DNA of 64,000 nt, from positions 1,204,001 to 1,268,000 of the forward strand of contig NC_013159.1 in assembly GCF_000023865.1 (NCBI RefSeq), read 5' to 3'. Shown here piece after piece: positions 1 to 64,000 of the stretch; position 1 is the first letter of the stretch; every line of letters begins with the position of its first letter. Made by a program: the position numbers and the translations under genes. Under the pieces are notes generated by a model, which saw nothing but the letters and a program-made list of their open reading frames with translations, did no database searches and was not told where the DNA came from. This stretch comes from Saccharomonospora viridis DSM 43017. Lineage in GTDB: Bacteria; Actinomycetota; Actinomycetes; Mycobacteriales; Pseudonocardiaceae.

Positions 1-2072
<2,072 letters not shown>

Positions 2073-2075
2073 CCG

Positions 2076-2927
2076 TTGACCATCGCGAATCCCGTAGCGC
2101 TCGCCGGGGCCGCCGAGGTCGCGGCACGACCGGATGTGGGCCCGTTGCGGGTGATGGGCATCGTGAACGCCACGCCCGACTCGTTCTGGTCCGGAAACAG
2201 ACACGACACGGCGGAGCGCGCGATCGCTGCGGGAAACGCGATGTTCGAACTCGGTGCCTGGGCCGTGGACGTGGGCGGTGAGTCCACCCGGCCCGGCGCC
2301 GAACCGGTCTCGGTCGCCGAGGAACTCGACCGGGTCATCCCCGTGGTGTCGGCGTTGTCGGCCGTGGGCACGGTGTCGGTCGACACCCGGCACGCGGAGG
2401 TGGCCGAGGAGGCCGTGCGGGCGGGGGCGTCGATCATCAACGACGTGTCCGGGACCTTGGCCGAGGTCGCGGCACGGCTCGGGGTCGGTTACGTCGGGAT
2501 GCATTCCCACACCGTGCCGGTGGTGCCCGACGTGTACCCCGATTACGACGACGTCACCACCGATGTCGCCGCTCACCTGAGGTCCGTGGGTGAGATCGCC
2601 CGCCAGGGCGGTGCGGGGCCGGTGTGGATCGATCCCGGCATCGGCTTCGGTAAGTCCTTACAGGACAATCTGGAGCTGTTGCGGCAGTTGCCCGCGTTGT
2701 GTTCACTCGGTTTCCCGGTACTGCTGGGGGTGAGCCGGAAGTCGTTCCTCGGCGAGTTGACCGGCAGAGCGGTGGCCGATCGTCTGGCGGGATCGTTGGC
2801 GGTGGTGGCACCCGCGTGGTCCGCCGGGGTCGATGTCATCAGGGTGCATGACGTGGCCGAGACCCTCGACACGATCGCCGTGCTCGAGGCCGTCTGGGGC
2901 AGGAAGGACAGCGAACCGTCCCGCTGA
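2076..2927 (+). CDS. folP: dihydropteroate synthase
   Basis: Condenses 6-hydroxymethyl-dihydropterin pyrophosphate with p-aminobenzoate in folate synthesis (family knowledge). 283 residues, normal length. The pterin-site motifs are present: IVNATPDSF (29-37), GESTRPGAE (68-76), IND (121-123), DPGIGFGKS (186-194) and GVSRKSFLG (218-226). The usual S-D-G-G after the first motif is replaced by WSGNRHDT, so this is a diverged copy. It could be a second, FolP2-like paralogue rather than the main folate enzyme. The TTG start sits 5 nt behind a strong GAGGAGGT that overlaps the stop of the upstream oxidoreductase. No other folate genes are adjacent. Confidence 0.9.
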   Translation: MTIANPVALAGAAEVAARPDVGPLRVMGIVNATPDSFWSGNRHDTAERAIAAGNAMFELGAWAVDVGGESTRPGAEPVSVAEELDRVIPVVSALSAVGTVSVDTRHAEVAEEAVRAGASIINDVSGTLAEVAARLGVGYVGMHSHTVPVVPDVYPDYDDVTTDVAAHLRSVGEIARQGGAGPVWIDPGIGFGKSLQDNLELLRQLPALCSLGFPVLLGVSRKSFLGELTGRAVADRLAGSLAVVAPAWSAGVDVIRVHDVAETLDTIAVLEAVWGRKDSEPSR

Positions 2928-3196
2928 GGGCGTCGGTCCACCTCGTCCGTGTCGGCGACGCGATCCGGCGATTTGCTAGACCAATGCGTTGAATGCGAAC
3001 GGTGGTCGCTACGGTCATGTGTCGCCGGCCCGGTGGGGAGCTCCTTTGTGGAGTAACGCATTCCTCCGTGCGGACTATCGTCGGGTCTGAAGTGGTCGAC
3101 GATCGGCCGACGCGGTGACGGCTGTGATGCCGCGCTCTCCGATGACTGATCACGCTCAACCGCCGTGTCCGTAGCTCGATCTCAGGTCGGCTCGAC

Positions 3197-4271
3197 TCAA
3201 TTGTCCTTTTCTTCCTCGAGACCAAGCTCCCGCAACACAAGAGCCAGGTTGTGGCGGGCGACCAGGGTGCTGGGGTGATCAGCCCCAAACTGTTCGGTAC
3301 GGGTGGCGAGGACGGCTTCGAACTCCGCACGGGCCTGATCCAACTGACCAAGATCCTGCAGCACGCCGGCTAGGTTGTGGCGGGTGGTCAGCGTGTTGGG
3401 GTGGTGGGGGCCGTGTGTGGTGGTGTGGAGGTGGAGGGCGTGGGTGAGGGCGGTGTGGGCGAGCTGATAGCGGCCCTGTGCCCGCATGGTGTGGCCGATG
3501 TTGTCGGCGCTGTGGGCGTCGGCATGTTCTAGAGCGGTGTGGATGGTGGTGTCGGGGACGTGGTCGTCGGGGCGGCTGGTGCGTTGGGTGTGGTCGACGA
3601 TGTAGTCGGCCACCGTGACGTCTTTGCCGTTTTTGGTTAGCAGGGCGGTGGCGGTGCGGGGGATGGGTGTGGTGGCCCATTCCCAGGCTTGTCCCAGTGT
3701 TTCGGGGCTGTAGCGGGGGTTGAGGTGGTCGGTGTGCAGCTTCTCCACAAGTTGTGTGGAAAGGGGGCCGATCCAGCCGGCGCGGCGGCAGTCGATGGCG
3801 GCAGCTACTAGGGCGACTCCACGAGGCTGGGTGGCGGAGGCATTGTCGAGGCGTTGGACCAGTTCCGGTCCTGCAACAAGGTATTCGGTGACATGCCCGG
3901 ATGCGTTGCGCAGGGCATCGTCGATACGGGGGTCTTGCCGCAGCTTTTCGGCCCGTCCCAACTCTGTGGCGGTGAAGGTCTCGCCCAGCTGGATGGTGGC
4001 GGCTTGGTCGAGGACCCGGCGACGCTCGTCCAAACGATCCGCCTCGTCTTTGAGGCGGGAGAGTTCTTCGCTGCGGATCGTGGCCACCATCACCGGCGAG
4101 GATCTTGTCCACCACGGTGGTGCTCAGCCGCCCGTCACCGAGGAACCGTTCCAGATCATCCAGCCACACCACACATTTCCTGGTGGCCGCGGCTTCCTCG
4201 GCGAGAGCCAGCGCACCAACCACAACGGGCCAGATCCGACGCCTCCCCCGCACCACACCCCCAGCGCACAC
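3197..4271 (-). pseudogene. broken TPR/NTPase regulatory-type protein
   Basis: Remnant of a large actinobacterial NTPase-tetratricopeptide protein. The upstream piece (GTG at 4271) carries a Walker-B-like VVWLDDLERFLG. The frame is lost at about 4090-4097 and resumes in another frame as MMVATIRSEELSRLKDEADR, followed by a helical region and C-terminal kinesin-light-chain-type TPRs (ALTHALHLHTTTHGPHHPNT, AEFEAVLATRTEQFGADHPS). An in-frame stop lies just upstream of 4271, and the P-loop half usual in such proteins is absent. The gene is therefore both truncated at the 5' end and frameshifted. It lies among other gene fragments next to tRNA-Arg. Confidence 0.7.
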
Positions 4272-4599
4272 CCACGGTTACCACCCATAACCGCGTCACT
4301 GCATACGACCGAAACGCCACATTCCGCGCAAGCCTACTTGGCGACCGTGCCCTCGCCTGTCTGTCAGATGAGGGCATTCCCTCCTTCTCTTGTCGTTGGC
4401 GGTCCTCCCACGGTTGTCGAACGTTTGCCTCCGATTTCAGGTCCGCGCGCGGGTCATCAGATGTGCCCGGCGAGGCGTCCTTGAACAAGAGGGAAGGTGT
4501 GAACGCGCGCAGTGGCGGGTTTGAAGAAGCGTGTGCGGCTTTCGGATGCCGCGCTGGGGGTCGGCACCTCGGTGAGCATCGAGGGCTGTGGTCACCAGG

Positions 4600-4825
4600 G
4601 GCCGGCGGATGCGATCGTCGTTGGGGACGATGTGTGGTGGTCCGGTCGATGGCGACGGGCGACCGGTCGCCTTCTCCGCCGTGGTGATGGTGTCGGCGAC
4701 ACTCGTGACTTGGCCGCTACCGAGATTGAAACGGCTGAATGCTGTTGTGCTGTGAGGGCGGCGACGATGACGTCCGCCGCGTCGTGAACATGTATGCGGT
4801 CGCGAACGCTCCCGCCCGCGCCCTG
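4600..4825 (-). pseudogene. NAD-dependent epimerase/dehydratase C-terminal fragment
   Basis: Two minus-strand frames join near 4730 to give a recognisable piece of a UDP-sugar epimerase-type SDR protein. GGSVRDRIHVHDAADVIVAA (about 4819 down) resembles the usual VRDYIHV..D segment, and after a frame change FNLGSGQVTSVADTI follows (4730 down), matching the family's FNLGSG.GTSV motif. The Rossmann half and the catalytic YxxxK are missing. The assignment rests on these two motifs only. Confidence 0.45.
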
Positions 4826-4829
4826 GAAA

Positions 4830-5413
4830 GGGGCCTTGGAGCTGTTCCACGCCTTGGCGAGGGCGGAGCGCTGGGATCTGGTCGACATGTCGATGTGTTC
4901 TCAGGGCTGTCGACTCGGCGAGCTGTTCACGCTGGACCGGGAAGACTCGATTGACTTCGACGCGGTCATCATCCGTTCCACGGAACGGTAAGCCGCATCA
5001 CAGGCCAAAGGCTGTTCATGCAGGGTCACGCCAAGCTCTGTGCCGGATGCGGGCCATCCGGCCATCGGCCTGGGTGTGGACATCCTGAAACGACAGTCCA
5101 CTGAGCTGGATTCGCCGTGGATTTTCCTTCCGCCACGGGAACCTCGCGAGATCCTGACAATACGCGGGCGCGTATTCGTCAAATTGTTGCCGGAACAGGG
5201 TTCGAGGGCCCAGATCCGTATGATTTCCGTCATTACGTTATGAGTACGCTTGATGACGCTGGGTTTACAGAGTGGGAAATTGCAGGCGGCCTCGGCTGTG
5301 AGCACATCACTGCGATTCACAAGGGCTACCTGGCACGTGGTGTCGTCGGCGAAGATGCAGGGCTCGCGCTTGGTAAGCGCCCACGGATCAGGCCCTCGAA
5401 TATCGAGAGCTGA
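4830..5413 (+). pseudogene. tyrosine recombinase (AICE-type integrase) remnant
   Basis: C-terminal catalytic half of a site-specific tyrosine recombinase, broken by at least one stop (about 4989) and one frameshift (about 5115-5120). Recognisable pieces are CSQGCRLGEL (first catalytic Arg region, near 4896), then IFPSATGT.RDPDNTR, DFRHYVMSTLDDAG (R-H box) and GGLGCEHITAIHKGYLAR (LGH box, with H replaced by C, and the catalytic Tyr). The segment order matches integrases of actinomycete integrative elements. The 3' end lies 53 bp from the 3' end of tRNA-Arg, the classical int/attachment arrangement. It is not functional as it stands. Confidence 0.65.
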
Positions 5414-5433
5414 ACGTGGGAAGGTTACAAGAG

Positions 5434-5464
5434 AACCCCTGGTCTGAGCTTGACCAGGGGTTTT
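5434..5464. terminator. Rho-independent-type hairpin
   Basis: An 11-bp stem (5434-5444 with 5452-5462, AACCCCTGGTC) and a 7-nt loop, followed by TTTT on the plus strand. It sits between the recombinase remnant and tRNA-Arg and could stop transcription from either side. Confidence 0.7.
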
Positions 5465-5466
5465 GT

Positions 5467-5539
5467 GCCCCCGGCAGGATTCGAACCTGCGACCTAGAGA
5501 TTAGAAGGCTCTTGCTCTATCCAGCTGAGCTACGGAGGC
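5467..5539 (-). tRNA. tRNA-Arg (TCT)
   Basis: A 73-nt cloverleaf on the minus strand: 7-bp acceptor (GCCTCCG with CGGGGGC), D-stem GCTC/GAGC, anticodon loop CTTCTAA with anticodon TCT, and T-arm GCAGG-TTCGAAT-CCTGC. CCA is not encoded. The last anticodon-stem pair is a C-T mismatch. It is the presumed target of the adjacent decayed element. Confidence 0.95.
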
Positions 5540-5700
5540 CCCACGGCGACCGTTACGGTCACCTCACATGACCTAGCTTAGTCGCCGCTACCCCTCTGAT
5601 CGTCCGATACCGGCAAATCGTTTCACCCCTCACCCGGCCCAGTGATCAGATCTTCGCTCAAGCTAGGCGGAATCGTGACCATCCGGGCCGGATGGGGTTG

Positions 5701-5818
5701 GCCGTGGGCCGTCGGGGCGGCGGTCGGACGGCCCACGGCAGGGCCGCGCTGTCGGGGCAAGGCGCGGCCCCGAGCGCGTGACACCTCCACGTGTTCCCCC
5801 GCCATGGTGGTGTCACGC
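5701..5818. repeat. three consecutive inverted repeats in the 5540-5934 intergenic region
   Basis: The 395-bp gap between tRNA-Arg and the I36 gene has no coding frame I can support. It holds three palindromes in a row: GCCGTGGGCCGTC at 5701-5713 with its complement at 5727-5739; GGGCCGCGC at 5741-5749 with 5762-5770; and GCGTGACACC at 5776-5785 with 5809-5818. The first two look like terminators. The third, with a 23-nt spacer, could be a protein-binding site. Confidence 0.6.
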
Positions 5819-5934
5819 GTCCCGGTCGGAAAACGTGCGGCGGTGAGGACTCGGTGAGGACGTGTGCCGAACCGAATCTCATCCGGTCACGCGTGGTTCT
5901 CTGTTCCGGATGTCGGTAGGTCCGGAAGCGGGGG

Positions 5935-6468
5935 CTAGTCCCAGATCTGCACCGCACGGACCACGTACGGGCTTTGGGGTACGAACGTGTCCGGCCCCGG
6001 GAAGGTACTGAAATCACCCTCGGTGGAGCAGTTCCTGTCCTGATAGACGGTCACGTGCCGATCGATCCGGTTGGCGAATGCGTGGGCCTTCACCCCCTTC
6101 GGCAGTGGGCGGCACTCCTCGGGGTTGGTGTTGCGTAGGTCGAGGCGGATGATCGTGCCGTCGTAGTCCTGTTCGGTCCACAGACAGAACTCACCCCGCT
6201 CGCAGACGTACTCGGCACGTGGTGGTGTGGTCCGTTCCACACCGTTCACCCCTGTTTCCTCCGCTGCCGCGAGCCCCGGTGTGATGGCGAGAACAGCCCC
6301 GGCGAGCAGCAGTGCCGCGCGGGGCCGCTTGCCGCGGATGCCTCCGGTGGTGCTCGAGGCGCCGGTGGCGCCGAGGGCATCGGGGCTGCCCAGGGCGTCG
6401 GTGGTGTCGACGGGGGCGGGAGAGCTGGGAGCGTCGGTGGTGCCGTGGTGGTGCGCGTGGCGAGTCAT
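5935..6468 (-). CDS. secreted peptidase inhibitor family I36 protein
   Basis: 177 residues. A long basic, His-rich N-region leads to RGKRPRAALLLAGAVLAITP and GLAAAEE, a secretion signal. The mature part (YVCERGEFCLWTEQDYDG ... YQDRNCS) has the beta/gamma-crystallin-like pattern and four cysteines of peptidase inhibitor family I36, known from Streptomyces metalloprotease inhibitors. The ATG at 6468 is chosen because a GGGGG run lies just upstream; longer in-frame starts (to 6546) add no signal-like sequence. No protease gene is adjacent, so the target is unknown. It is transcribed divergently from the CopD/CtaG gene. Confidence 0.8.
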   Translation of the reverse strand: MTRHAHHHGTTDAPSSPAPVDTTDALGSPDALGATGASSTTGGIRGKRPRAALLLAGAVLAITPGLAAAEETGVNGVERTTPPRAEYVCERGEFCLWTEQDYDGTIIRLDLRNTNPEECRPLPKGVKAHAFANRIDRHVTVYQDRNCSTEGDFSTFPGPDTFVPQSPYVVRAVQIWD

Positions 6469-6580
6469 AACGGGTCCCCCTGATCGTCTTCGGTTCGTCG
6501 TCTTCGGTTCGTTGTGGCCGGGTATGGGTGGCCTGTCGAGATCCACGATGGCGTGGCGGCCCGGGGGTGTCAGGACGGAA

Positions 6581-6649
6581 AAGCGAGGTTGTGGACAACT
6601 TGCTCGGGGATAGCCTGATCGAGTGAAAGTTGTCCACAGTTCTTCGCTT
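6581..6649. promoter_or_regulatory. inverted pair of DnaA boxes in a nested palindrome
   Basis: TGTGGACAACTT (6590-6601) and its exact complement AAGTTGTCCACA (6627-6638) flank a 25-bp spacer. Each arm contains TTGTCCACA, the high-GC actinobacterial form of the DnaA box. Outer arms AAGCGA (6581-6586) and TCGCTT (6644-6649) extend the symmetry. The site lies in the divergent gap between the I36 inhibitor and CopD/CtaG. DnaA binding is inferred. Confidence 0.6.
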
Positions 6650-6799
6650 GCACCGAGGAGACTGGCCGGAATGTGCTACGGGCATCGTCTGCCGTCCTCG
6701 TCCGGATCGGGTATGGGCTCGCGGTCGAGGAGGCGAGTCGACCACACCCGTCGCCCTCCGCTGAGCTGTATCGAATGAGCTGGGCATACCCTCGTAGAC

Positions 6800-8842
6800 G
6801 TGGCCGTGGAAGTTGAATCCGACGCACCTGACTCCCGCGCTGCCGGGACCACCCCCCGACGGCGCCGTGCCGCGCTGGGCCCGCTCATGGTGGTGGGCGC
6901 CTTGCTCGCCACCGTCGTCGCGGTGGGCCTCGTGGCGCTCACCGGTGGGCTGAGTTACGGGGTCGCTGGTCTGACCGACCCCGGGGACCTCACCCGCTAC
7001 GGGATCATGGTCGTGCGCGTCGGCGCGGACCTCGCCGCGGCCGTGTGCATCGGATCGTTACTGCTGGCGGCGTTCCTGGTGCCGCCCCAGAAGTCCGGAA
7101 CACTCGACGTGGACGGTTACGCCGCCCTGCGCACCGCGGGCACGGCGGCGTGGGTGTGGTTCGTGTTCGCGCTCGCGTCGGTGTTCTTCGTCGCGGCCGA
7201 CGGCGCGGGCAAACCGGTCACGGACGTGTTCGACCCCGTAGTGCTGCTCAACTACGTCGGGGCCATCGAACAGCCGAAGGCGTGGCTCCTCACGGCGGGT
7301 ATCGCGTTGCTGTTGGCACTGGGGTGCAGGCTCGTGCTGTCGTGGGGCTGGACCACGGTGCTGTTCTTCGTCTCGGTGCTCGGGCTGCTGCCGATCGCGG
7401 CGACGGGCCACTCCGCCAGCGGCGGTTCCCACGACATGGCCACCAACAGCCTGCTGTACCACCTGATCGGCGCCGCCCTGTGGGTGGGTGGTCTCATCGC
7501 CCTGCTCGCCCATGCCAGACGACGCGGTGACCACCTGCCGTTGGCCACGGCCCGCTTCTCCACGGTCGCGTTGGTGTGCTGGCTGGTGCTCGGTGTCTCC
7601 GGGGTGGTGAACGCGCTCGTGCGCGTGGCTCCGGACCAGCTGCTCACCACGAACTACGGGTTGGTCGTGCTCGCCAAGGTGGTGGCGATCGCGGTGCTCG
7701 GCGTGTTCGGCCACCAACACCGCAAACGCAGTGTGCGGGAGCTCGCCGAGGGCGCGGGTGGCGGCACGCTCGTGCGGCTGGCCGCCGTCGAGGTGCTGGT
7801 CATGTTCATCACCTTCGGCCTGGCCACCGCCTTGTCGCGGACGCCCCCGCCGCTGGAGATCGCGGCTCAACCGTCGACCGTCGAACTGCTCATCGGCTAC
7901 GACCTCAACGGTCCGATCACCGCGGTGAGCGCGTTCACCGATTGGCGGTTCGACCTCGTCTACGGCACGTTGGCGCTGGTCCTGGCCGGCCTCTACGTCG
8001 CGGGTGTGTGGCGGCTGCGGCGTAGAGGCGATGCGTGGCCGGCGGGACGCACGGTGGCGTGGCTGTTGGGTTGCGCGATGCTGTTGCTGGCGACGTCGTC
8101 GGGGCTGGGCCGCTACTCGCCCGCCATGTTCAGCATCCACATGATCGGCCACATGCTGTTGTCGATGGTGGTGCCGATCCTGCTGGTGCTGGGTGGGCCG
8201 ATGACCTTGGCCCTGCGGGCCCTGCCGCCCGCGGGCAGGCAGCGTCCGCCGGGGCCGCGGGAGTGGTTGCTGGCGTTCGTGCACTCGCCGGTGGCCCGGT
8301 TCTTCACCAACCCGTTCGTGGCGCTCGTGCTCTTCGTGGCGTCGTTCTACGGGCTGTACTTCTCGGGCCTGTTCGACGTGGCGCTGCGGCACCACTGGGC
8401 GCACCTGGCGATGAACGCGCACTTCCTCCTCGTCGGGTACGCCTATTTCTGGCCGATCATCGGGATCGACCCCTCGCCGAGGAAGCTACCGCCGCTCGGC
8501 AAGATCGGGTTGTTGATGTCGTCGGTGCCGTTCCACGCCTTCTTCGGCGTGATCCTCATGAACATGCAGACGGCGATCGGTGAGGACTTCTACCGCGCGT
8601 TGGACCTGCCGTGGGTGGACGGTCTGCTCACCGACCAGCGGGTCGGCGGTGGTATCGCGTGGGCGTCCGGCGAGCTGCCGGTGTTGGTCGTCATGATCGC
8701 TCTGCTGGTGCAGTGGACGAGGGACGACGAACGTGCGAGTAGGCGGCGTGACAAACGGGTCGAAGCCAAGGGGGACGACGAGCTGGAGGCCTACAACGCG
8801 ATGCTCAGACAGCTGGCGAAGCAGGGGCCACCACGGCAGTGA
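6800..8842 (+). CDS. fused CopD-type copper protein / CtaG cytochrome c oxidase assembly protein
   Basis: 680-residue polytopic membrane protein. The N-terminal half (about 30-370) is a CopD-like copper-resistance domain with many TM helices. The C-terminal half (about 375-630) is a CtaG_caa3-type domain with the His-rich SIHMIGHMLLSM and HHWAHLAMNAHFLLVGYAYFW-type segments implicated in copper delivery to cytochrome oxidase. A charged cytoplasmic tail ends the protein. The fusion is common in actinobacteria. The GTG start has weak Shine-Dalgarno support. Its promoter region contains the DnaA-box palindrome. It probably acts in copper supply for oxidase assembly. Confidence 0.9.
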   Translation: MAVEVESDAPDSRAAGTTPRRRRAALGPLMVVGALLATVVAVGLVALTGGLSYGVAGLTDPGDLTRYGIMVVRVGADLAAAVCIGSLLLAAFLVPPQKSGTLDVDGYAALRTAGTAAWVWFVFALASVFFVAADGAGKPVTDVFDPVVLLNYVGAIEQPKAWLLTAGIALLLALGCRLVLSWGWTTVLFFVSVLGLLPIAATGHSASGGSHDMATNSLLYHLIGAALWVGGLIALLAHARRRGDHLPLATARFSTVALVCWLVLGVSGVVNALVRVAPDQLLTTNYGLVVLAKVVAIAVLGVFGHQHRKRSVRELAEGAGGGTLVRLAAVEVLVMFITFGLATALSRTPPPLEIAAQPSTVELLIGYDLNGPITAVSAFTDWRFDLVYGTLALVLAGLYVAGVWRLRRRGDAWPAGRTVAWLLGCAMLLLATSSGLGRYSPAMFSIHMIGHMLLSMVVPILLVLGGPMTLALRALPPAGRQRPPGPREWLLAFVHSPVARFFTNPFVALVLFVASFYGLYFSGLFDVALRHHWAHLAMNAHFLLVGYAYFWPIIGIDPSPRKLPPLGKIGLLMSSVPFHAFFGVILMNMQTAIGEDFYRALDLPWVDGLLTDQRVGGGIAWASGELPVLVVMIALLVQWTRDDERASRRRDKRVEAKGDDELEAYNAMLRQLAKQGPPRQ

Positions 8843-8923
8843 CCCGGGCACGGTCGGCACACGACGGGTGACGCACCGACGGCCTGGGTGAGACGGCTGT
8901 GAGCTTCGCTCTACGATCGAGGT

Positions 8924-10600
<1,677 letters not shown>

Positions 10601-10702
10601 CGTCGTGGCGTGGCTGTAGGCCGTCGCCCGTTCTCACACGGCGTTCCGCCAAGGCCACGCACGACAGCGAGCCCCCGGAGTCGACAGTTGAGGACAGACC
10701 CA

Positions 10703-12952
10703 GTGGCAACCACTGAGCAGACAGGCGTAAGTGCGGCGGGCGGCCGGAAGTTCACTGTTCACGATGGCGTCGCCGGGGGCTTGGCTTCGGTCGAGCAACT
10801 GGTGGAGCGTGCCTCGGCTTTCCAGGTACGCGCCCCCGAGCTGGCTCTCATACTCGGGGAACGAGCCGCCGCGGCAGCGGAGTCAGCCGGGGCCAACGAT
10901 CTGTGGGTGGAGGCGGAGAGTCTCGCCGTCCACGCCAGGATCCGCCTCGGGCACAGGGCGTCGACCGTGGGCAGGGCGGTGACGGCGCTGCGGGCGGCCG
11001 AGGACGCGGGACGTCCGATCATCGCGGCCCAACTGCGTACCGATCTCGCGGTGTGCGCGCGGGCCGTGGGGGCGCCGTTGACGGGGTTGGCGGCGCTGCG
11101 CCCGGTGCTCACCGTGGGTGGGCTGTCGTCGGTGCAGCGGGCGACCGCGTTGTGTCACCTGGTCGGTTGCCTCGGTACGTTCGGTCGGAAGGCGGAGCTC
11201 GACAGAGTGCTGCTGGAGGGTGATCAGCTGATCGCCCGGGACACGCAGCTCGACGATGACGACCGGTTGATCGCCAGGGCGCTGCTGCGGGTGGGTGTGT
11301 CGGCGCACCGGCGTCGGCACGGTGACCTGGTGGGTGCCGCCGACGCGGCACGAACGGGTATCGGTTTCCTCGACGACCTCGGTGACGCCGGCGCCGACGG
11401 GGGATTGGCGAGGGTCCGGCTGACCCTCGAACTGGTGTGTTCGCTGCTCGATCGTGGCGATGCGGAGTTGGCCCTGGAGGTCGCCGAACCGCTGCTGGCG
11501 ACGCCCGAACGGGCGGCGAGTGTCGCACCGTCGGCCTGGCTGCGACTGGCCATAGCCACCCGGGTGCACCTGGTGAACGGTTCGGCGGAGACGGCGGCGC
11601 AGCTGTTGCGGGACGCCGTACACAGCACCGGTCGACACGGCCTGTACGCGCTGACCGCGCGGCTCTGGTTGGAGCTGGCCCACGTCGAGGAACGCATCGG
11701 CCAGTCGGATGAGGCGATCCAATGCCTGTACCGTGCGCGGTCGGCCGAGCACCTGCACACCCGGGTCAGCAGTCAGGCGCGGGCTCTGCTCACAGGGGCC
11801 TTCGGCACGGGGGAACAGGCTCCGGTCGACCTCGCGGAGATGGTGGTGGCCGCCGGACAGGCCGCCTCCACGCAACCACCCGCGCAGCGGACGTCGTCGG
11901 AGGGGACGTCGGCCCGGCGGCCGGCGTCGGGGTCGTCCGGCGGTAAGCGTCGTGCCGACGAACGGGACACGTCGTCCCGACCGAGGGTGGTGCTGCCGAT
12001 GTTGCGGTTGGCGGCCAGTCGCGACGAAACCGCCGGGTCGTCGGTCTCCAGTGGTGCGGAGGCCGGCTCCGCGGCGTCGAGGACGAGCGCGGAGGAGGTG
12101 TCGGACACGGAGGTCACGGCCGTCACCCCGATCATCACCGATGACACACCACCGCCGGAGCCGAGGCGACGCCGGCGAAAACCGGAGCCGGAGGACGCGT
12201 CGGAGGAGACGGCCGAACAGCCGGTGTGGGACATCAACAAACCACCTTTCACCACGTCCAGGCCTCGGCGGCACGACACCAAGCACGGCTCCATCGCCGC
12301 TCGGTCGGTGCTGGACCGGCTCGGGATCTCTCCGGGGAAAGGTGGCGGACGCCGGCGCGCCGCTGACAAGGACGACCGGGAAGAGAGCACGGTGGGGATC
12401 GGCGGCGGGAGCTCCGCCAGCGGGTCCTCCTCCCAGACGAACACGACCGAGGACACCGGCCGGGGCGGTCAGGCCGAGGAACTCGGCACCGCTTCGAGCG
12501 GACTGGGCACCACCGACACGACGTCGGTCACCGAGTCCACCGGCGTGGACACGTCCACGACCACCGCGGAGACGGGTGTGAAGGCGGACTCGGAGCCGGG
12601 GATCGCGGACGACTACGGCTGGCTGCCGCGACTGAAGCTGCCGCCTGCGTTGGCTCCGTTGAGTGAGGAATCCGTGTCGGCTTCGTCGAGCCAGGGCTCG
12701 GAACAGGAGTCCGGCGAAGCACGGTCGGTGCAGAGCGCGACCACCGAGCACACCGAGCAGTTCTCCAATCCGGGTAGTTCGTACGGGGTTCCGACCGACG
12801 ACCCGCCGCCGGACGCCGGGTTGGCCGAGCTGCTGGCCCGGGCGTTGGCCGAGCATCAGGCGGGCTCGGCGAGCGCTGCGTCGTTGGTGCGCAAGCTCGG
12901 GGTGGACGACACTCAGCCCCGCATCAACGGTAAGCATCGCGGCGACGGGTAG
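10703..12952 (+). CDS. hypothetical protein: helical-repeat N-terminus, long disordered C-terminus
   Basis: 749 residues if started at GTG 10703, which has GAGGA upstream; an in-frame start at 10610 would add 31 arginine-rich residues. Residues 1-370 are Ala/Leu-rich helical pairs resembling TPR or alpha-solenoid repeats (AEDAGRPIIAAQLRTDLAVC, AIQCLYRARSAEHLHTR). The rest (about 375-749) is low-complexity Ser/Thr/Glu/Arg with short conserved-looking islands (VWDINKPPFTTSRPRRH; DDYGWLPRLKLPPALAPL). No TM segment or enzyme motif is seen. It sits between ettA and the glutamate dehydrogenase. Function unknown; a scaffold or regulator is only a guess. Confidence 0.75.
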   Translation: MATTEQTGVSAAGGRKFTVHDGVAGGLASVEQLVERASAFQVRAPELALILGERAAAAAESAGANDLWVEAESLAVHARIRLGHRASTVGRAVTALRAAEDAGRPIIAAQLRTDLAVCARAVGAPLTGLAALRPVLTVGGLSSVQRATALCHLVGCLGTFGRKAELDRVLLEGDQLIARDTQLDDDDRLIARALLRVGVSAHRRRHGDLVGAADAARTGIGFLDDLGDAGADGGLARVRLTLELVCSLLDRGDAELALEVAEPLLATPERAASVAPSAWLRLAIATRVHLVNGSAETAAQLLRDAVHSTGRHGLYALTARLWLELAHVEERIGQSDEAIQCLYRARSAEHLHTRVSSQARALLTGAFGTGEQAPVDLAEMVVAAGQAASTQPPAQRTSSEGTSARRPASGSSGGKRRADERDTSSRPRVVLPMLRLAASRDETAGSSVSSGAEAGSAASRTSAEEVSDTEVTAVTPIITDDTPPPEPRRRRRKPEPEDASEETAEQPVWDINKPPFTTSRPRRHDTKHGSIAARSVLDRLGISPGKGGGRRRAADKDDREESTVGIGGGSSASGSSSQTNTTEDTGRGGQAEELGTASSGLGTTDTTSVTESTGVDTSTTTAETGVKADSEPGIADDYGWLPRLKLPPALAPLSEESVSASSSQGSEQESGEARSVQSATTEHTEQFSNPGSSYGVPTDDPPPDAGLAELLARALAEHQAGSASAASLVRKLGVDDTQPRINGKHRGDG

Positions 12953-12957
12953 GACGG

Positions 12958-12984
12958 GTACGGCGCACGTGTCGGGCGCCGTAC
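12958..12984 (+). terminator. hairpin after the helical-repeat gene
   Basis: A perfect 9-bp stem GTACGGCGC (12958-12966) with 12976-12984 and a 9-nt loop, 5 bp after the stop codon. It has no T-run, as is usual in actinobacteria. Confidence 0.55.
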
Positions 12985-13205
12985 GGTCCGGGTCGCGGGA
13001 CGCCCCGCTCCGAGGTGTCCGTGGTCTCGAGTGCCGGCATCGAGCCGTTTTCGAGGTTTCACCGTTCGGGCGAGGCCCCATCGAGGGAAACCCGGAAACA
13101 CGCTTGTGCCCCCACAGGGGTCCTGGTAACCGACCGATGACGTCATGGGACAGTAACTGTGAGAGGCGTGACGTTGGGGTCTAGCCAGGACACTGGAGAG
13201 TTGGG

Positions 13206-16200
13206 TTGCCTGACACAAGCTCGACCGGAACATCGGCCCATCCCGGCATCGACGGTGTGAACACCGATACCGCCGAGACGCCAAGAAGCCCGGAGCAGCT
13301 CCGCGACGAACTCGTGGAGACCACCGCGGCCCAGGCGCCGGACATCGCGGATCTCATCCGCATGTACTACCGGCTCGTTCCCGCCGAGGAACTCCTCGGC
13401 GACAGCCCTACGGACTTGATCGGTGCGGTCAGGTCACACGTGGAGCTCGCTCGGAAGCGGGTACCGGGCAGGTCGGTGGTCCGACTGTTCAACCCGAACA
13501 TTGAGCACGACGGTTGGGCGCGCGAGTCCACGGTCGTCCAGGTGGTCACGGACGACATGCCGTATCTGGTGGACTCCGTGGTCGCCGAACTGGCGCGCAG
13601 TGGTGTTCAGGTGCAGCGCATCGTGCACCCCATCGTGGTCGTGAACAGGGATGTGACGGGCGCTTTGGAGGAGATCTACCCCAAGGCCAACGTCGCGACC
13701 CCACCGTCCGGTGCCGTCGTCGAGTCGTGGATGTACCTGGAGGTCGATCCGATCGGCGACCCGGAGCGCGCCCGGGAACTGGACAACAGGTTGGTCAGGG
13801 TGCTCAACGACGTCCGAGAGGTCGTCGAGGACACCGACAAGATGACGCGGGCGGCGACGGACATCGCCACAGCGCTCGAGGAACAGCCACTGCCGTTGCC
13901 CGAGGAGGAGGTGTCCGAGGGTGTGGAGTGGTTGCGATGGCTGGCCAACGGGCACTTCATGTTCCTGGGATACCGCCACTACGAGGTGGTGCCCGAGTCG
14001 CAGGGCAGCGACGAACCCGTGCTGCGGCCCGTTCTGGCCTCCGGCCTGGGGGTGCTTCGTCAGGACAGTTTCGCCGCCCGTGACCTCATCGACGGCCCCG
14101 ACACCGCTTCGCGCGTGCTGACGCCGACGTTGTTGGTGTTGACCCAAGCCAGTGCCCAGTCCACAGTGCATCGGCCCGTCTACCCGTACTACGTCGGGGT
14201 CAAGACGTTCGACGACGAAGGCCGGGTGACGGGTGAGCATCGCTTCCTCGGCATGTTCACGTCGTCGGCTCTGCACGAGGACGTGCTCGACATCCCCGTG
14301 GCCAATCGGCGTGTCCGCGAGGTCATCCATCGGGCCGGATTCCCGATGGAGTCGTACTCGGGCCAGCAGATGCTGGAGGTCCTGCAGAACTGGCCGTTGG
14401 CCGATCTGCTGTCGGCCGACATCGATTCGCTCTACTCCACCGCTACGGGGGCGATCACACTCACCGGGCGGCGCAGGTTGCGGTTGTTCCTCCGTAAGGA
14501 CCCGTACGGGCGTTTCTACTCGTGCCTGGTGCTCCTGCCCCGCGACCGCTACACGACGCGTTCGCGACTGGCCATGCAGCGGGTCCTGCTCGACGAACTC
14601 GACGGCACGTCGTTGGAGTACAGCACCCGGTTCAGCCAGATCTCGTTGGCGCAGGTCCATTTCACCGTCTACACCAGACCGGAGGAGATCTCCGAGCCCG
14701 ACACCGTGCGTATCCAGGAGCGCCTCGAGGAGGCCGCGCGGACCTGGGACGACGCACTGGTGGAGGCGATCCTCGCCGAGCGCAGGGTCCGTGCCGGCGG
14801 TGGCAAGGCGGTGACGCTGGCGGGGGAGGAGTCGGCGAGCGAGCAGGCGCACCGGTACGCGTCGGCGTTCTCCGAGGCGTACAAGGAGGACTTCGACGCG
14901 GAGACGGCGCTGGCCGACATGCGGAAGCTGGAGGCGTTGAACACGCCCGACGCGCTCGACATGTCGTTCTACCTGCCTGCCGGTGCGGCGGCGGGGGAGC
15001 GACGGTTCAAACTGTACCTGCGCGAGGCCGTCACACTGTCCACATTGTTGCCGATGCTGCAGCACATGGGTGTGGAGGTGGTGAACCAGCGGCCGTACGA
15101 GGTGCAGACCGAGGACGGCCACCAGTGCTGGATCTACGACTTCGGCCTGCGGATCGAGCCGCGTGTGCTGGCGGATTCCGGTGACGATGCCGAAGAGGAC
15201 CTCCGCGTGCGGTTCCAGGACGCGTTCGCCGCGGCGTGGAGGGGACTCGCCGAGGTCGACGGGTTCAACGCGCTCGTGCTGCAGGCGGGACTGACCTGGC
15301 GGCAGGTCGCGGTGCTGCGCGCCTATTCGCGGTACCTGCGGCAGGCCGTCTCCCCGTACTCGCAGGAGTACATCGAGGCCGCGCTGCTCGCACACACCGA
15401 CGTCGCGAAGGCGCTGGTGCGGTTGTTCGAGTTGCGGTTCGACCCCGCACGGAGCGACGACCGGCGCGCCGAGGAGGTCGAGGCCCAGGTCGCCGAGATC
15501 AACGCCATGATCGACACGGTGACGAGCCTGGACACCGACCGCATCCTGCGCCGGCTGCTCTCGGTGATCATGGCGACGTTGCGCACCAACTACTGGGTGA
15601 CCGACGCGGACGGTTCACCGCGTTCGTACCTCTCCTTCAAGCTCGACCCGCAGCAGGTGCCGGAGCTGCCGGAACCGCGTCCCGCCTACGAGATCTTCGT
15701 GTGTTCGCCCCGGGTCGAGGGTGTGCACCTGCGGTACGGTTCCGTGGCCCGAGGCGGGTTGCGGTGGTCGGACCGTCGCGAGGACTTCCGTACCGAGGTC
15801 TTGGGACTGGTCAAGGCGCAGGCGGTGAAGAACTCCGTCATCGTGCCGGTGGGTGCCAAGGGCGGTTTCGTGGTCAAGCAGCCGCCCACGCCGACCGGTG
15901 ACCCGAGCATCGACAGGGAGAACCACCAGCGCGAGGGCATCGAGTGCTACCGCATGTTCATCTCGGGGATGCTCGACCTCACCGACAACCTCGTCGAGGG
16001 CGAGACCGTGCCCGCGCGGGACGTGGTGCGCTACGACGGTGACGACAGCTATCTCGTCGTGGCCGCCGACAAGGGCACCGCGTCGTTCTCGGACATCGCC
16101 AACGAGGTCGCGGCCGAATACGGCTTCTGGCTCGGTGACGCCTTCGCCTCCGGGGGCTCCCACGGCTACGACCACAAGGCCATGGGCATCACGGCGAGGG

Positions 16201-18188
16201 GCGCCTGGGAGAGCGTCAAACGGCACTTCCGGGAGCTCGGCAAGGACACCCAGAGCGAGGATTTCACGGTCGTCGGCATCGGGGACATGGGTGGGGACGT
16301 CTTCGGCAACGGAATGCTGTTGTCGAAGCACATCCGACTGGTGGCCGCGTTCAACCACCTGCACATCTTCCTCGACCCGAACCCCGACGCGGCGACGTCG
16401 TACCGCGAGCGCAAGCGGCTGTTCGAGCTGCCGCGTTCGTCCTGGGAGGACTACGACCGTTCGCTCATCAGCGAAGGTGGTGGCGTCTACTCGCGGTCGG
16501 CGAAGACGATCCCGGTGAGCCCGCAGGTGCGACAGGCGCTCGGTCTGCCCGACGACGTGACGACGATGTCCCCGGCGGAACTCATCCGCGCCATTTTGAA
16601 GGCACCGGTGGATCTGCTGTGGAACGGCGGCATCGGCACCTACGTGAAGGCGGAGAGCGAGACGCACGCCGACGTGGGCGACAAGGCCAACGACGCCGTG
16701 CGCGTCAACGGCAACGAGCTTCGCGTGAAGGTCGTGGGCGAGGGCGGGAACCTCGGCTTCACCCAGCGCGGCCGCATCGAGTTCGCCCGGAAGGGCGGCA
16801 AGATCAACACCGATGCCCTCGACAACTCGGCCGGTGTGGACAGCTCGGACCTCGAGGTGAACATCAAGATCCTCCTCGCCCAGCTCGTGGCGAAGGGGGA
16901 GCTCGACGAGCAGCGGCGCAACACCCTGCTCGCGGAGATGACCGACGAGGTCGCCGAACTGGTGTTGGCCCACAACTACCGGCAGAACGCCGTTCTCGGT
17001 GTCAGCCGCGCACACGCGGCGTCCATGCTGTCCGTGCACAGCAGGCTCGTGGCCTCCCTGGAGGCCAAGGGCGCGCTCGACCGGGAGCTGGAGGCGCTGC
17101 CCAGCGAGGCGGAGTTCGCGGCTCGGGAGAAGGCCGGTGAGGGGTTGAGCTCGCCCGAACTGGCGACCTTGCTGGCACACGTCAAGCTCGACCTCAAAGA
17201 CGAGCTCCTCGCCAGCGACCTGCCGGACGAGGAGGTCTTCGCTCGCCGGCTGCCGGAGTACTTCCCGACGCCGTTGCGTCGTGATTTCGCGGACGAGATC
17301 GCGAAGCACGCACTGAGCCGGGAGATCACCACGACCCTGCTGGTGAACGAGGTCGTGGACGGTGCGGGCGTGTCGTACGCGTTCCGGCTCGCGGAGGAAC
17401 TCAACGTCACCGCCACTGACGCCGTGCGGGCGTTCGCCGTGGTCACCGGCGTCTTCGAGCTGCACAAGGTGTGGGCCGACATCGCCGCGCTCGACAACGT
17501 GGTGCCCACCGCTGTCGCCGACGCGATGGTGCTGGAGACGAGGCGACTGCTCGATCGTGCGGCCAGGTGGTTCCTCACCAACCGGCCGCAGCCGTTGGCC
17601 GTCGCCGACGAGATCGACCGGTTCGCCGAACGCATCGCCGCACTGGTGCCGCAGTTGGACGGTCTGCTGCGGGGCGAGGAAGCCGAGGCCACGCGACGGA
17701 AGACGGCGGAGCTGGTCGACCAAGGAGTGCCGGAGGAACTCGCCCGGCGGGTGTCGCTGGCGATCACGAGCTTCTCCCTGCTCGACATCGTCGAGGTCGC
17801 GGAGGTGGCCGAGCGGGAGATCGGGCTGCCGGCGGAGCGCGGACTCACTGAGACCGCCGAGCTGTACTACGCGCTGTCCGACCACCTGGGCATGGACCGC
17901 ATGTTGACGTCCGTGAACACGCTGGAGCGGGGTAACCGGTGGCACTCACTCGCCCGGTTGGCGTTGCGGGACGACCTGTATTCGTCGATGCGGTTGATCA
18001 CCCTGGAGGCCCTGCGGCAAAGCAACCCCGACGACAGTGTGGACGCCAGGATCGAGCAGTGGGAGCAGGCGAACTCGCCGCGACTGGAGCGCGCTCGCGC
18101 GACCTTGGACGAGATCGAGAGCTCCGGTGTGTTCGATCTGGCGACGTTGTCGGTGGCGGTGCGGCAGATCCGTGGCGCGGTCCGGTGA
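13206..18188 (+). CDS. gdh: NAD-specific glutamate dehydrogenase, large (GDH-180-type)
   Basis: Deaminates glutamate to 2-oxoglutarate with NAD+. 1660 residues, the size of the large bacterial class. The N-terminal half is the regulatory ACT-like part. The catalytic region lies at about 830-1200, with GGLRWSDRREDFRTEVLGLV, KAQAVKNSVIVPVGAKGG and VVGIGDMGGDVFGNGMLLS. The long C-terminal helical domain is complete. The TTG start at 13206 has GGAG upstream. It is intact over almost 5 kb. It is followed within 32 bp by a thioesterase-like gene, as in the mycobacterial gdh neighbourhood (Rv2476c-Rv2474c). Confidence 0.95.
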   Translation: MPDTSSTGTSAHPGIDGVNTDTAETPRSPEQLRDELVETTAAQAPDIADLIRMYYRLVPAEELLGDSPTDLIGAVRSHVELARKRVPGRSVVRLFNPNIEHDGWARESTVVQVVTDDMPYLVDSVVAELARSGVQVQRIVHPIVVVNRDVTGALEEIYPKANVATPPSGAVVESWMYLEVDPIGDPERARELDNRLVRVLNDVREVVEDTDKMTRAATDIATALEEQPLPLPEEEVSEGVEWLRWLANGHFMFLGYRHYEVVPESQGSDEPVLRPVLASGLGVLRQDSFAARDLIDGPDTASRVLTPTLLVLTQASAQSTVHRPVYPYYVGVKTFDDEGRVTGEHRFLGMFTSSALHEDVLDIPVANRRVREVIHRAGFPMESYSGQQMLEVLQNWPLADLLSADIDSLYSTATGAITLTGRRRLRLFLRKDPYGRFYSCLVLLPRDRYTTRSRLAMQRVLLDELDGTSLEYSTRFSQISLAQVHFTVYTRPEEISEPDTVRIQERLEEAARTWDDALVEAILAERRVRAGGGKAVTLAGEESASEQAHRYASAFSEAYKEDFDAETALADMRKLEALNTPDALDMSFYLPAGAAAGERRFKLYLREAVTLSTLLPMLQHMGVEVVNQRPYEVQTEDGHQCWIYDFGLRIEPRVLADSGDDAEEDLRVRFQDAFAAAWRGLAEVDGFNALVLQAGLTWRQVAVLRAYSRYLRQAVSPYSQEYIEAALLAHTDVAKALVRLFELRFDPARSDDRRAEEVEAQVAEINAMIDTVTSLDTDRILRRLLSVIMATLRTNYWVTDADGSPRSYLSFKLDPQQVPELPEPRPAYEIFVCSPRVEGVHLRYGSVARGGLRWSDRREDFRTEVLGLVKAQAVKNSVIVPVGAKGGFVVKQPPTPTGDPSIDRENHQREGIECYRMFISGMLDLTDNLVEGETVPARDVVRYDGDDSYLVVAADKGTASFSDIANEVAAEYGFWLGDAFASGGSHGYDHKAMGITARGAWESVKRHFRELGKDTQSEDFTVVGIGDMGGDVFGNGMLLSKHIRLVAAFNHLHIFLDPNPDAATSYRERKRLFELPRSSWEDYDRSLISEGGGVYSRSAKTIPVSPQVRQALGLPDDVTTMSPAELIRAILKAPVDLLWNGGIGTYVKAESETHADVGDKANDAVRVNGNELRVKVVGEGGNLGFTQRGRIEFARKGGKINTDALDNSAGVDSSDLEVNIKILLAQLVAKGELDEQRRNTLLAEMTDEVAELVLAHNYRQNAVLGVSRAHAASMLSVHSRLVASLEAKGALDRELEALPSEAEFAAREKAGEGLSSPELATLLAHVKLDLKDELLASDLPDEEVFARRLPEYFPTPLRRDFADEIAKHALSREITTTLLVNEVVDGAGVSYAFRLAEELNVTATDAVRAFAVVTGVFELHKVWADIAALDNVVPTAVADAMVLETRRLLDRAARWFLTNRPQPLAVADEIDRFAERIAALVPQLDGLLRGEEAEATRRKTAELVDQGVPEELARRVSLAITSFSLLDIVEVAEVAEREIGLPAERGLTETAELYYALSDHLGMDRMLTSVNTLERGNRWHSLARLALRDDLYSSMRLITLEALRQSNPDDSVDARIEQWEQANSPRLERARATLDEIESSGVFDLATLSVAVRQIRGAVR

Positions 18189-18220
18189 CTCGGTGACGCG
18201 CCGGTTCGAGAGCAGGTGAG

Positions 18221-18661
18221 ATGACCCCGTACGTGGCTTTGGTGCGGCCTCGTTGGTCCGATATGGACGCGTTCGGGCACGTCAACCACGCGCGGTTGGT
18301 GACCTTGCTGGAGGAGGCGCGGGTGCCGTTGCTGTTCGGCAGCGGCTCCGACGCCTCCTCCGCGGGCCTGTCCGACTTCGCCAAGGGCATCGTTGTGGTA
18401 CGGCTGCACGTGGACTATCGGGCGCCCATCGTGGTCGAAGGACAGCAGATCCGCGTCGAGATCACGCTGGCGGACCTTCGACATGCCTCCTTCACCCTCG
18501 ACTACCGGGTCCGGACCGGGCCTTCCGAGGACGATCCGGTGGCCGCCACCGCCACCACCGTGCTCGCGCCGTACAACCTCGAGCGAGGCATGCCCCGTAG
18601 GCTTTCCACCACCGAGCGGGCTTTCCTCGAAGAACGGATTCCAAGCGGAGGACGAGCGTGA
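18221..18661 (+). CDS. acyl-CoA thioesterase, 4HBT/hot-dog fold
   Basis: 146 residues with the hot-dog pattern: RPRWSDMDAFGHVNHARLVTL (the D-x-G-H-V-N active-site loop, about 7-27) and RLHVDYRAPIVV, followed by alternating strands. It probably hydrolyses an acyl-CoA; the substrate is unknown. Its stop overlaps the GTG of the next gene (GTGA), so the two are translationally coupled. Confidence 0.88.
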   Translation: MTPYVALVRPRWSDMDAFGHVNHARLVTLLEEARVPLLFGSGSDASSAGLSDFAKGIVVVRLHVDYRAPIVVEGQQIRVEITLADLRHASFTLDYRVRTGPSEDDPVAATATTVLAPYNLERGMPRRLSTTERAFLEERIPSGGRA

Positions 18662-19293
18662 CCGAGCTGCGGATATTCGACGCCGCCGACCGAGAAAGTC
18701 TGGGCGCGTTCGTGGCGCGCGCGGTGCGACTCGACGGTCAGACCGTGGTGAGGTTGCGTAGGCGCAACGAGAAGCTCGTCGAGGCGTGGGCCACCACACC
18801 GTTCGACGTGTTGGTGACCCGCACCGTCGAAGGGGAGCTAACGCCGTCGGACGTCACCGTGTCCGGCAATGAATTGCTGGCGGCGCTCACCGTCACCAGG
18901 TCCGAGTACATGGACCCGGGGGCGCCGCAGGACCTGCTGTGGCGTTCGGAACTCCCGTCGAACGGTGGGTGGCAGCCCGTCGACAACCTGCCCGTCCAGG
19001 TCGTGCGGGATCTGGCCGAGCAGGGGGTGAAGCTCGCCAGGGAGAACGTCGGACCGCACGGTACGCCACCGGCTTCGCTGATGGACCAGAACGTGCTGAC
19101 GGTGTCCAACTCGGAGATCGAGGTGAAGGTGCCGATGCGGTGCTTGTTCGCCTTGTCGGGTATGGGCTTCGTGGACTCGTCACTGGGCGAGGACGTGGTG
19201 CGGGTGTCGGCCACGGACGCGTGGTTGCGTCTCGACGCCCGTTACGGCGCGGTGGTGCGGCGTCGTCGCGCGTTGCTGCCGTTGTTGTTCTGA
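18658..19293 (+). CDS. conserved hypothetical protein
   Basis: 211 residues, soluble, with no signal or TM segment. It begins TELRIFDAADRESLGAFVAR and shows alternating strand/helix composition with no motif I recognise. It is coupled to the thioesterase by a 4-bp overlap and occupies the position of Rv2474c. Conserved linkage to the dehydrogenase suggests a related role, but none can be assigned. Confidence 0.8.
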   Translation: MTELRIFDAADRESLGAFVARAVRLDGQTVVRLRRRNEKLVEAWATTPFDVLVTRTVEGELTPSDVTVSGNELLAALTVTRSEYMDPGAPQDLLWRSELPSNGGWQPVDNLPVQVVRDLAEQGVKLARENVGPHGTPPASLMDQNVLTVSNSEIEVKVPMRCLFALSGMGFVDSSLGEDVVRVSATDAWLRLDARYGAVVRRRRALLPLLF

Positions 19294-19363
19294 CGGTTCG
19301 CAGGCGGCGGTTCGACGTCCCGCGCGCTTTGCCGGCGTGGACCGGCGATCGGGTCCTCGGGGG

Positions 19364-19771
19364 TCAGTCCCAGCTGTTCATCAGGGAGTGCGCGGCCGTC
19401 TCCAGATAGGTCCACAGTTGGGTGCGGTAGGGCTCGTCGAGGTCGGCCTCGTCCACCGCGATGCGCATGGCCCGCAGCCAGGCGTCCCTTTCGATCGGGC
19501 CGATCTTGTACGGCGCGTGCCGCATGCGGAGCCGTGGATGGCCGCGCCTGTCGGAGTAGGTGTGCGGACCGCCCCAGTACTGCATGAGGAACAGGCGGAG
19601 CCGCTCCTCCGCAGGACCGAGGTCCTCTTCGGGGTACATGGGCCGAAGGATCTCGTCCTCGGCGACCTCGGCGTAGAACCGCGCCACGATCTTGCGGAAG
19701 GTCTTCTCGCCACCCACCGCGTCGTAGAAGGTCTCGTGTTGGGCGGGCTGGGCACTGCTCACGTCTGTCAC
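19364..19771 (-). CDS. glbO: truncated haemoglobin, group II (trHbO)
   Basis: Haem protein of the 2-on-2 globin family, likely for O2/peroxide handling. The core is characteristic: [20 protein letters not shown], then [27 protein letters not shown] with the proximal-His region, ending [10 protein letters not shown]. Two GTG starts are possible, 19771 (GGAG 2 nt upstream) and 19762; each gives about 132-135 residues, normal for trHbO. It lies 19 bp downstream of the mechanosensitive-channel gene, so they are probably one operon. Confidence 0.92.
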
Positions 19772-19790
19772 GTCTCCATTCTGTCGGTTG

Positions 19791-20930
19791 TCAGCTGTCG
19801 GCCGGCTCACCGTTTCGGCCACGGGCCCCCAGGAACAGGCCGAGCGGCGGTTCGAAGCCCTCGCGCTCCAGTGCCCGCATGATCTCGGCTCGAAGAGCGC
19901 GTTGCACGGCCCACTGGCGGCCGGGCCGCACCTTGGTGGTGAGACGGAGTTGGACGGCTTCCGGAGTGACGTTCTCAACGCCTAAGACCTGCGGGGCCTC
20001 CAGAACGTCGGGTGCGATCGAGTCTAGTTCGGCCGCCTTCTTCGCCACGTGTTCCAGCACGGCCGTGGCCTTGTCGATGCCGCTGTGGTAGCCGACGGGG
20101 ATGTCGACGACGGCCACCGCGTAACCCTGGCTGAAGTTGCCGACACGCAGTACCTCGCCGTTTCGGACATACCAGACAGTGCCGTTGAGGTCGCGGAGTG
20201 TGGTGATGCGCAGTCCCACCGACTCCACCGTGCCGGTGGCCTCACCGACGTCCACGATGTCACCGACGCCGTACTGGTCCTCCAGCATCATGAAGATGCC
20301 CGACAGGAAGTCCCTGACGAGGTTCTGCGCGCCGAAACCGACGGCCACGCCGACGATACCGGCGGAGGCGAGGATGGGAGCGAGGTTGATGCCCAGTTCG
20401 CCGAGGATCAGCACGAACGCCAAGCCGAACACCACGAAACTGGTCAGCGACTTCAGCAACGAACCTATGGTCTGGGCTCGTTGCCGACGCCGCTCCAGCA
20501 CCACGGGACCGAGGACTTCGGGGGCCCGTTCCTTCAAGGGCCGTAGTATCGCGGGTACCTTGGCCGCGCCCTCGGCCGACGTCCGGGTGAGTCGGTCGAT
20601 CAGTTTCCGGACGAAGAATCGGATGAGGATCGCGCCGAGGAGGATCAGCAGGATTCGGAGCGGCCGTGCTATGAGCCAGTCGGCCGACGCCGCAAGCCAC
20701 GGGTTACCCGTGATCTCCCAGACCTGTTGACACCACGATCCGATGTCCTGGGCGCATTCGGGTGGTTCGCTCCCGGAGGGTTCGCTGAGGAACTGTTCCA
20801 CCGCTGGTTCGCACTCCTCCCTGGTGTGCCGTGGCACGTCGCCGGCGTCCGGTGAAGGCTTCGATCGGGTGAGATTGACCGGAGCTCTTTCTTCCGCAAC
20901 CGTACTCAGACGAGACACGTGGCAGAACAC
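19791..20930 (-). CDS. MscS-family mechanosensitive ion channel
   Basis: 379 residues. TM segments lie near 85-110 ([17 protein letters not shown]) and 160-215, where [20 protein letters not shown] and a Gly/Ala-rich pore helix are followed by [27 protein letters not shown], the MscS hallmark. A cytoplasmic beta domain follows. The N-terminus has an unusual hydrophilic lead with paired Cys ([13 protein letters not shown]) before the first helix. It opens under hypo-osmotic stress (family knowledge). It is divergent from the HNH gene, and glbO follows. Confidence 0.9.
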
Positions 20931-20989
20931 ACGTGCGTTTCGGGTGCGATATGTGGTCGACTTAGGGGTGCATCGGTGGAGGTGGTCGC

Positions 20990-21730
20990 GTGCCAGACCG
21001 ACAACCTAGCCCCTATGGCGTCCGGGCTCGGCAAACCGCCGGGTCGACGCCGGGGACGGTCGTGCCTTGTACCCCGGCGACGAGCGTCGGTGTCAGTTCG
21101 TCTTCCCCGTCTTCCACGGGACCGCCGACGTACGCGGGTAAGAACGGGCGATCCCATACCCGTCGGCTCCGCGGCTCCGGCGACGGCCATGGAGCCGGGA
21201 CATCGGCACCCGGTCTCGGCAAGCGAAGAGTGTTGTTACTCAACGCCACGTTCGAACCGCTTACGGCGCTTCCCCTGAGGCGAGCCATCGTCCTGCTGGT
21301 CTGCGGCAAAGCGGAGATCGTTCACGAGGATCCGACCGGGCTCCTGCTGCGCTCGGCCACGATGACGGTGGGGGTGCCATCGGTGATCAGGCTCAGCAGG
21401 TACGTGCGGGTACCTTACCGGACCCGTGTCCCGTTAACGCGAGCGGGTCTCATGTATCGCGATCGGTTCCGCTGCGCCTACTGCGGTGGCAAGGCCGAGA
21501 CCATCGACCACGTCGTGCCCCGCAGTCGTGGGGGTGCGCATTCGTGGGAGAACTGTGTCGCCTGCTGCGCGAAGTGCAACCACCGTAAGGCCGACAAGTC
21601 ACTGTCCGAACTGGGGTGGCGGCTGCGAGTCGTCCCCAGGGAGCCGCGCGGCCCCCATTGGAAGCTGTTGGCGCATGCCAAGGAGGCGGATCCGTTGTGG
21701 CAGCGTTACCTGGGTATGCCCGCGGCCTAG
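20990..21730 (+). CDS. HNH endonuclease family protein
   Basis: The C-terminal 170 residues form the actinobacterial HNH module: RVLLLNATFEPLTALPLRR, YRDRFRCAYCGGKAETIDHV, VPRSRGGAHSWENCVACCAKCNHRKADKS (two CxxC zinc pairs and the H-N-H residues). The first 75 residues are low-complexity Ser/Pro/Arg, so the true start may be as late as the region of GTG 21229. 246 residues as given. Equivalent to Rv2469c in the conserved order. The DNA target is unknown. Confidence 0.85.
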   Translation: MPDRQPSPYGVRARQTAGSTPGTVVPCTPATSVGVSSSSPSSTGPPTYAGKNGRSHTRRLRGSGDGHGAGTSAPGLGKRRVLLLNATFEPLTALPLRRAIVLLVCGKAEIVHEDPTGLLLRSATMTVGVPSVIRLSRYVRVPYRTRVPLTRAGLMYRDRFRCAYCGGKAETIDHVVPRSRGGAHSWENCVACCAKCNHRKADKSLSELGWRLRVVPREPRGPHWKLLAHAKEADPLWQRYLGMPAA

Positions 21731-21733
21731 GCC

Positions 21734-21973
21734 GTGTACCGCGTGCCCGCTTCCCGGCTGCGGGGAGACGTCGAGACCCATCGGGTGGTGGACTGCGTCC
21801 TTCGTCGTCTCCGGCCGCCTCGGGCCTCCCTGTCGCTGGAAGCGCCGCCGGGGTTGCTCCGCGCCTTACCGCTCGTCCAGCCTCCGGCTGACGTTCAGCG
21901 GGTCATGGAGACCGTAGGGCTGGTTCGAGCCGATGCGGACCGATACGCGGTTCAACGCGGGTACGCGGTTTAA
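21734..21973 (+). CDS. small hypothetical protein
   Basis: 79 residues from GTG 21734, 3 bp after the HNH stop. The composition is protein-like (THRVVDCVLRRLRPPRASL, LEAPPGLLRALPLVQPPADV) without low complexity. No motif is recognised. Spacing suggests coupling to the HNH gene; conservation could not be tested. Confidence 0.45.
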   Translation: MYRVPASRLRGDVETHRVVDCVLRRLRPPRASLSLEAPPGLLRALPLVQPPADVQRVMETVGLVRADADRYAVQRGYAV

Positions 21974-22121
21974 GACTGTGTCATCGCGGTGGTCGCGGTC
22001 GTCGCGATCATCATGATCGTCTCCGGCCGCCGTGGTCGGCGCGGGCACCGCCACCATCAACGCTGGCCGTCGTGGTACAGGCGGTCGTGCGCGGCGGACG
22101 GAAGGAAGACGGCTCGGTGCT

Positions 22122-22523
22122 TCAGTGAGTCACTCGGGTGCCGCAGGTCACCCTGGTGCCTCGGGTGACTCGCGTGCCTCGGGTGACGCGGGTGCCTGCG
22201 GTGACTCGCGTGCCTCGGGTGACGCGGGTGCCCCGAGTCACTCGGGTGCCGCAGGTCACCCTGGTGCCTCGAGTGACTCGCGTACCGCGGGTGACGCGGG
22301 TGCCTGCGGTGACTCGCGTGCCTCGGGTGACGCGGGTGCCCCGAGTCACTCGGGTGCCGCAGGTCACCCTGGTGCCTGCGGTGACTCGCGTGCCTCGGGT
22401 GACGCGGGTGCCTCGAGTGACTCGCGTACCGCGGGTGACCCGGGTGCCCCGAGTGACTCGCGTGCCGTTGGTGACGGGGATGGCGTGAATACTGCTCGAA
22501 ATATCGCTCGAAACGGTGAACAT
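22122..22523 (-). CDS. GTRVTx hexapeptide-repeat protein (novel candidate)
   Basis: 133 residues: a unique N-terminus MFTVSSDISSSIHAIPVTN, then 19 uninterrupted copies of G-T-R-V-T-x, where x is R (12), A (3), C (3) or H (last). The ATG has an ideal AGGAGG (22531-22536) at 7-nt spacing. All 19 copies keep GTRVT at the protein level although the DNA varies, including a CGN-to-AGG change that keeps Arg. It has about 31 Arg and one acidic residue, so it is extremely basic. Val every six residues could suit a beta-solenoid, which is speculation. A plus-strand frame (VTRVPx) is also open across the repeat but lacks a ribosome-binding site. I know no described family. Confidence 0.6.
   Translation of the reverse strand: MFTVSSDISSSIHAIPVTNGTRVTRGTRVTRGTRVTRGTRVTRGTRVTAGTRVTCGTRVTRGTRVTRGTRVTAGTRVTRGTRVTRGTRVTCGTRVTRGTRVTRGTRVTAGTRVTRGTRVTRGTRVTCGTRVTH
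22125..22468. repeat. 18-bp tandem repeat with 108-bp higher-order period
   Basis: About 19 diverged copies of an 18-bp unit. The segment beginning CACTCGGGTGCCGCAGGT recurs at 22131, 22239 and 22347, exactly 108 bp (six units) apart, showing growth by amplification of six-unit blocks. Differences between units fall mostly at the third codon position shared by the minus-strand GTRVTx frame and the plus-strand VTRVPx frame. Confidence 0.9.
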
Positions 22524-22810
22524 GGCAGGTCCTCCTATGACCGCATGGTGACCTGTGGGGGTTAGGGAACAAAGGGCACAAGGTCCGTGCAGGTGGAAAA
22601 CGTACGAGCCTTTCCTGGTCCAAACAAGTTCTTGTCGACCGGTGCCCCCGCACGTACGTGGAAGTGCAACCTTTCGCCAATGAGCTTTCCGCTCATCGTG
22701 GGATGAGCGGCGTGGCAAGCGGGTGATGTGGGGGCCAGGAAGCCGTGCGGATGGTGTGCGCTCACCGTGGCAGGTGAGTAGGGACTACGACGGTCGGATA
22801 CCCTGCGGCC

Positions 22811-23056
22811 GTGAGCATCCTCGAGACGATCCTGGTCTTCGTGGCGATACCGCTGGCCGTCTACGGCTTCTTCTCGCTGGTGACGCTACGGTCGAAGTTC
22901 GCGAGTAGGCCCCGGTACCGGCCGGGACAGGCATGGGACTACCCGCCCGTGTGGTGGACCGCCAACCCGGAGGGTGTGGGACAGCGGCACGCCGACGGTG
23001 CTGATGAAGGCACCGCTCCGTCGACAGTTCGTGGAGGTGCCAGTGGCAACTGGTGA
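22811..23056 (+). CDS. small membrane protein
   Basis: 81 residues. One N-terminal TM helix (ILETILVFVAIPLAVYGFFSLV), then a basic stretch and a Pro/Trp segment RYRPGQAWDYPPVWWTAN. GTG start. It overlaps the start of the DUF5130 gene by 14 bp, so the two are probably co-translated. The upstream 22524-22810 gap holds no gene I can support; it carries an 8-bp palindrome CCGCTCAT/ATGAGCGG at 22689-22710. Confidence 0.75.
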   Translation: MSILETILVFVAIPLAVYGFFSLVTLRSKFASRPRYRPGQAWDYPPVWWTANPEGVGQRHADGADEGTAPSTVRGGASGNW

Positions 23057-23558
23057 ACTGACCCAGGACAGTAAGCCCACCGGGGACGGCAAGTCCACCG
23101 GGCTCGAAGGGACCAAGTACCAGCCGGGCGTCGCTGTGACGGCAAGTGGCCGAGTGTCGGTGGCCCAGATGTACGAGCCCGCTACTCCATCCGGCCCCTT
23201 CAGTACGGCTCAGCTCGCCCGTCTCGACGAGGCGCTGACCCTGGCCAGCCGGGAAACGGGACTCGACTTCAGCATCTACCTCGGTGAGCTCGGTGACGAG
23301 CCCCGGCAAAGTGCCGAGGCGCTCCACAACACACTCGGTGAGCGCGGTGACGACTCCGTGTTGATCGCCGTGTCACCCGGTGAACGTGTCGTCGAGGTCG
23401 TCACCGGTGCTCGCGCCATGCAGCGTCTGCCCGACCGGAGCGCCAAGCTCGCGGTGATGAGCATGGTCGCCTCCTTCAAGGAAGGCGATCTCATCGGTGG
23501 TCTCATCAGCGGCCTTCGCATGATGGCCGACCAGGCGGGCTCCGCCCCGCGCTCCTGA
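23043..23558 (+). CDS. DUF5130/TPM-like domain protein
   Basis: 171 residues from GTG 23043, preceded by GGAGG; longer frames have no such site. The domain (FSTAQLARLDEALTLASRET, GLDFSIYLGELGD, DDSVLIAVSPGERVVEVVTG, LIGGLISGLRMMADQ) has the alpha/beta layout of DUF5130, related to TPM-phosphatase-like domains and found in the Rv2468c position. Function unknown. Confidence 0.85.
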   Translation: MATGELTQDSKPTGDGKSTGLEGTKYQPGVAVTASGRVSVAQMYEPATPSGPFSTAQLARLDEALTLASRETGLDFSIYLGELGDEPRQSAEALHNTLGERGDDSVLIAVSPGERVVEVVTGARAMQRLPDRSAKLAVMSMVASFKEGDLIGGLISGLRMMADQAGSAPRS

Positions 23559-23583
23559 GACGCGCTTCGAAACCGATCGAAAA

Positions 23584-23621
23584 AGGCCGCCGTCCCGAAT
23601 CGACGTCGGGAACGGCGGCCT
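23584..23621. terminator. bidirectional terminator between DUF5130 and pepN
   Basis: A 15-bp stem AGGCCGCCGTCCCGA (23584-23598) with 23606-23621, one bulged base and a 7-nt loop, between convergent genes. On the minus strand it is followed by a T-run (complement of A at 23579-23584), so it best serves pepN. Confidence 0.8.
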
Positions 23622-23640
23622 GCGCGTATTCGGCCTCGGA

Positions 23641-26205
23641 TCAGCTTCCGTCGAATTCCCGAGCCGCCAGCGCACGCACGACGCCGGCGCGGCCTTCGGA
23701 CACCAAGCGACGCAACGCTGCCGGATGCGCTCCCTCCAGCCACGCGTCGGCCGCCGCGAGGCCTTCCTCCGACACCTCCCACGCCGGGTACAGCCCGATG
23801 ACGGTCGGTTGGGCACGTTCGCTGGATCGGCGGCCCCACATCTCGTCGAGCATGTCGAAGTACCGCTGTGTGTAGTCGCGCAGCAGATGCTTCTGCGCCG
23901 GGTGGGAAAAGCCCGCGATGATGGCTTCGTTCACCGCGTTCGCGGACTCGTCGTCGTAGACCGCGCGTTCCCAGGCCGCCGCCTTCGACTCCGGGGTGGG
24001 CCGCAGTGCCCGCGCCCGCTCTGCGTGCCTACGCCCGGTCGCCGTGTCGTCCCGTTCCAACTCGGCGTCGATCTCGGCGTCGGAGGCGCGGCCGTGGGCC
24101 ACCAACGCGTGCAGCAGGCGCCACCGCAGGTCGGTGTCCACCGTGAGGCCTTCCAGCGGAGCCGACCCGTCCAACCAGCCCCGCAGCACATCCAGCATCG
24201 CCTCGTCGAGCACCGAGTTGGTCAGCGCGTTGACGAACGCGAGCTGGTGGTCCGAGCCAGGTTCCGCGGAACGGGCCAGTTCCAACAGCCTCGCGGTGTA
24301 GGAGGGCCAGCCGTGCTCGGCCGCCCAGTCCGGATCGGCGTAGGAGTCCAGCGCCGTCCGTGCCTGCACGAGCAGTCGTTGCACCACCCCGACCTCGGTC
24401 TCGGCGTGGATGCCACGTTGGACCAGCGTGACGAAGTCGCGGGCCTTCAGCTCGGCGTCGCGGGTCATCTCCCAGGCTGCGGACCAGCACAGGGTGCGGG
24501 GGAGTGGTTCGGTGATGTCGGCGATGCGGTCGATGAGGGTCGTCATCGACCGGTTGTCCAGTCGCATGGCGCAGTAGGTGAGGTCGTCGTCGTTGACCAG
24601 GACCAGAGAGCCCGCCTTGGCGCCGACCAGATCGGGCACGTCGGTGCGTGCCCCGTCGACGTCGAGTTCCACGCGGTGGGTGCGCACCAGCGCGCCTGTT
24701 CCGTCGTCGTCGTAGACGCCGACGGCGACGCGATGGGTGCGCAGCTCACCGGCGCCGGGTTTGGCCCCCTCCTGTTCGATGACGAACGAGCGGTACCGTC
24801 CCTCGTCGTCGAGTTCGAACCGGGGGCGCAGCGTGTTCAGCCCGGTGGTCTCCAGCCATTGGGCGCTCCACCAGGACAGGTCGCGTCCCGATGCCTTCTC
24901 CAGGGCTGCCAGCAGGTCGGCCAGGGTGGCGTTGTCCCAGGCGTGTTTGTCGAAGTAGACCTTCAGCCCGGCGAGGAAGTTGTCCAGGCCCACGTAGGCG
25001 ACCAGTTGTTTGAGCACGCTGGCGCCCTTGGCGTAGGTGATGCCGTCGAAGTTCACCTCCACGGCGTGCAGGTCCACCATGTCGGCGGCGATCGGGTGGG
25101 TCGAGGGCAATTGGTCCTGGCGGTACGCCCACGATTTTTCGATGTTGGCGAAGCTGGTCCACGCCCCGGTGTACTCGGTGGCCTCGGCCTGGGCCAACAC
25201 CCCGGCGAAGGTGGCGAACGACTCGTTCAGCCACAGGTCGTCCCACCAACGCATGGTCACCAGGTTGCCGAACCACATGTGCGCCATCTCGTGCAGCAAG
25301 GTCTCGGCCCTGCGTTCGTAGGCGTAGCGGGTCACGCGGCTGCGGAAGACGTAGTCCTCCAAGAACGTCACCGCGCCCACGTTCTCCATCGCCCCGGCGT
25401 TGAACTCGGGCACGAACAACTGGTCGTATTTGGCGAACGGATAGGGCACCCCGAACTTCTCGTGGAAGAAGCCGAGCCCTTGCTTGGTCTCGGTGAACAG
25501 CCGCTCGGCGTCCATGTGCTCGGCCAGCGAGGCCCGACAATAGATCCCCAACGGGATCGTCTTGTGCTCGTCGGTATAGGTGTCACGCCACTCGGCGTAC
25601 GGTCCGGCGACCAGCGCCACCAAATAGGTGGAGATGCGCTCGGTGGGCTCGAACACCGTGCGCACCGCACCCTCCGGTGTGTCCTCACGCGAGGCCACAG
25701 GAGAGTTCGACACGACCTTCCAGTCCTTCGGCGCGGTCACCGTCAACCGATAGCTGGCCTTCAGATCAGGCTGGTCGAAACAGGCGAACATGCGCTTGGC
25801 GTCCGCCGTCTCGAACTGCGAGTAGAGGTAGACACCGCCGTCCACCGGATCGACGAACCGGTGCAGCCCCTCACCGGTGTTCATGTACCGGCAGTCAGCG
25901 TGCACGACGAGCTCGTTGTCCGCGGCCAGATCCGGCAGCGCGATGCCCTCGTCCTCGGTGTATGCCGACACGTCCAGATGCCGCCCGTTCAACGTGGCTT
26001 CCCGCACGCCCTCGGCGACGATGTCCACCCAACTGCTTTGTCCCGGCCGCCTGGCGGAGAACCGGATGGTCGTCTTCGACCCGAACGTCCCCTCACCCGG
26101 CCCTCCACGGCCGTCGGTGAGATCCAGCTCGATGTCGTAGGTGGACACACTCAGCAGACCAGCACGCTGCTGGGCTTGTTCGCGAGTCAGATTCGGAGCG
26201 GGCAC
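23641..26205 (-). CDS. pepN: aminopeptidase N (M1 family)
   Basis: Zinc metallopeptidase removing N-terminal residues from peptides in the cytoplasm. 854 residues from GTG 26205, close to the family's 850-870; upstream in-frame sequence to 26418 looks non-coding. The GAMEN exopeptidase motif is at 271-275, and the zinc site HEMAH (305-309) has the third ligand Glu328 in LNES, a correct HExxH-18-E. A C-terminal ERAP1-like helical domain is present. It has its own terminator and is divergent from the DsbA-like gene. Confidence 0.95.
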   Translation of the reverse strand: MPAPNLTREQAQQRAGLLSVSTYDIELDLTDGRGGPGEGTFGSKTTIRFSARRPGQSSWVDIVAEGVREATLNGRHLDVSAYTEDEGIALPDLAADNELVVHADCRYMNTGEGLHRFVDPVDGGVYLYSQFETADAKRMFACFDQPDLKASYRLTVTAPKDWKVVSNSPVASREDTPEGAVRTVFEPTERISTYLVALVAGPYAEWRDTYTDEHKTIPLGIYCRASLAEHMDAERLFTETKQGLGFFHEKFGVPYPFAKYDQLFVPEFNAGAMENVGAVTFLEDYVFRSRVTRYAYERRAETLLHEMAHMWFGNLVTMRWWDDLWLNESFATFAGVLAQAEATEYTGAWTSFANIEKSWAYRQDQLPSTHPIAADMVDLHAVEVNFDGITYAKGASVLKQLVAYVGLDNFLAGLKVYFDKHAWDNATLADLLAALEKASGRDLSWWSAQWLETTGLNTLRPRFELDDEGRYRSFVIEQEGAKPGAGELRTHRVAVGVYDDDGTGALVRTHRVELDVDGARTDVPDLVGAKAGSLVLVNDDDLTYCAMRLDNRSMTTLIDRIADITEPLPRTLCWSAAWEMTRDAELKARDFVTLVQRGIHAETEVGVVQRLLVQARTALDSYADPDWAAEHGWPSYTARLLELARSAEPGSDHQLAFVNALTNSVLDEAMLDVLRGWLDGSAPLEGLTVDTDLRWRLLHALVAHGRASDAEIDAELERDDTATGRRHAERARALRPTPESKAAAWERAVYDDESANAVNEAIIAGFSHPAQKHLLRDYTQRYFDMLDEMWGRRSSERAQPTVIGLYPAWEVSEEGLAAADAWLEGAHPAALRRLVSEGRAGVVRALAAREFDGS

Positions 26206-26448
26206 TGGCACCTCTACGCTGTTCGTCTTCGTTCTCGAAATGTGAGCAGCACGCCGTTCGCCATCGTGACCGGTGTGCTCAGCGCATCCAATCATGCGCG
26301 TCCGGAAGCGGCGACGGGAACAACGGGCTTCGTAACGATGTTGGTTGTCGTAAAGAGCCGGTGGCTCATGTGACACGAGGCGACTTCGCACGGCGTCGCA
26401 GCGGGGTTTCACGGGCACCGGAGACCAGCAGTATCGGTGAGGAGAGGC

Positions 26449-27072
26449 ATGACAGCAGGCGCACAGTCCGAACGCACCAAGGTCGACTTCTACTTCGATC
26501 CGTTGTGTCCCTTCGCATGGATCACGTCACGCTGGATTCTGGAGGTCGAAAAGCAGATCGACATCGACCTGCGGTTCCGCGTGATGAGTCTGGCCGTGCT
26601 CAACGAGGGTCGCGACCTCGATCCCGACTACCGGAAGATGCTGGACTCGGCGTGGGGGCCGGTCCGGGTCGCGATAGCGCTCGACCAGCACCGCGGCGAA
26701 AAGGCCGTGCGGGACTTCTACACCGAGTTCGGGGTCCGCTACCACAACCAGGGGAACAAGGACGTCGACGCCGTGCTCCGGGAGGCGCTCGAGGAGGTGG
26801 ACGGCTCGACCGAATTGCTGAAGGCCGCCGAGTCCACCGAGTACGACGAGGCGCTGCGTAAGAGCCATCACGAGGGCATGGATCCGGTGGGGATGGACGT
26901 CGGCACTCCGACCATCCACGTGGACGGCGTGGCGTTCTTCGGGCCCGTCCTCACCTCCATCCCGCGGGGGGAGGACGCCGTCCGGGTGTTCGAGGGGGCG
27001 AGGGCCTTGGCCAGTTACCCGGACTTCTTCGAGCTCAAGCGCACCCGCACCGGGTCGCTGAAGTTCGACTGA
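26449..27072 (+). CDS. DsbA-family protein, mycothiol-dependent nitroreductase (Rv2466c) type
   Basis: 207 residues from ATG 26449, preceded by GAGGAGAGG. Thioredoxin-like fold with an inserted helical domain. [18 protein letters not shown] carries the active-site Cys in a C-P-F-A motif, so there is a single cysteine here rather than a C-x-x-C pair. The cis-Pro loop is VGTPTIHV. Homologues in mycothiol-producing actinobacteria reduce substrates with mycothiol. No signal peptide, so cytoplasmic. Gene order matches Rv2467-Rv2466c. Confidence 0.85.
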
Positions 27073-27087
27073 CGGTCACCGAGGACG

Positions 27088-27846
27088 TCACGCGACCGGT
27101 TTGGTCAGCGCCGCGAGCGTGACGTCCTCGGGCAGTGGTGAGCGCGCCACGGCATCGGCGTGGGTGAGCTCGCCCGCTCGCACGGCGCGACGCAGGGTGA
27201 GCAACGCCGACAGGATGTCGCGGCAGGTCCTGATGAACTCGGGATCCGTGGGCTCGCCGTGGCCCGGCACCACCGTGGTGATGTCGAGTTCGAGCAACGC
27301 GCTCAGCGCGGCCGGCCAACCCGCCAACGCGGTGTCGTCGCCGAAGGATTCGGCGCTGAACGACCCGCCCGGAACGTGTTCCACGAGGTCGCCGGCGAAC
27401 AGGACTCCGACATCGGGGACGTGCACCACGACATCGCCCGCCGTGTGGGCGACACCGGGGTGTCGAAGCAGCACCCGGCGACCGCCCAGGTCCAGTTCGG
27501 TGTCCGACTCCACCACTCGCGCGGACATCCGATCACGCACCTGTTCCACGTCTTGCAGGGCGTCCCAGCACGCCTGGTGCGCCCACACCGCGCACGGGAG
27601 GAACGCGGAGACGCCGTGGGCGTGGTCGTAGTGGTCGTGTGTGAGCACGACGGTCCAGGGCAGCGGCGTGATCTCGCGGACGGCGGCGGCGAATTCGGCG
27701 CCCTGCTCGGCATCGCCACGGGTGTCCACGACCAGACACCGTTCGGTGCCCAACACCAGTCCCACGGAGAGGTCGAGCTCGGAGTATCGACGCGCGAACA
27801 CACCGTCACCGAGTTCGATCCACCGGCCCACCGCGGCATGGTTCAT
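27088..27846 (-). CDS. MBL-fold metallo-hydrolase
   Basis: 252 residues with the beta-lactamase-like metal site LTHDHYDHAHG (HxHxDH), a second His in HPGVAHTAGDVVVHV, Asp in LFAGDLVEH and His in VVPGHGEPTD. Substrate unknown; glyoxalase-II-like or lactonase-like activities are possible. It is convergent with the DsbA-like gene, 15 bp apart, and divergent from rpiB. Confidence 0.85.
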   Translation of the reverse strand: MNHAAVGRWIELGDGVFARRYSELDLSVGLVLGTERCLVVDTRGDAEQGAEFAAAVREITPLPWTVVLTHDHYDHAHGVSAFLPCAVWAHQACWDALQDVEQVRDRMSARVVESDTELDLGGRRVLLRHPGVAHTAGDVVVHVPDVGVLFAGDLVEHVPGGSFSAESFGDDTALAGWPAALSALLELDITTVVPGHGEPTDPEFIRTCRDILSALLTLRRAVRAGELTHADAVARSPLPEDVTLAALTKPVA

Positions 27847-27899
27847 GCCGCGAAGCGTACGGGGTGTGTCTCGGGCGGCTGCGTCGTCGGGCTGGGGGG

Positions 27900-28391
27900 A
27901 TGGCAGACTTGGCAGGCGTGCGTGTGTACCTGGGAAGTGACCATGCCGGTTACGAGTTGAAGAACCATCTCGTCGCCCATCTGCGCGAGCGGGGCTACGA
28001 GGTGACCGACGTCGGCCCGCACGTCTACGACGCCGCCGACGACTACCCCGCTTTCTGCATCGAGACCGCTCGCAGGGTGGTGGCCGACGAGGGCAGCCTC
28101 GGCATCGTCATCGGTGGCTCGGGCAACGGTGAGCAGATCGCCGCCAACAAGGTCCCCGGCGCCCGTGCCGGACTGGCGTGGAGTGTCGAGACCGCCAGAC
28201 TCACCCGTGAGCACAACCATGCCCAGCTGATCGGCGTGGGTGCGCGGATGCATACGCTCGAGGAGGCCACGGAGATCGTCGAGGCGTTTTTGACCACCCC
28301 TCCGTCCGAGGACGCCCGACATGTGCGTCGAGTGGGCCAGATCAGCGACTACGAGCGCACCGGGACACCTCCGGCGCTGCCGCAGAGCTGA
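27900..28391 (+). CDS. rpiB: ribose-5-phosphate isomerase B
   Basis: Interconverts ribose-5-P and ribulose-5-P. 163 residues, normal for the RpiB/LacAB family: VYLGSDHAGYELKNHL at the N-terminus, IETARRVVADEGSLGIVIGGSGNGEQIAANKV (the catalytic-loop region), and RLTREHNHAQLIGVGARMH. ATG 27900 is chosen, with a G-run just upstream; GTG 27918 is possible. Its TGA overlaps the ATG of the glycosylase by one base, so the two are coupled. Confidence 0.95.
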   Translation: MADLAGVRVYLGSDHAGYELKNHLVAHLRERGYEVTDVGPHVYDAADDYPAFCIETARRVVADEGSLGIVIGGSGNGEQIAANKVPGARAGLAWSVETARLTREHNHAQLIGVGARMHTLEEATEIVEAFLTTPPSEDARHVRRVGQISDYERTGTPPALPQS

Positions 28392-29203
28392 TGCCTGAGG
28401 GCCACACGCTGCATCGGTTGGCTCGGCTCCACCGGCGGCGCTACGTGGGTGCCCCGGTGGAGGTCTCGAGCCCTCAGGGGCGGTTCTCCACCGAGGCCGC
28501 CGTGATCGACGGGCACGTCATGACGGCGGCTGAGGCTTTCGGCAAGCACCTGTTCCACTACTACGGTTCACAGGGCATCGTCCATGTCCATCTCGGTCTG
28601 TACGGAACGTTCACCGAGTACCCGCTGCCCGTGGCCGAGCCCGTGGGACAGGTGCGGATGCGCCTGGTCGGCAGGACCCACTGGACCGATCTGCGGGGTC
28701 CCAATCGTTGTGAGCTCTTGACGCCTCCGCAGGCGGAGGCCCTGATCGCCAGGCTCGGTCCCGACCCGTTGCGGGACGACGCCGATCCCCAAGAGGCCTG
28801 GGAGCGGATCTCGCGTTCCCGGGCCCCGTTGGCCGGGCTGCTGATGGACCAGTCGGTCATCGCGGGCGTCGGCAACGTCTACCGAGCCGAAGTGCTCTAC
28901 CGACAGCGGATCGACCCCATGCTTCCGGGTCGGTCGCTGAGCCGGCGGCGGTGGGATGCCCTATGGGCGGATCTGCGTCAGCTGATGCGCGAGGGCGTCC
29001 GACTGGGCCGTATCGACACCGTCGAACCCGAACACCGGCCCGAGGTGATGGGCCGTGCCCCGCGGCGTGACCGGCACGGCGGCGAGGTGTACGTCTACCG
29101 CAGGACGCACAAGCCCTGCTTGGTGTGCGGTACGCCGGTGGCGCAGACGAAACTGGCAGGCCGGAACCTGTACTGGTGTCCGACCTGCCAGCCCACCGAG
29201 TGA
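28391..29203 (+). CDS. Fpg/Nei-family DNA glycosylase-lyase
   Basis: Base-excision repair enzyme for oxidised bases. 270 residues. The mature N-terminus is PEGHTLHRLA (catalytic Pro2-Glu3, as in endonuclease VIII). An H2TH motif region (DQSVIAGVGNVYRAEVLYRQ) is followed by a zinc finger with CLVCGTPV and WCPTCQ. This is the actinobacterial Nei2 type at the Rv2464c position. Coupled to rpiB (TGATG). The next gene is convergent one base away. Confidence 0.92.
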   Translation: MPEGHTLHRLARLHRRRYVGAPVEVSSPQGRFSTEAAVIDGHVMTAAEAFGKHLFHYYGSQGIVHVHLGLYGTFTEYPLPVAEPVGQVRMRLVGRTHWTDLRGPNRCELLTPPQAEALIARLGPDPLRDDADPQEAWERISRSRAPLAGLLMDQSVIAGVGNVYRAEVLYRQRIDPMLPGRSLSRRRWDALWADLRQLMREGVRLGRIDTVEPEHRPEVMGRAPRRDRHGGEVYVYRRTHKPCLVCGTPVAQTKLAGRNLYWCPTCQPTE

Positions 29204-29204
29204 C

Positions 29205-29999
29205 TCAGAAGCCGAAGTCGCCGAAGTCGCCTCCGAAGTCACCGCCGAAGTCGCCTCCGAAGTCACCGTCGAAGTCGTCTCCGCCGACGTCCTCGCCGCC
29301 GGCGTCCCCGCCTTCACCGGCGTCGCCGCCGTTTTCCAGCGCGTCCTCCTGGCCTGCGTCGTAGCCCGCCTCCCAGGCCGCGGCGCTCGGGATACCGGCC
29401 ATTCCGGAGAACATCGCGGAGAACAGCAGCATGGAGCCGAAACCCCAGGCGCCCGCGACGAGAGCGGGCTTCCACCACGGTTCGCTGTACCACCCCTGGG
29501 GCACGGGGCGGCCCGCGACCCGTCCACCCGGGTAGTAATGCGGGGTGTTCGGGGTGGGCTCAGGGGAGGCCTCGTAGTGCTGCCCCTCGACGGTGACCGC
29601 ACGGTGCTCGGTGACCTTGCCCGCGCGCTCCCGCTCAGGGTCCTCAGGAAGTGCGGGGCCGGGGTCGAGGCCCATGGCCGTGCGTGCGGCGCGGACGTAG
29701 TAGAGGCCTTCCAGCGCGGTTTCCTTGGCGAGGCGTGCTTGTTCGGCCGTCTGGGCGCGTTCCAGCTCGGAGCCCGCGGCGTTGTACCGTTCGCTCGCAT
29801 CGGCCAGTGCCTGTTGGGACGCCGTGTCGGTGCCGGTGAGGTTCAGCACCTGGCCACCGAGCCGCTCCACCCACCGTCGGGCCTCGGCCTTGGCGTCTTC
29901 CAGTTGGCGTCTTTTGGCCTGTGCCTGGGATCGCACGAGGTATGCCGTGCCGGCGACGACGATCAACAGGAGCACGATCACCGTGATCGCGGTTCCCAT
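29205..29999 (-). CDS. DUF1542-like membrane protein with Gly/Asp/Phe repeat tail
   Basis: 264 residues. An N-terminal TM helix (TAITVIVLLLIVVAGTAYLV) is followed by a charged helical domain (QAKRRQLEDAKAEARRWVER; SERYNAAGSELERAQTAEQA), a Pro-rich linker, a second hydrophobic stretch (PALVAGAWGFGSMLLFSAMF) and a tail of GGDFGGDFGGDF repeats. The helical part resembles actinobacterial DUF1542-type proteins. Function unknown. It faces the Nei gene one base away. Confidence 0.75.
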   Translation of the reverse strand: MGTAITVIVLLLIVVAGTAYLVRSQAQAKRRQLEDAKAEARRWVERLGGQVLNLTGTDTASQQALADASERYNAAGSELERAQTAEQARLAKETALEGLYYVRAARTAMGLDPGPALPEDPERERAGKVTEHRAVTVEGQHYEASPEPTPNTPHYYPGGRVAGRPVPQGWYSEPWWKPALVAGAWGFGSMLLFSAMFSGMAGIPSAAAWEAGYDAGQEDALENGGDAGEGGDAGGEDVGGDDFDGDFGGDFGGDFGGDFGDFGF

Positions 30000-30071
30000 G
30001 GGCTACTCCCCGGTTGTTGGGTTCTCTGAACCAGACAACGCGGACAATAGCTCAGGAGTTCCCGGTCTTGA

Positions 30072-30638
30072 TCACCAGGCGCGGCCCACGGTGAACGATT
30101 CGGTCCAGATGTCTTGCATGCGCACGACGTCACCCGGCTCGGGAGCCGCCCACATCTTCCCTTTTCCCGCGAAGATGCCGACGTGATACACGTTACCGCC
30201 TTCATGGAAGAAGAGCAGATCCCCGGGGCGCATTTCGCTCTTCGATATCGAAGGGACAGCGGCTCGTTGTTGTCGTGATGTGCGCGGTAGTTCGATACCC
30301 ACTTTCGCGTGCACGTATCGGACGAGGCCGGAACAGTCGAACTGGTCGGGGCCCACGGCTCCCCACACGTATGGGTCACCTGCTTGTTGGGCGGCTATGT
30401 CGACGATCCTCTCCCCGAGGGGGGCGGCTGGTTTCTTTTCTCCGATGGGGACGGTTGGTTCTTCGGGATCGTCGGCAGGTTCGGGGGCGTTCTCCTCCGC
30501 TACGACCGGAGGTTCTCCGCCACCGCCGGCGTTCGCGTTCTGATTCATCATGGCCGAGCCGGCGTTCGGTGCGAACGATAAAGCCCCCGAACTGATGGCC
30601 ATAACAGCCGCCAACTTCCTGAAAGTAGCCGATGGCAT
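30072..30638 (-). CDS. secreted NlpC/P60 cell-wall endopeptidase
   Basis: 188 residues. A signal-like N-terminus (KLAAVMAISSGALSFAPNAG) is followed by a Pro/Glu-rich linker and an NlpC/P60 domain: VDIAAQQAGDPYVWGAVGP, DQFDCSGLVRYVHAKVG (catalytic Cys), RPGDLLFFHEGGNVYHVGIF (catalytic His). Probably cleaves peptidoglycan stem peptides. ATG 30638 follows GGAGG by 8 nt. A Crp/GlxR-like palindrome lies about 250 bp upstream. Confidence 0.9.
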   Translation of the reverse strand: MPSATFRKLAAVMAISSGALSFAPNAGSAMMNQNANAGGGGEPPVVAEENAPEPADDPEEPTVPIGEKKPAAPLGERIVDIAAQQAGDPYVWGAVGPDQFDCSGLVRYVHAKVGIELPRTSRQQRAAVPSISKSEMRPGDLLFFHEGGNVYHVGIFAGKGKMWAAPEPGDVVRMQDIWTESFTVGRAW

Positions 30639-30869
30639 GCATTTCCTCCGGGTGGATTTGCGTGTTCACTGATCTCCTCTTGGTGTTACTGCCGCAGTTT
30701 TCATCGGCATAAGACGGTAAACACGCGCGGTCCGGGTAAAGCGAATTGTTCAATGGGGAGATCTGAGAAATAGAAGGAAACCGCAAGTCGTGGGTTTAGT
30801 GGCGGAATGGTCACTGACCAGCGGTTTCGTGGCTTTCCGCGAGGGATCGGCCACGGTCGGTGGTGGGCC

Positions 30870-30901
30870 GTATCACAGGAAAATATGTGATACATGTCAC
30901 C
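30870..30901. promoter_or_regulatory. Crp/GlxR-like operator region upstream of NlpC/P60
   Basis: TGTGATACATGTCACC (30886-30901) fits the actinobacterial Crp/GlxR consensus TGTGA-N6-TCACA with one mismatch. It overlaps a second palindrome, GTATCACA (30870-30877) with TGTGATAC (30886-30893). The surrounding sequence is AT-richer than its neighbours. The rest of the 30639-31249 gap shows no gene I can support. Confidence 0.5.
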
Positions 30902-31249
30902 CTGGGTGGGTGTCTTCGGGGTGTGGTGAAAGCGGGTTCTGCGACGCGATGGGGGTTGCCGGGTGTTGTCCGGAGGTTTTGTCGAGTGTCGTCGGGGTGT
31001 TCGTCGACGGGCTTGATGTGCCGCCGATGAAGTGGTCGCGCCCGTTTCCCGTCGTCATGCGGCGGAGTGTGGCGGAGGTGACACTGCCGGGGTGTGCCGC
31101 GAGTGATCCGGTTCGGTGATTTCCTCCCGACCTGTTCATGTCTTCGTCCCCGTGTCGCTCAGGTGCGGGATAAAGGGGCCTGATGGGTTGGGAAGGCAGG
31201 ACGGTGGGGCAGGCGATGAGGGTGGGCGATGAGGGCGGGCGATGAGAAA

Positions 31250-31286
31250 GGCCCCGAGGTTCGCCGTGGTCGGGAACCTCGGGGCC
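31250..31286 (-). terminator. terminator of tRNA-Gly
   Basis: A 13-bp stem GGCCCCGAGGTTC (31250-31262) with 31274-31286 and an 11-nt loop. On the minus strand it is followed by TTTCTC, directly after the tRNA. Confidence 0.7.
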
Positions 31287-31294
31287 CGGTCAGA

Positions 31295-31364
31295 GCGGGC
31301 GACGGGAATCGAACCCGCGTCACCAGTTTGGAAGACTGGGGCTCTACCATTGAGCTACGCCCGC
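31295..31364 (-). tRNA. tRNA-Gly (TCC)
   Basis: A 70-nt cloverleaf on the minus strand: acceptor GCGGGCG/CGCCCGC, D-arm GCTC/GAGC, anticodon stem CCAGT/ACTGG with loop CTTCCAA (anticodon TCC), and T-arm GCGGG-TTCGATT-CCCGT. Divergent from tRNA-Pro. Confidence 0.95.
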
Positions 31365-31443
31365 GTGCGGCCGGATCACCCGGCTGCATGGGTAGTGTAG
31401 CGGTACCCGCTAGAGTGGTTGCACACCGCCCTCGGGTGGCGAA

Positions 31444-31517
31444 CGGGGTGTAGCGCAGTTTGGTAGCGCATTCGCTTTGGGAGCGAAGGGTCGCAGGTTC
31501 AAATCCTGTCACCCCGA
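31444..31517 (+). tRNA. tRNA-Pro (TGG), integration target
   Basis: A 74-nt cloverleaf: acceptor CGGGGTG with CACCCCG, anticodon stem TTCGC/GCGAA with loop TTTGGGA (anticodon TGG), and T-arm GCAGG-TTCAAAT-CCTGT. Its 3' half (from 31481) is duplicated at 39784, so it doubles as the attachment site of the island that follows. The tRNA itself remains intact. Confidence 0.95.
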
Positions 31518-31518
31518 C
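31481..31518 (+). repeat. attL: 38-bp direct repeat in the tRNA-Pro 3' end
   Basis: From the 3' anticodon stem (GAGCGAA) through the T-arm and acceptor to one base beyond the tRNA. Identical over 38 bp to 39784-39821; flanking bases differ on both sides. Confidence 0.92.
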
Positions 31519-31611
31519 GGTGGGTCTCTGACCAGCAGTGATGCCAGCAATGGCGAAGCTGCTGGTCTCGGGCTCGGCTAGCGCAGCGCTCAGTGATACT
31601 TCGCTTCGCCG

Positions 31612-31827
31612 ATGGAGCGCATGCCGATGCCGCCACTGAACATTCCGGCACCTGAACCTCGGTGGTCTCTGGCCGCAGAGTGGGAAAGATCACTCAGGGT
31701 TGGCGACAAGTGCCCCGAAACCGTCCGCTGCCACGTCGACGTCGTCCGCAAGTTCCGCACCTGGGGCCTTGCCTTCGTCGCATCACCCCACGTCGACGAC
31801 CCCGCTGCGAGGAAGAGGGTCGCCTGA
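31612..31827 (+). pseudogene. tyrosine recombinase N-terminal fragment
   Basis: About 71 residues: LAAEWERSLRVGDKCPETVR and CHVDVVRKFRTWG match the SAM-like DNA-binding N-domain of phage-type integrases (W..SL.....S..T...Y...V..F..W). The catalytic domain is missing. It lies 94 bp from attL, where an integrase is expected. It is short, so the assignment rests on one motif. Confidence 0.5.
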
Positions 31828-31940
31828 GCTGGAGTTGAGTTAGTGGTCTCTCGCCTATTCACGCGAAGGCGCTCTGAATTTCGGGCCGTCTGAACCCAGG
31901 TGGTCCGATGAGGGATCCCCACTTCCTGTGGCGGATTCCC

Positions 31941-32505
31941 CTACTCCTTCTCGTGTTGGAGAACCGGATCGCGGTACGGGAGGCTCACGATCGGGAGTTC
32001 GGTCAGGCCGAGTTGCCGCTCGACCCGGTCCAACAGCGTCGCCGCCGCGGTCGGGTCGTCGGCCATGACCTTGGTCTCGGCGAACGCGCCGATGTCGGTG
32101 ATGAGGTCGATGACCACGGTGACGTCGCCGCGGTTCGGGTGGCAGAAGGTGGTGCGGGTCTTTTCCACCCGGCACAGCCGCACCAGGCCCAGTACGTCTA
32201 ACAGTGTGTTGGCGGCCGTGGCTTGGTCTGGTCCGGAGAGGATGATGTTGGCCTCGGGTTTGGTGATGATGTCCGTAGCCGAGTGTGTGGCAGCGGTGGA
32301 TGCGGGCTTGTAGGTGATCTCCTCGAATTCGTCGCGCTGACGGACCCGCAGGCATTCGACGGTGATCAAAGAAGTCGATATCGGGTCGGCTGTAGTAGGT
32401 GTCCGTTTCGGTGCTGGCGCCCGTCTCGCGGTAGCCGGCCTTGAGTAGACGGGCTGTCAGTTTTATGGCGTCGGCTAGTGCCCGCTTGCGTTCGACCTCG
32501 ATCAT
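31941..32505 (-). pseudogene. CYTH-domain protein (class IV adenylate cyclase/thiamine-triphosphatase-like), frameshifted
   Basis: The N-terminus MIEVERKRALADAIKLTARL carries the ExExK-type signature of CYTH enzymes, followed by YYSRPDIDFF. The frame then breaks near 32367 in a CTTTGA run, and the next frame continues ITVECLRVRQRDEFEEITYK to the end (about 188 residues in all). Removing one T would restore the whole protein. CYTH enzymes act on nucleotide or polyphosphate substrates; the product here is unknown. ATG 32505 overlaps the stop of the upstream gene (ATGA). Confidence 0.7.
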
Positions 32506-33719
32506 GTCCAGTTGTCTCCCTTGTTGATCGCCGTATACATGCGGGACAGGCCGGCTTTGCCACAGTGGTCGGACATCGTGTCGAATGCCTGTCGCAGTGC
32601 GGCCACATCGTTGCGGGGTACGTTTTGAAACAGCACAAGCTGTTTGGCATCGGGGAGGGGGTTGGCCAGCCGCTTGGTGAGGACCGGTTGTAGTAGTGCT
32701 GATCTATGCGGCGGATGTCACCGACGTGGACGGGTAGCAACACTGTATCGGTGTCGGCTTCGGCGGAGTGCACTACGAACGCGGTGAGCAGTTGATCCAG
32801 GGTCATGTAGGCGTAGGTCTCGCGGCCTTCCCGTAACTGCCAGGATTCCCACACCTGTCGACAGCTGGTGTCGCCCTGTTCAACGGAGCTGAGGAACGCC
32901 AGCAGCGCGACGTCGTTGTGGCCGGAACGAAGGTCGAGCCAGTCGGCGCCGTCCAGTAGTGGGGTGAACCCCAGTGCGCCGGAGCGCCATACATGGCCGC
33001 GAAAAGTGATGTAGTGGCGTTGGATCTCCCGGAACAGGCCGACTGGCGCGGAGATCACCGCACAAGTCGCCGGGTGCAGGTCGCTTACCGGCACGATCCG
33101 GGAATTCTGCCGGGCCTGAGATCGTCGTCGGCGTGGTGGTAGGGGTGGGTGCCGTGGGCGAGGTAGTGCGGGACGAATAGGCGAAGGAACGTCAACCAGG
33201 ATCGCGAGTTGTAGGACTGGCTTACTCGAGTGTGCAGTGATGGCCCGTTCACGGCGTACACGCCCCTGTAGGTGAAGAACACGCCAGGAGTGAGCACTTT
33301 CGGCAGCGTTCGCATCATCGTGTGGAGGCCGGTGTATCCGCCGCCGTAGGAATACACCTCATGTAGTAGTGCGGGTGCTGGGACGATGTCGACTGGTTCG
33401 GGGAGCACAGTGCCGATGTCCTGTGCGAAGCCGTGGAGGAGTTCGCACGTTCCTGCACGCTTGAATTGTTCGATGGCTTGGGTCAACGACTGTGACACCG
33501 CCCCGGTACCTCGACCAATGTGAGGTGCACATCGTGTGGATCGGTGGCGAGTTGTTCGGCGCGAAATTGCGCCACCGCTCCACCGCCGGGCCCTACTTCT
33601 ACTATGTGGGAATGTGCGCGGTGGATGCGTTGTAGTGCGCGGTGTATGAGTGTGCCTTTTCGGCGCCGTGCGTGTTTGTTGCTACGTTCAAGTAGGTGAC
33701 GTTGGTTTTTCGCCGGCAA
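32502..33719 (-). pseudogene. class I SAM methyltransferase-like gene with several frameshifts
   Basis: Four minus-strand frames read as one protein of about 405 residues: a TTG start with HIVEVGPGGGAVAQF (SAM motif I); a break near 33508 in a G-run (one G short); then SQSLTQAIEQFKRAG to PHYLAHGTHPYHHADDDL; a break near 33095-33115; then SDLHPATCAVISAPVGLF to DIRRIDQHYYN; a break near 32695; then LTKRLANPLPDAKQLVLFQN to the stop, which overlaps the CYTH start by 4 bp. The two genes formed a coupled operon. Substrate unknown. The start is uncertain. Confidence 0.6.
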
Positions 33720-33821
33720 AATTCCGCAGACCGGGGGGCATCGGGGTAGATATCGGTGGCCACCTCGTTCGAACTGTGGGTGAGCAAGTGCCGGTGCTTG
33801 GGTCGTCCGAGTAGGTTTGGA

Positions 33822-33875
33822 ACCCGGTCGACGCGGGGCGGTGCGGATGGGGAAGTCATCCCGCGTCGACCGGGT
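33822..33875. repeat. 16-bp perfect inverted repeat
   Basis: Arms ACCCGGTCGACGCGGG (33822-33837) and its complement (33860-33875) are separated by 22 bp, in the otherwise empty 33720-34013 stretch between two minus-strand units. It could be a terminator for the cassette upstream or a protein-binding site. Confidence 0.6.
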
Positions 33876-34013
33876 GCTTGGGTGGTGCCCCCACGAGGGT
33901 GACGTCGCGGGAGCACCGGTCCGACTGTTTCGGGCCAGTCGGGTGGGGCCGCTGACTGCGCGTGGTGGTCAACGGCCCCGCTTCTTCCGGGGGACGCACG
34001 TCGGGTTGGTCGG

Positions 34014-34298
34014 CTACCGTGCCCCGGAAGAAACCTCGTGTGGTGCCAGGTTGCGTAGCCCGGCGAGCACAGCCTCGAGCACCGGCAGTGTGGGCCGGTC
34101 ACAGGAACGTAACGCGGCGCGGGCGTCGGCGGTGACCTCAGCGCGGTTGTCGGGGTCGGCGTCGGGCCACCGCCATTGGCCGGCGATCCCTAAGACTGCG
34201 GTCCGTTCGACCGGGTCGTCGAGGGATCGAAGGGGTGCGGTCCGTTCGACGTCGGGCGCGTCGGGTGGGGTGTAGACGGTGATGGGCGAGTCATACAT
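34014..34298 (-). CDS. hypothetical island protein
   Basis: 94 residues beginning MYDSPITVYTPPDAPDVERT, with a helical C-terminus (VTADARAALRSCDRPTLPVL). No recognised domain. Its ATG overlaps the end of the preceding gene by 8 bp; it is the last gene of a three-gene overlapping cassette (34955 to 34014). Confidence 0.6.
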   Translation of the reverse strand: MYDSPITVYTPPDAPDVERTAPLRSLDDPVERTAVLGIAGQWRWPDADPDNRAEVTADARAALRSCDRPTLPVLEAVLAGLRNLAPHEVSSGAR

Positions 34299-34521
34299 CA
34301 GCGGGGGCCTCGGTTGTGTGCGCGTCGGAGGTGTGGGCGCGGTCGACCTCATCGGCGTGTGTGATCAGGTCGTTACCGAGGCATCGCAGGGCATGCCCGG
34401 CCTCGCGGAGTTTGGCCGTGGCGAACGGTTCGCCGCTGTCGAGTAGGGCGAGGATGACATCGCCGATGCTGGCGTTGATGCGGGTGAGTCGGACGAGCAG
34501 CACGCGGCTGTGACGGTTCAT
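34291..34521 (-). CDS. small hypothetical island protein
   Basis: 76 residues from ATG 34521: MNRHSRVLLVRLTRINASIG, then a helical stretch (ATAKLREAGHALRCLGNDLI). No motif recognised. It starts in an ATGA overlap with the upstream gene and overlaps the next by 8 bp, which supports it being real; longer in-frame starts run through the upstream gene. Confidence 0.6.
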   Translation of the reverse strand: MNRHSRVLLVRLTRINASIGDVILALLDSGEPFATAKLREAGHALRCLGNDLITHADEVDRAHTSDAHTTEAPADV

Positions 34522-34955
34522 CTTCCCGCCGCCTTCTGCTGTTTGGCGGTGTGTCGGGCCTTGTTCACTTTGTCGGCTTCCTGTGTCCACTGTTCGATTT
34601 GGCGGCGGGTTTGCGAGGCGGTCATGCCCAGCGCAAGGCCCAGTTGTCGGACGTCGTTGTTGGTCCACTGGAACGTTTGGATGAGGTTTCCGATCGCTCC
34701 GGCCGACCATCCTGTTGCGCGGGCGAACAGGGTGGTGCACACCATGCATGCTGGCGCGAAGCACGTGCCCCGGGCTGTGTCCGTGTCCTCGGGGTGCGGG
34801 GTGACGTCGATTCCGCATAGTGCGACGAACGGACTTCCGACCGTGGGCGCACCGTTGTTGCGGGTGGTGTCACCGAGGTGTCTGCGTGCCACGCCGTTGG
34901 CGTCGCGTGCTTGTTCCCAAAAGTACTTCGCCCATACGTAGCGTTCAGGCTGCAT
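34518..34955 (-). CDS. hypothetical island protein with HTH-like C-terminus
   Basis: 145 residues from ATG 34955, behind a G-rich site. MQPERYVWAKYFWEQARDAN lies at the N-terminus. Then comes a Cys pair (FAPACMVCTTLF), and a region WTNNDVRQLGLALGMTASQT with RRQIEQW that could be a helix-turn-helix. First gene of the cassette, divergent from the XRE regulator. The shared intergenic region carries the GGGTTGCATG sites, so it may be a target of that regulator. Confidence 0.6.
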   Translation of the reverse strand: MQPERYVWAKYFWEQARDANGVARRHLGDTTRNNGAPTVGSPFVALCGIDVTPHPEDTDTARGTCFAPACMVCTTLFARATGWSAGAIGNLIQTFQWTNNDVRQLGLALGMTASQTRRQIEQWTQEADKVNKARHTAKQQKAAGR

Positions 34956-34998
34956 GGCGGCCCCCCCATCACGGTAGGATTTGTCACAACACCCCACT

Positions 34999-35099
34999 GG
35001 GTTGCATGAAACAAGAATGAGTTACATGCAACCCTGAGACAATGCCCCAACCGGATGAACTTCCTGCACTCCCAGTAGACCCGTATGCTGGGTTGCATG
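34999..35099. promoter_or_regulatory. three GGGTTGCATG operator-like sites
   Basis: GGGTTGCATG occurs at 34999-35008 and 35090-35099 and, inverted, at 35025-35034, so the first two in order form a palindrome with a 16-bp gap. The third covers the ATG of the XRE regulator. The position between divergent genes suggests autoregulation plus control of the minus-strand cassette (inference). Confidence 0.6.
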
Positions 35100-35939
35100 G
35101 CTAGCAACGCGGACACCCCGCGAGCCCGAGCGCTCGGCGCGGAACTGCGAGAAGCACGTCAGCGGGCAGGGCTGTCCCAAGGCGCTCTCGCGGACGTGAT
35201 CGGGCGCTCCAAATCCCACGTCTTACGGTGGGAGAACGGAAGGTTGATCCCCAGCGAAACCGACACCGCGCAGGTGCTTCAGGCGCTGGGTGTTCGGGGA
35301 GCTGAGCGTGCACGTTTGCTGGAACTGGCGCGGGACGCGCTCGACCCGGACTGGCTCGCGCCGGGTATTGACAGGCAGCTGGCGGCTTTGGCGGAGTACG
35401 AACGCACCGCGCGGACAATCATCAACGTTGAGCCGTTGATGATCCCGGGGTTGATGCAAACGTACGACTACGCCAGTCACGTGTCGTTCGGCCATGGCGT
35501 AACCCGAGGTGAAGCGCAGCAGCGCGCACAGCTTCGTGTGGGACGTCAGCATGTCTTGACGCGCACCCCGCCGATACAACTAGTGGCGATTGTGGGCGAG
35601 TACGCCGTGCGGAACGCCCCGTGTCCTAGGGGTGTGATGGTGGATCAGCTTCGGTACCTGTTGAAGCTAGCGGCGATGGAGAACGTGACGCTGCAGCTGC
35701 TGCCGATGAAGATGGCGTCCGTTCCAATTTTGACTGGACCTTGGGCTTTGATCGAGTTCGATCGGACCAAGCCGATCGTGCACCTGGATCACTATGCTTC
35801 ATCCGCCACGATCACCGACGCCAAGTCAGTGGCACGGTACAGAAGCGCAGTCGATACGCTGCGTGAGGAAGCGATGAGCCCAACTGACAGCTTTGGGCTC
35901 ATCGCCGACATCATCGAACACGAGGAGATAGCACTATGA
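35097..35939 (+). CDS. XRE-family HTH regulator with DUF5753 domain
   Basis: 280 residues. An N-terminal helix-turn-helix (LGAELREARQRAGLSQGALA, RSKSHVLRWENGRLIP) is followed by the DUF5753 ligand/partner domain (LAEYERTARTIINVEPLMIP, GLMQTYDYA, ENVTLQLLPMKMASVP, PWALIEFDRTKPIVHLDHYA). Such regulators pair with DUF397 proteins in actinomycetes (WhiJ/AbaA-like loci). The ATG at 35097 overlaps an operator-like site; 35085 is an alternative. Its stop overlaps the DUF397 start (ATGA). Confidence 0.9.
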   Translation: MASNADTPRARALGAELREARQRAGLSQGALADVIGRSKSHVLRWENGRLIPSETDTAQVLQALGVRGAERARLLELARDALDPDWLAPGIDRQLAALAEYERTARTIINVEPLMIPGLMQTYDYASHVSFGHGVTRGEAQQRAQLRVGRQHVLTRTPPIQLVAIVGEYAVRNAPCPRGVMVDQLRYLLKLAAMENVTLQLLPMKMASVPILTGPWALIEFDRTKPIVHLDHYASSATITDAKSVARYRSAVDTLREEAMSPTDSFGLIADIIEHEEIAL

Positions 35940-36133
35940 CCATACAACGCTTGGACGGAAATTGGCGGAAGTCTCGCTTCAGCAGCAACACGAACTGTGT
36001 CGAGGCTCGTCGCGTCGAGGGTGGCGTGGAAGTTCGCAACAGCAAGCGGCCCGATGAGGCGACCATCCGCTACACCGACAGCGAGTGGAAGGCGTTCGTT
36101 GCTGGTGTGAAGGCGGGCGAGTTCGACATCTGA
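35936..36133 (+). CDS. DUF397 protein, copy 1
   Basis: 65 residues: WRKSRFSSNTNCVEARRVEG, GGVEVRNSKRP, TDSEWKAFVAGVKAGEFDI, a typical DUF397 partner of XRE-DUF5753 regulators. Translationally coupled to the regulator. The last 40 codons and the 3' flank are identical in DNA to copy 2 at 37976, while the first 25 codons have diverged. Confidence 0.9.
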   Translation: MTIQRLDGNWRKSRFSSNTNCVEARRVEGGVEVRNSKRPDEATIRYTDSEWKAFVAGVKAGEFDI

Positions 36134-36162
36134 ACCGCTGAGTAGCGAATGAACGACAGCCC
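36012..36162 (+). repeat. 151-bp perfect direct repeat, copy A
   Basis: Identical to 38052-38202, exactly 2040 bp away. It covers the 3' part of the DUF397 gene and the first bases of the terminator stem. Sequence upstream of it in the two copies is clearly diverged. Confidence 0.95.
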
Positions 36163-36193
36163 CCGGCACCCTGCGGCACTCCGGGGGCTGTTT
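36157..36193 (+). terminator. CAGCCCC-type terminator after DUF397 copy 1
   Basis: Stem CAGCCCCCGG (36157-36166) with 36181-36190, then TTT. Related stems occur after DUF397 copy 2 (imperfect, about 38197-38233) and at 39485-39522. Confidence 0.75.
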
Positions 36194-36258
36194 CGTGTGT
36201 CACTGGGGGCGGTGTACCTCGATCGCCGTGCCCGCCGCCGCGCCGGTTTGTCGAGGGT

Positions 36259-36435
36259 TTACACCGGTGGGTGCAGGTTGGGCCGCCTACCGGTACCCCG
36301 ACACCAGCGGCACAACCGCGCGATGATCACCGTTTGCGGTTCCCTGCCGATGATGGCTGCCTTCGGGTCGGCGATGCGCCCATCGCCTCCGCACGCGTTG
36401 CACAGCGCGCCCGGTTTACGGTTGGTGTCGCTCAT
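36259..36435 (-). CDS. zinc-ribbon microprotein 2
   Basis: 58 residues from ATG 36435. Two Cys pairs: LCNACGGDGR (12-15) and LCRWCRGTGR (42-45). This is the C-x-x-C-x-G-x-G pattern of DnaJ-type zinc ribbons. It starts in an ATGA overlap with the stop of microprotein 1, which argues strongly that both are genes. Function unknown; such proteins are common on actinomycete elements and phages. Confidence 0.65.
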   Translation of the reverse strand: MSDTNRKPGALCNACGGDGRIADPKAAIIGREPQTVIIARLCRWCRGTGRRPNLHPPV

Positions 36436-36581
36436 GCCGGGCCCCCCACGATCTGCCCACTACCGTCGCAGGTGGGACAGTCTATGTCCTCCGTGCCGCC
36501 GGCGCGTTCCACCGTGATGGTGCATGCGCCCTTACAAGTGGGGCAGTGGTATATCTGCCTGCCATCGGGTGTTTTGGCCAC
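36432..36581 (-). CDS. zinc-ribbon microprotein 1
   Basis: 49 residues from GTG 36581: AKTPDGRQIYHCPTCKGA, then DIDCPTCDGSGQIVGGPA, two C-P-T-C knuckles as in DnaJ zinc fingers. GAGG lies about 8 nt upstream. Overlaps microprotein 2 by 4 bp. The preceding 36582-36742 gap has no supported gene. Confidence 0.65.
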   Translation of the reverse strand: MAKTPDGRQIYHCPTCKGACTITVERAGGTEDIDCPTCDGSGQIVGGPA

Positions 36582-36742
36582 GTGCGCAGCCTCGCCGCGT
36601 CACGCGCGTGATCGCTACCGCTGTGCGGGTGGATCTGTCGTCCGTGGGCGTGTGCTCATCGTGCGGACACGACACGACGCCGCGGCGCTCCCTCTATACA
36701 CAGCGGCCGGGGTCGTTCGTGGCGTGATACCCCAAAGCAGGT

Positions 36743-36997
36743 CTAATAACCCAACGAATCCAGTTGGGTCACCATGTCATTCACAATGCGTTCGTATTCG
36801 TCCATCGCTGCATAACCGACGTACAACAAGTAGCACGCGGCAATGAGACCCAATGCGGAAAAGAAAATCGTCCACCCATGGCGGGCACGCAGCGCGACCA
36901 CCAACGCAGCAATAGACGCGGCCACGGCGATGAGCGCAAAAAGAATCACCGACTGATAGTCGGCGATGCGTGCGGTTTCGGTATAGACCTCTGCCAA
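36743..36997 (-). CDS. small two-TM membrane protein, probably 5'-truncated
   Basis: 84 residues from TTG 36997, with two TM helices (SVILFALIAVAASIAALVVA; GWTIFFSALGLIAACYLLYV). In the same frame, upstream sequence reads GYPPQQPPKPRPWHHYVTWP, the Pro-rich lead of actinomycete membrane proteins, but no start is left before the amidase fragment begins. Probably a truncated gene at a recombination junction. Confidence 0.55.
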   Translation of the reverse strand: MAEVYTETARIADYQSVILFALIAVAASIAALVVALRARHGWTIFFSALGLIAACYLLYVGYAAMDEYERIVNDMVTQLDSLGY

Positions 36998-37098
36998 CGC
37001 GACGATTCCGAGGGCTGGCCAGGTGACGTAGTGGTGCCACGGCCGGGGCTTCGGCGGCTGTTGTGGCGGATATCCGTAGGGATAACAAGGACTTCCTC

Positions 37099-37422
37099 GC
37101 CACAGAAGGTGATCTCCCCATCACCCTGACTGAAGTGCAGATCACCCACCGACAACTTCGCACCCGGCACGAACACCGGATAAAACACCCGCGAACCCCG
37201 CGACAGGTTCTTGATGTCCTGGTTCCCACCGTTCTCCCGCGGGGGAGCGGTACACGCCGCCTCCTGCGCCGCCCGCTCGAACTCCGCACCCGACAACGAA
37301 CCCAACACCGCATTCTCCGCAGTCGGCGGCAACGCCAACGGCGGAACCCGCGACGGATCCGTCGCGATCAGATCACCCTCTCGCTCGCGAGGCCGCTGAC
37401 GAACCGGTAAACGAGGTATCAA
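37099..37422 (-). pseudogene. acetamidase/formamidase (FmdA) internal fragment
   Basis: About 108 residues include FERAAQEAACTAPPRENGGN, QDIKNLSRGSRVFYPVFVPG and AKLSVGDLHFSQGDGEITFC, the conserved core of FmdA/AmdA amidases that release ammonia from short amides. The homology stops abruptly after CG (about 37099), where sequence belonging to the membrane protein begins. Both ends of the enzyme are missing. Confidence 0.7.
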
Positions 37423-37436
37423 CCGGTGAGCGTGGA

Positions 37437-37979
37437 CGGGTCGATGCCCTTACAACCCTGACCGAGCTCGAGCGCTCGGCAACACGAATCACCGACGTAT
37501 CCGCCCTGCTCGTGCCTGGCCTGCTCCAGACTGCGGACTACGCGCGGGAGGTGTTGCGGGGCACCTCTGACACAGAAACCAAGATTGCAGTCCGTCTCGG
37601 TCGACGAGACGTGATCCTTCGGGATGAGACCCGGTGTTCATGCTGGAGTCGGTGCTGTACCGCGACACCGGCGCGAAGTCTTATTGGACCAGTTGCGGCA
37701 GATCGAGAATTTGGCTGGTCTCCCAAATGTGTGCGTCCGTATCATCCCGAAAGCGTGCGGGATCACCCCGGCGCACATGGGCTCGTTCGTGTTGATCGAG
37801 TTCGCGAAAGCGGACTCAATCGTTCACCTGGAACACCTCAGCACAGCGGCGTTCCCGCGGGACAAGGTTGACGTTGAGGCGCACCAGCGTGCTCGAATGA
37901 GTCTTGACCAGATAGCGATGAGGACGAGTCGCTCGGACTCATCGCTAACGTCATCGAGAAGAAGGAGACGACACAATGA
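37437..37979 (+). pseudogene. DUF5753 regulator remnant (second module)
   Basis: The HTH is missing. The frame begins VDALTTLTELERSATRITDV, then LLVPGLLQTADYAREVL, breaks near 37635, continues LDQLRQIENLAGLPNVCVRI and HMGSFVLIEFAKADSIVHLE, breaks again near 37920 and ends SLGLIANVIEKKETTQ. Its stop overlaps the DUF397 copy 2 start (ATGA), as in the intact module at 35097. A decayed duplicate, diverged from copy 1. Confidence 0.8.
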
Positions 37980-38173
37980 CCGTACACCAGGAACCTGCGG
38001 GTTGGGTGAAGTCAAGCTTCAGCAACCAGCACAATTGTGTGGAGTTCCGCTGCGTCGAGGGTGGCGTGGAAGTTCGCAACAGCAAGCGGCCCGATGAGGC
38101 GACCATCCGCTACACCGACAGCGAGTGGAAGGCGTTCGTTGCTGGTGTGAAGGCGGGCGAGTTCGACATCTGA
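37976..38173 (+). CDS. DUF397 protein, copy 2
   Basis: 65 residues: GWVKSSFSNQHNCVEFRCVE then the same GGVEVRNSKRPDEATIRYTD tail as copy 1. Intact although its partner regulator is broken. Its 3' part lies in the 151-bp perfect repeat, probably after gene conversion with copy 1. Confidence 0.88.
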   Translation: MTVHQEPAGWVKSSFSNQHNCVEFRCVEGGVEVRNSKRPDEATIRYTDSEWKAFVAGVKAGEFDI

Positions 38174-38202
38174 ACCGCTGAGTAGCGAATGAACGACAGC
38201 CC
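38052..38202 (+). repeat. 151-bp perfect direct repeat, copy B
   Basis: Identical to 36012-36162. It ends just inside the imperfect CAGCCC-type stem that follows DUF397 copy 2. Confidence 0.95.
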
Positions 38203-38315
38203 TCGGAACGCCGTAGAGCACCAGGGGCTGTTTGTTGCCACGATCGGGTGAATCCTCTTTTTGTGGTTCGCGCCGGTGGACATGGTGGTGACCAATCCGT
38301 CAAGAAAGGCGTGGC

Positions 38316-39464
38316 ATGACCACCACCCGTAGCGCGCTCGACTGGCGCGCACACGCGCAACGACTCGCTGGCCAACTCGTCGCCTCCGGCGACATCCGCA
38401 CCCCACGATGGCGCGATGCCATCGCCGCCGTCCCCCGACACCTTTTGGTGCCCACCGCCTACGAGCAGGACCACAGCGGCCGGTGGACGCCGTGGAGCAC
38501 CGTCGACGACCTCGATCGCGTCTACTCCCCGGAAACGCTCATCACCGACATTGACCCCGCTGGCATTGCGGTGTCCTCGTCGACGAAGCCGGACCTCATG
38601 GCGCGCATGCTCGAACTGCTCGACGCGCGCCCCGGGCATCGCGTGTTGGAAATCGGCACGGGCACCGGCTATAACGTGGGGCTGCTCGCTCACGCTCTAG
38701 GCGAGGAGAACGTGTTCTCCGTCGACATCGACCCCGACCTTGTCGACGCAGCTCGGGCACGGCTGGCGGTCGCCGGATATCACCCGACACTGGTTGCTGA
38801 CGACGGCGCGGGCGGGGTGCCGGAACATGCGCCCTACGACAGGATCATCGCAACCTGTTCCGCGCCGCGTGTGCCGTGGGCATGGGTGGAGCAGCTCGCC
38901 GACGAGGGCGTGATCCTCGCCGACGTGAAAGTCGCCGCTAGCGCGGGCAACCTCGTTCGCCTCACCCGCGTCGACGAGGACACCCTCGTTGGCCGCTTCA
39001 CCACCCGATGGGCCGGGTTCATGGCCATGCGCCACCACCACGACATCCCCACGGCCTTGACACCGATCCCTACCAGGGGCGAGGGCGCCACGTACCGAAC
39101 CACGGACCTCGACACTCCACGGGTGTGGGAGATTCCGCCCCTGTGGTTCCTGATCAACCTGTGGCAAGGACCGGTCGGCTTCGGCTACACACTCGACTCG
39201 GATACCCGTCAACCCACCGGTGCCCTCTACACCGCTGCGGACGGATCGTGGTGCCACACCATTACCGAATCCGGTCGGCACACAGTCGCCGAGGGTGGGC
39301 CCCGCCGGTTGTGGTCGACCATCGAACACGCCGCCACCCGGTGGCGGGAACTCGACGAGCCTGATTGGGACCGGCTTGGTTTGACTGTCTCCCGGGCAGA
39401 ACAAACGGTGTGGATTGACCACCCCGACGGGCCCGCGTGGAATCTGCTGGCCGAGCGTAGGTGA
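38316..39464 (+). CDS. PIMT-like SAM-dependent methyltransferase
   Basis: 382 residues. The N-terminal 230 resemble protein-L-isoaspartate O-methyltransferase: AAVPRHLLVPTAY, VYSPETLITDIDPAGIAVSS, TKPDLMARMLELLDARPGHR, VLEIGTGTGYNVGLLAHALG (SAM motif I), IATCSAPRVPWAWVEQLADE. A 150-residue C-terminal extension (WEIPPLWFLINLWQGPVGFG) is typical of the actinomycete variants found near DUF397 genes or in ATP-grasp peptide (graspetide/pimtide) clusters. No ATP-grasp or precursor gene is visible, so the substrate is open. Confidence 0.85.
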   Translation: MTTTRSALDWRAHAQRLAGQLVASGDIRTPRWRDAIAAVPRHLLVPTAYEQDHSGRWTPWSTVDDLDRVYSPETLITDIDPAGIAVSSSTKPDLMARMLELLDARPGHRVLEIGTGTGYNVGLLAHALGEENVFSVDIDPDLVDAARARLAVAGYHPTLVADDGAGGVPEHAPYDRIIATCSAPRVPWAWVEQLADEGVILADVKVAASAGNLVRLTRVDEDTLVGRFTTRWAGFMAMRHHHDIPTALTPIPTRGEGATYRTTDLDTPRVWEIPPLWFLINLWQGPVGFGYTLDSDTRQPTGALYTAADGSWCHTITESGRHTVAEGGPRRLWSTIEHAATRWRELDEPDWDRLGLTVSRAEQTVWIDHPDGPAWNLLAERR

Positions 39465-39481
39465 CGACAAGGTCACACGGC

Positions 39482-39525
39482 AAACAGCCCCCGAGCACCT
39501 AAGTCACGGTGCTGGGGGGCTGTTT
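39482..39525. terminator. bidirectional CAGCCCC-type terminator
   Basis: A stem of 15 bp with one mismatch (39485-39499 with 39508-39522) and an 8-nt loop, flanked by AAA and TTT, between the methyltransferase and the convergent 57-residue gene. Confidence 0.75.
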
Positions 39526-39531
39526 CGTACG

Positions 39532-39705
39532 TCAGGCGCGGCGCACCTCGATTGCTGTGCCCTCGGGGCGGTGTGCCACCCGTTCCTCGTCGCTGGACGC
39601 CTCGCCACCCGGCGGAGAGGCCCGCGTGGTCCGTAACCGGCACTCAACACCGTCGCCGTGCACAGCGGGGGCGGACATGTCCGACTGGACGTTGTAGCGG
39701 AACAT
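39532..39705 (-). CDS. 57-residue hypothetical protein
   Basis: MFRYNVQSDMSAPAVHGDGV ... EGTAIEVRRA. Arg/Glu-rich, no TM. No clear ribosome-binding site; ATG 39678 is an alternative. It contains a TTA leucine codon (plus-strand TAA near 39634), rare in high-GC actinobacteria and possibly dependent on the bldA tRNA. The C-terminal GTAIEV is echoed by a remnant GTAIEVHRPQ ending at 36200, which suggests a duplicated island gene. Confidence 0.4.
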   Translation of the reverse strand: MFRYNVQSDMSAPAVHGDGVECRLRTTRASPPGGEASSDEERVAHRPEGTAIEVRRA

Positions 39706-39783
39706 GTCGATGCCGCGTGCTGCAGCTGCTCGGCCAACCAGTCTTTGAACCGCTCGACCTTCACGCCATCGCTACGCGAGGAA

Positions 39784-39821
39784 GAGCGAAGGGTCGCAGG
39801 TTCAAATCCTGTCACCCCGAC
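39784..39821 (+). repeat. attR: 38-bp direct repeat
   Basis: Exact copy of 31481-31518, the 3' half of tRNA-Pro(TGG). The 5' half of a tRNA is absent here, so it is not a second tRNA. Marks the right end of the island. Confidence 0.92.
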
Positions 39822-39862
39822 AGCGTGACGGCCGCGAGCCCGGCGTCCCGGTGACGTCAGGC

Positions 39863-40699
39863 TCAGCGGCGTCTCCGCAGCCACCAGGCGACGGGGAACA
39901 ACATCGCGAAAGCGACGAGCGAGGTCACGACCACCATGACGACGATCCGGGGGTCGTCGAAGCTCTGAGTCGCCACCACCGTGGCGGCGGCGATGTTGCG
40001 TTGGGACGTCCCCAGTCCCAAGATCTCGCGTCGCTCGGCACGGCGGCCGCCCAGTGCGTAGCCGATCAGGAAAGCGCCTCCGATCACCACCAGCCCCGAC
40101 ACGATCACGTCCCATCGGGCGATCCCGACTATCCTCCGGGCGTTCGCCAGCACCGTGATCACGACGACCGCCACGAGTGCCGCCGTCGACGTGTGCCGCA
40201 AGGCCGGGGTGACGCGTTCGGCAAGCCTCGGTAGCCGAGAGTGACCGAACAAGCCCACGGCCAGGGGAAGCAGCATCGTCAGCAACAGCGGAACCCCGAT
40301 CGCGAGCGCACTGACCTCGGTGCCCGGGATCAGCAGGGGCACCGCCACGGGCATGTACAACACCGTCACGGGCAGCAGTACCACGAGCAGAGCGGCGCTG
40401 AGACCGAGATCACCCTGAGCGGCCTCGGCGAGCTTGATGAGGAAGGGCGCGCCCGCCGCGGTGGCGACCAACAGCAAGCCGATCTCGAACGGTTGTTCCA
40501 ACGACACCAGCCACAGCACTCCGAGGGCCAGTAGGGGCACCAGGACGAAATTGGCCACCAGCGCCAGGACGATCGCCCCCGCGTCACGCAGCTGGGCGAG
40601 AAGCCTGCTCAGGGAGTTGCTCAGTCCCACCGAGAGCATCGACGAGACCGAGAACACCACCACCGCGATGTTCAGCAGGGAAGCGAGCACACCGGACAC
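39863..40699 (-). CDS. bile acid:sodium symporter (BASS) family transporter
   Basis: 278 residues, about 8-9 TM helices. It has the family's FSVSSMLSVGLSNSLSRLL start, a discontinuous-helix region ATAAGAPFLIKLAEAAQGDL, and the C-terminal LGLGTSQRNIAAATVVATQS. Sodium-coupled uptake of an organic anion is likely; the substrate is unknown. First chromosomal gene right of the island. Confidence 0.85.
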   Translation of the reverse strand: MSGVLASLLNIAVVVFSVSSMLSVGLSNSLSRLLAQLRDAGAIVLALVANFVLVPLLALGVLWLVSLEQPFEIGLLLVATAAGAPFLIKLAEAAQGDLGLSAALLVVLLPVTVLYMPVAVPLLIPGTEVSALAIGVPLLLTMLLPLAVGLFGHSRLPRLAERVTPALRHTSTAALVAVVVITVLANARRIVGIARWDVIVSGLVVIGGAFLIGYALGGRRAERREILGLGTSQRNIAAATVVATQSFDDPRIVVMVVVTSLVAFAMLFPVAWWLRRRR

Positions 40700-40756
40700 A
40701 CCACCAACCCCGTCCTCGAAAGGTCTACCGCGTTCTCACCCGGGTCCGATCGAGGT

Positions 40757-42180
40757 TCAGTCGGGTTCGCTCACCGCGGGACCGGTCGTCGACGACCGAC
40801 GGGGCAGGCCGGGGTGTTCCGGGGGGAACGGCAACTGCTCGGCGTTGAGACGTTCCCAGGCTGTCCTCAGCTCGGCCAGGACATCGGGGTGCTGGCCGGA
40901 GAGATCGGCTCTCTCCCTACCGTCGACCGTGACGTCGTAGAGTAGGTGATAGTCGCCGGGTTCGCGGGGCCAGTTGCCCAACACCGCGCGTTCGCGCCTG
41001 TCGAAGAGGTACTTGAACCGCCCCCGCCGCAGCGCCCCCTGGTTCGAGGTGCGCCAAAAGAGGTCGTGTTCGGGGAATTCCGCGCCCTCCGTCAACCACG
41101 ACGCCAGACTCACCCCGTCCAACGGCCAGTCCTCGTGCGGTTCCGCCCCACCCAGCTCGATCAGCGTGGCCGTCAGGTCCATGTGATGACCGGCCGGTCG
41201 CTGACCTGGCCCGCCGCCACGACCGCAGGCCAGCGCAGGATGAGCGGTACCCGGATGCCGCCTTCGGTGAGATCCCCCTTCTCACCCACGAAGGGCCAGT
41301 TCCTCGACCACCGTTCTCCGCCGTTGTCCGAGGTGAACACCACGATCGTGTCATCGGACCTGCCCGCCCCGGCCAGGGCGTCCAGAACGCGTCCGATGCC
41401 CGCGTCCATGGCCTCGACCAGTTCTCGGTACTTGGCGAGCGAACCACCGTCCAAGTGGAGCAGCGGGGAGTGGGTCCAGTCCTGTTCGTATCGGGAGCGG
41501 ATCTCCCGGCCCACCGCGGAGTCTCTGGGGCCTTCCCACGGCCAGTGCGGTGCGGTGTAGTTGAGCTGTACGTAGAAGGGGCCGTCCTGATCGGCGGCGA
41601 TGTATTCGGCGGCGCGGTCGGAGATCAGGTCCGTGTAGTAGCCCGCCTGTTCGACCGGGGTCTCACCTTCGTAGAGGTCGGGTTGACCGAGTGTGTCGAC
41701 GTGCTCGAAGTAGTCCATCGCGCCGTCGAGGTTGCCGAAGAACGTCTGGAAACCGATGCGCAGTGGGCTGTACCACGGCAGCCAGCCGCAATGCCACTTA
41801 CCGAACATCGCCGTCCGGTAGCCCGCGCCGGCGAGGATCGACGGCAGCGTCGGGTGGTCGGCCGGAATGCCGTTCTCCGGGGTCCGTCTCGTGAGGGGTT
41901 CTTCCAGGCCCGCCTGCAACCTCCCGGGGAAGCGGCCGGTGTAGAGACTGATCCGCGTCGGTGAACACCACGATGAGCCCGCGTAACCGTGGGTGAAACG
42001 AATCCCTTCGGTGGCCAGGCGGTCGAGGTTCGGCGTTCGGATTGTCGTGGAGCCGTAGCAGCCGAGATCCGCCCAGCCCAGGTCGTCGGCGAGGATGAAG
42101 AGCACGTTCGGGGGAGTCGTCGGACGGCCACGTTCGAGTCCGTCGAAAGCCCGTCGGATTGTCGTGGAGCCGTTCGGCAT
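40757..42180 (-). pseudogene. arylsulfatase, frameshifted near its C-terminus
   Basis: Sulfatase-family hydrolase. ATG 42180; metal site NVLFILADDLGWADLGCYGS; signature SSWCSPTRISLYTGRFPGR with the Cys converted to formylglycine (C-S-P-T-R); later VFTSDNGGE. At 41173-41182 the frame ends (PVITWT stop) while the next frame continues MDLTATLIELGGAEPHEDWP through 141 residues. One missing base accounts for it: the family reads PVIT-MD-TATL without interruption. Either a true pseudogene or a sequencing error. No signal peptide is seen. Confidence 0.8.
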
Positions 42181-42225
42181 GGTGCTCTCCTCAGTGGGGA
42201 TGCCGGTTGTCCGCGGGGACATACC

Positions 42226-42264
42226 CCTGGGGTGGGGGCACAAACGCGGCGCTCCCACCCCAGG
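42226..42264 (-). terminator. hairpin after the symporter operon
   Basis: A perfect 11-bp stem CCTGGGGTGGG (42226-42236) with 42254-42264 and a 17-nt loop, between the symporter stop (42297) and the sulfatase start. Confidence 0.65.
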
Positions 42265-42296
42265 TTCTCGCTCCACAGGGGCCTTACCAGGCCTTC

Positions 42297-43895
42297 TCAG
42301 TCCTTCTCGGCACCCGCGCCGGTGAGGGAACGCACCTCCATCTCCTTGTGCTTGTCCTCCAGGTGTTCCTTCGACAACACGGTGCCCAACCAACCGAGGA
42401 AGAACGACACCGGAATCGACACCAGGCCCGGGTTCTGCAGCGGGAACCAGTGGAAGTCGACGCTTGTGATCATCGACTTCTCGGTACCCGACACGGCGGG
42501 CGAGAACACGATCAGCACGAGGGTGACCGTCAGACCGCCGTAGATCGACCACAGCGCGCCGGAGGTGTTGAACCGCTTCCAAAACAGCGAGTACAGGATC
42601 GTCGGCAGGTTCGCCGACGCGGCGACCGCGAACGCCAGCGCCACGAGGAACGCCACGTTCTGGTCCTTGGCCAGGATGCCGCCGATGATCGCCACGGCCC
42701 CGATCACGCAGGCCGTGATACGTGCGACCTTGACCTCGGTGTTCTTGTTGTCGGCCTTGCCCCGCTTGATGACGTTGACGTACACGTCGTGCGCGAAGGA
42801 CGCCGATGCGGTGATCGTCAGACCCGCCACCACCGCCAGGATCGTCGCGAACGCCACGGCCGCGATGAACCCGAGCAGCAAGGGGCCGCCCAAAGCCTCC
42901 GCCAGCAGTGGCGCGGCCGAGTTCTCGCCGCCGGGCGCGTTGCTGATCGTGTCGGACCCGACGATGGCCGCGGCGCCGTAGCCGAGGACCAGGGTGAACA
43001 GGTAGAACAGGCCGATCAGGGCGATGGCCCAGACCACCGACTTGCGGGCGTCCTTGGCGGTGGGCACGGTGTAGAAGCGCATGAGGACGTGCGGCAGGCC
43101 CGCGGTCCCCAGCACGAGCGCGATGCCCAACGACAAGAAGTCGATCTTCGAGGCCTCGCTCACGCCGTACTTCGCGCCCGGGTTCAGCATGGACTCGCCG
43201 TCCGGTGACCGTTCGACGGCGGCCCCGAGGAGTTCGGAGAAGTTCAGTCCGTAGTGGCCCAGAACCCACACCGTCATCGCGAACGTGCCCGCGATGAGGA
43301 GCGCGGCCTTGATGATCTGCACCCAGGTCGTGCCCTTCATCCCACCGACGAGCACGTACAGGATCATGACGACGCCGACCACGCAGATGACGACGGCCTG
43401 TCCGAAGTCGCTGTCGATGCCCAACAGCAGCGATACGAGTGCTCCCGCACCCGCCATCTGGGCGAGGAGGTAGAAGAACGACACGGCCATCGTGGACGTC
43501 GCCGCCGCGGCCCGGACCGGGCGTTGCCGCATCCGGAAGGCGAGTACGTCGCCCATGGTGAACTTGCCCGTGTTCCGCAGCAGTTCGGCGACCAGCAACA
43601 ACGCGACCAGCCAGGCGACGAGGAATCCGATCGAGTAGAGGAAGCCGTCGTAGCCGTACACGGCGATCGCGCCCGCGATACCCAGGAACGACGCCGCCGA
43701 CAGGTAGTCGCCCGCGATGGCGGTGCCGTTCTGCGGTCCGGAGAAGGAACGGCCCGCCGCGTAGTAGTCCGAGGCGGTCTTGGTGTTCCGTGAGGCCCGG
43801 AAGACGACGACCAGCGTCACGATGACGAACAGCGCGAAGATGGTGATGTTGAGGACGGGATTGTTGCCCTCGATGCTCTGGGCGAGGGTGGTCAC
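42297..43895 (-). CDS. cation/acetate-type solute:sodium symporter (ActP/MctC-like)
   Basis: 532 residues, about 13 TM helices of the SSS family. Typical segments: GPQNGTAIAGDYLSAASFLG, IAGAIAVYGYDGFLYSIGFL, AQMAGAGALVSLLLGI, TAGLPHVLMRFYTVPTAKDA. It resembles acetate permease ActP and corynebacterial MctC, which import acetate, pyruvate and propionate. Its start overlaps the DUF485 stop by 4 bp, the standard partner arrangement for this transporter. Confidence 0.92.
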   Translation of the reverse strand: MTTLAQSIEGNNPVLNITIFALFVIVTLVVVFRASRNTKTASDYYAAGRSFSGPQNGTAIAGDYLSAASFLGIAGAIAVYGYDGFLYSIGFLVAWLVALLLVAELLRNTGKFTMGDVLAFRMRQRPVRAAAATSTMAVSFFYLLAQMAGAGALVSLLLGIDSDFGQAVVICVVGVVMILYVLVGGMKGTTWVQIIKAALLIAGTFAMTVWVLGHYGLNFSELLGAAVERSPDGESMLNPGAKYGVSEASKIDFLSLGIALVLGTAGLPHVLMRFYTVPTAKDARKSVVWAIALIGLFYLFTLVLGYGAAAIVGSDTISNAPGGENSAAPLLAEALGGPLLLGFIAAVAFATILAVVAGLTITASASFAHDVYVNVIKRGKADNKNTEVKVARITACVIGAVAIIGGILAKDQNVAFLVALAFAVAASANLPTILYSLFWKRFNTSGALWSIYGGLTVTLVLIVFSPAVSGTEKSMITSVDFHWFPLQNPGLVSIPVSFFLGWLGTVLSKEHLEDKHKEMEVRSLTGAGAEKD

Positions 43896-44236
43896 GACTC
43901 GTCCCCTTCCATGTTCTTCCTGATCCGGTCGGCGATCGGGTCGAGCTTGCGGTTGGCGTAGCGGATGTAGAGGGCCGTGATCGCGAACGTCGACACGAAC
44001 TGCAGCAGGCCGAAGATCAGACCGATGTTGATGTTGCCGACGACCTTGATGGCCATGAAGTCGTGCGCGTAGTCCGCCACCACGACGTAGGTCAGGTACC
44101 AGACAAGGAAGAGCGCGGTCATGGGGAAGACGAACCGCCGCAGTCGGCTGCGCAGTCGCTGGAAGTCCTCGCTCGCGTGGACCTCCGCCCAGGACTGTGC
44201 CCCGGGCGGACGTGCCTCGGATTCGGTGGTACTCAC
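43892..44236 (-). CDS. DUF485 membrane protein, symporter partner
   Basis: 114 residues, two TM helices (FVFPMTALFLVWYLTYVVVA; INIGLIFGLLQFVSTFAITA), DUF485 family, habitually encoded just upstream of ActP-type symporters (YjcH in E. coli). ATGA overlap with the symporter. Lies 78 bp behind the other symporter gene. Confidence 0.88.
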   Translation of the reverse strand: MSTTESEARPPGAQSWAEVHASEDFQRLRSRLRRFVFPMTALFLVWYLTYVVVADYAHDFMAIKVVGNINIGLIFGLLQFVSTFAITALYIRYANRKLDPIADRIRKNMEGDES

Positions 44237-44314
44237 TCCTGACCTCCTTGTCAGTGAACGCGTGCGTGTGCGTGGTGCGTCACAGTAAGGAGGAGGACGG
44301 ACAGGACGTAATCG

Positions 44315-46093
44315 TCAGCGGACCAATCGGCGCGTGATGCGACGAACGGCAGACGAACGGCGTGCCGACCACGATGAATGGCCTAGGTCACGGGCTAGGG
44401 CCGAGCGGTCCGCGAACGGGGAGCGCCGGTGTTCGTGGAGGTGCAGGCGCAGCATGGCCGCCGTGGCCCAGGGCTGAGGTCTGCCGAACAGTGACACCAC
44501 GATCATCGTGGCGAACGCCAGCGGCACCGACCAGGGCGCGGGCTGGATGAGCAGGATCGACACCCAGCCGGGTACCGGTGGGTCGGCGATCCCGAGGGCG
44601 AAGCCCCCGCAGGAGGCGAGCAGCCCGACCGTCACCCCCGCGATCGCGCCTCCGGCGGTCAGCCGCGACCACCAGATGCCGAGTACCAGCAGGGGGCAGA
44701 ACGTCGAGGCGGCCACCGTGAATCCCCAGGTCACCAGCGTGCTCGCATCGAAGGACACGGCGGGTAGCGCCAACAGGAGCACCACGATCGCAGCGCCCAC
44801 CACGGTCATCCGCAGTTGCCGTAGTCCACCGGGCACGAGGTCGTGGGAGATGGCGCCGGCGACCACCAGCAGCAGGCCGAGTGACGTGGCGAGAAACGCG
44901 GCGAACGCCCCTGCGGTGAGCAGGCCGGTGAACACACCGCCGAGCGGCCCCGGGTCGACCTGTGCGGGCAAGGCCACCACGGCGCTGTCGGTGGCTCCCG
45001 AGAGGTACAGGTGGGGCACCAGTACCCGGCCGAGCGTCCCGTAGATGCCGGGGAAGATGTAGAACACCCCGAGCAGCGCGACCGTGAGCGCCGCGGTCCG
45101 TCGGGCCGCCCTGCCGTCCGGACTGGTGTGGAACCGCATGATGACGTGCGGTAACCCCATGGTGCCGAGCATGGTCGCCAGCAACACCGCCCACGTCGCC
45201 AGCAGCGGGTGTTCCGGCGTGCCGAGGTCGAGCAGGGGGCGTTCCCACCCCGGTCCGCCGGGTGCAGTGCTGCCCTCCAACACCGGTGCGGCGCTGCCCT
45301 GGGCGAACACGACGGTGGCCCCGGCGGGGACGTGCCACTCGCCCGGCGGGATCTCGGAGACGCCGCCGTCGTCGTCCACGACCCGCACACCTTCGGGCAC
45401 CTCCAACGTGGCGCTGATCCGGAAGGACACCGGTGTTTGCGCCTCGAAGTGGGTGAACTCGACCGGATGCAGCGCCTCCTGCCGCACCTCCGGGCCGACC
45501 TGGGCCACCAGCCATGCGGCGGGAACGATGAACAGCACCAACTTCAGGACGAATTGGAACGCCTGCACGTACGTGGCCGCCCGCATCCCACCGAGTGCGA
45601 GCGTGATGCTGACGGCGAGTCCGGAGAGGATGACGCCCACCCAGTACGGTGTGCCGCTCACGACGCTGAGCACCAGCCCGGCCGTGCGGAACTGCGGCAC
45701 CAGGTACAGCACGCTGATCACCAGCACCACCACGGCGGCGAGGCGGCGCAGGGTCACCGAGCCGAGGCGGGCCTCGGCGAAATCCGGCACCGTGAGGGCG
45801 CCTGATCTGCGCATGGGAGCGGCCACCAGGGCGAGCATGGCGATGTAGCCCGCTGTGAATCCGACCGGGTACCACAGGGCTCCGACGCCGTCGCGCACCA
45901 TGAGCCCGGCCACGCCCAAGAACGAGGCCGCGGACAGGTACTCACCGGACACGGCGGCGGAGTTCAGCAGCGGTGACACCCGGCGCGAGGCCACGAGGAA
46001 GTCCGAGGTCGTGCGCATCGCCGCGACCCCGAGCAATCCGATGGCCAAGGTGGTGAGCACCACCGGTGCCACGGCGAGGGTGACGATCATCAT
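44315..46093 (-). CDS. second SSS-family symporter with a large extra-membrane insertion
   Basis: 592 residues. The SSS core is clear (SGEYLSAASFLGVAGLMVRD, ALGGMRAATYVQAFQFVLKL, MGLPHVIMRFHTSPDGRAAR). Residues about 198-297, between two TM segments, form a soluble insertion (HPVEFTHFEAQTPVSFRISA, PPGEWHVPAGATVVFAQGSA) not present in the neighbour at 42297. It may form a substrate-capture or regulatory domain (inference). Overlaps the preceding small gene by 4 bp. Confidence 0.88.
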   Translation of the reverse strand: MMIVTLAVAPVVLTTLAIGLLGVAAMRTTSDFLVASRRVSPLLNSAAVSGEYLSAASFLGVAGLMVRDGVGALWYPVGFTAGYIAMLALVAAPMRRSGALTVPDFAEARLGSVTLRRLAAVVVLVISVLYLVPQFRTAGLVLSVVSGTPYWVGVILSGLAVSITLALGGMRAATYVQAFQFVLKLVLFIVPAAWLVAQVGPEVRQEALHPVEFTHFEAQTPVSFRISATLEVPEGVRVVDDDGGVSEIPPGEWHVPAGATVVFAQGSAAPVLEGSTAPGGPGWERPLLDLGTPEHPLLATWAVLLATMLGTMGLPHVIMRFHTSPDGRAARRTAALTVALLGVFYIFPGIYGTLGRVLVPHLYLSGATDSAVVALPAQVDPGPLGGVFTGLLTAGAFAAFLATSLGLLLVVAGAISHDLVPGGLRQLRMTVVGAAIVVLLLALPAVSFDASTLVTWGFTVAASTFCPLLVLGIWWSRLTAGGAIAGVTVGLLASCGGFALGIADPPVPGWVSILLIQPAPWSVPLAFATMIVVSLFGRPQPWATAAMLRLHLHEHRRSPFADRSALARDLGHSSWSARRSSAVRRITRRLVR

Positions 46094-46467
46094 GCGCTCT
46101 CGTCAGGACGTGCGGCCTCGACGGTGTTCTCCTCCCGTTCGACCCGACGAAGGTGCGTGAACGCGAGCAGCACCATGGCGGGGAAGGGCACCACCATGAC
46201 CGCCAGCCACGACAACGGGACGTCGAACACCCGGACCCGGCCCAGCTCGGGCAGAACCGTCAGCAGGAGTGGCAGTCCGAACACCAGGACGAACGCCGAC
46301 GTCAACGCCACCACGGCATGACGCCGCTGTTTCCGGTAGAGGGTCACCGCCAGCGGTGCCTCAGCGGGGTCCAGCGTGGTCGGTCGCCACGGTCCCCGGT
46401 AACGGCGGCGGGCGTGGGCCAGCCGTGTCTGGGGACTCGTCACCGTCACCCTGCGTTGGACACTCAT
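46090..46467 (-). CDS. small two-TM membrane protein of the symporter operon
   Basis: 125 residues. Basic N-terminus, TM helices AVVALTSAFVLVFGLPLLLT and SWLAVMVVPFPAMVLLAFTH. The position (directly before, ATGA overlap) and topology mirror the DUF485 partner of the other symporter, so it is probably its functional counterpart although the sequence is not clearly DUF485. Confidence 0.75.
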   Translation of the reverse strand: MSVQRRVTVTSPQTRLAHARRRYRGPWRPTTLDPAEAPLAVTLYRKQRRHAVVALTSAFVLVFGLPLLLTVLPELGRVRVFDVPLSWLAVMVVPFPAMVLLAFTHLRRVEREENTVEAARPDESA

Positions 46468-46493
46468 CGGTCAGTGGCTCCGCAGCCGGGTCG

Positions 46494-47291
46494 TCATGGC
46501 GCCATCCCCTCCGGCCGCAGTTCTCCGCGCTGCGCGGCGCGGAGGAGGCGTTCGCGGAGGTGGCGGGCGTGGCGTCGGCTCACCGGGACGTCACCGAGGT
46601 CGGTGTGGGCGAGCAGGCCGCCCACCGAATCGCTGCGCAGCTCCCGCACGGCGGACAGCGCGACGAGGAAGCCTCGGTGGGTGCGGACGAATCCGGCGTT
46701 CGCCCAGTACTCCTCCAGCCGGGAGATCGGCATGCGGACCAGGTGCACGCCCGAGTGGGTGTGCAGCCGCACGTAGTCGCCGTGGGCCTCCACGTAACGC
46801 ACGTCCTGACGACGGACGTAACGGGTGCGCCCGCCGGATTCCACGGGCAGCGCCGCCAACGCGTCGGGTGCGGGCTGCCTCTGTGGTGTCTTCCCGGCCT
46901 TTTCGGTGGAGACGATCCGGCTCACCCTGGCCAGCGCGTCGGCGAGTCGTTCGGCGCGTACCGGTTTGAGCAGGTAGTCCACGGCACCGATACCGAACGC
47001 CGCGACCGCGTGCTGGTCGTAGGCGGTGACGAACACGATGGCGGGTGGCCGTGCCAGCTTCTTCAGCAGCGAGGCGAACTCCAAACCGTCGAGGCCGGGC
47101 ATCGCGATGTCGAGGAACACCGCGTCGAACTCCTCCGACTGCAGCCGTTTGAGCGCCGCCACGGTGTCGCCCGCGGCGGCCACCTCGGCCACCTCCGGTG
47201 CTTCTCGCAGCATTCCGCACAGGTCGTCCAGCGCGGCGGGCACGTCGTCGACGGCCAGCACTCGCAGTGCCGCGTGGGTTCGTCCAGTCAC
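46494..47291 (-). CDS. LytTR-family response regulator
   Basis: 265 residues. Receiver domain with phosphoacceptor in VFLDIAMPGLDG, then a linker and a LytTR DNA-binding domain (RYVRRQDVRYVEAHGDYVRL, GFVRTHRGFLVAL). GTG 47291 overlaps the kinase stop (GTGA). It lies 26 bp upstream of the symporter genes, so it most likely controls them, as BtsSR and YpdAB control carboxylate transporters in E. coli. Confidence 0.92.
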   Translation of the reverse strand: MTGRTHAALRVLAVDDVPAALDDLCGMLREAPEVAEVAAAGDTVAALKRLQSEEFDAVFLDIAMPGLDGLEFASLLKKLARPPAIVFVTAYDQHAVAAFGIGAVDYLLKPVRAERLADALARVSRIVSTEKAGKTPQRQPAPDALAALPVESGGRTRYVRRQDVRYVEAHGDYVRLHTHSGVHLVRMPISRLEEYWANAGFVRTHRGFLVALSAVRELRSDSVGGLLAHTDLGDVPVSRRHARHLRERLLRAAQRGELRPEGMAP

Positions 47292-48385
47292 GGCATCACT
47301 CCCGGCTGAAATCGCGGTACTCGCACGATCACCCGTGTGCCCTCGTTCTCGGCGGTCTCCAAGACGAGGCCGAACCACGGTCCGTACACGTTACGCAGCC
47401 TGCGGTCGACGTTGGCCAGTCCCATGCTCGTCGACTGCCCCTCGCCGGCGAGGAGGCGTTCGGCCTTGGCCGGGTCCATGCCGACTCCGTCGTCCTCCAC
47501 GCTGATCACACAGTCGGTGCCCTCGGCCTCACCCAGTACGGTGACCGTACCCCCCTCGGGGCGGTGTTCGATGCCGTGCCGCACCGCGTTCTCCACGAGG
47601 GGCTGCAACACCAGATACGGGATGGACACGGGCAGGACCTCCGGGGCGACCCGTACCTGTACCCGCAGTCGGTCGCCCAGCACGGCGCGTTGGAGTGCCA
47701 GGTAGGTCTCGATGGCGTGGAACTCGTCGGCGACCGTGGTGTACTCGCCGTGGCTGGCCAGGCTGTAGCGGATGTAGTCGGCGAAATCGAGCATGAGCTC
47801 GCGGGAACGGTCGGGATCGGGGCGGACCAGCCCGGCGATGACCGTCAGCGCGTTGTAGACGAAGTGGGGCGAGATCTCCGCCCGCAGAGCCCGCAGCTCG
47901 GCCTCGGCGGCCTCCTCGGCGGACGCCTCGAGCCGGCCGCGTTCGAGCGCGACCTCACTGAGGTGTGCCACCTCCCGCAGTGCGGTCATCCTGGCGGTGC
48001 CCGCGACGACGAGGACGCCGGCCAGTTCGTCGTGCACGATGAGGGGCAGGGCCACGACCTCGGCACGTTTGCACCGGTGTTCGGTGTGCAGGACGTGCTC
48101 CACCATCGTGGCCACTTCGACGTCCGGTGGCATCGTGCCCACCACCACGAGTTCGCCGGACAGGTCGGCGAGTCCGACGGCGTCGGCCGCGAGCAACCGA
48201 CGGATGCCCCGTGCGGCCGAGCGGACCCGTGGTCCGGACAGTCCGTCGACGAGGTCTTCCGCCACGTGCCGGGCGGTTTCCAGGGTGGGGCCCGGATCAC
48301 GCAGCCGGCGAGACCACGGGGCCCAATGGGTCCACTGGGTCCGAGACGGACTTCGAGCCGTCGTGTGTCCGGCAGGCATAGACAT
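47288..48385 (-). CDS. LytS-type sensor histidine kinase with GAF-like input
   Basis: 365 residues. No TM segment, so cytoplasmic: an N-terminal GAF-like region (about 40-150), a His_kinase domain with phosphoacceptor in EISPHFVYNALTVIAGLVRP, and an ATPase domain (PLVENAVRHGIEH, VSVEDDGVGMDPAKAE, STSMGLANVDRRL). Unlike classical LytS it has no membrane sensor. First gene of the six-gene unit. The 48386-48708 gap upstream, shared with divergent nhaA, shows no gene I can support. Confidence 0.9.
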   Translation of the reverse strand: MSMPAGHTTARSPSRTQWTHWAPWSRRLRDPGPTLETARHVAEDLVDGLSGPRVRSAARGIRRLLAADAVGLADLSGELVVVGTMPPDVEVATMVEHVLHTEHRCKRAEVVALPLIVHDELAGVLVVAGTARMTALREVAHLSEVALERGRLEASAEEAAEAELRALRAEISPHFVYNALTVIAGLVRPDPDRSRELMLDFADYIRYSLASHGEYTTVADEFHAIETYLALQRAVLGDRLRVQVRVAPEVLPVSIPYLVLQPLVENAVRHGIEHRPEGGTVTVLGEAEGTDCVISVEDDGVGMDPAKAERLLAGEGQSTSMGLANVDRRLRNVYGPWFGLVLETAENEGTRVIVRVPRFQPGVMP

Positions 48386-48708
48386 GGATCTCCCAGCAAC
48401 GTCGACGGTAGAGGGAATCTAACGGCGTCCCCTGTTCGCGGGAAGAGGTAACCGTGGGTGACTTGAGAGTTACGTACGAATCCGAGCCCAGGGTGTCGTG
48501 ATCACTCGTCGGGCGGCAAGGGTGTCGAGGGGATCGCCGTCGGTGTCCGGTGGTCGCGCTCTGTGTCCGCTTCCGCGGAGGGCCGTGGTCGAGCGGGTGT
48601 GATCTGCGGTACTGCTGACTTCGACGATCGTGGTCGCGGGGGCCGGCAAGTAAGGTGTCGGCTTGTTGTGCCGGATTCCACCCGATCGGGAGGATTGACG
48701 ATCCCCGT

Positions 48709-50019
48709 ATGAGCACCGCACCCCCCACGAAGGCCAAGCTGTTCAGCCGTTCGGCATGGCGCGAGCGGAATCGTCTGGCGGACCTCCTGCGACAGGAGAC
48801 CGTCGGCGGGATGTTGCTGCTGATCGGTGCCGTCGTGGCGCTCGTCTGGGCCAACTCGCCGTGGTCGGAGACCTACACCGCGGTGAGTGAGTTCACGTTC
48901 GGCCCGGAAGCGCTCCACCTGAACCTCTCGGTCGCGCAGTGGGCTTCCGACGGTCTGCTGGTGCTCTTCTTCTTCGCGGTCGGGTTGGAGCTCAAACACG
49001 AGTTCGTCGCCGGTGAGCTGCGCGATCCGCGTAAAGCGGCGCTACCGATCGTCGCGGCGTTCGGCGGTGTGCTCACCCCCGCCCTCATCTACGTGCTGGT
49101 CAACCTCGGCGATTCAACGGCGCTGCGGGGCTGGGCCATCCCCACCGCCACCGACATCGCGTTCGCCGTCGCCGTCCTCGCGGTGCTCGGCCGCTTCCTG
49201 CCCTCGGCGCTGCGGATGTTCCTGCTGACGTTGGCCGTGGTCGACGACCTCATCGCCATCTGCATCATCGCGCTGTTCTACACCGAGGAGCTCTCCTTCG
49301 TCCCGCTGGTGTTGGCTCTGGTGCCGCTGGGGTTGTTCACCCTGTTGGTGCAGCGGCGGGTGCGGGCGTGGTGGCTGCTCGTCCCCCTGGCGCTGGCCAC
49401 CTGGGGACTGATCCACGCGTCGGGCATCCACGCCACGGTCGCCGGTGTCCTGCTGGGCTTCGCCGTGCCCGCGATGCGGCGGGAGGGTGAGGAGACCTCG
49501 CTGGCCGAGCGGTTCGAACACCGTGTCCAACCCCTCTCGGCGGGTGTGGCCGTGCCTGTCTTCGCCTTGTTCGCGGCAGGGGTGACCTTCGGCGGCCTCG
49601 GCGGTCTGGTGGACGCGTTGGGCGATCCCGTGGCCCTGGGCGTCATGGCCGGTCTGTTGCTCGGTAAGACCGTCGGCATCTGCGGGACCACGTTCCTGAT
49701 GACCCGATTCACCAAGGCTGAACTGGACGACGGTGTGGCGTGGCCGGACATGCTCGGTCTTTCCATGCTCGCCGGTATCGGGTTCACCGTGTCGTTGCTC
49801 GTGGGTGAGCTGTCGTTCGGTGCGGCGGGTGAACGGGGCGAACTCGTGAAGATCGCCGTGTTGTGCGGGTCGCTGTTGTCCGCACTGCTCGCGGCGGTGG
49901 TGTTACGCATGCGTAATCGGGTCTATCGCAGACGTCACGAACTGGAGGCCCGAAAGGGGGCTTCGTGGATCCCCGAGGCCCAGCCGAGCGAGCATTCCGG
50001 TGAGGATCGTCTCGGCTGA
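48709..50019 (+). CDS. nhaA: Na+/H+ antiporter NhaA
   Basis: 436 residues from ATG 48709; the GGGAGG lies rather far upstream (about 17 nt). Twelve-TM NhaA family with the conserved [40 protein letters not shown] and [20 protein letters not shown] (tandem Asp of the ion site, VVDDL). Exports Na+ in exchange for protons and supports pH and salt homeostasis. Followed by its own terminator. Confidence 0.95.
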
Positions 50020-50033
50020 CCGTTCGGTCCGCT

Positions 50034-50061
50034 CCCCTGTGGTGGACCCGCACCACGGGGG
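50034..50061 (+). terminator. nhaA terminator
   Basis: An 11-bp stem CCCCTGTGGTG (50034-50044) with 50051-50061 (one T-G pair) and a 6-nt loop, 15 bp after the nhaA stop. Confidence 0.7.
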
Positions 50062-50164
50062 AATGCGGTCCGTGGCCTAGACTCGTGCACCCGGTCCCTG
50101 CTTGACCCGCGGTCGTTCGGACCGGTTTCCCAAGTACCAACACTGTCCCGGCTAGGAGATAACG

Positions 50165-51604
50165 TTGAAGAGCACCGTCGAGCAGCTGAGCCCGACGCGC
50201 GTGAAGATCAATGTCGAGGTGCCGTTCGACGAGCTCAAACCGAACTTCGACCGCGCTTACCGGAAGATCGCTCAGCAGGTTCGGATTCCAGGTTTTCGTC
50301 CCGGCAAGGCCCCGGCCCGTGTTCTCGAAAGCCGTATCGGCCGTGCCCCGGTGCTCGACGAGGTCATCAACGAGGCCATCCCCGCGAAGTACCTTGAGGC
50401 CGTTCGCAGCAGCGAGGTTCGTACGCTGGGTCAGCCCGAGTTCGAGGTGACCAAGCTCGAGGACCGCGAGGTGCTCGAGTTCACCGCCGAGGTCGATGTC
50501 CGTCCGGAGATCACGCTTCCCGACCTCGACGACCTCACGGTCAGCGTGGACGATGTGGAGCTCGACGAGTCCGAGGTCGACGAACAGCTCGACCAACTGC
50601 GCGCTCGGTTCGGCGTCCTGAAGGGAGTCGACCGTCCGGCTGAGAACGGCGACTTCGTCTCGATCGACCTGTCAGCCACCGTCGACGGCGAGGAGGTGCC
50701 CGACGCCTCCACCACCGGTCTGTCCTACGAGATCGGCTCCGGCCAGCTCGTCGAAGGCATCGACGAGGCCATCATCGGGGCGAACGAGGGCGAGACCAAG
50801 ACCTTCACCACCAAGCTGGTCGCCGGTGAGCACGCGGGTAAGGACGCCGAGGTCACCGTCAAGGTCAACTCGATCAAGGAGCGCGAGTTGCCCGAGGCGG
50901 ACGACGAGTTCGCCCAGCTCGCCAGTGAGTTCGACACGTTGGACGAGCTCAAGGCCGACCTGCGCGAGCGTCTGCTGCGCATGAAGCGGGTCCAGCAGGG
51001 CGTGCAGGCCAGGGACAAGGTGCTCGAGGAGCTGTTGAACCGGGTCGAGGTCCCGGTTCCGGAGAAGGTGCTCGAGGCCGAGATCGCCAACCGCAAGCAC
51101 GACGCCATCCATCCGTTCGACCACGACGAGGAGGCGTTCAAACGCTCACTGGAGGCGCAGGGCGGCAATCCCGAGGAGTGGGAGAAGGAAGTCCGCGAGG
51201 AGGCCGAGAGGTCGGTGCGGACCCAGCTGCTGCTCGACGCCATCGCCGATGCCCGTGACGTGTCGGTGAGTGACTCCGAACTCACCGAGCGCATCATCTA
51301 CCAGGCTCAGCGTTTCGGGATGAACCCGGACGAGTACGTCCAGCGGGCGCAGGAGGCGGGCCAGCTCGGTGCCATCTACGCCGACGTGCGGCGGGGCAAG
51401 GCGCTCGCCGGGGTGGTGCGTGAGGTCACCGTCACCGACGCCTCCGGCCAGACGTTGGACCTGAGTGAACTGTTCGGCACCGGGGACGACTCGAGCCAAG
51501 CTGCGGACTCGGCGTCGAACGAGGACACTGCGTCAGATGAAGGGTCGAGTGAGGACGGTGCGTCCAAGGACGCCGACGAGTCGTCCTCGACAACCGATCG
51601 GTGA
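50165..51604 (+). CDS. tig: trigger factor
   Basis: Ribosome-bound chaperone and prolyl isomerase. 479 residues. The N-terminal ribosome-binding motif region is [17 protein letters not shown]. The FKBP domain (about 155-240) carries [16 protein letters not shown]. The C-terminal helical domain ends in a very acidic Ser/Asp/Glu tail (about 440-479). TTG start 50165 preceded by AGGAG. Heads the tig-clpP1-clpP2-clpX block conserved across bacteria. Confidence 0.95.
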
Positions 51605-51623
51605 CCTTTTCTCATGCTCTGAG

Positions 51624-51665
51624 CGAACTCGGGCGGTGTCAGGCATTCTGCGCCGCCCGAGTTCG
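51624..51665 (+). terminator. tig terminator
   Basis: A perfect 13-bp stem CGAACTCGGGCGG (51624-51636) with 51653-51665 and a 16-nt loop, between tig and clpP1. It separates the chaperone from the protease operon. Confidence 0.75.
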
Positions 51666-51712
51666 TTAGGGTCGGTGACAAGATCTTCGCAACTCCGAAA
51701 AGGCAGGCAGAC

Positions 51713-52318
51713 GTGACGCAGCACATGCCCGAGGGGCGGACCAGCACCGCGGGGCTCAACCTGACCGACTCGGTGTACGAGCGGTTGCTCCAGGAGCGCA
51801 TCGTCGTGCTCGGCTCCGAGGTGAATGATGAGGTCGCCAACCGCATCACCGCGCAGCTGTTGTTGCTGGCCGCGGAGGACCCTCATTCCGACATCCGCTT
51901 CTACATCAACTCGCCGGGTGGTTCGGTGACGGCCGGGTTCGCCATCTACGACACCATGCAACTCATCGAGCCGGACGTGGCGACCTACGCGATGGGGCTC
52001 GCGGCGTCGATGGGTCAGTTCCTGTTGTCGTCGGGGACGCCTGGTAAGCGCTACGCCTTGCCGCACGCGCGGATCCTCATGCACCAGCCGTCGGCCGGTG
52101 TGGGCGGAACGGCGTCGGACATCGCCATCCAGGCCGAGGTGTTCAGCAAGTGGAAGCACGAACTGGCGCGGATCACCGCCGAGCAGACCGGTCAAACGGT
52201 GGAGCAGATCCTCAAAGACAGCGACCGTGACCGGTGGTTCACCGCCAGTGAGGCCAAGGACTACGGCTTCGTCGACCACGTGTTGACCCGTGACAACCCG
52301 GCCCCGAAATCGAACTGA
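51713..52318 (+). CDS. clpP1: ATP-dependent Clp protease proteolytic subunit ClpP1
   Basis: 201 residues. Catalytic triad elements: Ser in [20 protein letters not shown], His in [20 protein letters not shown], Asp in [20 protein letters not shown]. Actinobacterial ClpP1 forms a mixed tetradecamer with ClpP2 and is fed by ClpX or ClpC. GTG start. 27 bp before clpP2, one operon. Confidence 0.95.
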
Positions 52319-52345
52319 CCGGGCAGCCAGGCTAGGAGGAGAATC

Positions 52346-52975
52346 ATGAATGGTTTCCAGCTTCCGCAGGCCCGGTACATCCTGCCCTCGTACGTGGAGC
52401 GTACGAGCTACGGGGTCAAGGAGTCGAACCCGTACAACAAGCTCTACGAAGAGCGGCAGATCATGCTGGGCGTCCAGGTCGACGACGCCTCCGCCAACGA
52501 CGTGATGGCGCAGCTGCTCCACCTCGAGCACGAGGACCCGGACCGGGACATCACCCTGTACATCAACTCACCCGGTGGGTCGTTCACCGCGATGATGGCC
52601 ATCTACGACACGATGCAGTACGTGCGTCCGGACATCCAGACGGTGTGTCTGGGTCAGGCCGCGTCGGCTGCCGCCGTGTTGTTGGCGGCCGGCACGAAGG
52701 GCAAGCGGCTCGCGTTGCCGAACTCCCGCGTGTTGATCCACCAGCCGGCCACCGAGGGTGCCTACGGTCAGGTCTCGGACCTGGAGATCCAGGCCGCCGA
52801 GATCCAGCGGGTGCGTCGCCTGATGGAGACCACGTTGGCCAAGCACACCAACAAGTCGGCCGACGAGGTGCGGGTCGACATCGAGCGGGACAAGATCTTG
52901 ACCCCTGAAGAGGCCAAGGAGTACGGCATCATCGACCACGTGCTGGAGTACCGCAAGGCATCACAGACCAGCTGA
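52346..52975 (+). CDS. clpP2: ATP-dependent Clp protease proteolytic subunit ClpP2
   Basis: 209 residues. Catalytic Ser in [20 protein letters not shown], His in [20 protein letters not shown], and a C-terminal Asp region [20 protein letters not shown]. The N-terminal propeptide-like [20 protein letters not shown] is typical of actinobacterial ClpP2. AGGAGG-type site before ATG 52346. Confidence 0.95.
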
Positions 52976-52995
52976 CGGAGGCGGTGAGGTCGGAA

Positions 52996-53031
52996 AGCGG
53001 GCGGCGTGTCGGCACGGGGCCGCCGTCCGCT
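52996..53031 (+). terminator. hairpin after clpP2
   Basis: An 11-bp stem AGCGGGCGGCG (52996-53006) with 53021-53031 (one G-T pair) and a 14-nt loop. It suggests clpX has its own promoter in the 53032-53164 stretch. Confidence 0.5.
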
Positions 53032-53164
53032 TCTCGCATTAGTCTTGAGGTTCCGAGCGCTCGATCGCTGGTAATTCTCCCGTTGAGCGCACGGGACGGG
53101 TACCGTCAGTGGCAACGCACGAGGAAAGGTGTCATCGACACCGGGAGGGGACGAGGCAGCGGTC

Positions 53165-54454
53165 ATGGCACGCATCGGCGACGGGGGAGACCTGCTGAAG
53201 TGCTCTTTCTGCGGTAAGAGCCAGAAACAGGTGAAAAAGCTCATCGCCGGGCCCGGCGTGTACATCTGTGACGAATGCATCGAGCTGTGCAACGAGATCA
53301 TCGAGGAAGAGCTCGCCGAGACGAACGACGTCAAACTCGATGAGTTGCCCAAACCGGCCGACATCCACGAGTTCCTCGAGCAGTACATCATCGGCCAGGA
53401 CGATGCGAAGCGCACCCTCGCCGTCGCGGTGTACAACCACTACAAGCGCATCAAGTCGGACGCGAGCGGTACCAAGGATTCCAAGGACGAGCCGGTGGAG
53501 TTGGCGAAGTCCAACATCCTGATGCTCGGCCCCACAGGGTGCGGTAAGACCTACCTGGCTCAGACGCTGGCGAAGCTGCTCAACGTCCCCTTCGCGATCG
53601 CCGACGCCACCGCGTTGACCGAAGCCGGTTACGTCGGCGAGGACGTCGAGAACATCCTGCTCAAGCTCATCCAGGCGGCCGACTACGACGTCAAGCGCGC
53701 CGAGACGGGCATCATCTACATCGACGAGGTCGACAAGATCGCCCGTAAGTCCGAGAACCCGTCGATCACCCGGGACGTGTCGGGCGAAGGCGTGCAGCAG
53801 GCGCTGCTCAAGATCCTGGAGGGCACGACGGCGTCGGTACCTCCGCAAGGGGGACGGAAACACCCCCACCAGGAGTTCATCCAGATCGACACCACGAACG
53901 TGTTGTTCATCGTGGCGGGTGCGTTCGCCGGCCTGGAGAAGATCATCAACGATCGGATCGGCAAACGTGGTATCGGTTTCGGAGCCGAGATCCGCACCAA
54001 GCAGGAGCTCGACGAGAGCGACATCTTCAAAGAGGCGATGCCCGAGGATCTGATCAAGTTCGGTCTGATCCCGGAGTTCATCGGTCGGCTGCCCGTCGTC
54101 GCCAGCGTCAGCAATCTCGACAAGCAATCGCTCGTGCGCATCCTCACCGAACCGCGTAACGCGTTGACCAAGCAGTACAAGAAGTTGTTCGAGATGGACA
54201 ACGTGGAGCTGGAGTTCACCAAGACGGCGCTGGAGGCGATCGCCGACCAGGCGCTGTTGCGGGGAACCGGCGCACGCGGACTGCGCGCGATCATGGAAGA
54301 GGTCCTGCAACCGGTGATGTACGAGATCCCGAGTCGCGACGACGTGGCGAAGGTGGTCATCACCGAACAGACCGTGCGGGAGAACGTGAATCCCACGATC
54401 GTGTCACGTCAGCCGACACGGCGGCAGCGGGAGCGTGGGGAGAAATCGGCCTGA
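53165..54454 (+). CDS. clpX: ATP-dependent Clp protease ATPase subunit ClpX
   Basis: AAA+ unfoldase feeding ClpP1P2. 429 residues from ATG 53165, which gives the family's standard N-terminus [20 protein letters not shown]. Zinc-binding domain with CSFC and CDEC pairs; Walker A GPTGCGKT; Walker [11 protein letters not shown]; sensor region [10 protein letters not shown]; a [13 protein letters not shown]-type sensor 2 ([20 protein letters not shown]). Complete. Confidence 0.96.
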
Positions 54455-54480
54455 GGCGCTGAACGCTACTCTCGGTTCCT

Positions 54481-54834
54481 ATGACAGCTACGCCGCCGAC
54501 GTCCTCGCCTGTCCCGGACGGCGACCAGGACGCTGATTTCGACGATCTCGCTCGCAAGTTCGTCCGGGTTGCACGGTTGCGCCATCCGCGTGCCCACCTG
54601 GTATTGCGTGTTCTACTGGGTGTGCTCGCGGCAGTGTGTCTGTTGGCGACGATCACGCGTGCCTCCCTCGTGCCGCTCATCCCGCTCGCCGGATTGGCCG
54701 TCGCCGGTTACGCGGCGTGGCGATTTCGTGCGGCCACCACTGACCGACAGCTCGTGGGACGGGTGACCGTGTTCGCGGTGGCGGTCGCGGTCTCACTGTG
54801 GTCCATGTCGTATCTCGCTCGTACGTTGCTTTGA
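54481..54834 (+). CDS. hypothetical three-TM membrane protein
   Basis: 117 residues. Acidic N-terminus (PVPDGDQDADFDDLARKFVR), then three hydrophobic helices (LRVLLGVLAAVCLLATI; LIPLAGLAVAGYAAWRF; VTVFAVAVAVSLWSMSYLA). Lies 26 bp after clpX and may be co-transcribed. No family recognised. Confidence 0.75.
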   Translation: MTATPPTSSPVPDGDQDADFDDLARKFVRVARLRHPRAHLVLRVLLGVLAAVCLLATITRASLVPLIPLAGLAVAGYAAWRFRAATTDRQLVGRVTVFAVAVAVSLWSMSYLARTLL

Positions 54835-54903
54835 GGGGTTTACGCGGCGCGTCCTCGGGACAACCCATTCGGGTTAGCTGGGTAAGTACGAGGACACGTA
54901 ACC

Positions 54904-55836
54904 GTGAGTGAACGTTGCGATGGCACAGGGAAGTTCTCCCACCAGGCACTTTTCTATCGAGACACGAAGAGTTACCTGGCGGAAGCGGTGCCTTTCGTAT
55001 TACGCGGGGTCGCCGAGGGCGAGTTCGTGGTAGTGGCGGTACCGGGCCACCGGCTCCGACCGCTCGAGCAGGCCTTCGGACCCGCCGTGGATCGGGTGCA
55101 CCTGTTCGACATGAGCGAGATGGGACGCAATCCCGGGCGCTTGTTGCCGACCCTTTTCCAGATTCTCGCCGATGCGCACGGCGAACCCGTCCGGGTGTTC
55201 GGCGAACCGGTGTGGTCGGGGCGCTCGGAGGAGGAATATCCCGCGTGTGTGCAACACGAGGCCATGCTCAACTTCGCGTTCGCCGGATGGTCCGCGCGGT
55301 TTCTGTGTGCCTACGACATGAGCGCACTCGGGCCCGAGGTCCTGGCCGATGCGGAGGCGACGCACACCGCGCTCGTGGATTTCCCGGAGACACGACCCAG
55401 CACGGCTTACGACCCGGAAGCGGCGTACGAGCGGTACAACGTGCCGTTGCCGGCGCCTGAGGACGCCCTTCTACTGCCGTTCGACGTCGAGAGCATGTCG
55501 AAGGTGCGCCGAGTCGCCACCGAGTTCGCCGCGCTCGAAGGCCTGGGGCAGGACCGCCTCCAGGATGTCGCCCTGGCGGTGGGCGAGCTGTGCGCGAACA
55601 GCGTCCAGCACGGTGGTGGTAGCGGGGTTTTCGCGACATGGCAGCACGACGACGGCAGCGTGGTCTACGAAGTCGCCGACAGAGGCCGTTTGACCGACCG
55701 GATGGCCGGTCGTAAGCCGCCCGCTGCCCACCAGCGCGGAGGTTGGGGGCTGCTACTGGTCAACCAGGTCTCGGACCTCGTGCGCGCCTACGCGGGTCCG
55801 GAAGGGCTGACGACACGGGTCTATCTGCGGCACTGA
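54904..55836 (+). CDS. MEDS-domain anti-sigma regulatory/ATPase protein
   Basis: 310 residues. The N-terminal MEDS domain (about 10-170: HQALFYRDTKSYLAEAVPFV, AMLNFAFAGWSARFLCAYD) is a putative small-molecule sensor. The C-terminal RsbW-type HATPase (about 195-310) shows VALAVGELCANSVQHGGGSG (N-box), YEVADRGRL and GGWGLLLVNQVSDL. Such proteins act as switch kinases on anti-anti-sigma factors in actinobacteria; the partner is not adjacent. GTG start. The stop lies inside a 12-bp tandem repeat. Confidence 0.85.
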   Translation: MSERCDGTGKFSHQALFYRDTKSYLAEAVPFVLRGVAEGEFVVVAVPGHRLRPLEQAFGPAVDRVHLFDMSEMGRNPGRLLPTLFQILADAHGEPVRVFGEPVWSGRSEEEYPACVQHEAMLNFAFAGWSARFLCAYDMSALGPEVLADAEATHTALVDFPETRPSTAYDPEAAYERYNVPLPAPEDALLLPFDVESMSKVRRVATEFAALEGLGQDRLQDVALAVGELCANSVQHGGGSGVFATWQHDDGSVVYEVADRGRLTDRMAGRKPPAAHQRGGWGLLLVNQVSDLVRAYAGPEGLTTRVYLRH

Positions 55837-55899
55837 AAGCGGCACTGAAAGCGGCACTGAAGACGGCACTGAAGACGGCACTGAAAGCGGCACTGAAAG
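55828..55899. repeat. 12-bp tandem repeat, six copies
   Basis: Six head-to-tail copies of CGGCACTGAAAG (two end in AAGA instead of AAAG). The first copy contains the last two codons and the stop of the MEDS gene; the array fills most of the gap to the convergent esterase. Confidence 0.9.
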
Positions 55900-55915
55900 C
55901 ATTGAACATGCCGTG

Positions 55916-56788
55916 TCACACCGGCTTCGGAACGTGCTTGCCGAGGAAGTTCAGCAGGCTCGGGACGGTGGAGCGGAAGAAGCGGGGGCTGTGTCTCCCC
56001 GGCGCGAGATAGGCGACTTCGGGGTGGACGCGGCGGATGAAGGCCCGCACGCCGTCGATGAAGGTGTCCTCGGTGCCGCACCAGACGCCGGTGGGGATGC
56101 CGCGGAGGGTCTCGGTGTTGTGCAAGGGATCCATGGAAGCCCATTCGGCCTTGCTGCGCCAGGCCCGCCGTCGACGCATCCGTCGCCACGACATCAGTGC
56201 GGGGGCGATCGCTCCCACAGCCCGCACGGGATGTCCTCGTTCGGCACGGCGACGGGCGTAGAGCAGAGCCCCGAAACCACCCATCGACGTCCCCACGGCG
56301 GCGAACGGTGTGCCGTCCGTGCCCGCGAGCTCACGAGCCCGTAACCATTCGGGGACCTCTTCCAACAGCATGCCCATGGGGTCGTCGCCACGGTGATGTT
56401 CGTGCCAGTACGTGCTGCCGCCGTCCACGGCGATGAAACCGAATGCCGGGATCCGTCCGTCGGCCACGGCCCTACCGAGCGCGGTCACCAACCCGCCCGG
56501 CCCGGCCGCGCGGGCGGAGGAGTGACGGCCGTGCAGCAGCACCACCATCGGCATGCCGGGCGGTGTCGTCCGGTGGGGGAGTGTGTAGACCACTTCGACG
56601 TTTTGGTGGCGGTAGCGCGAATAACGCTCCTCTCGCACCGCGATGCCGTCCGAATGCGCCGAATGCGCCGACGACGAGGCCGCGCTGAGGGAGGTCACGC
56701 CCAACGTCGCCAGCGAGGTGAGACCCAGCAGAACGCTCCGCCTGTTGAGCCGGATACCGAGTTGTCGTGAGTCGTGTGGATCGGGCAC
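55916..56788 (-). CDS. Tat-exported alpha/beta-hydrolase esterase
   Basis: 290 residues. The N-terminus LNRRSVLLGLTSLATLGV is a twin-arginine signal. Hydrolase core: MPMVVLLHGRHSSARAAGPG, nucleophile elbow GTSMGGFGAL, Asp in GTEDTFIDGVRAF, His in APGRHSPRFF. Resembles the esterase D/PHB-depolymerase-like family. Substrate unknown. Confidence 0.85.
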   Translation of the reverse strand: MPDPHDSRQLGIRLNRRSVLLGLTSLATLGVTSLSAASSSAHSAHSDGIAVREERYSRYRHQNVEVVYTLPHRTTPPGMPMVVLLHGRHSSARAAGPGGLVTALGRAVADGRIPAFGFIAVDGGSTYWHEHHRGDDPMGMLLEEVPEWLRARELAGTDGTPFAAVGTSMGGFGALLYARRRAERGHPVRAVGAIAPALMSWRRMRRRRAWRSKAEWASMDPLHNTETLRGIPTGVWCGTEDTFIDGVRAFIRRVHPEVAYLAPGRHSPRFFRSTVPSLLNFLGKHVPKPV

Positions 56789-56839
56789 GGCTACTCCTCG
56801 GTCCTCGTGCTGGTCGATGAGGTCGAGACCCGCCTTCGG

Positions 56840-57658
56840 CTATTCGATTCCGTTCCCGGTGTACACGTTCATGCTTTCCCCACGGAGAAAGCCGACCAGC
56901 GTCATACCGTTGTCCTCGGCCAGCTCGACGGCGAGCGACGATGGTGCCGACACCGCGGCGATCAAGGAGATACCCGCCATCGCCGCTTTTTGAACCAACT
57001 CGAAGGAGGCACGACCGGACAGCAGAAGCCCGGTGTCGCGCGCGGGTACGCGGTTCGCCAGTAGGGCCCAGCCGAGCAGTTTGTCCACGGCGTTGTGCCT
57101 GCCGACGTCCTCCCGCACAGCCAGCAGCGTGCCGTCCGAGGTGAACAGAGCGGCCGCGTGCAGACCTCCGGTTGCGGCGAACACACGTTGTTGCTGCCGG
57201 AGGGCGTCGGGCAATGTCGACAGCACCGTGGGGCTGATCGTGAACGTCGAATCGCCCGGAGCGAAGCGGCTTTTCAGTCGCACGGCGTCCAGTGCCGCCT
57301 TGCCGCACACGCCGCACGACGAGGTGGTGTAGAAGTTGCGCTGCACGCCGACGTCGGGCATCGGTACGCCGTCGGCCAGCGTCAGGTCGAGCACGTTGTA
57401 GGTGTTGCGGCCGGTGTCGTCCACGCTGTCGCAGTAGCGGGCGAGTGTGACGTCGTCCTTGGCTCCGATGACGCCTTCGGACAGCAGGAACCCGTGCGCG
57501 AGCTCGACGTCGTGTCCGGGGGTCCGCATGGTGACGGCCAGCGGGGTCCCCGAGATCCGGATCTCCAACGGTTCCTCGGCGGCCAGCGTGTCCAGCCTGC
57601 GGCGGTCGCCGTTCGGGGTCAGTTTCCGCACGGGTCTGCGTACTGTCACCCGGCCCAT
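56840..57658 (-). CDS. fdhD: formate dehydrogenase accessory sulfurtransferase FdhD
   Basis: 272 residues from ATG 57658; the frame stays open upstream but that part is not FdhD-like. FdhD moves sulfur from IscS to the Mo cofactor of formate dehydrogenases. The sulfur-carrying Cys loop is [31 protein letters not shown] and [20 protein letters not shown] are typical. Its likely client is the FdhF/YdeP protein at the left edge, as no other formate dehydrogenase is in view. Confidence 0.93.
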
Positions 57659-57749
57659 CGGCACTCCTTCCTCACGTCGTGGAGCTCTTCCATGATGGCG
57701 CGTTCCGGGCGACGAACGCGAGTGAAGATCGTTCCCTACGCTCGCGGGC

Positions 57750-58436
57750 ATGTTGATCGCTGAGGATCTGTTGCTGTTGGCGTACGCCGACGAGGCCCGA
57801 GGCCCGGTGGGCGGTGTCTCCCAGCTGGAGCATGCGCTGGTCGGGGCGCTGTTGGTGGAACTCGTCATCCGGGAGCGCGTCGATGTCACCACGGTAGGCG
57901 CTGAAGGTGAATCGGGCAGGGTCTCGGTGCGGGACGACACACCGACGAAAGTGGCGCCGCTCGACGACGCGCTCGCCCGGTTGTCCACGCTGGAGGGAGC
58001 AAAGCCCAAGGACGTACTGCGTTCGTTGGCCGGAGCCGGGCTCGCCGAACGACTGCTCACGGGCCTCGTCGAGCGTGGTCTCCTGCGCAAGGAGCACGGC
58101 CATGTTCTCGGCTTGGCCCCCGCACCCTGTTGGCCCGCCGAGGACTCCCGGCACGAGGAGGGGGTCAAGGACCAGTTGCGTCGCGTACTCGTGGACGGCG
58201 AGTACCCGGACGAACGCACCGCCGTTCTGATCGCGTTGCTGGCCCACGGCACGGCGCTGAGACACGTCGCGGGCCGCGAACACGCCGACGTGGCCGATCG
58301 CCGGGCAAAGGAGATCGCACAGGGCAGTTGGGCGGGTGATTCCCTGCGGAAGTCCGTTGAGGAGATCGTCACGGCGGCGCTTCTGGCCCCCACGATCCTG
58401 TTGGCCAGTTCGCCCGCCTTCGTCCGTCGCTGGTGA
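57750..58436 (+). CDS. GPP34 (GOLPH3-like) family protein
   Basis: 228 residues, all helical: [60 protein letters not shown], a GPP34/Vps74 fold. Eukaryotic members bind phosphoinositides at the Golgi; actinobacterial members have no established role. Convergent to nothing; 43 bp before valS. Confidence 0.88.
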
Positions 58437-58479
58437 GCCGGTGAGAAACGGGACGAAGGACTTCGTAGACTTACGTATC

Positions 58480-61128
58480 GTGACGGACAGCGCAGCGCGA
58501 AACACCGATCTGCCCACTTCGTGGAACCCGGCCGAAGAAGAGGCCGCGATCTATCAGCGGTGGGTGTCGGCCGGCTACTTCGAGGCCGATGCGGCGTCGG
58601 ACAAGCCGCCGTTTTCAATCGTGCTTCCGCCGCCGAACGTCACCGGCAGCCTGCACATGGGCCATGCGCTCAATCACACGCTCATGGACGCCATGACGCG
58701 GCGTCGGCGCATGCAGGGCTACGAGGTGCTGTGGCTGCCCGGTATGGACCACGCGGGTATCGCCACCCAGAACGTGGTGGAACGGGAGATCGCGAAGGAA
58801 GGGCTGTCCCGTCACGATCTGGGGCGTGAGCGCTTCGTGGAACGGGTCTGGGAGTGGAAGGCCGAGTACGGCGGCAAGATCCTGGACCAGATGAAGCGTC
58901 TCGGTGACGGCGTGGACTGGTCGCGCGAGCGGTTCACCATGGACGAGAGCCTGTCGCGCGCCGTCCAGACGATGTTCAAACGGCTTTACGACGACGGGCT
59001 CGTCTATCGGGCCGAACGCATCATCAACTGGTGCCCGCGGTGCATGACCGCGCTGTCCGACATCGAGGTGGACCACTCCGACGACGAGGGCGAGCTCGTC
59101 TCCATCCGCTACGGCGACGGTGACGCCTCCATCGTGGTGGCCACGACGCGGGCCGAGACGATGCTGGGTGACACGGCGGTGGCGGTGCACCCGGACGACG
59201 AACGGTACGCGCACCTCGTGGGGACCGAGGTCGAACTCCCGCTGACGGGGCGGCGGATCCCGATCGTGGCCGATGCCCATGTCGACCCCGAGTTCGGAAC
59301 CGGGGCGGTGAAGGTCACGCCCGCGCACGACCCCAACGACTTCGAGATCGGCCGTCGGCACGGCCTGGACATGCCGACGATCATGGACGAGCGCGGTGTG
59401 ATCACCGCGCACGGACCGTTCGAGGGCATGGACCGGTTCGAGGCCCGGCCGGCCATCGTGGCGGCACTGCGTGAGCAGGGTCGCATCGTGGCGGAGAAGC
59501 GCCCCTACGTGCACGCGGTGGGGCACTGTTCGCGCTGCGACACGGTGATCGAGCCTCGCCTGTCGTTGCAGTGGTGGGTGAAGGTCGAGCCGCTGGCGAA
59601 GGCCGCGGGCGACGCCGTGCGGGACGGCCGGGTGAAGATCCACCCGCCGGAGATGGCCAAGCGCTACTTCGACTGGGTCGACAACATGCACGACTGGACC
59701 ATCTCGCGCCAGTTGTGGTGGGGACATCGCATCCCGGTCTGGTACGGCCCGAACGGCGAGACGGTGTGTGTCGGGCCGGACGAGGAACCGCCCAGCGGCG
59801 AGGGGTGGACGCAGGACCCCGACGTGCTCGACACGTGGTTCTCGTCCGGGCTGTGGCCGATGTCCACGTTGGGCTGGCCCGAGCCGACCGACGATCTGGC
59901 GAAGTTCTATCCGACCAGCGTGTTGTCGACCGGCTACGACATCCTCTTCTTCTGGGTCGCCCGGATGATGATGTTCGGCCTGTACGGCATGCGGGACAAC
60001 GGTCCGGAGCGATCGATCCCGTTCGAGCATGTCTACCTGCACGGGCTGATCCGGGACGCGCACGGCAAGAAGATGTCGAAGTCCAGGGGCAACGTCATCG
60101 ACCCGCTGGACTGGATGGACCGGTTCGGCGCCGACGCCACGCGGTTCACCCTGGCGCGGGGCGCCAACCCCGGTGCCGACATGGCATTGGCCGAGGAGTG
60201 GGCCGCCGGGTCGCGCAACTTCTGCACGAAGCTGTGGAACGCCACGCGTTTCGCGGTGGCCAACGGCGCCACGGTGGCGACGTCGGTGCCCGAGGCGGAC
60301 GAGCTCACCGAGGCCGACCGTTGGATCCTCGGCCGGCTCTCGGCTGTCGCGTCCGAAGTGGACTCGTTGCTGGAGGACTTCCAGTTCGCCAAGGCCACCA
60401 ACCTGCTCTACCACTTCACGTGGGACGAGCTGTGCGACTGGTACCTGGAACTGGCGAAGGTGCAGTTGTCGGGGGAGAAGGCCGACAGCACCCGGGTAGT
60501 GCTGGGTCGTGTCCTCGACGTGGTGTTGCGGCTGCTGCACCCGTTCATCCCGTTCATCACCGAACGGCTGTGGACGACGCTCACCGGCGGTGAGTCGTTG
60601 GTGATCGCGGAGTGGCCCGTGGGTCCGGCGTGGACGTTCGCGGCCGACACCGAGGCGGAGACCCGGATCGCGGACGTGCAGAAGCTGGTCACGGAGATCC
60701 GGCGATTCCGCTCGGACCAGGGCCTCAAGCCGGGACAGCGGGTCGCGACCCGGTTGACCGGCGAGGGGGTCGCCGCGATCGCCGATCACGAGGAGGCGGT
60801 GCGGTCGCTGACCAGGCTGAGCGAGCCCGGCGACGCGTTCTCGGCGACGGCCTCGCTGGAGGTCGCCCTGTCGAGCGGCCCGGTGACGGTGGAGATCGAC
60901 CTGTCCGGAGCGATCGACGTCGAGGCCGAACGGAAGCGGTTGCAGAAGGACCTCGCCGCCGCGGAGAAGGAACTCAAGCAGAACGAGGGCAAGCTCAGCA
61001 ATCAGTCCTTCTTGGACAAGGCGCCGGCCGCGGTCGTCGAGAAGGTCCGGGCCCGGCGAGACACCGCTCTTGCGGACATCGAGCGCATCAAGGCCAGGCT
61101 GGACTCGTTGAGCTCGTTGGGTTCGTGA
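58480..61128 (+). CDS. valS: valyl-tRNA synthetase
   Basis: 882 residues from GTG 58480 (the usual [14 protein letters not shown] start follows); GTG 58441 is an in-frame alternative. Class I signatures: HIGH as HMGH (59-62) in [12 protein letters not shown] and KMSKS (531-535). Editing domain in the middle ([19 protein letters not shown]). The C-terminal coiled coil ([20 protein letters not shown]) is characteristic of ValS. Complete. Confidence 0.96.
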
Positions 61129-61161
61129 GTCTTCAAGGGTTGGAATGCCGGTGAGGCTTCG

Positions 61162-62049
61162 TCACCGGCTGCGGTCGCCGAGGTGGTCGAGGATCACCTC
61201 GGCGACGCCTTCCATGCCCCAGCGGTTGGGGTGGTAGTGGGCCGCGCCGATCGGGTTGAGGGTCTTACCCTGAATCCACGCGTGGTCGGAACAGGCGTCG
61301 TGGCCGAGTGAAGCGGGGTAGGTGTCGATGAACGTCGTGCCCGTTCCGCTGTTCGTCGCCGCCGTGGCCAAAGCCGCGTTGAGGGTCTCCTCGATGTCGT
61401 TCAACCACGCGTAATCGCCGTCGGCGAACGGCAGGATGTCAGGACAGGTGCCGTGGGGCGGGGCGATCCGCGGGTAGCCGATCAGCAGGATCGTGGCCTC
61501 GGGTGACCGCTGTCGGATCCCGACGAGCACCTCCTCGACGTCGTCGCGGGTGCGCTCGATCGCGGCTTTGAGCGTGTCGACACCGTCCACGGTGAAGTGC
61601 TCCCGGCAGGGACTGCCTGTCGGGTCCGATTCCCGCAGTGCCGGACAGGTGTCGATGGCGCTGCCGAAGACGCTGTAGTTGTTGCCGCCGATGCCGATGG
61701 TCACCAGATCCGTGTCCGGGCGCAGCGCGTCGAACTGCGGCGGGTTGTATCCGATGGCGAGTTCCTGCCGCTGCGTCATGTCGGTGGTGTCGGCTCCGGC
61801 GCAGCTGACGTCGGTGAGCACCGTGTGCCCGAGGCGCCTGGCCACCACGGAGGGATAGTTGTTGGTGGATCGTAGGCAGCCGATCTGATCGAGGCGTTGG
61901 AACGGGATCAGCGGGCCGGAGGTGTACGAATCGCCCAGGGCGACGTAGTGCGTCGGTGCCAAGGGGGCCGCTACCGCCGTGGTGGGTGGCATGAACGCCA
62001 GCACGAAGACGGATACGAGGACTGCGGTCAGACTCCGGCGGCTGCGCAT
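61162..62049 (-). CDS. secreted SGNH/GDSL lipase
   Basis: 295 residues. Signal peptide LTAVLVSVFVLAFMPPTTAV. Block I HYVALGDSYTSG (catalytic Ser), block III TIGIGGNNYSVFG (oxyanion Asn), and C-terminal DACSDHAWIQGKTLNPIGAA with HYHPNRWGMEG (catalytic His). Six Cys suggest disulfides, as in Streptomyces secreted lipases. Convergent with valS, 33 bp apart. Confidence 0.92.
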   Translation of the reverse strand: MRSRRSLTAVLVSVFVLAFMPPTTAVAAPLAPTHYVALGDSYTSGPLIPFQRLDQIGCLRSTNNYPSVVARRLGHTVLTDVSCAGADTTDMTQRQELAIGYNPPQFDALRPDTDLVTIGIGGNNYSVFGSAIDTCPALRESDPTGSPCREHFTVDGVDTLKAAIERTRDDVEEVLVGIRQRSPEATILLIGYPRIAPPHGTCPDILPFADGDYAWLNDIEETLNAALATAATNSGTGTTFIDTYPASLGHDACSDHAWIQGKTLNPIGAAHYHPNRWGMEGVAEVILDHLGDRSR

Positions 62050-62146
62050 TCCTCAGTTCTAGTCGTTCCCCTCCGAGAGTGGATCTTCCGAAAGGGTGAT
62101 TCACGATTCGACGTCCTGGGCGCGCCACCTGCTTCCTTATGTGTTA

Positions 62147-62191
62147 AAAAGAAAAACTTTTGTTTGACATGCGCATAAGATCGACTATCGT
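62147..62191 (+). promoter_or_regulatory. promoter and operator-like palindrome of the sugar ABC operon
   Basis: TTGACA at 62164-62169 and TATCGT at 62186-62191 (16-bp spacing) end 8 nt before the ATG at 62200, so the transcript is probably leaderless. The palindrome AAAAG (62147-62151), five A, CTTTT (62157-62161) abuts the -35 box in an AT-rich patch, a likely repressor site. Confidence 0.5.
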
Positions 62192-62199
62192 GCGCAGCT

Positions 62200-63717
62200 A
62201 TGGCTGTGACGCGCCTCACTGCACAGGAGCCGATCGTCCGGATGCGGGGGATCACCAAGCGGTTCCTGGGGAACACGGTCCTCCAGGGGGTGGACCTCGA
62301 CCTGTACGCCGGTGAGGTGCACGCACTCGTGGGGGAGAACGGTGCGGGCAAGTCGACGTTGATGAGGATCCTGGCCGGAGTCCACACCGCCGACGAGGGG
62401 CGCGTGGAACTCGACGGGCGTCCGGTGTCGTTCTCGGCGCCCAGGCAGGCGCAGGCCGCGGGTATCTCCATCGTGCATCAGGAGCTCAACCTGCTCGGTG
62501 ATCGAACGGTGGCCGAGAACGTGTTCCTCGGCTCGGAGCCCGTGCGCTACGGCAGGGTCGACCGGCGACGCATGGAATCGGACACCGTGGCGTTGCTGGA
62601 GGAACTCGGCGTCGTGGGAATCTCCCCACGAACCCTCGTGCGACGTTTGTCGGTCGCCCAGCGACAGGTCGTGGAGATCGCCAAGGCGCTGTCGAGCGAC
62701 GTCCGGGTGCTGGCGATGGACGAGCCCACCGCCGCGTTGGCCGACAACGAGGTGGAACTGCTGTACAGGCTCGTGCGGCGGTTGTGTGATCACGGTATCG
62801 CCGTGCTCTACGTCTCCCACCGCTTGGTGGAGGTGTTCGCGCTCAGTCACCGCATCACCGTGCTCAAGGACGGCATGCTGGTCATCTCCCGACCGAGCGG
62901 GGGACTGACCGGCGACGAACTCGTCCGGCACATGGTGGGACGTTCGTTCGAGGCGTTGTTCCCGCCCCGGGCGAAGGATTCGGAGCTCGGTGCGACGCGG
63001 TTACGGCTGTCCGGATGCGGTAACGAGAAACTGCGCGACATCGATCTGGAAGTACGCGCGGGCGAGATCGTCGGGCTGGCGGGTTTACAGGGCGCGGGCC
63101 GCTCGGCCATCGCCCGCGCTGTGGGCGGCAGCGAACCGTTCACCGTCGGAACGGTCGAAGTGGACGGTGCGCCCGTGCGGTTGAGGTCGCCACGCGCGGC
63201 CGTGCGAGCCGGGATCGCGTACGTCACCGAGGACCGCAAGGGGGAGGGGTTGGCCCTGCGCCAGTCGGTGCGGGACAACGCCTTGCTGGTGCGTCGTGCC
63301 GCTTTCGGTGGCCGATCCCGGGGTTGGTCGAGAGGGATCTCGAAGCTGCTGGAAGCGATGACCGTGGTCGCGCGTTCACCGGATCAGGAGGTGCGGTTCC
63401 TGTCCGGTGGGAACCAGCAGAAGGTCGTGCTCGCCAAGTGGTTGGCGGTGGAGCCCAAGGTGCTCGTCGTCGACGAACCGACCCGGGGCGTCGACGTCGG
63501 TGCCAAGCAGGCGGTGTACGAGCTGTTGCGCGGGTTGGCCCGGTCCGGTGTGGCCATCGTGATGATCTCTTCCGAGTTACCCGAACTGATCGGCATGAGT
63601 GACCGCGTGTTGGTGCTGCACGACGGTCGGATCGCGGGTGAGCTCCCCGCGGGGCCGACGGAGGAAGCGGTGATGCGACTGGCCACCGGCCATGTGACCC
63701 CCAAGGAGGCCGCATGA
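62200..63717 (+). CDS. sugar ABC transporter ATP-binding protein (RbsA/XylG-like)
   Basis: 505 residues, two fused ATPase domains of the carbohydrate-uptake (CUT2) type. First: Walker A GENGAGKST (about 44), signature region LSVAQRQVVEIAKALS, VLAMDEPTAAL. Second: the usual degenerate P-loop GLQGAGRSAIARA, signature LSGGNQQKVVLAKWLA. Energises uptake of a pentose or similar sugar; substrate unknown without the binding protein. No Shine-Dalgarno. Coupled to the 38-codon frame downstream (ATGA). Confidence 0.93.
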   Translation: MAVTRLTAQEPIVRMRGITKRFLGNTVLQGVDLDLYAGEVHALVGENGAGKSTLMRILAGVHTADEGRVELDGRPVSFSAPRQAQAAGISIVHQELNLLGDRTVAENVFLGSEPVRYGRVDRRRMESDTVALLEELGVVGISPRTLVRRLSVAQRQVVEIAKALSSDVRVLAMDEPTAALADNEVELLYRLVRRLCDHGIAVLYVSHRLVEVFALSHRITVLKDGMLVISRPSGGLTGDELVRHMVGRSFEALFPPRAKDSELGATRLRLSGCGNEKLRDIDLEVRAGEIVGLAGLQGAGRSAIARAVGGSEPFTVGTVEVDGAPVRLRSPRAAVRAGIAYVTEDRKGEGLALRQSVRDNALLVRRAAFGGRSRGWSRGISKLLEAMTVVARSPDQEVRFLSGGNQQKVVLAKWLAVEPKVLVVDEPTRGVDVGAKQAVYELLRGLARSGVAIVMISSELPELIGMSDRVLVLHDGRIAGELPAGPTEEAVMRLATGHVTPKEAA

Positions 63718-63830
63718 GTGAGGATTTCGGGTTGCTCATGGCGGCCGACCGGGTTGGGCCCCCGCTGTGGCAGGTTGGGATGCCGCGGCAGGGGAGGGTG
63801 TCCCGCACGGACACAGCGGAGGCCACATGA
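63714..63830 (+). CDS. 38-residue ORF between ABC transporter genes
   Basis: MSEDFGLLMAADRVGPPLWQ and a basic tail. Its ATG overlaps the ATP-binding gene's stop (ATGA) and its own stop overlaps the permease ATG (ATGA). It may only carry ribosomes across, or encode a peptide. No motif recognised. Confidence 0.4.
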   Translation: MSEDFGLLMAADRVGPPLWQVGMPRQGRVSRTDTAEAT

Positions 63831-64000
63831 GCGGAGTCGTGGCGAACCCCTCCTCTGACCGTACTTTGTGGACTAACCGACTCGCGAACCCGGTGGTCGG
63901 GGTCTACGGGGCTCTGCTTCTCGTCGTGATCGTCGGGAGCGTGCTGGTGTCCCTCCGCGGCGGAGTGTTGCTCGACCAGGGTGGGATCTCGAACATCCTC
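63827..64000 (+). CDS. sugar ABC transporter permease (3' partial)
   Basis: 58 codons before the right edge: SGVVANPSSDRTLWTNRLAN, then the first TM helix VVGVYGALLLVVIVGSVLVS and GGVLLDQGGISNIL, the RbsC/AraH-like permease pattern. Starts in an ATGA overlap. Confidence 0.8.
   Translation, partial: MSGVVANPSSDRTLWTNRLANPVVGVYGALLLVVIVGSVLVSLRGGVLLDQGGISNIL

Follow-up and report, generated by a model that had tools for sequence, protein, structure and literature searches.

Results

A probable decayed integrative element in tRNA-Pro(TGG)

We find that positions 31481–39821 of the window (the whole 64,000-nucleotide stretch analyzed here, positions 1204001–1268000 of the single-contig genome of Saccharomonospora viridis DSM 43017, which has 4,308,349 bases) are very probably a decayed integrative element, a remnant of the cis-mobilizable type, lodged in tRNA-Pro(TGG). 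The core pair, the integrase stub, the leader box, the intact relatives behind the same tRNA pair, the absence from relatives, and the loss of any integrase support this directly. We call the element decayed because its integrase is a stub, several of its genes are broken, no transfer gene was recognized in the ORFs scanned, and the box expected inside attR was not found at its place. The features at its ends, all on the plus strand, are as follows.

31444–31518, +: tRNA-Pro(TGG), its 3′ half apparently regenerated by the element (ARAGORN)
31481–31518, +: attL core, 38 nt (repeat comparison, genome pattern search)
31519–31580, +: element leader, with a hairpin after the tRNA (−38.3 kcal/mol, z −5.5) and TGACCAG at 31529–31535
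31579–31601, +: leader box, GCGCAGCGCTC at 31581–31591, then GATACTT at 31595–31601 (matrix scan)
31612–31827, +: putative integrase stub, N-terminal SAM-like part only, with the family profile match at about 31663–31764 (N-terminal profile)
39784–39821, +: attR core, 38 nt (repeat comparison, genome pattern search)

The two 38-nt cores are 100 percent identical and lie 8303 bases apart, start to start. A pattern search of the whole genome allowing up to 3 mismatches finds these two copies and no others, and the pattern read backwards, as a control, gives 0 matches genome-wide. The pair ranks fifth among exact direct repeats of at least 20 nt in the 64-kb window; it is exceeded in length by a 151-nt DUF397 tract (36012/38052) and by three repeat pairs that belong to a tandem cluster at around 22 kb. 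The core covers the tRNA from the first base past the TGG anticodon to the 3′ end, so that the tRNA 3′ end is duplicated at the far end of the island in direct orientation. ARAGORN calls no tRNA at the second copy, and the best match near it to the 37-nt tRNA 5′ half is 16/37. The first-pass annotation had proposed the perfect repeat, the missing 5′ half, and an island integrated into tRNA-Pro between attL and attR, and our results support all three. An anticodon-centred crossover and displaced 3′ fragments are described as marks of tyrosine-integrase islands in the available passages of PMC4383910. The GC content is 63.4 percent in the island versus 66.4 percent to its left and 67.2 and 66.4 percent to its right.

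The integrase stub and its family

We searched the six frames of the window with an integrase-family profile built from 30 N-terminal segments, and the sole significant match is at +31597–31824 (E 1.8e-5; the next is 0.97). An integrase gene inside the island is thus present as an N-terminal stub only. No catalytic domain was found in the 31612–31827 ORF, which has no match in Pfam, NCBIfam, or PHROGs at E 0.1 and none among solved-structure sequences at E 10, and direct BLASTP of the stub with an intact Lentzea integrase is not significant. The empty library scans had made us doubt the claim of a recombinase fragment just inside attL; the doubt was reversed by the Lentzea integrase, which lies behind a similar leader, and then by the profile and box tests, and the claim now stands. 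On the profile, the leader box ahead of it, and its position, the stub is probably a member of this integrase family. Elsewhere in the genome, PF00589 finds its nearest match at a distance of about 220 kb, and the genome shows no family member at 1e-30, its three weaker matches being 29–33 percent identical.

The Lentzea integrase is an open frame of 316 aa with Phage_int_SAM_4 and Phage_integrase domains, placed after the same tRNA-Gly(TCC)/tRNA-Pro(TGG) pair as in the window (contig L129), and a second locus (L178, genome G101) also has an open integrase frame behind this pair. Among 397 genomes of the order, with up to 5 candidates scored in each, at least 71 contain relatives of this integrase (E 1e-30). 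ARAGORN places a tRNA gene within 22 of the 30 integrase loci that we kept (23 of 31 when L129 is added), and by coordinate comparison those 22 tRNAs, of the types Pro, Val, Arg, Ser, and Met, lie on the integrase strand and just upstream. The integrase match starts about 80–165 bases after the tRNA in 21 of the 22, the exception (L206) being matched in its later part only. One intact member lies within the genus, starting about 86 bases after tRNA-Val in congener G011. The same profile finds nothing in the 2 kb after tRNA-Pro in 10 congeners, G008, G009, and G010 included. Plasmid records contain no match to the Lentzea integrase at 1e-20, and 145 phage records contain more distant ones (<60 percent identical).

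Both core copies could be compared in three family elements, where the repeats are 57, 41, and 43 bp long at distances of 3860, 20987, and 15931 (G258, G425, and G315, respectively). These spans of 3.9, 21.0, and 15.9 kb put the 8.3 kb of the island within the family range. In G425 and G315, the box appears again 25 bases inside attR in the same orientation (p 0.0002 for both), and GATAA[CT]T lies at 72 and 82, respectively; in G258, GATAACT is at 70 but the box is only weak (p 0.23). A TrwC relaxase is encoded in G315, and so at least one relative in the family looks mobilizable. For the elements of G101, G307, G281, and G320, no second core was found in the stretches compared.

The leader box

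The leader matrix was built from 14 unique leaders of other elements. Of 31 leaders, 15 have the box, with GCACAG[CG]G ahead of the integrase; the other 16 were excluded from the matrix, and several of them, judged by eye, come from a subclade with another leader. Scanned over both strands of the 64 kb, the matrix puts its top place at 31579 (16.5 bits; the next place scores 12.7). As a held-out test, the leader of the tRNA-Val integrase in G011 scores 20.8 bits, and the runner-up within 3.9 kb reaches 5.8. TGACC[AT]G or TCACC[AT]G begins 41–42 bases ahead of the box in 8 of the 15 leaders, the spacing in the window being 52. No promoter and terminator patterns were found in 31440–31640.

Within the genus, the box follows tRNA-Pro at +52 to +62 in the window, G008, and G009 (p 0.0003, 0.0003, and 0.005) and weakly in G010 (p 0.096). 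All four, counting the weak one, have no encoded CCA after the tRNA, and the six congeners that do encode CCA (G001 and G003–G007) all have no box; tRNA-Pro of G011 is followed by CCG, with no box there.

The tRNA-Pro locus in other Saccharomonospora genomes

We searched 11 congeners, and the tRNA-Pro locus is assembled in 10 of them. In the closest, G002 (91 percent identity in the shared block), contigs end at about 31409 and restart at 41727, so the comparison covers the other 10. In none of the 10 does DNA comparison show the island genes at the locus. Shared sequence on the upstream side runs to the tRNA or up to about 120 bases beyond it, and on the downstream side it starts again at about 42300 in nine congeners and at 41741 in G003. 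Accessory DNA interrupts the conserved block, as claimed beforehand, but the block resumes near 42300 and not at 39822.

At up to 6 mismatches in 18.5–19.5 kb per locus, each of the 10 has one core copy, and a looser scan adds one diverged second core, in G009, leaving nine with a single copy. The first-pass annotation held that relatives with both repeats and none of the island genes would refute an island, and G009 is the one such case: its second core is 27/38 identical, followed by CCA, and lies 1.97 kb from the first across a different insert, with no box (p 0.89) and no GATAA[CT]T just inside that second core. We read this insert as repeated use of the same site and not as a refutation of the island. 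A direct joint from the tRNA to the sequence after 39821 is found in 0 of the 10. Among the compared congeners, this right flank is found only in G003. That genome has a single core and about 230 bases between the tRNA and its match to 39855 onward, so that the tRNA does not read straight into 39822 there.

The right edge

The right edge is less certain than the left core. The attR core is followed by AGCG and not by an encoded CCA. Accessory genes, an SBF permease and a sulfatase, run past it to about 42.3 kb; the permease has a match in G003 only, in pieces, and the end of the sulfatase is found in G003 and also in G002, which indicates that accessory DNA extends beyond the repeat. No GATAA[CT]T occurs in the 150 bases inside the island attR, and the box was not found at its expected place there, a box-like match (p 0.03) being 126 bases away. 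Hence an island defined to the base, as first described, is less well supported on the right side. A stable hairpin at 39822–39883 (−36.9 kcal/mol, z −3.6) led us to drop an earlier reading that no terminator follows attR; a terminator is possible there.

Cargo and gene decay

The genes between the cores are as follows.

31941–32505, −: CYTH-domain gene, apparently split over two frames; the Pfam match covers profile positions 52–169 only, and the N-terminal part was placed by eye in another frame
32366–33719, −: methyltransferase-like remnant, three overlapping ORFs, with no Pfam match
34518–34997, −: zf-HC3 zinc-finger protein, 159 aa (domain search)
35085–35939, +: HTH_31 and DUF5753 regulator, 284 aa (domain search)
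35936–36133, +: DUF397 protein, 65 aa (domain search)
37100–37385, −: formamidase gene fragment, 286 bp, 281/286 identical to G000:C1:2100032-2100317
37512–37940, +: second DUF5753 gene, without the HTH part, split over two frames
37976–38173, +: second DUF397 protein
38316–39464, +: PCMT-type methyltransferase, 382 aa (Pfam, NCBIfam)
39507–39770, −: apparently broken small ORF with a relative next to tRNA-Leu in G008

The genes that appear whole are the HTH-DUF5753 regulator, the two DUF397 genes (which have a 151-nt identical tract in common, 36012–36162/38052–38202), the zf-HC3 gene, and the PCMT-type methyltransferase, whose best NCBIfam match is an ATP-grasp peptide maturase methyltransferase model at 346 bits, below the cut-off of 380. 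The remnant at 32366–33719 is labeled from a VEVGPGGG motif, which we take to be methyltransferase-like. The formamidase fragment differs from the gene of its own genome at 5 sites and from a partial copy in G002 at 2/128, versus 11.6 to 15.1 percent of aligned places in five other congeners. From these figures, the fragment came from its own lineage, after the split from most of the genus.

The main island ORFs scanned show no domain of the relaxase, Rep, or Tra type, and the island has no near match in plasmid records. Parts of it do have matches, at dispersed sites in all 11 congeners and at other sites in its own genome. When its gene types are compared with eight family element stretches, G320 alone shares one, weakly (DUF5753).

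Discussion

From the arrangement described above, we infer the following order of events. A circular element whose attP bore the 3′ end of tRNA-Pro would have crossed over in the anticodon-loop region by means of a tyrosine integrase of Xer size, with its gene just inside attL. The element's copy would have restored the tRNA, and the 38-bp end that it displaced would have become attR. Later, the integrase would have lost all but its N-terminal stub, a fragment of a chromosomal gene would have entered, and genes would have broken, while the motifs expected inside attR were probably lost. What is left looks like the fossil of an ordinary kind of mobile element, one that would now be immobile.

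The DNA from 31519 onward could instead be native tRNA-downstream sequence, with the accessory block starting near 31.7 kb and the second repeat derived from an unrelated rearrangement. We ourselves first took the left inner flank as native because the sequence that follows the tRNA in G009 aligns collinearly with 31519–31640 (score 47, versus at most 25 for shuffles) and that in G010 aligns with 31642–31695 (33 vs 28 for shuffles), and both alignments beat random genomic windows (p 0.0007 each). A slight alignment is also seen for G005 (score 29, p 0.01), a genome with an encoded CCA and without the box, and this counts against the element reading. However, G009 and G010, like G008, carry the box (G010 weakly) and no CCA; moreover, other genomes have the same box ahead of intact integrases, at tRNA-Val, tRNA-Arg, and tRNA-Pro, and the stub is located where family integrases start. 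It was the intact Lentzea integrase behind a similar leader, together with the box tests, that reversed our view, and we now consider native DNA at 31519 very unlikely.

If 31481–39821 is instead an integrative element, as we prefer, it might still be mobilizable, with a related integrase acting in trans to excise it via attL and attR. Both cores are perfect, and the genus does have an intact family integrase (that of G011), yet the genome itself has no family member at the threshold given above, and the box found inside attR in two of the three relatives is not found at its place at the island attR. We regard continued mobility as very unlikely.

The decayed element resembles several known systems. 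A CIME is a decayed ICE or IME with attL and attR kept, according to the available part of PMC5704250; the island likewise keeps both att cores, has lost its integrase, and has no transfer gene recognized in the ORFs scanned. It differs in that the attR inner motif was not found, which makes its mobilization doubtful. It is best described as CIME-like, by its kept cores and lost integrase and not by a traced ICE or IME parent. The tDNA islands of Islander require an integrase gene, as the passages of PMC4383910 available to us put it; our island shares with them a regenerated tDNA, a displaced 3′ fragment, and the anticodon-side crossover class but has the stub where they carry the gene.

The site of the actinomycete ICE pSAM2 is a tRNA-Pro. 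Actinomycete ICEs (AICEs) such as pSAM2 have an actinobacterial tRNA target and a tyrosine integrase in common with the island, as far as the available text of PMC3218068 goes. AICEs have Rep and an FtsK-type Tra, whereas the island ORFs scanned show neither, and the integrase likeness to pSAM2 is a general one, of type. The elements of L129, G101, G315, G425, and G258 are like the island in having the integrase just inside attL, the leader box, and a tRNA 3′-end core, with both core copies seen in G258, G315, and G425; they differ from it in their intact integrase and other cargo. We found no published account of the island in the literature searched, mostly outside subscription journals, and neither "island" nor "integrase" occurs in the main text, so far as available, of the paper describing the S. 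viridis genome (PMC3035233).

We also put forward, tentatively, that the family has a conserved and perhaps undescribed leader module between tRNA and integrase, in which TGACCAGC is followed by GCACAGCGCTC, beginning about 41 bases further on, and often by GATAACTT after that. Since the two family members scanned with Pfam have SAM-like and catalytic domains only, such a module could be an accessory recombination site or a promoter-operator of the integrase, and an island that had lost it at one end would be locked in place. The content of this tRNA hotspot in a thermophilic actinomycete is now settled, and the leader box is a useful by-product of an otherwise ordinary element. Together with the loss of the encoded CCA, it may mark former insertions that have neither integrase nor second repeat, as in G008 and, weakly, G010, and leader boxes offer a testable handle on site choice or control by a family of Xer-sized tRNA integrases.

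Two DUF397 genes of the island have in common an identical tract of 151 nt (window 36012-36162 and 38052-38202), a pattern that, judged from the sequence, looks as if left by gene conversion or recent duplication. The edges of the tract are sharp, and the surroundings of both genes have diverged. Also inside the island is a 286-bp piece of a chromosomal formamidase gene (window 37100-37385), which matches that gene, located at another place on the chromosome (G000:C1:2100032-2100317), at 281 of 286 positions and adjoins the regulator gene that is without its HTH part.

A relative of the island methyltransferase (window 38316-39464) is present in the congener G003 (L076 7287-9900), where the upstream gene encodes an MvdD-type pre-ATP-grasp domain and a short ORF, precursor-like as judged by eye, also lies ahead of the methyltransferase. 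Within the island, no such neighbours (MvdD-type gene or precursor-like ORF) were seen for the methyltransferase.

Directly to the right of the island attR lies a stable hairpin (window 39822-39883, z -3.6), which is perhaps a terminator. Elsewhere in the window, exact tandem repeats of up to 90 nt are clustered at 22127-22440, and part of these exceed the att repeat in length.

Another genome of the order, G098, carries an insert of ~51 kb at the same tRNA-Pro (L174/L175; G098:C261:3674 and 54546), with the tRNA end repeated and a Phage_integrase gene that sits beside attR and reads toward it. Because relatives of island pieces are found near tRNA-Leu(TAG) both in the congener G008 (L073 9051-9914) and in S. 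viridis DSM 43017 itself (L074 7240-9912), their placement suggests that tRNA-Leu(TAG) may be a second hotspot.
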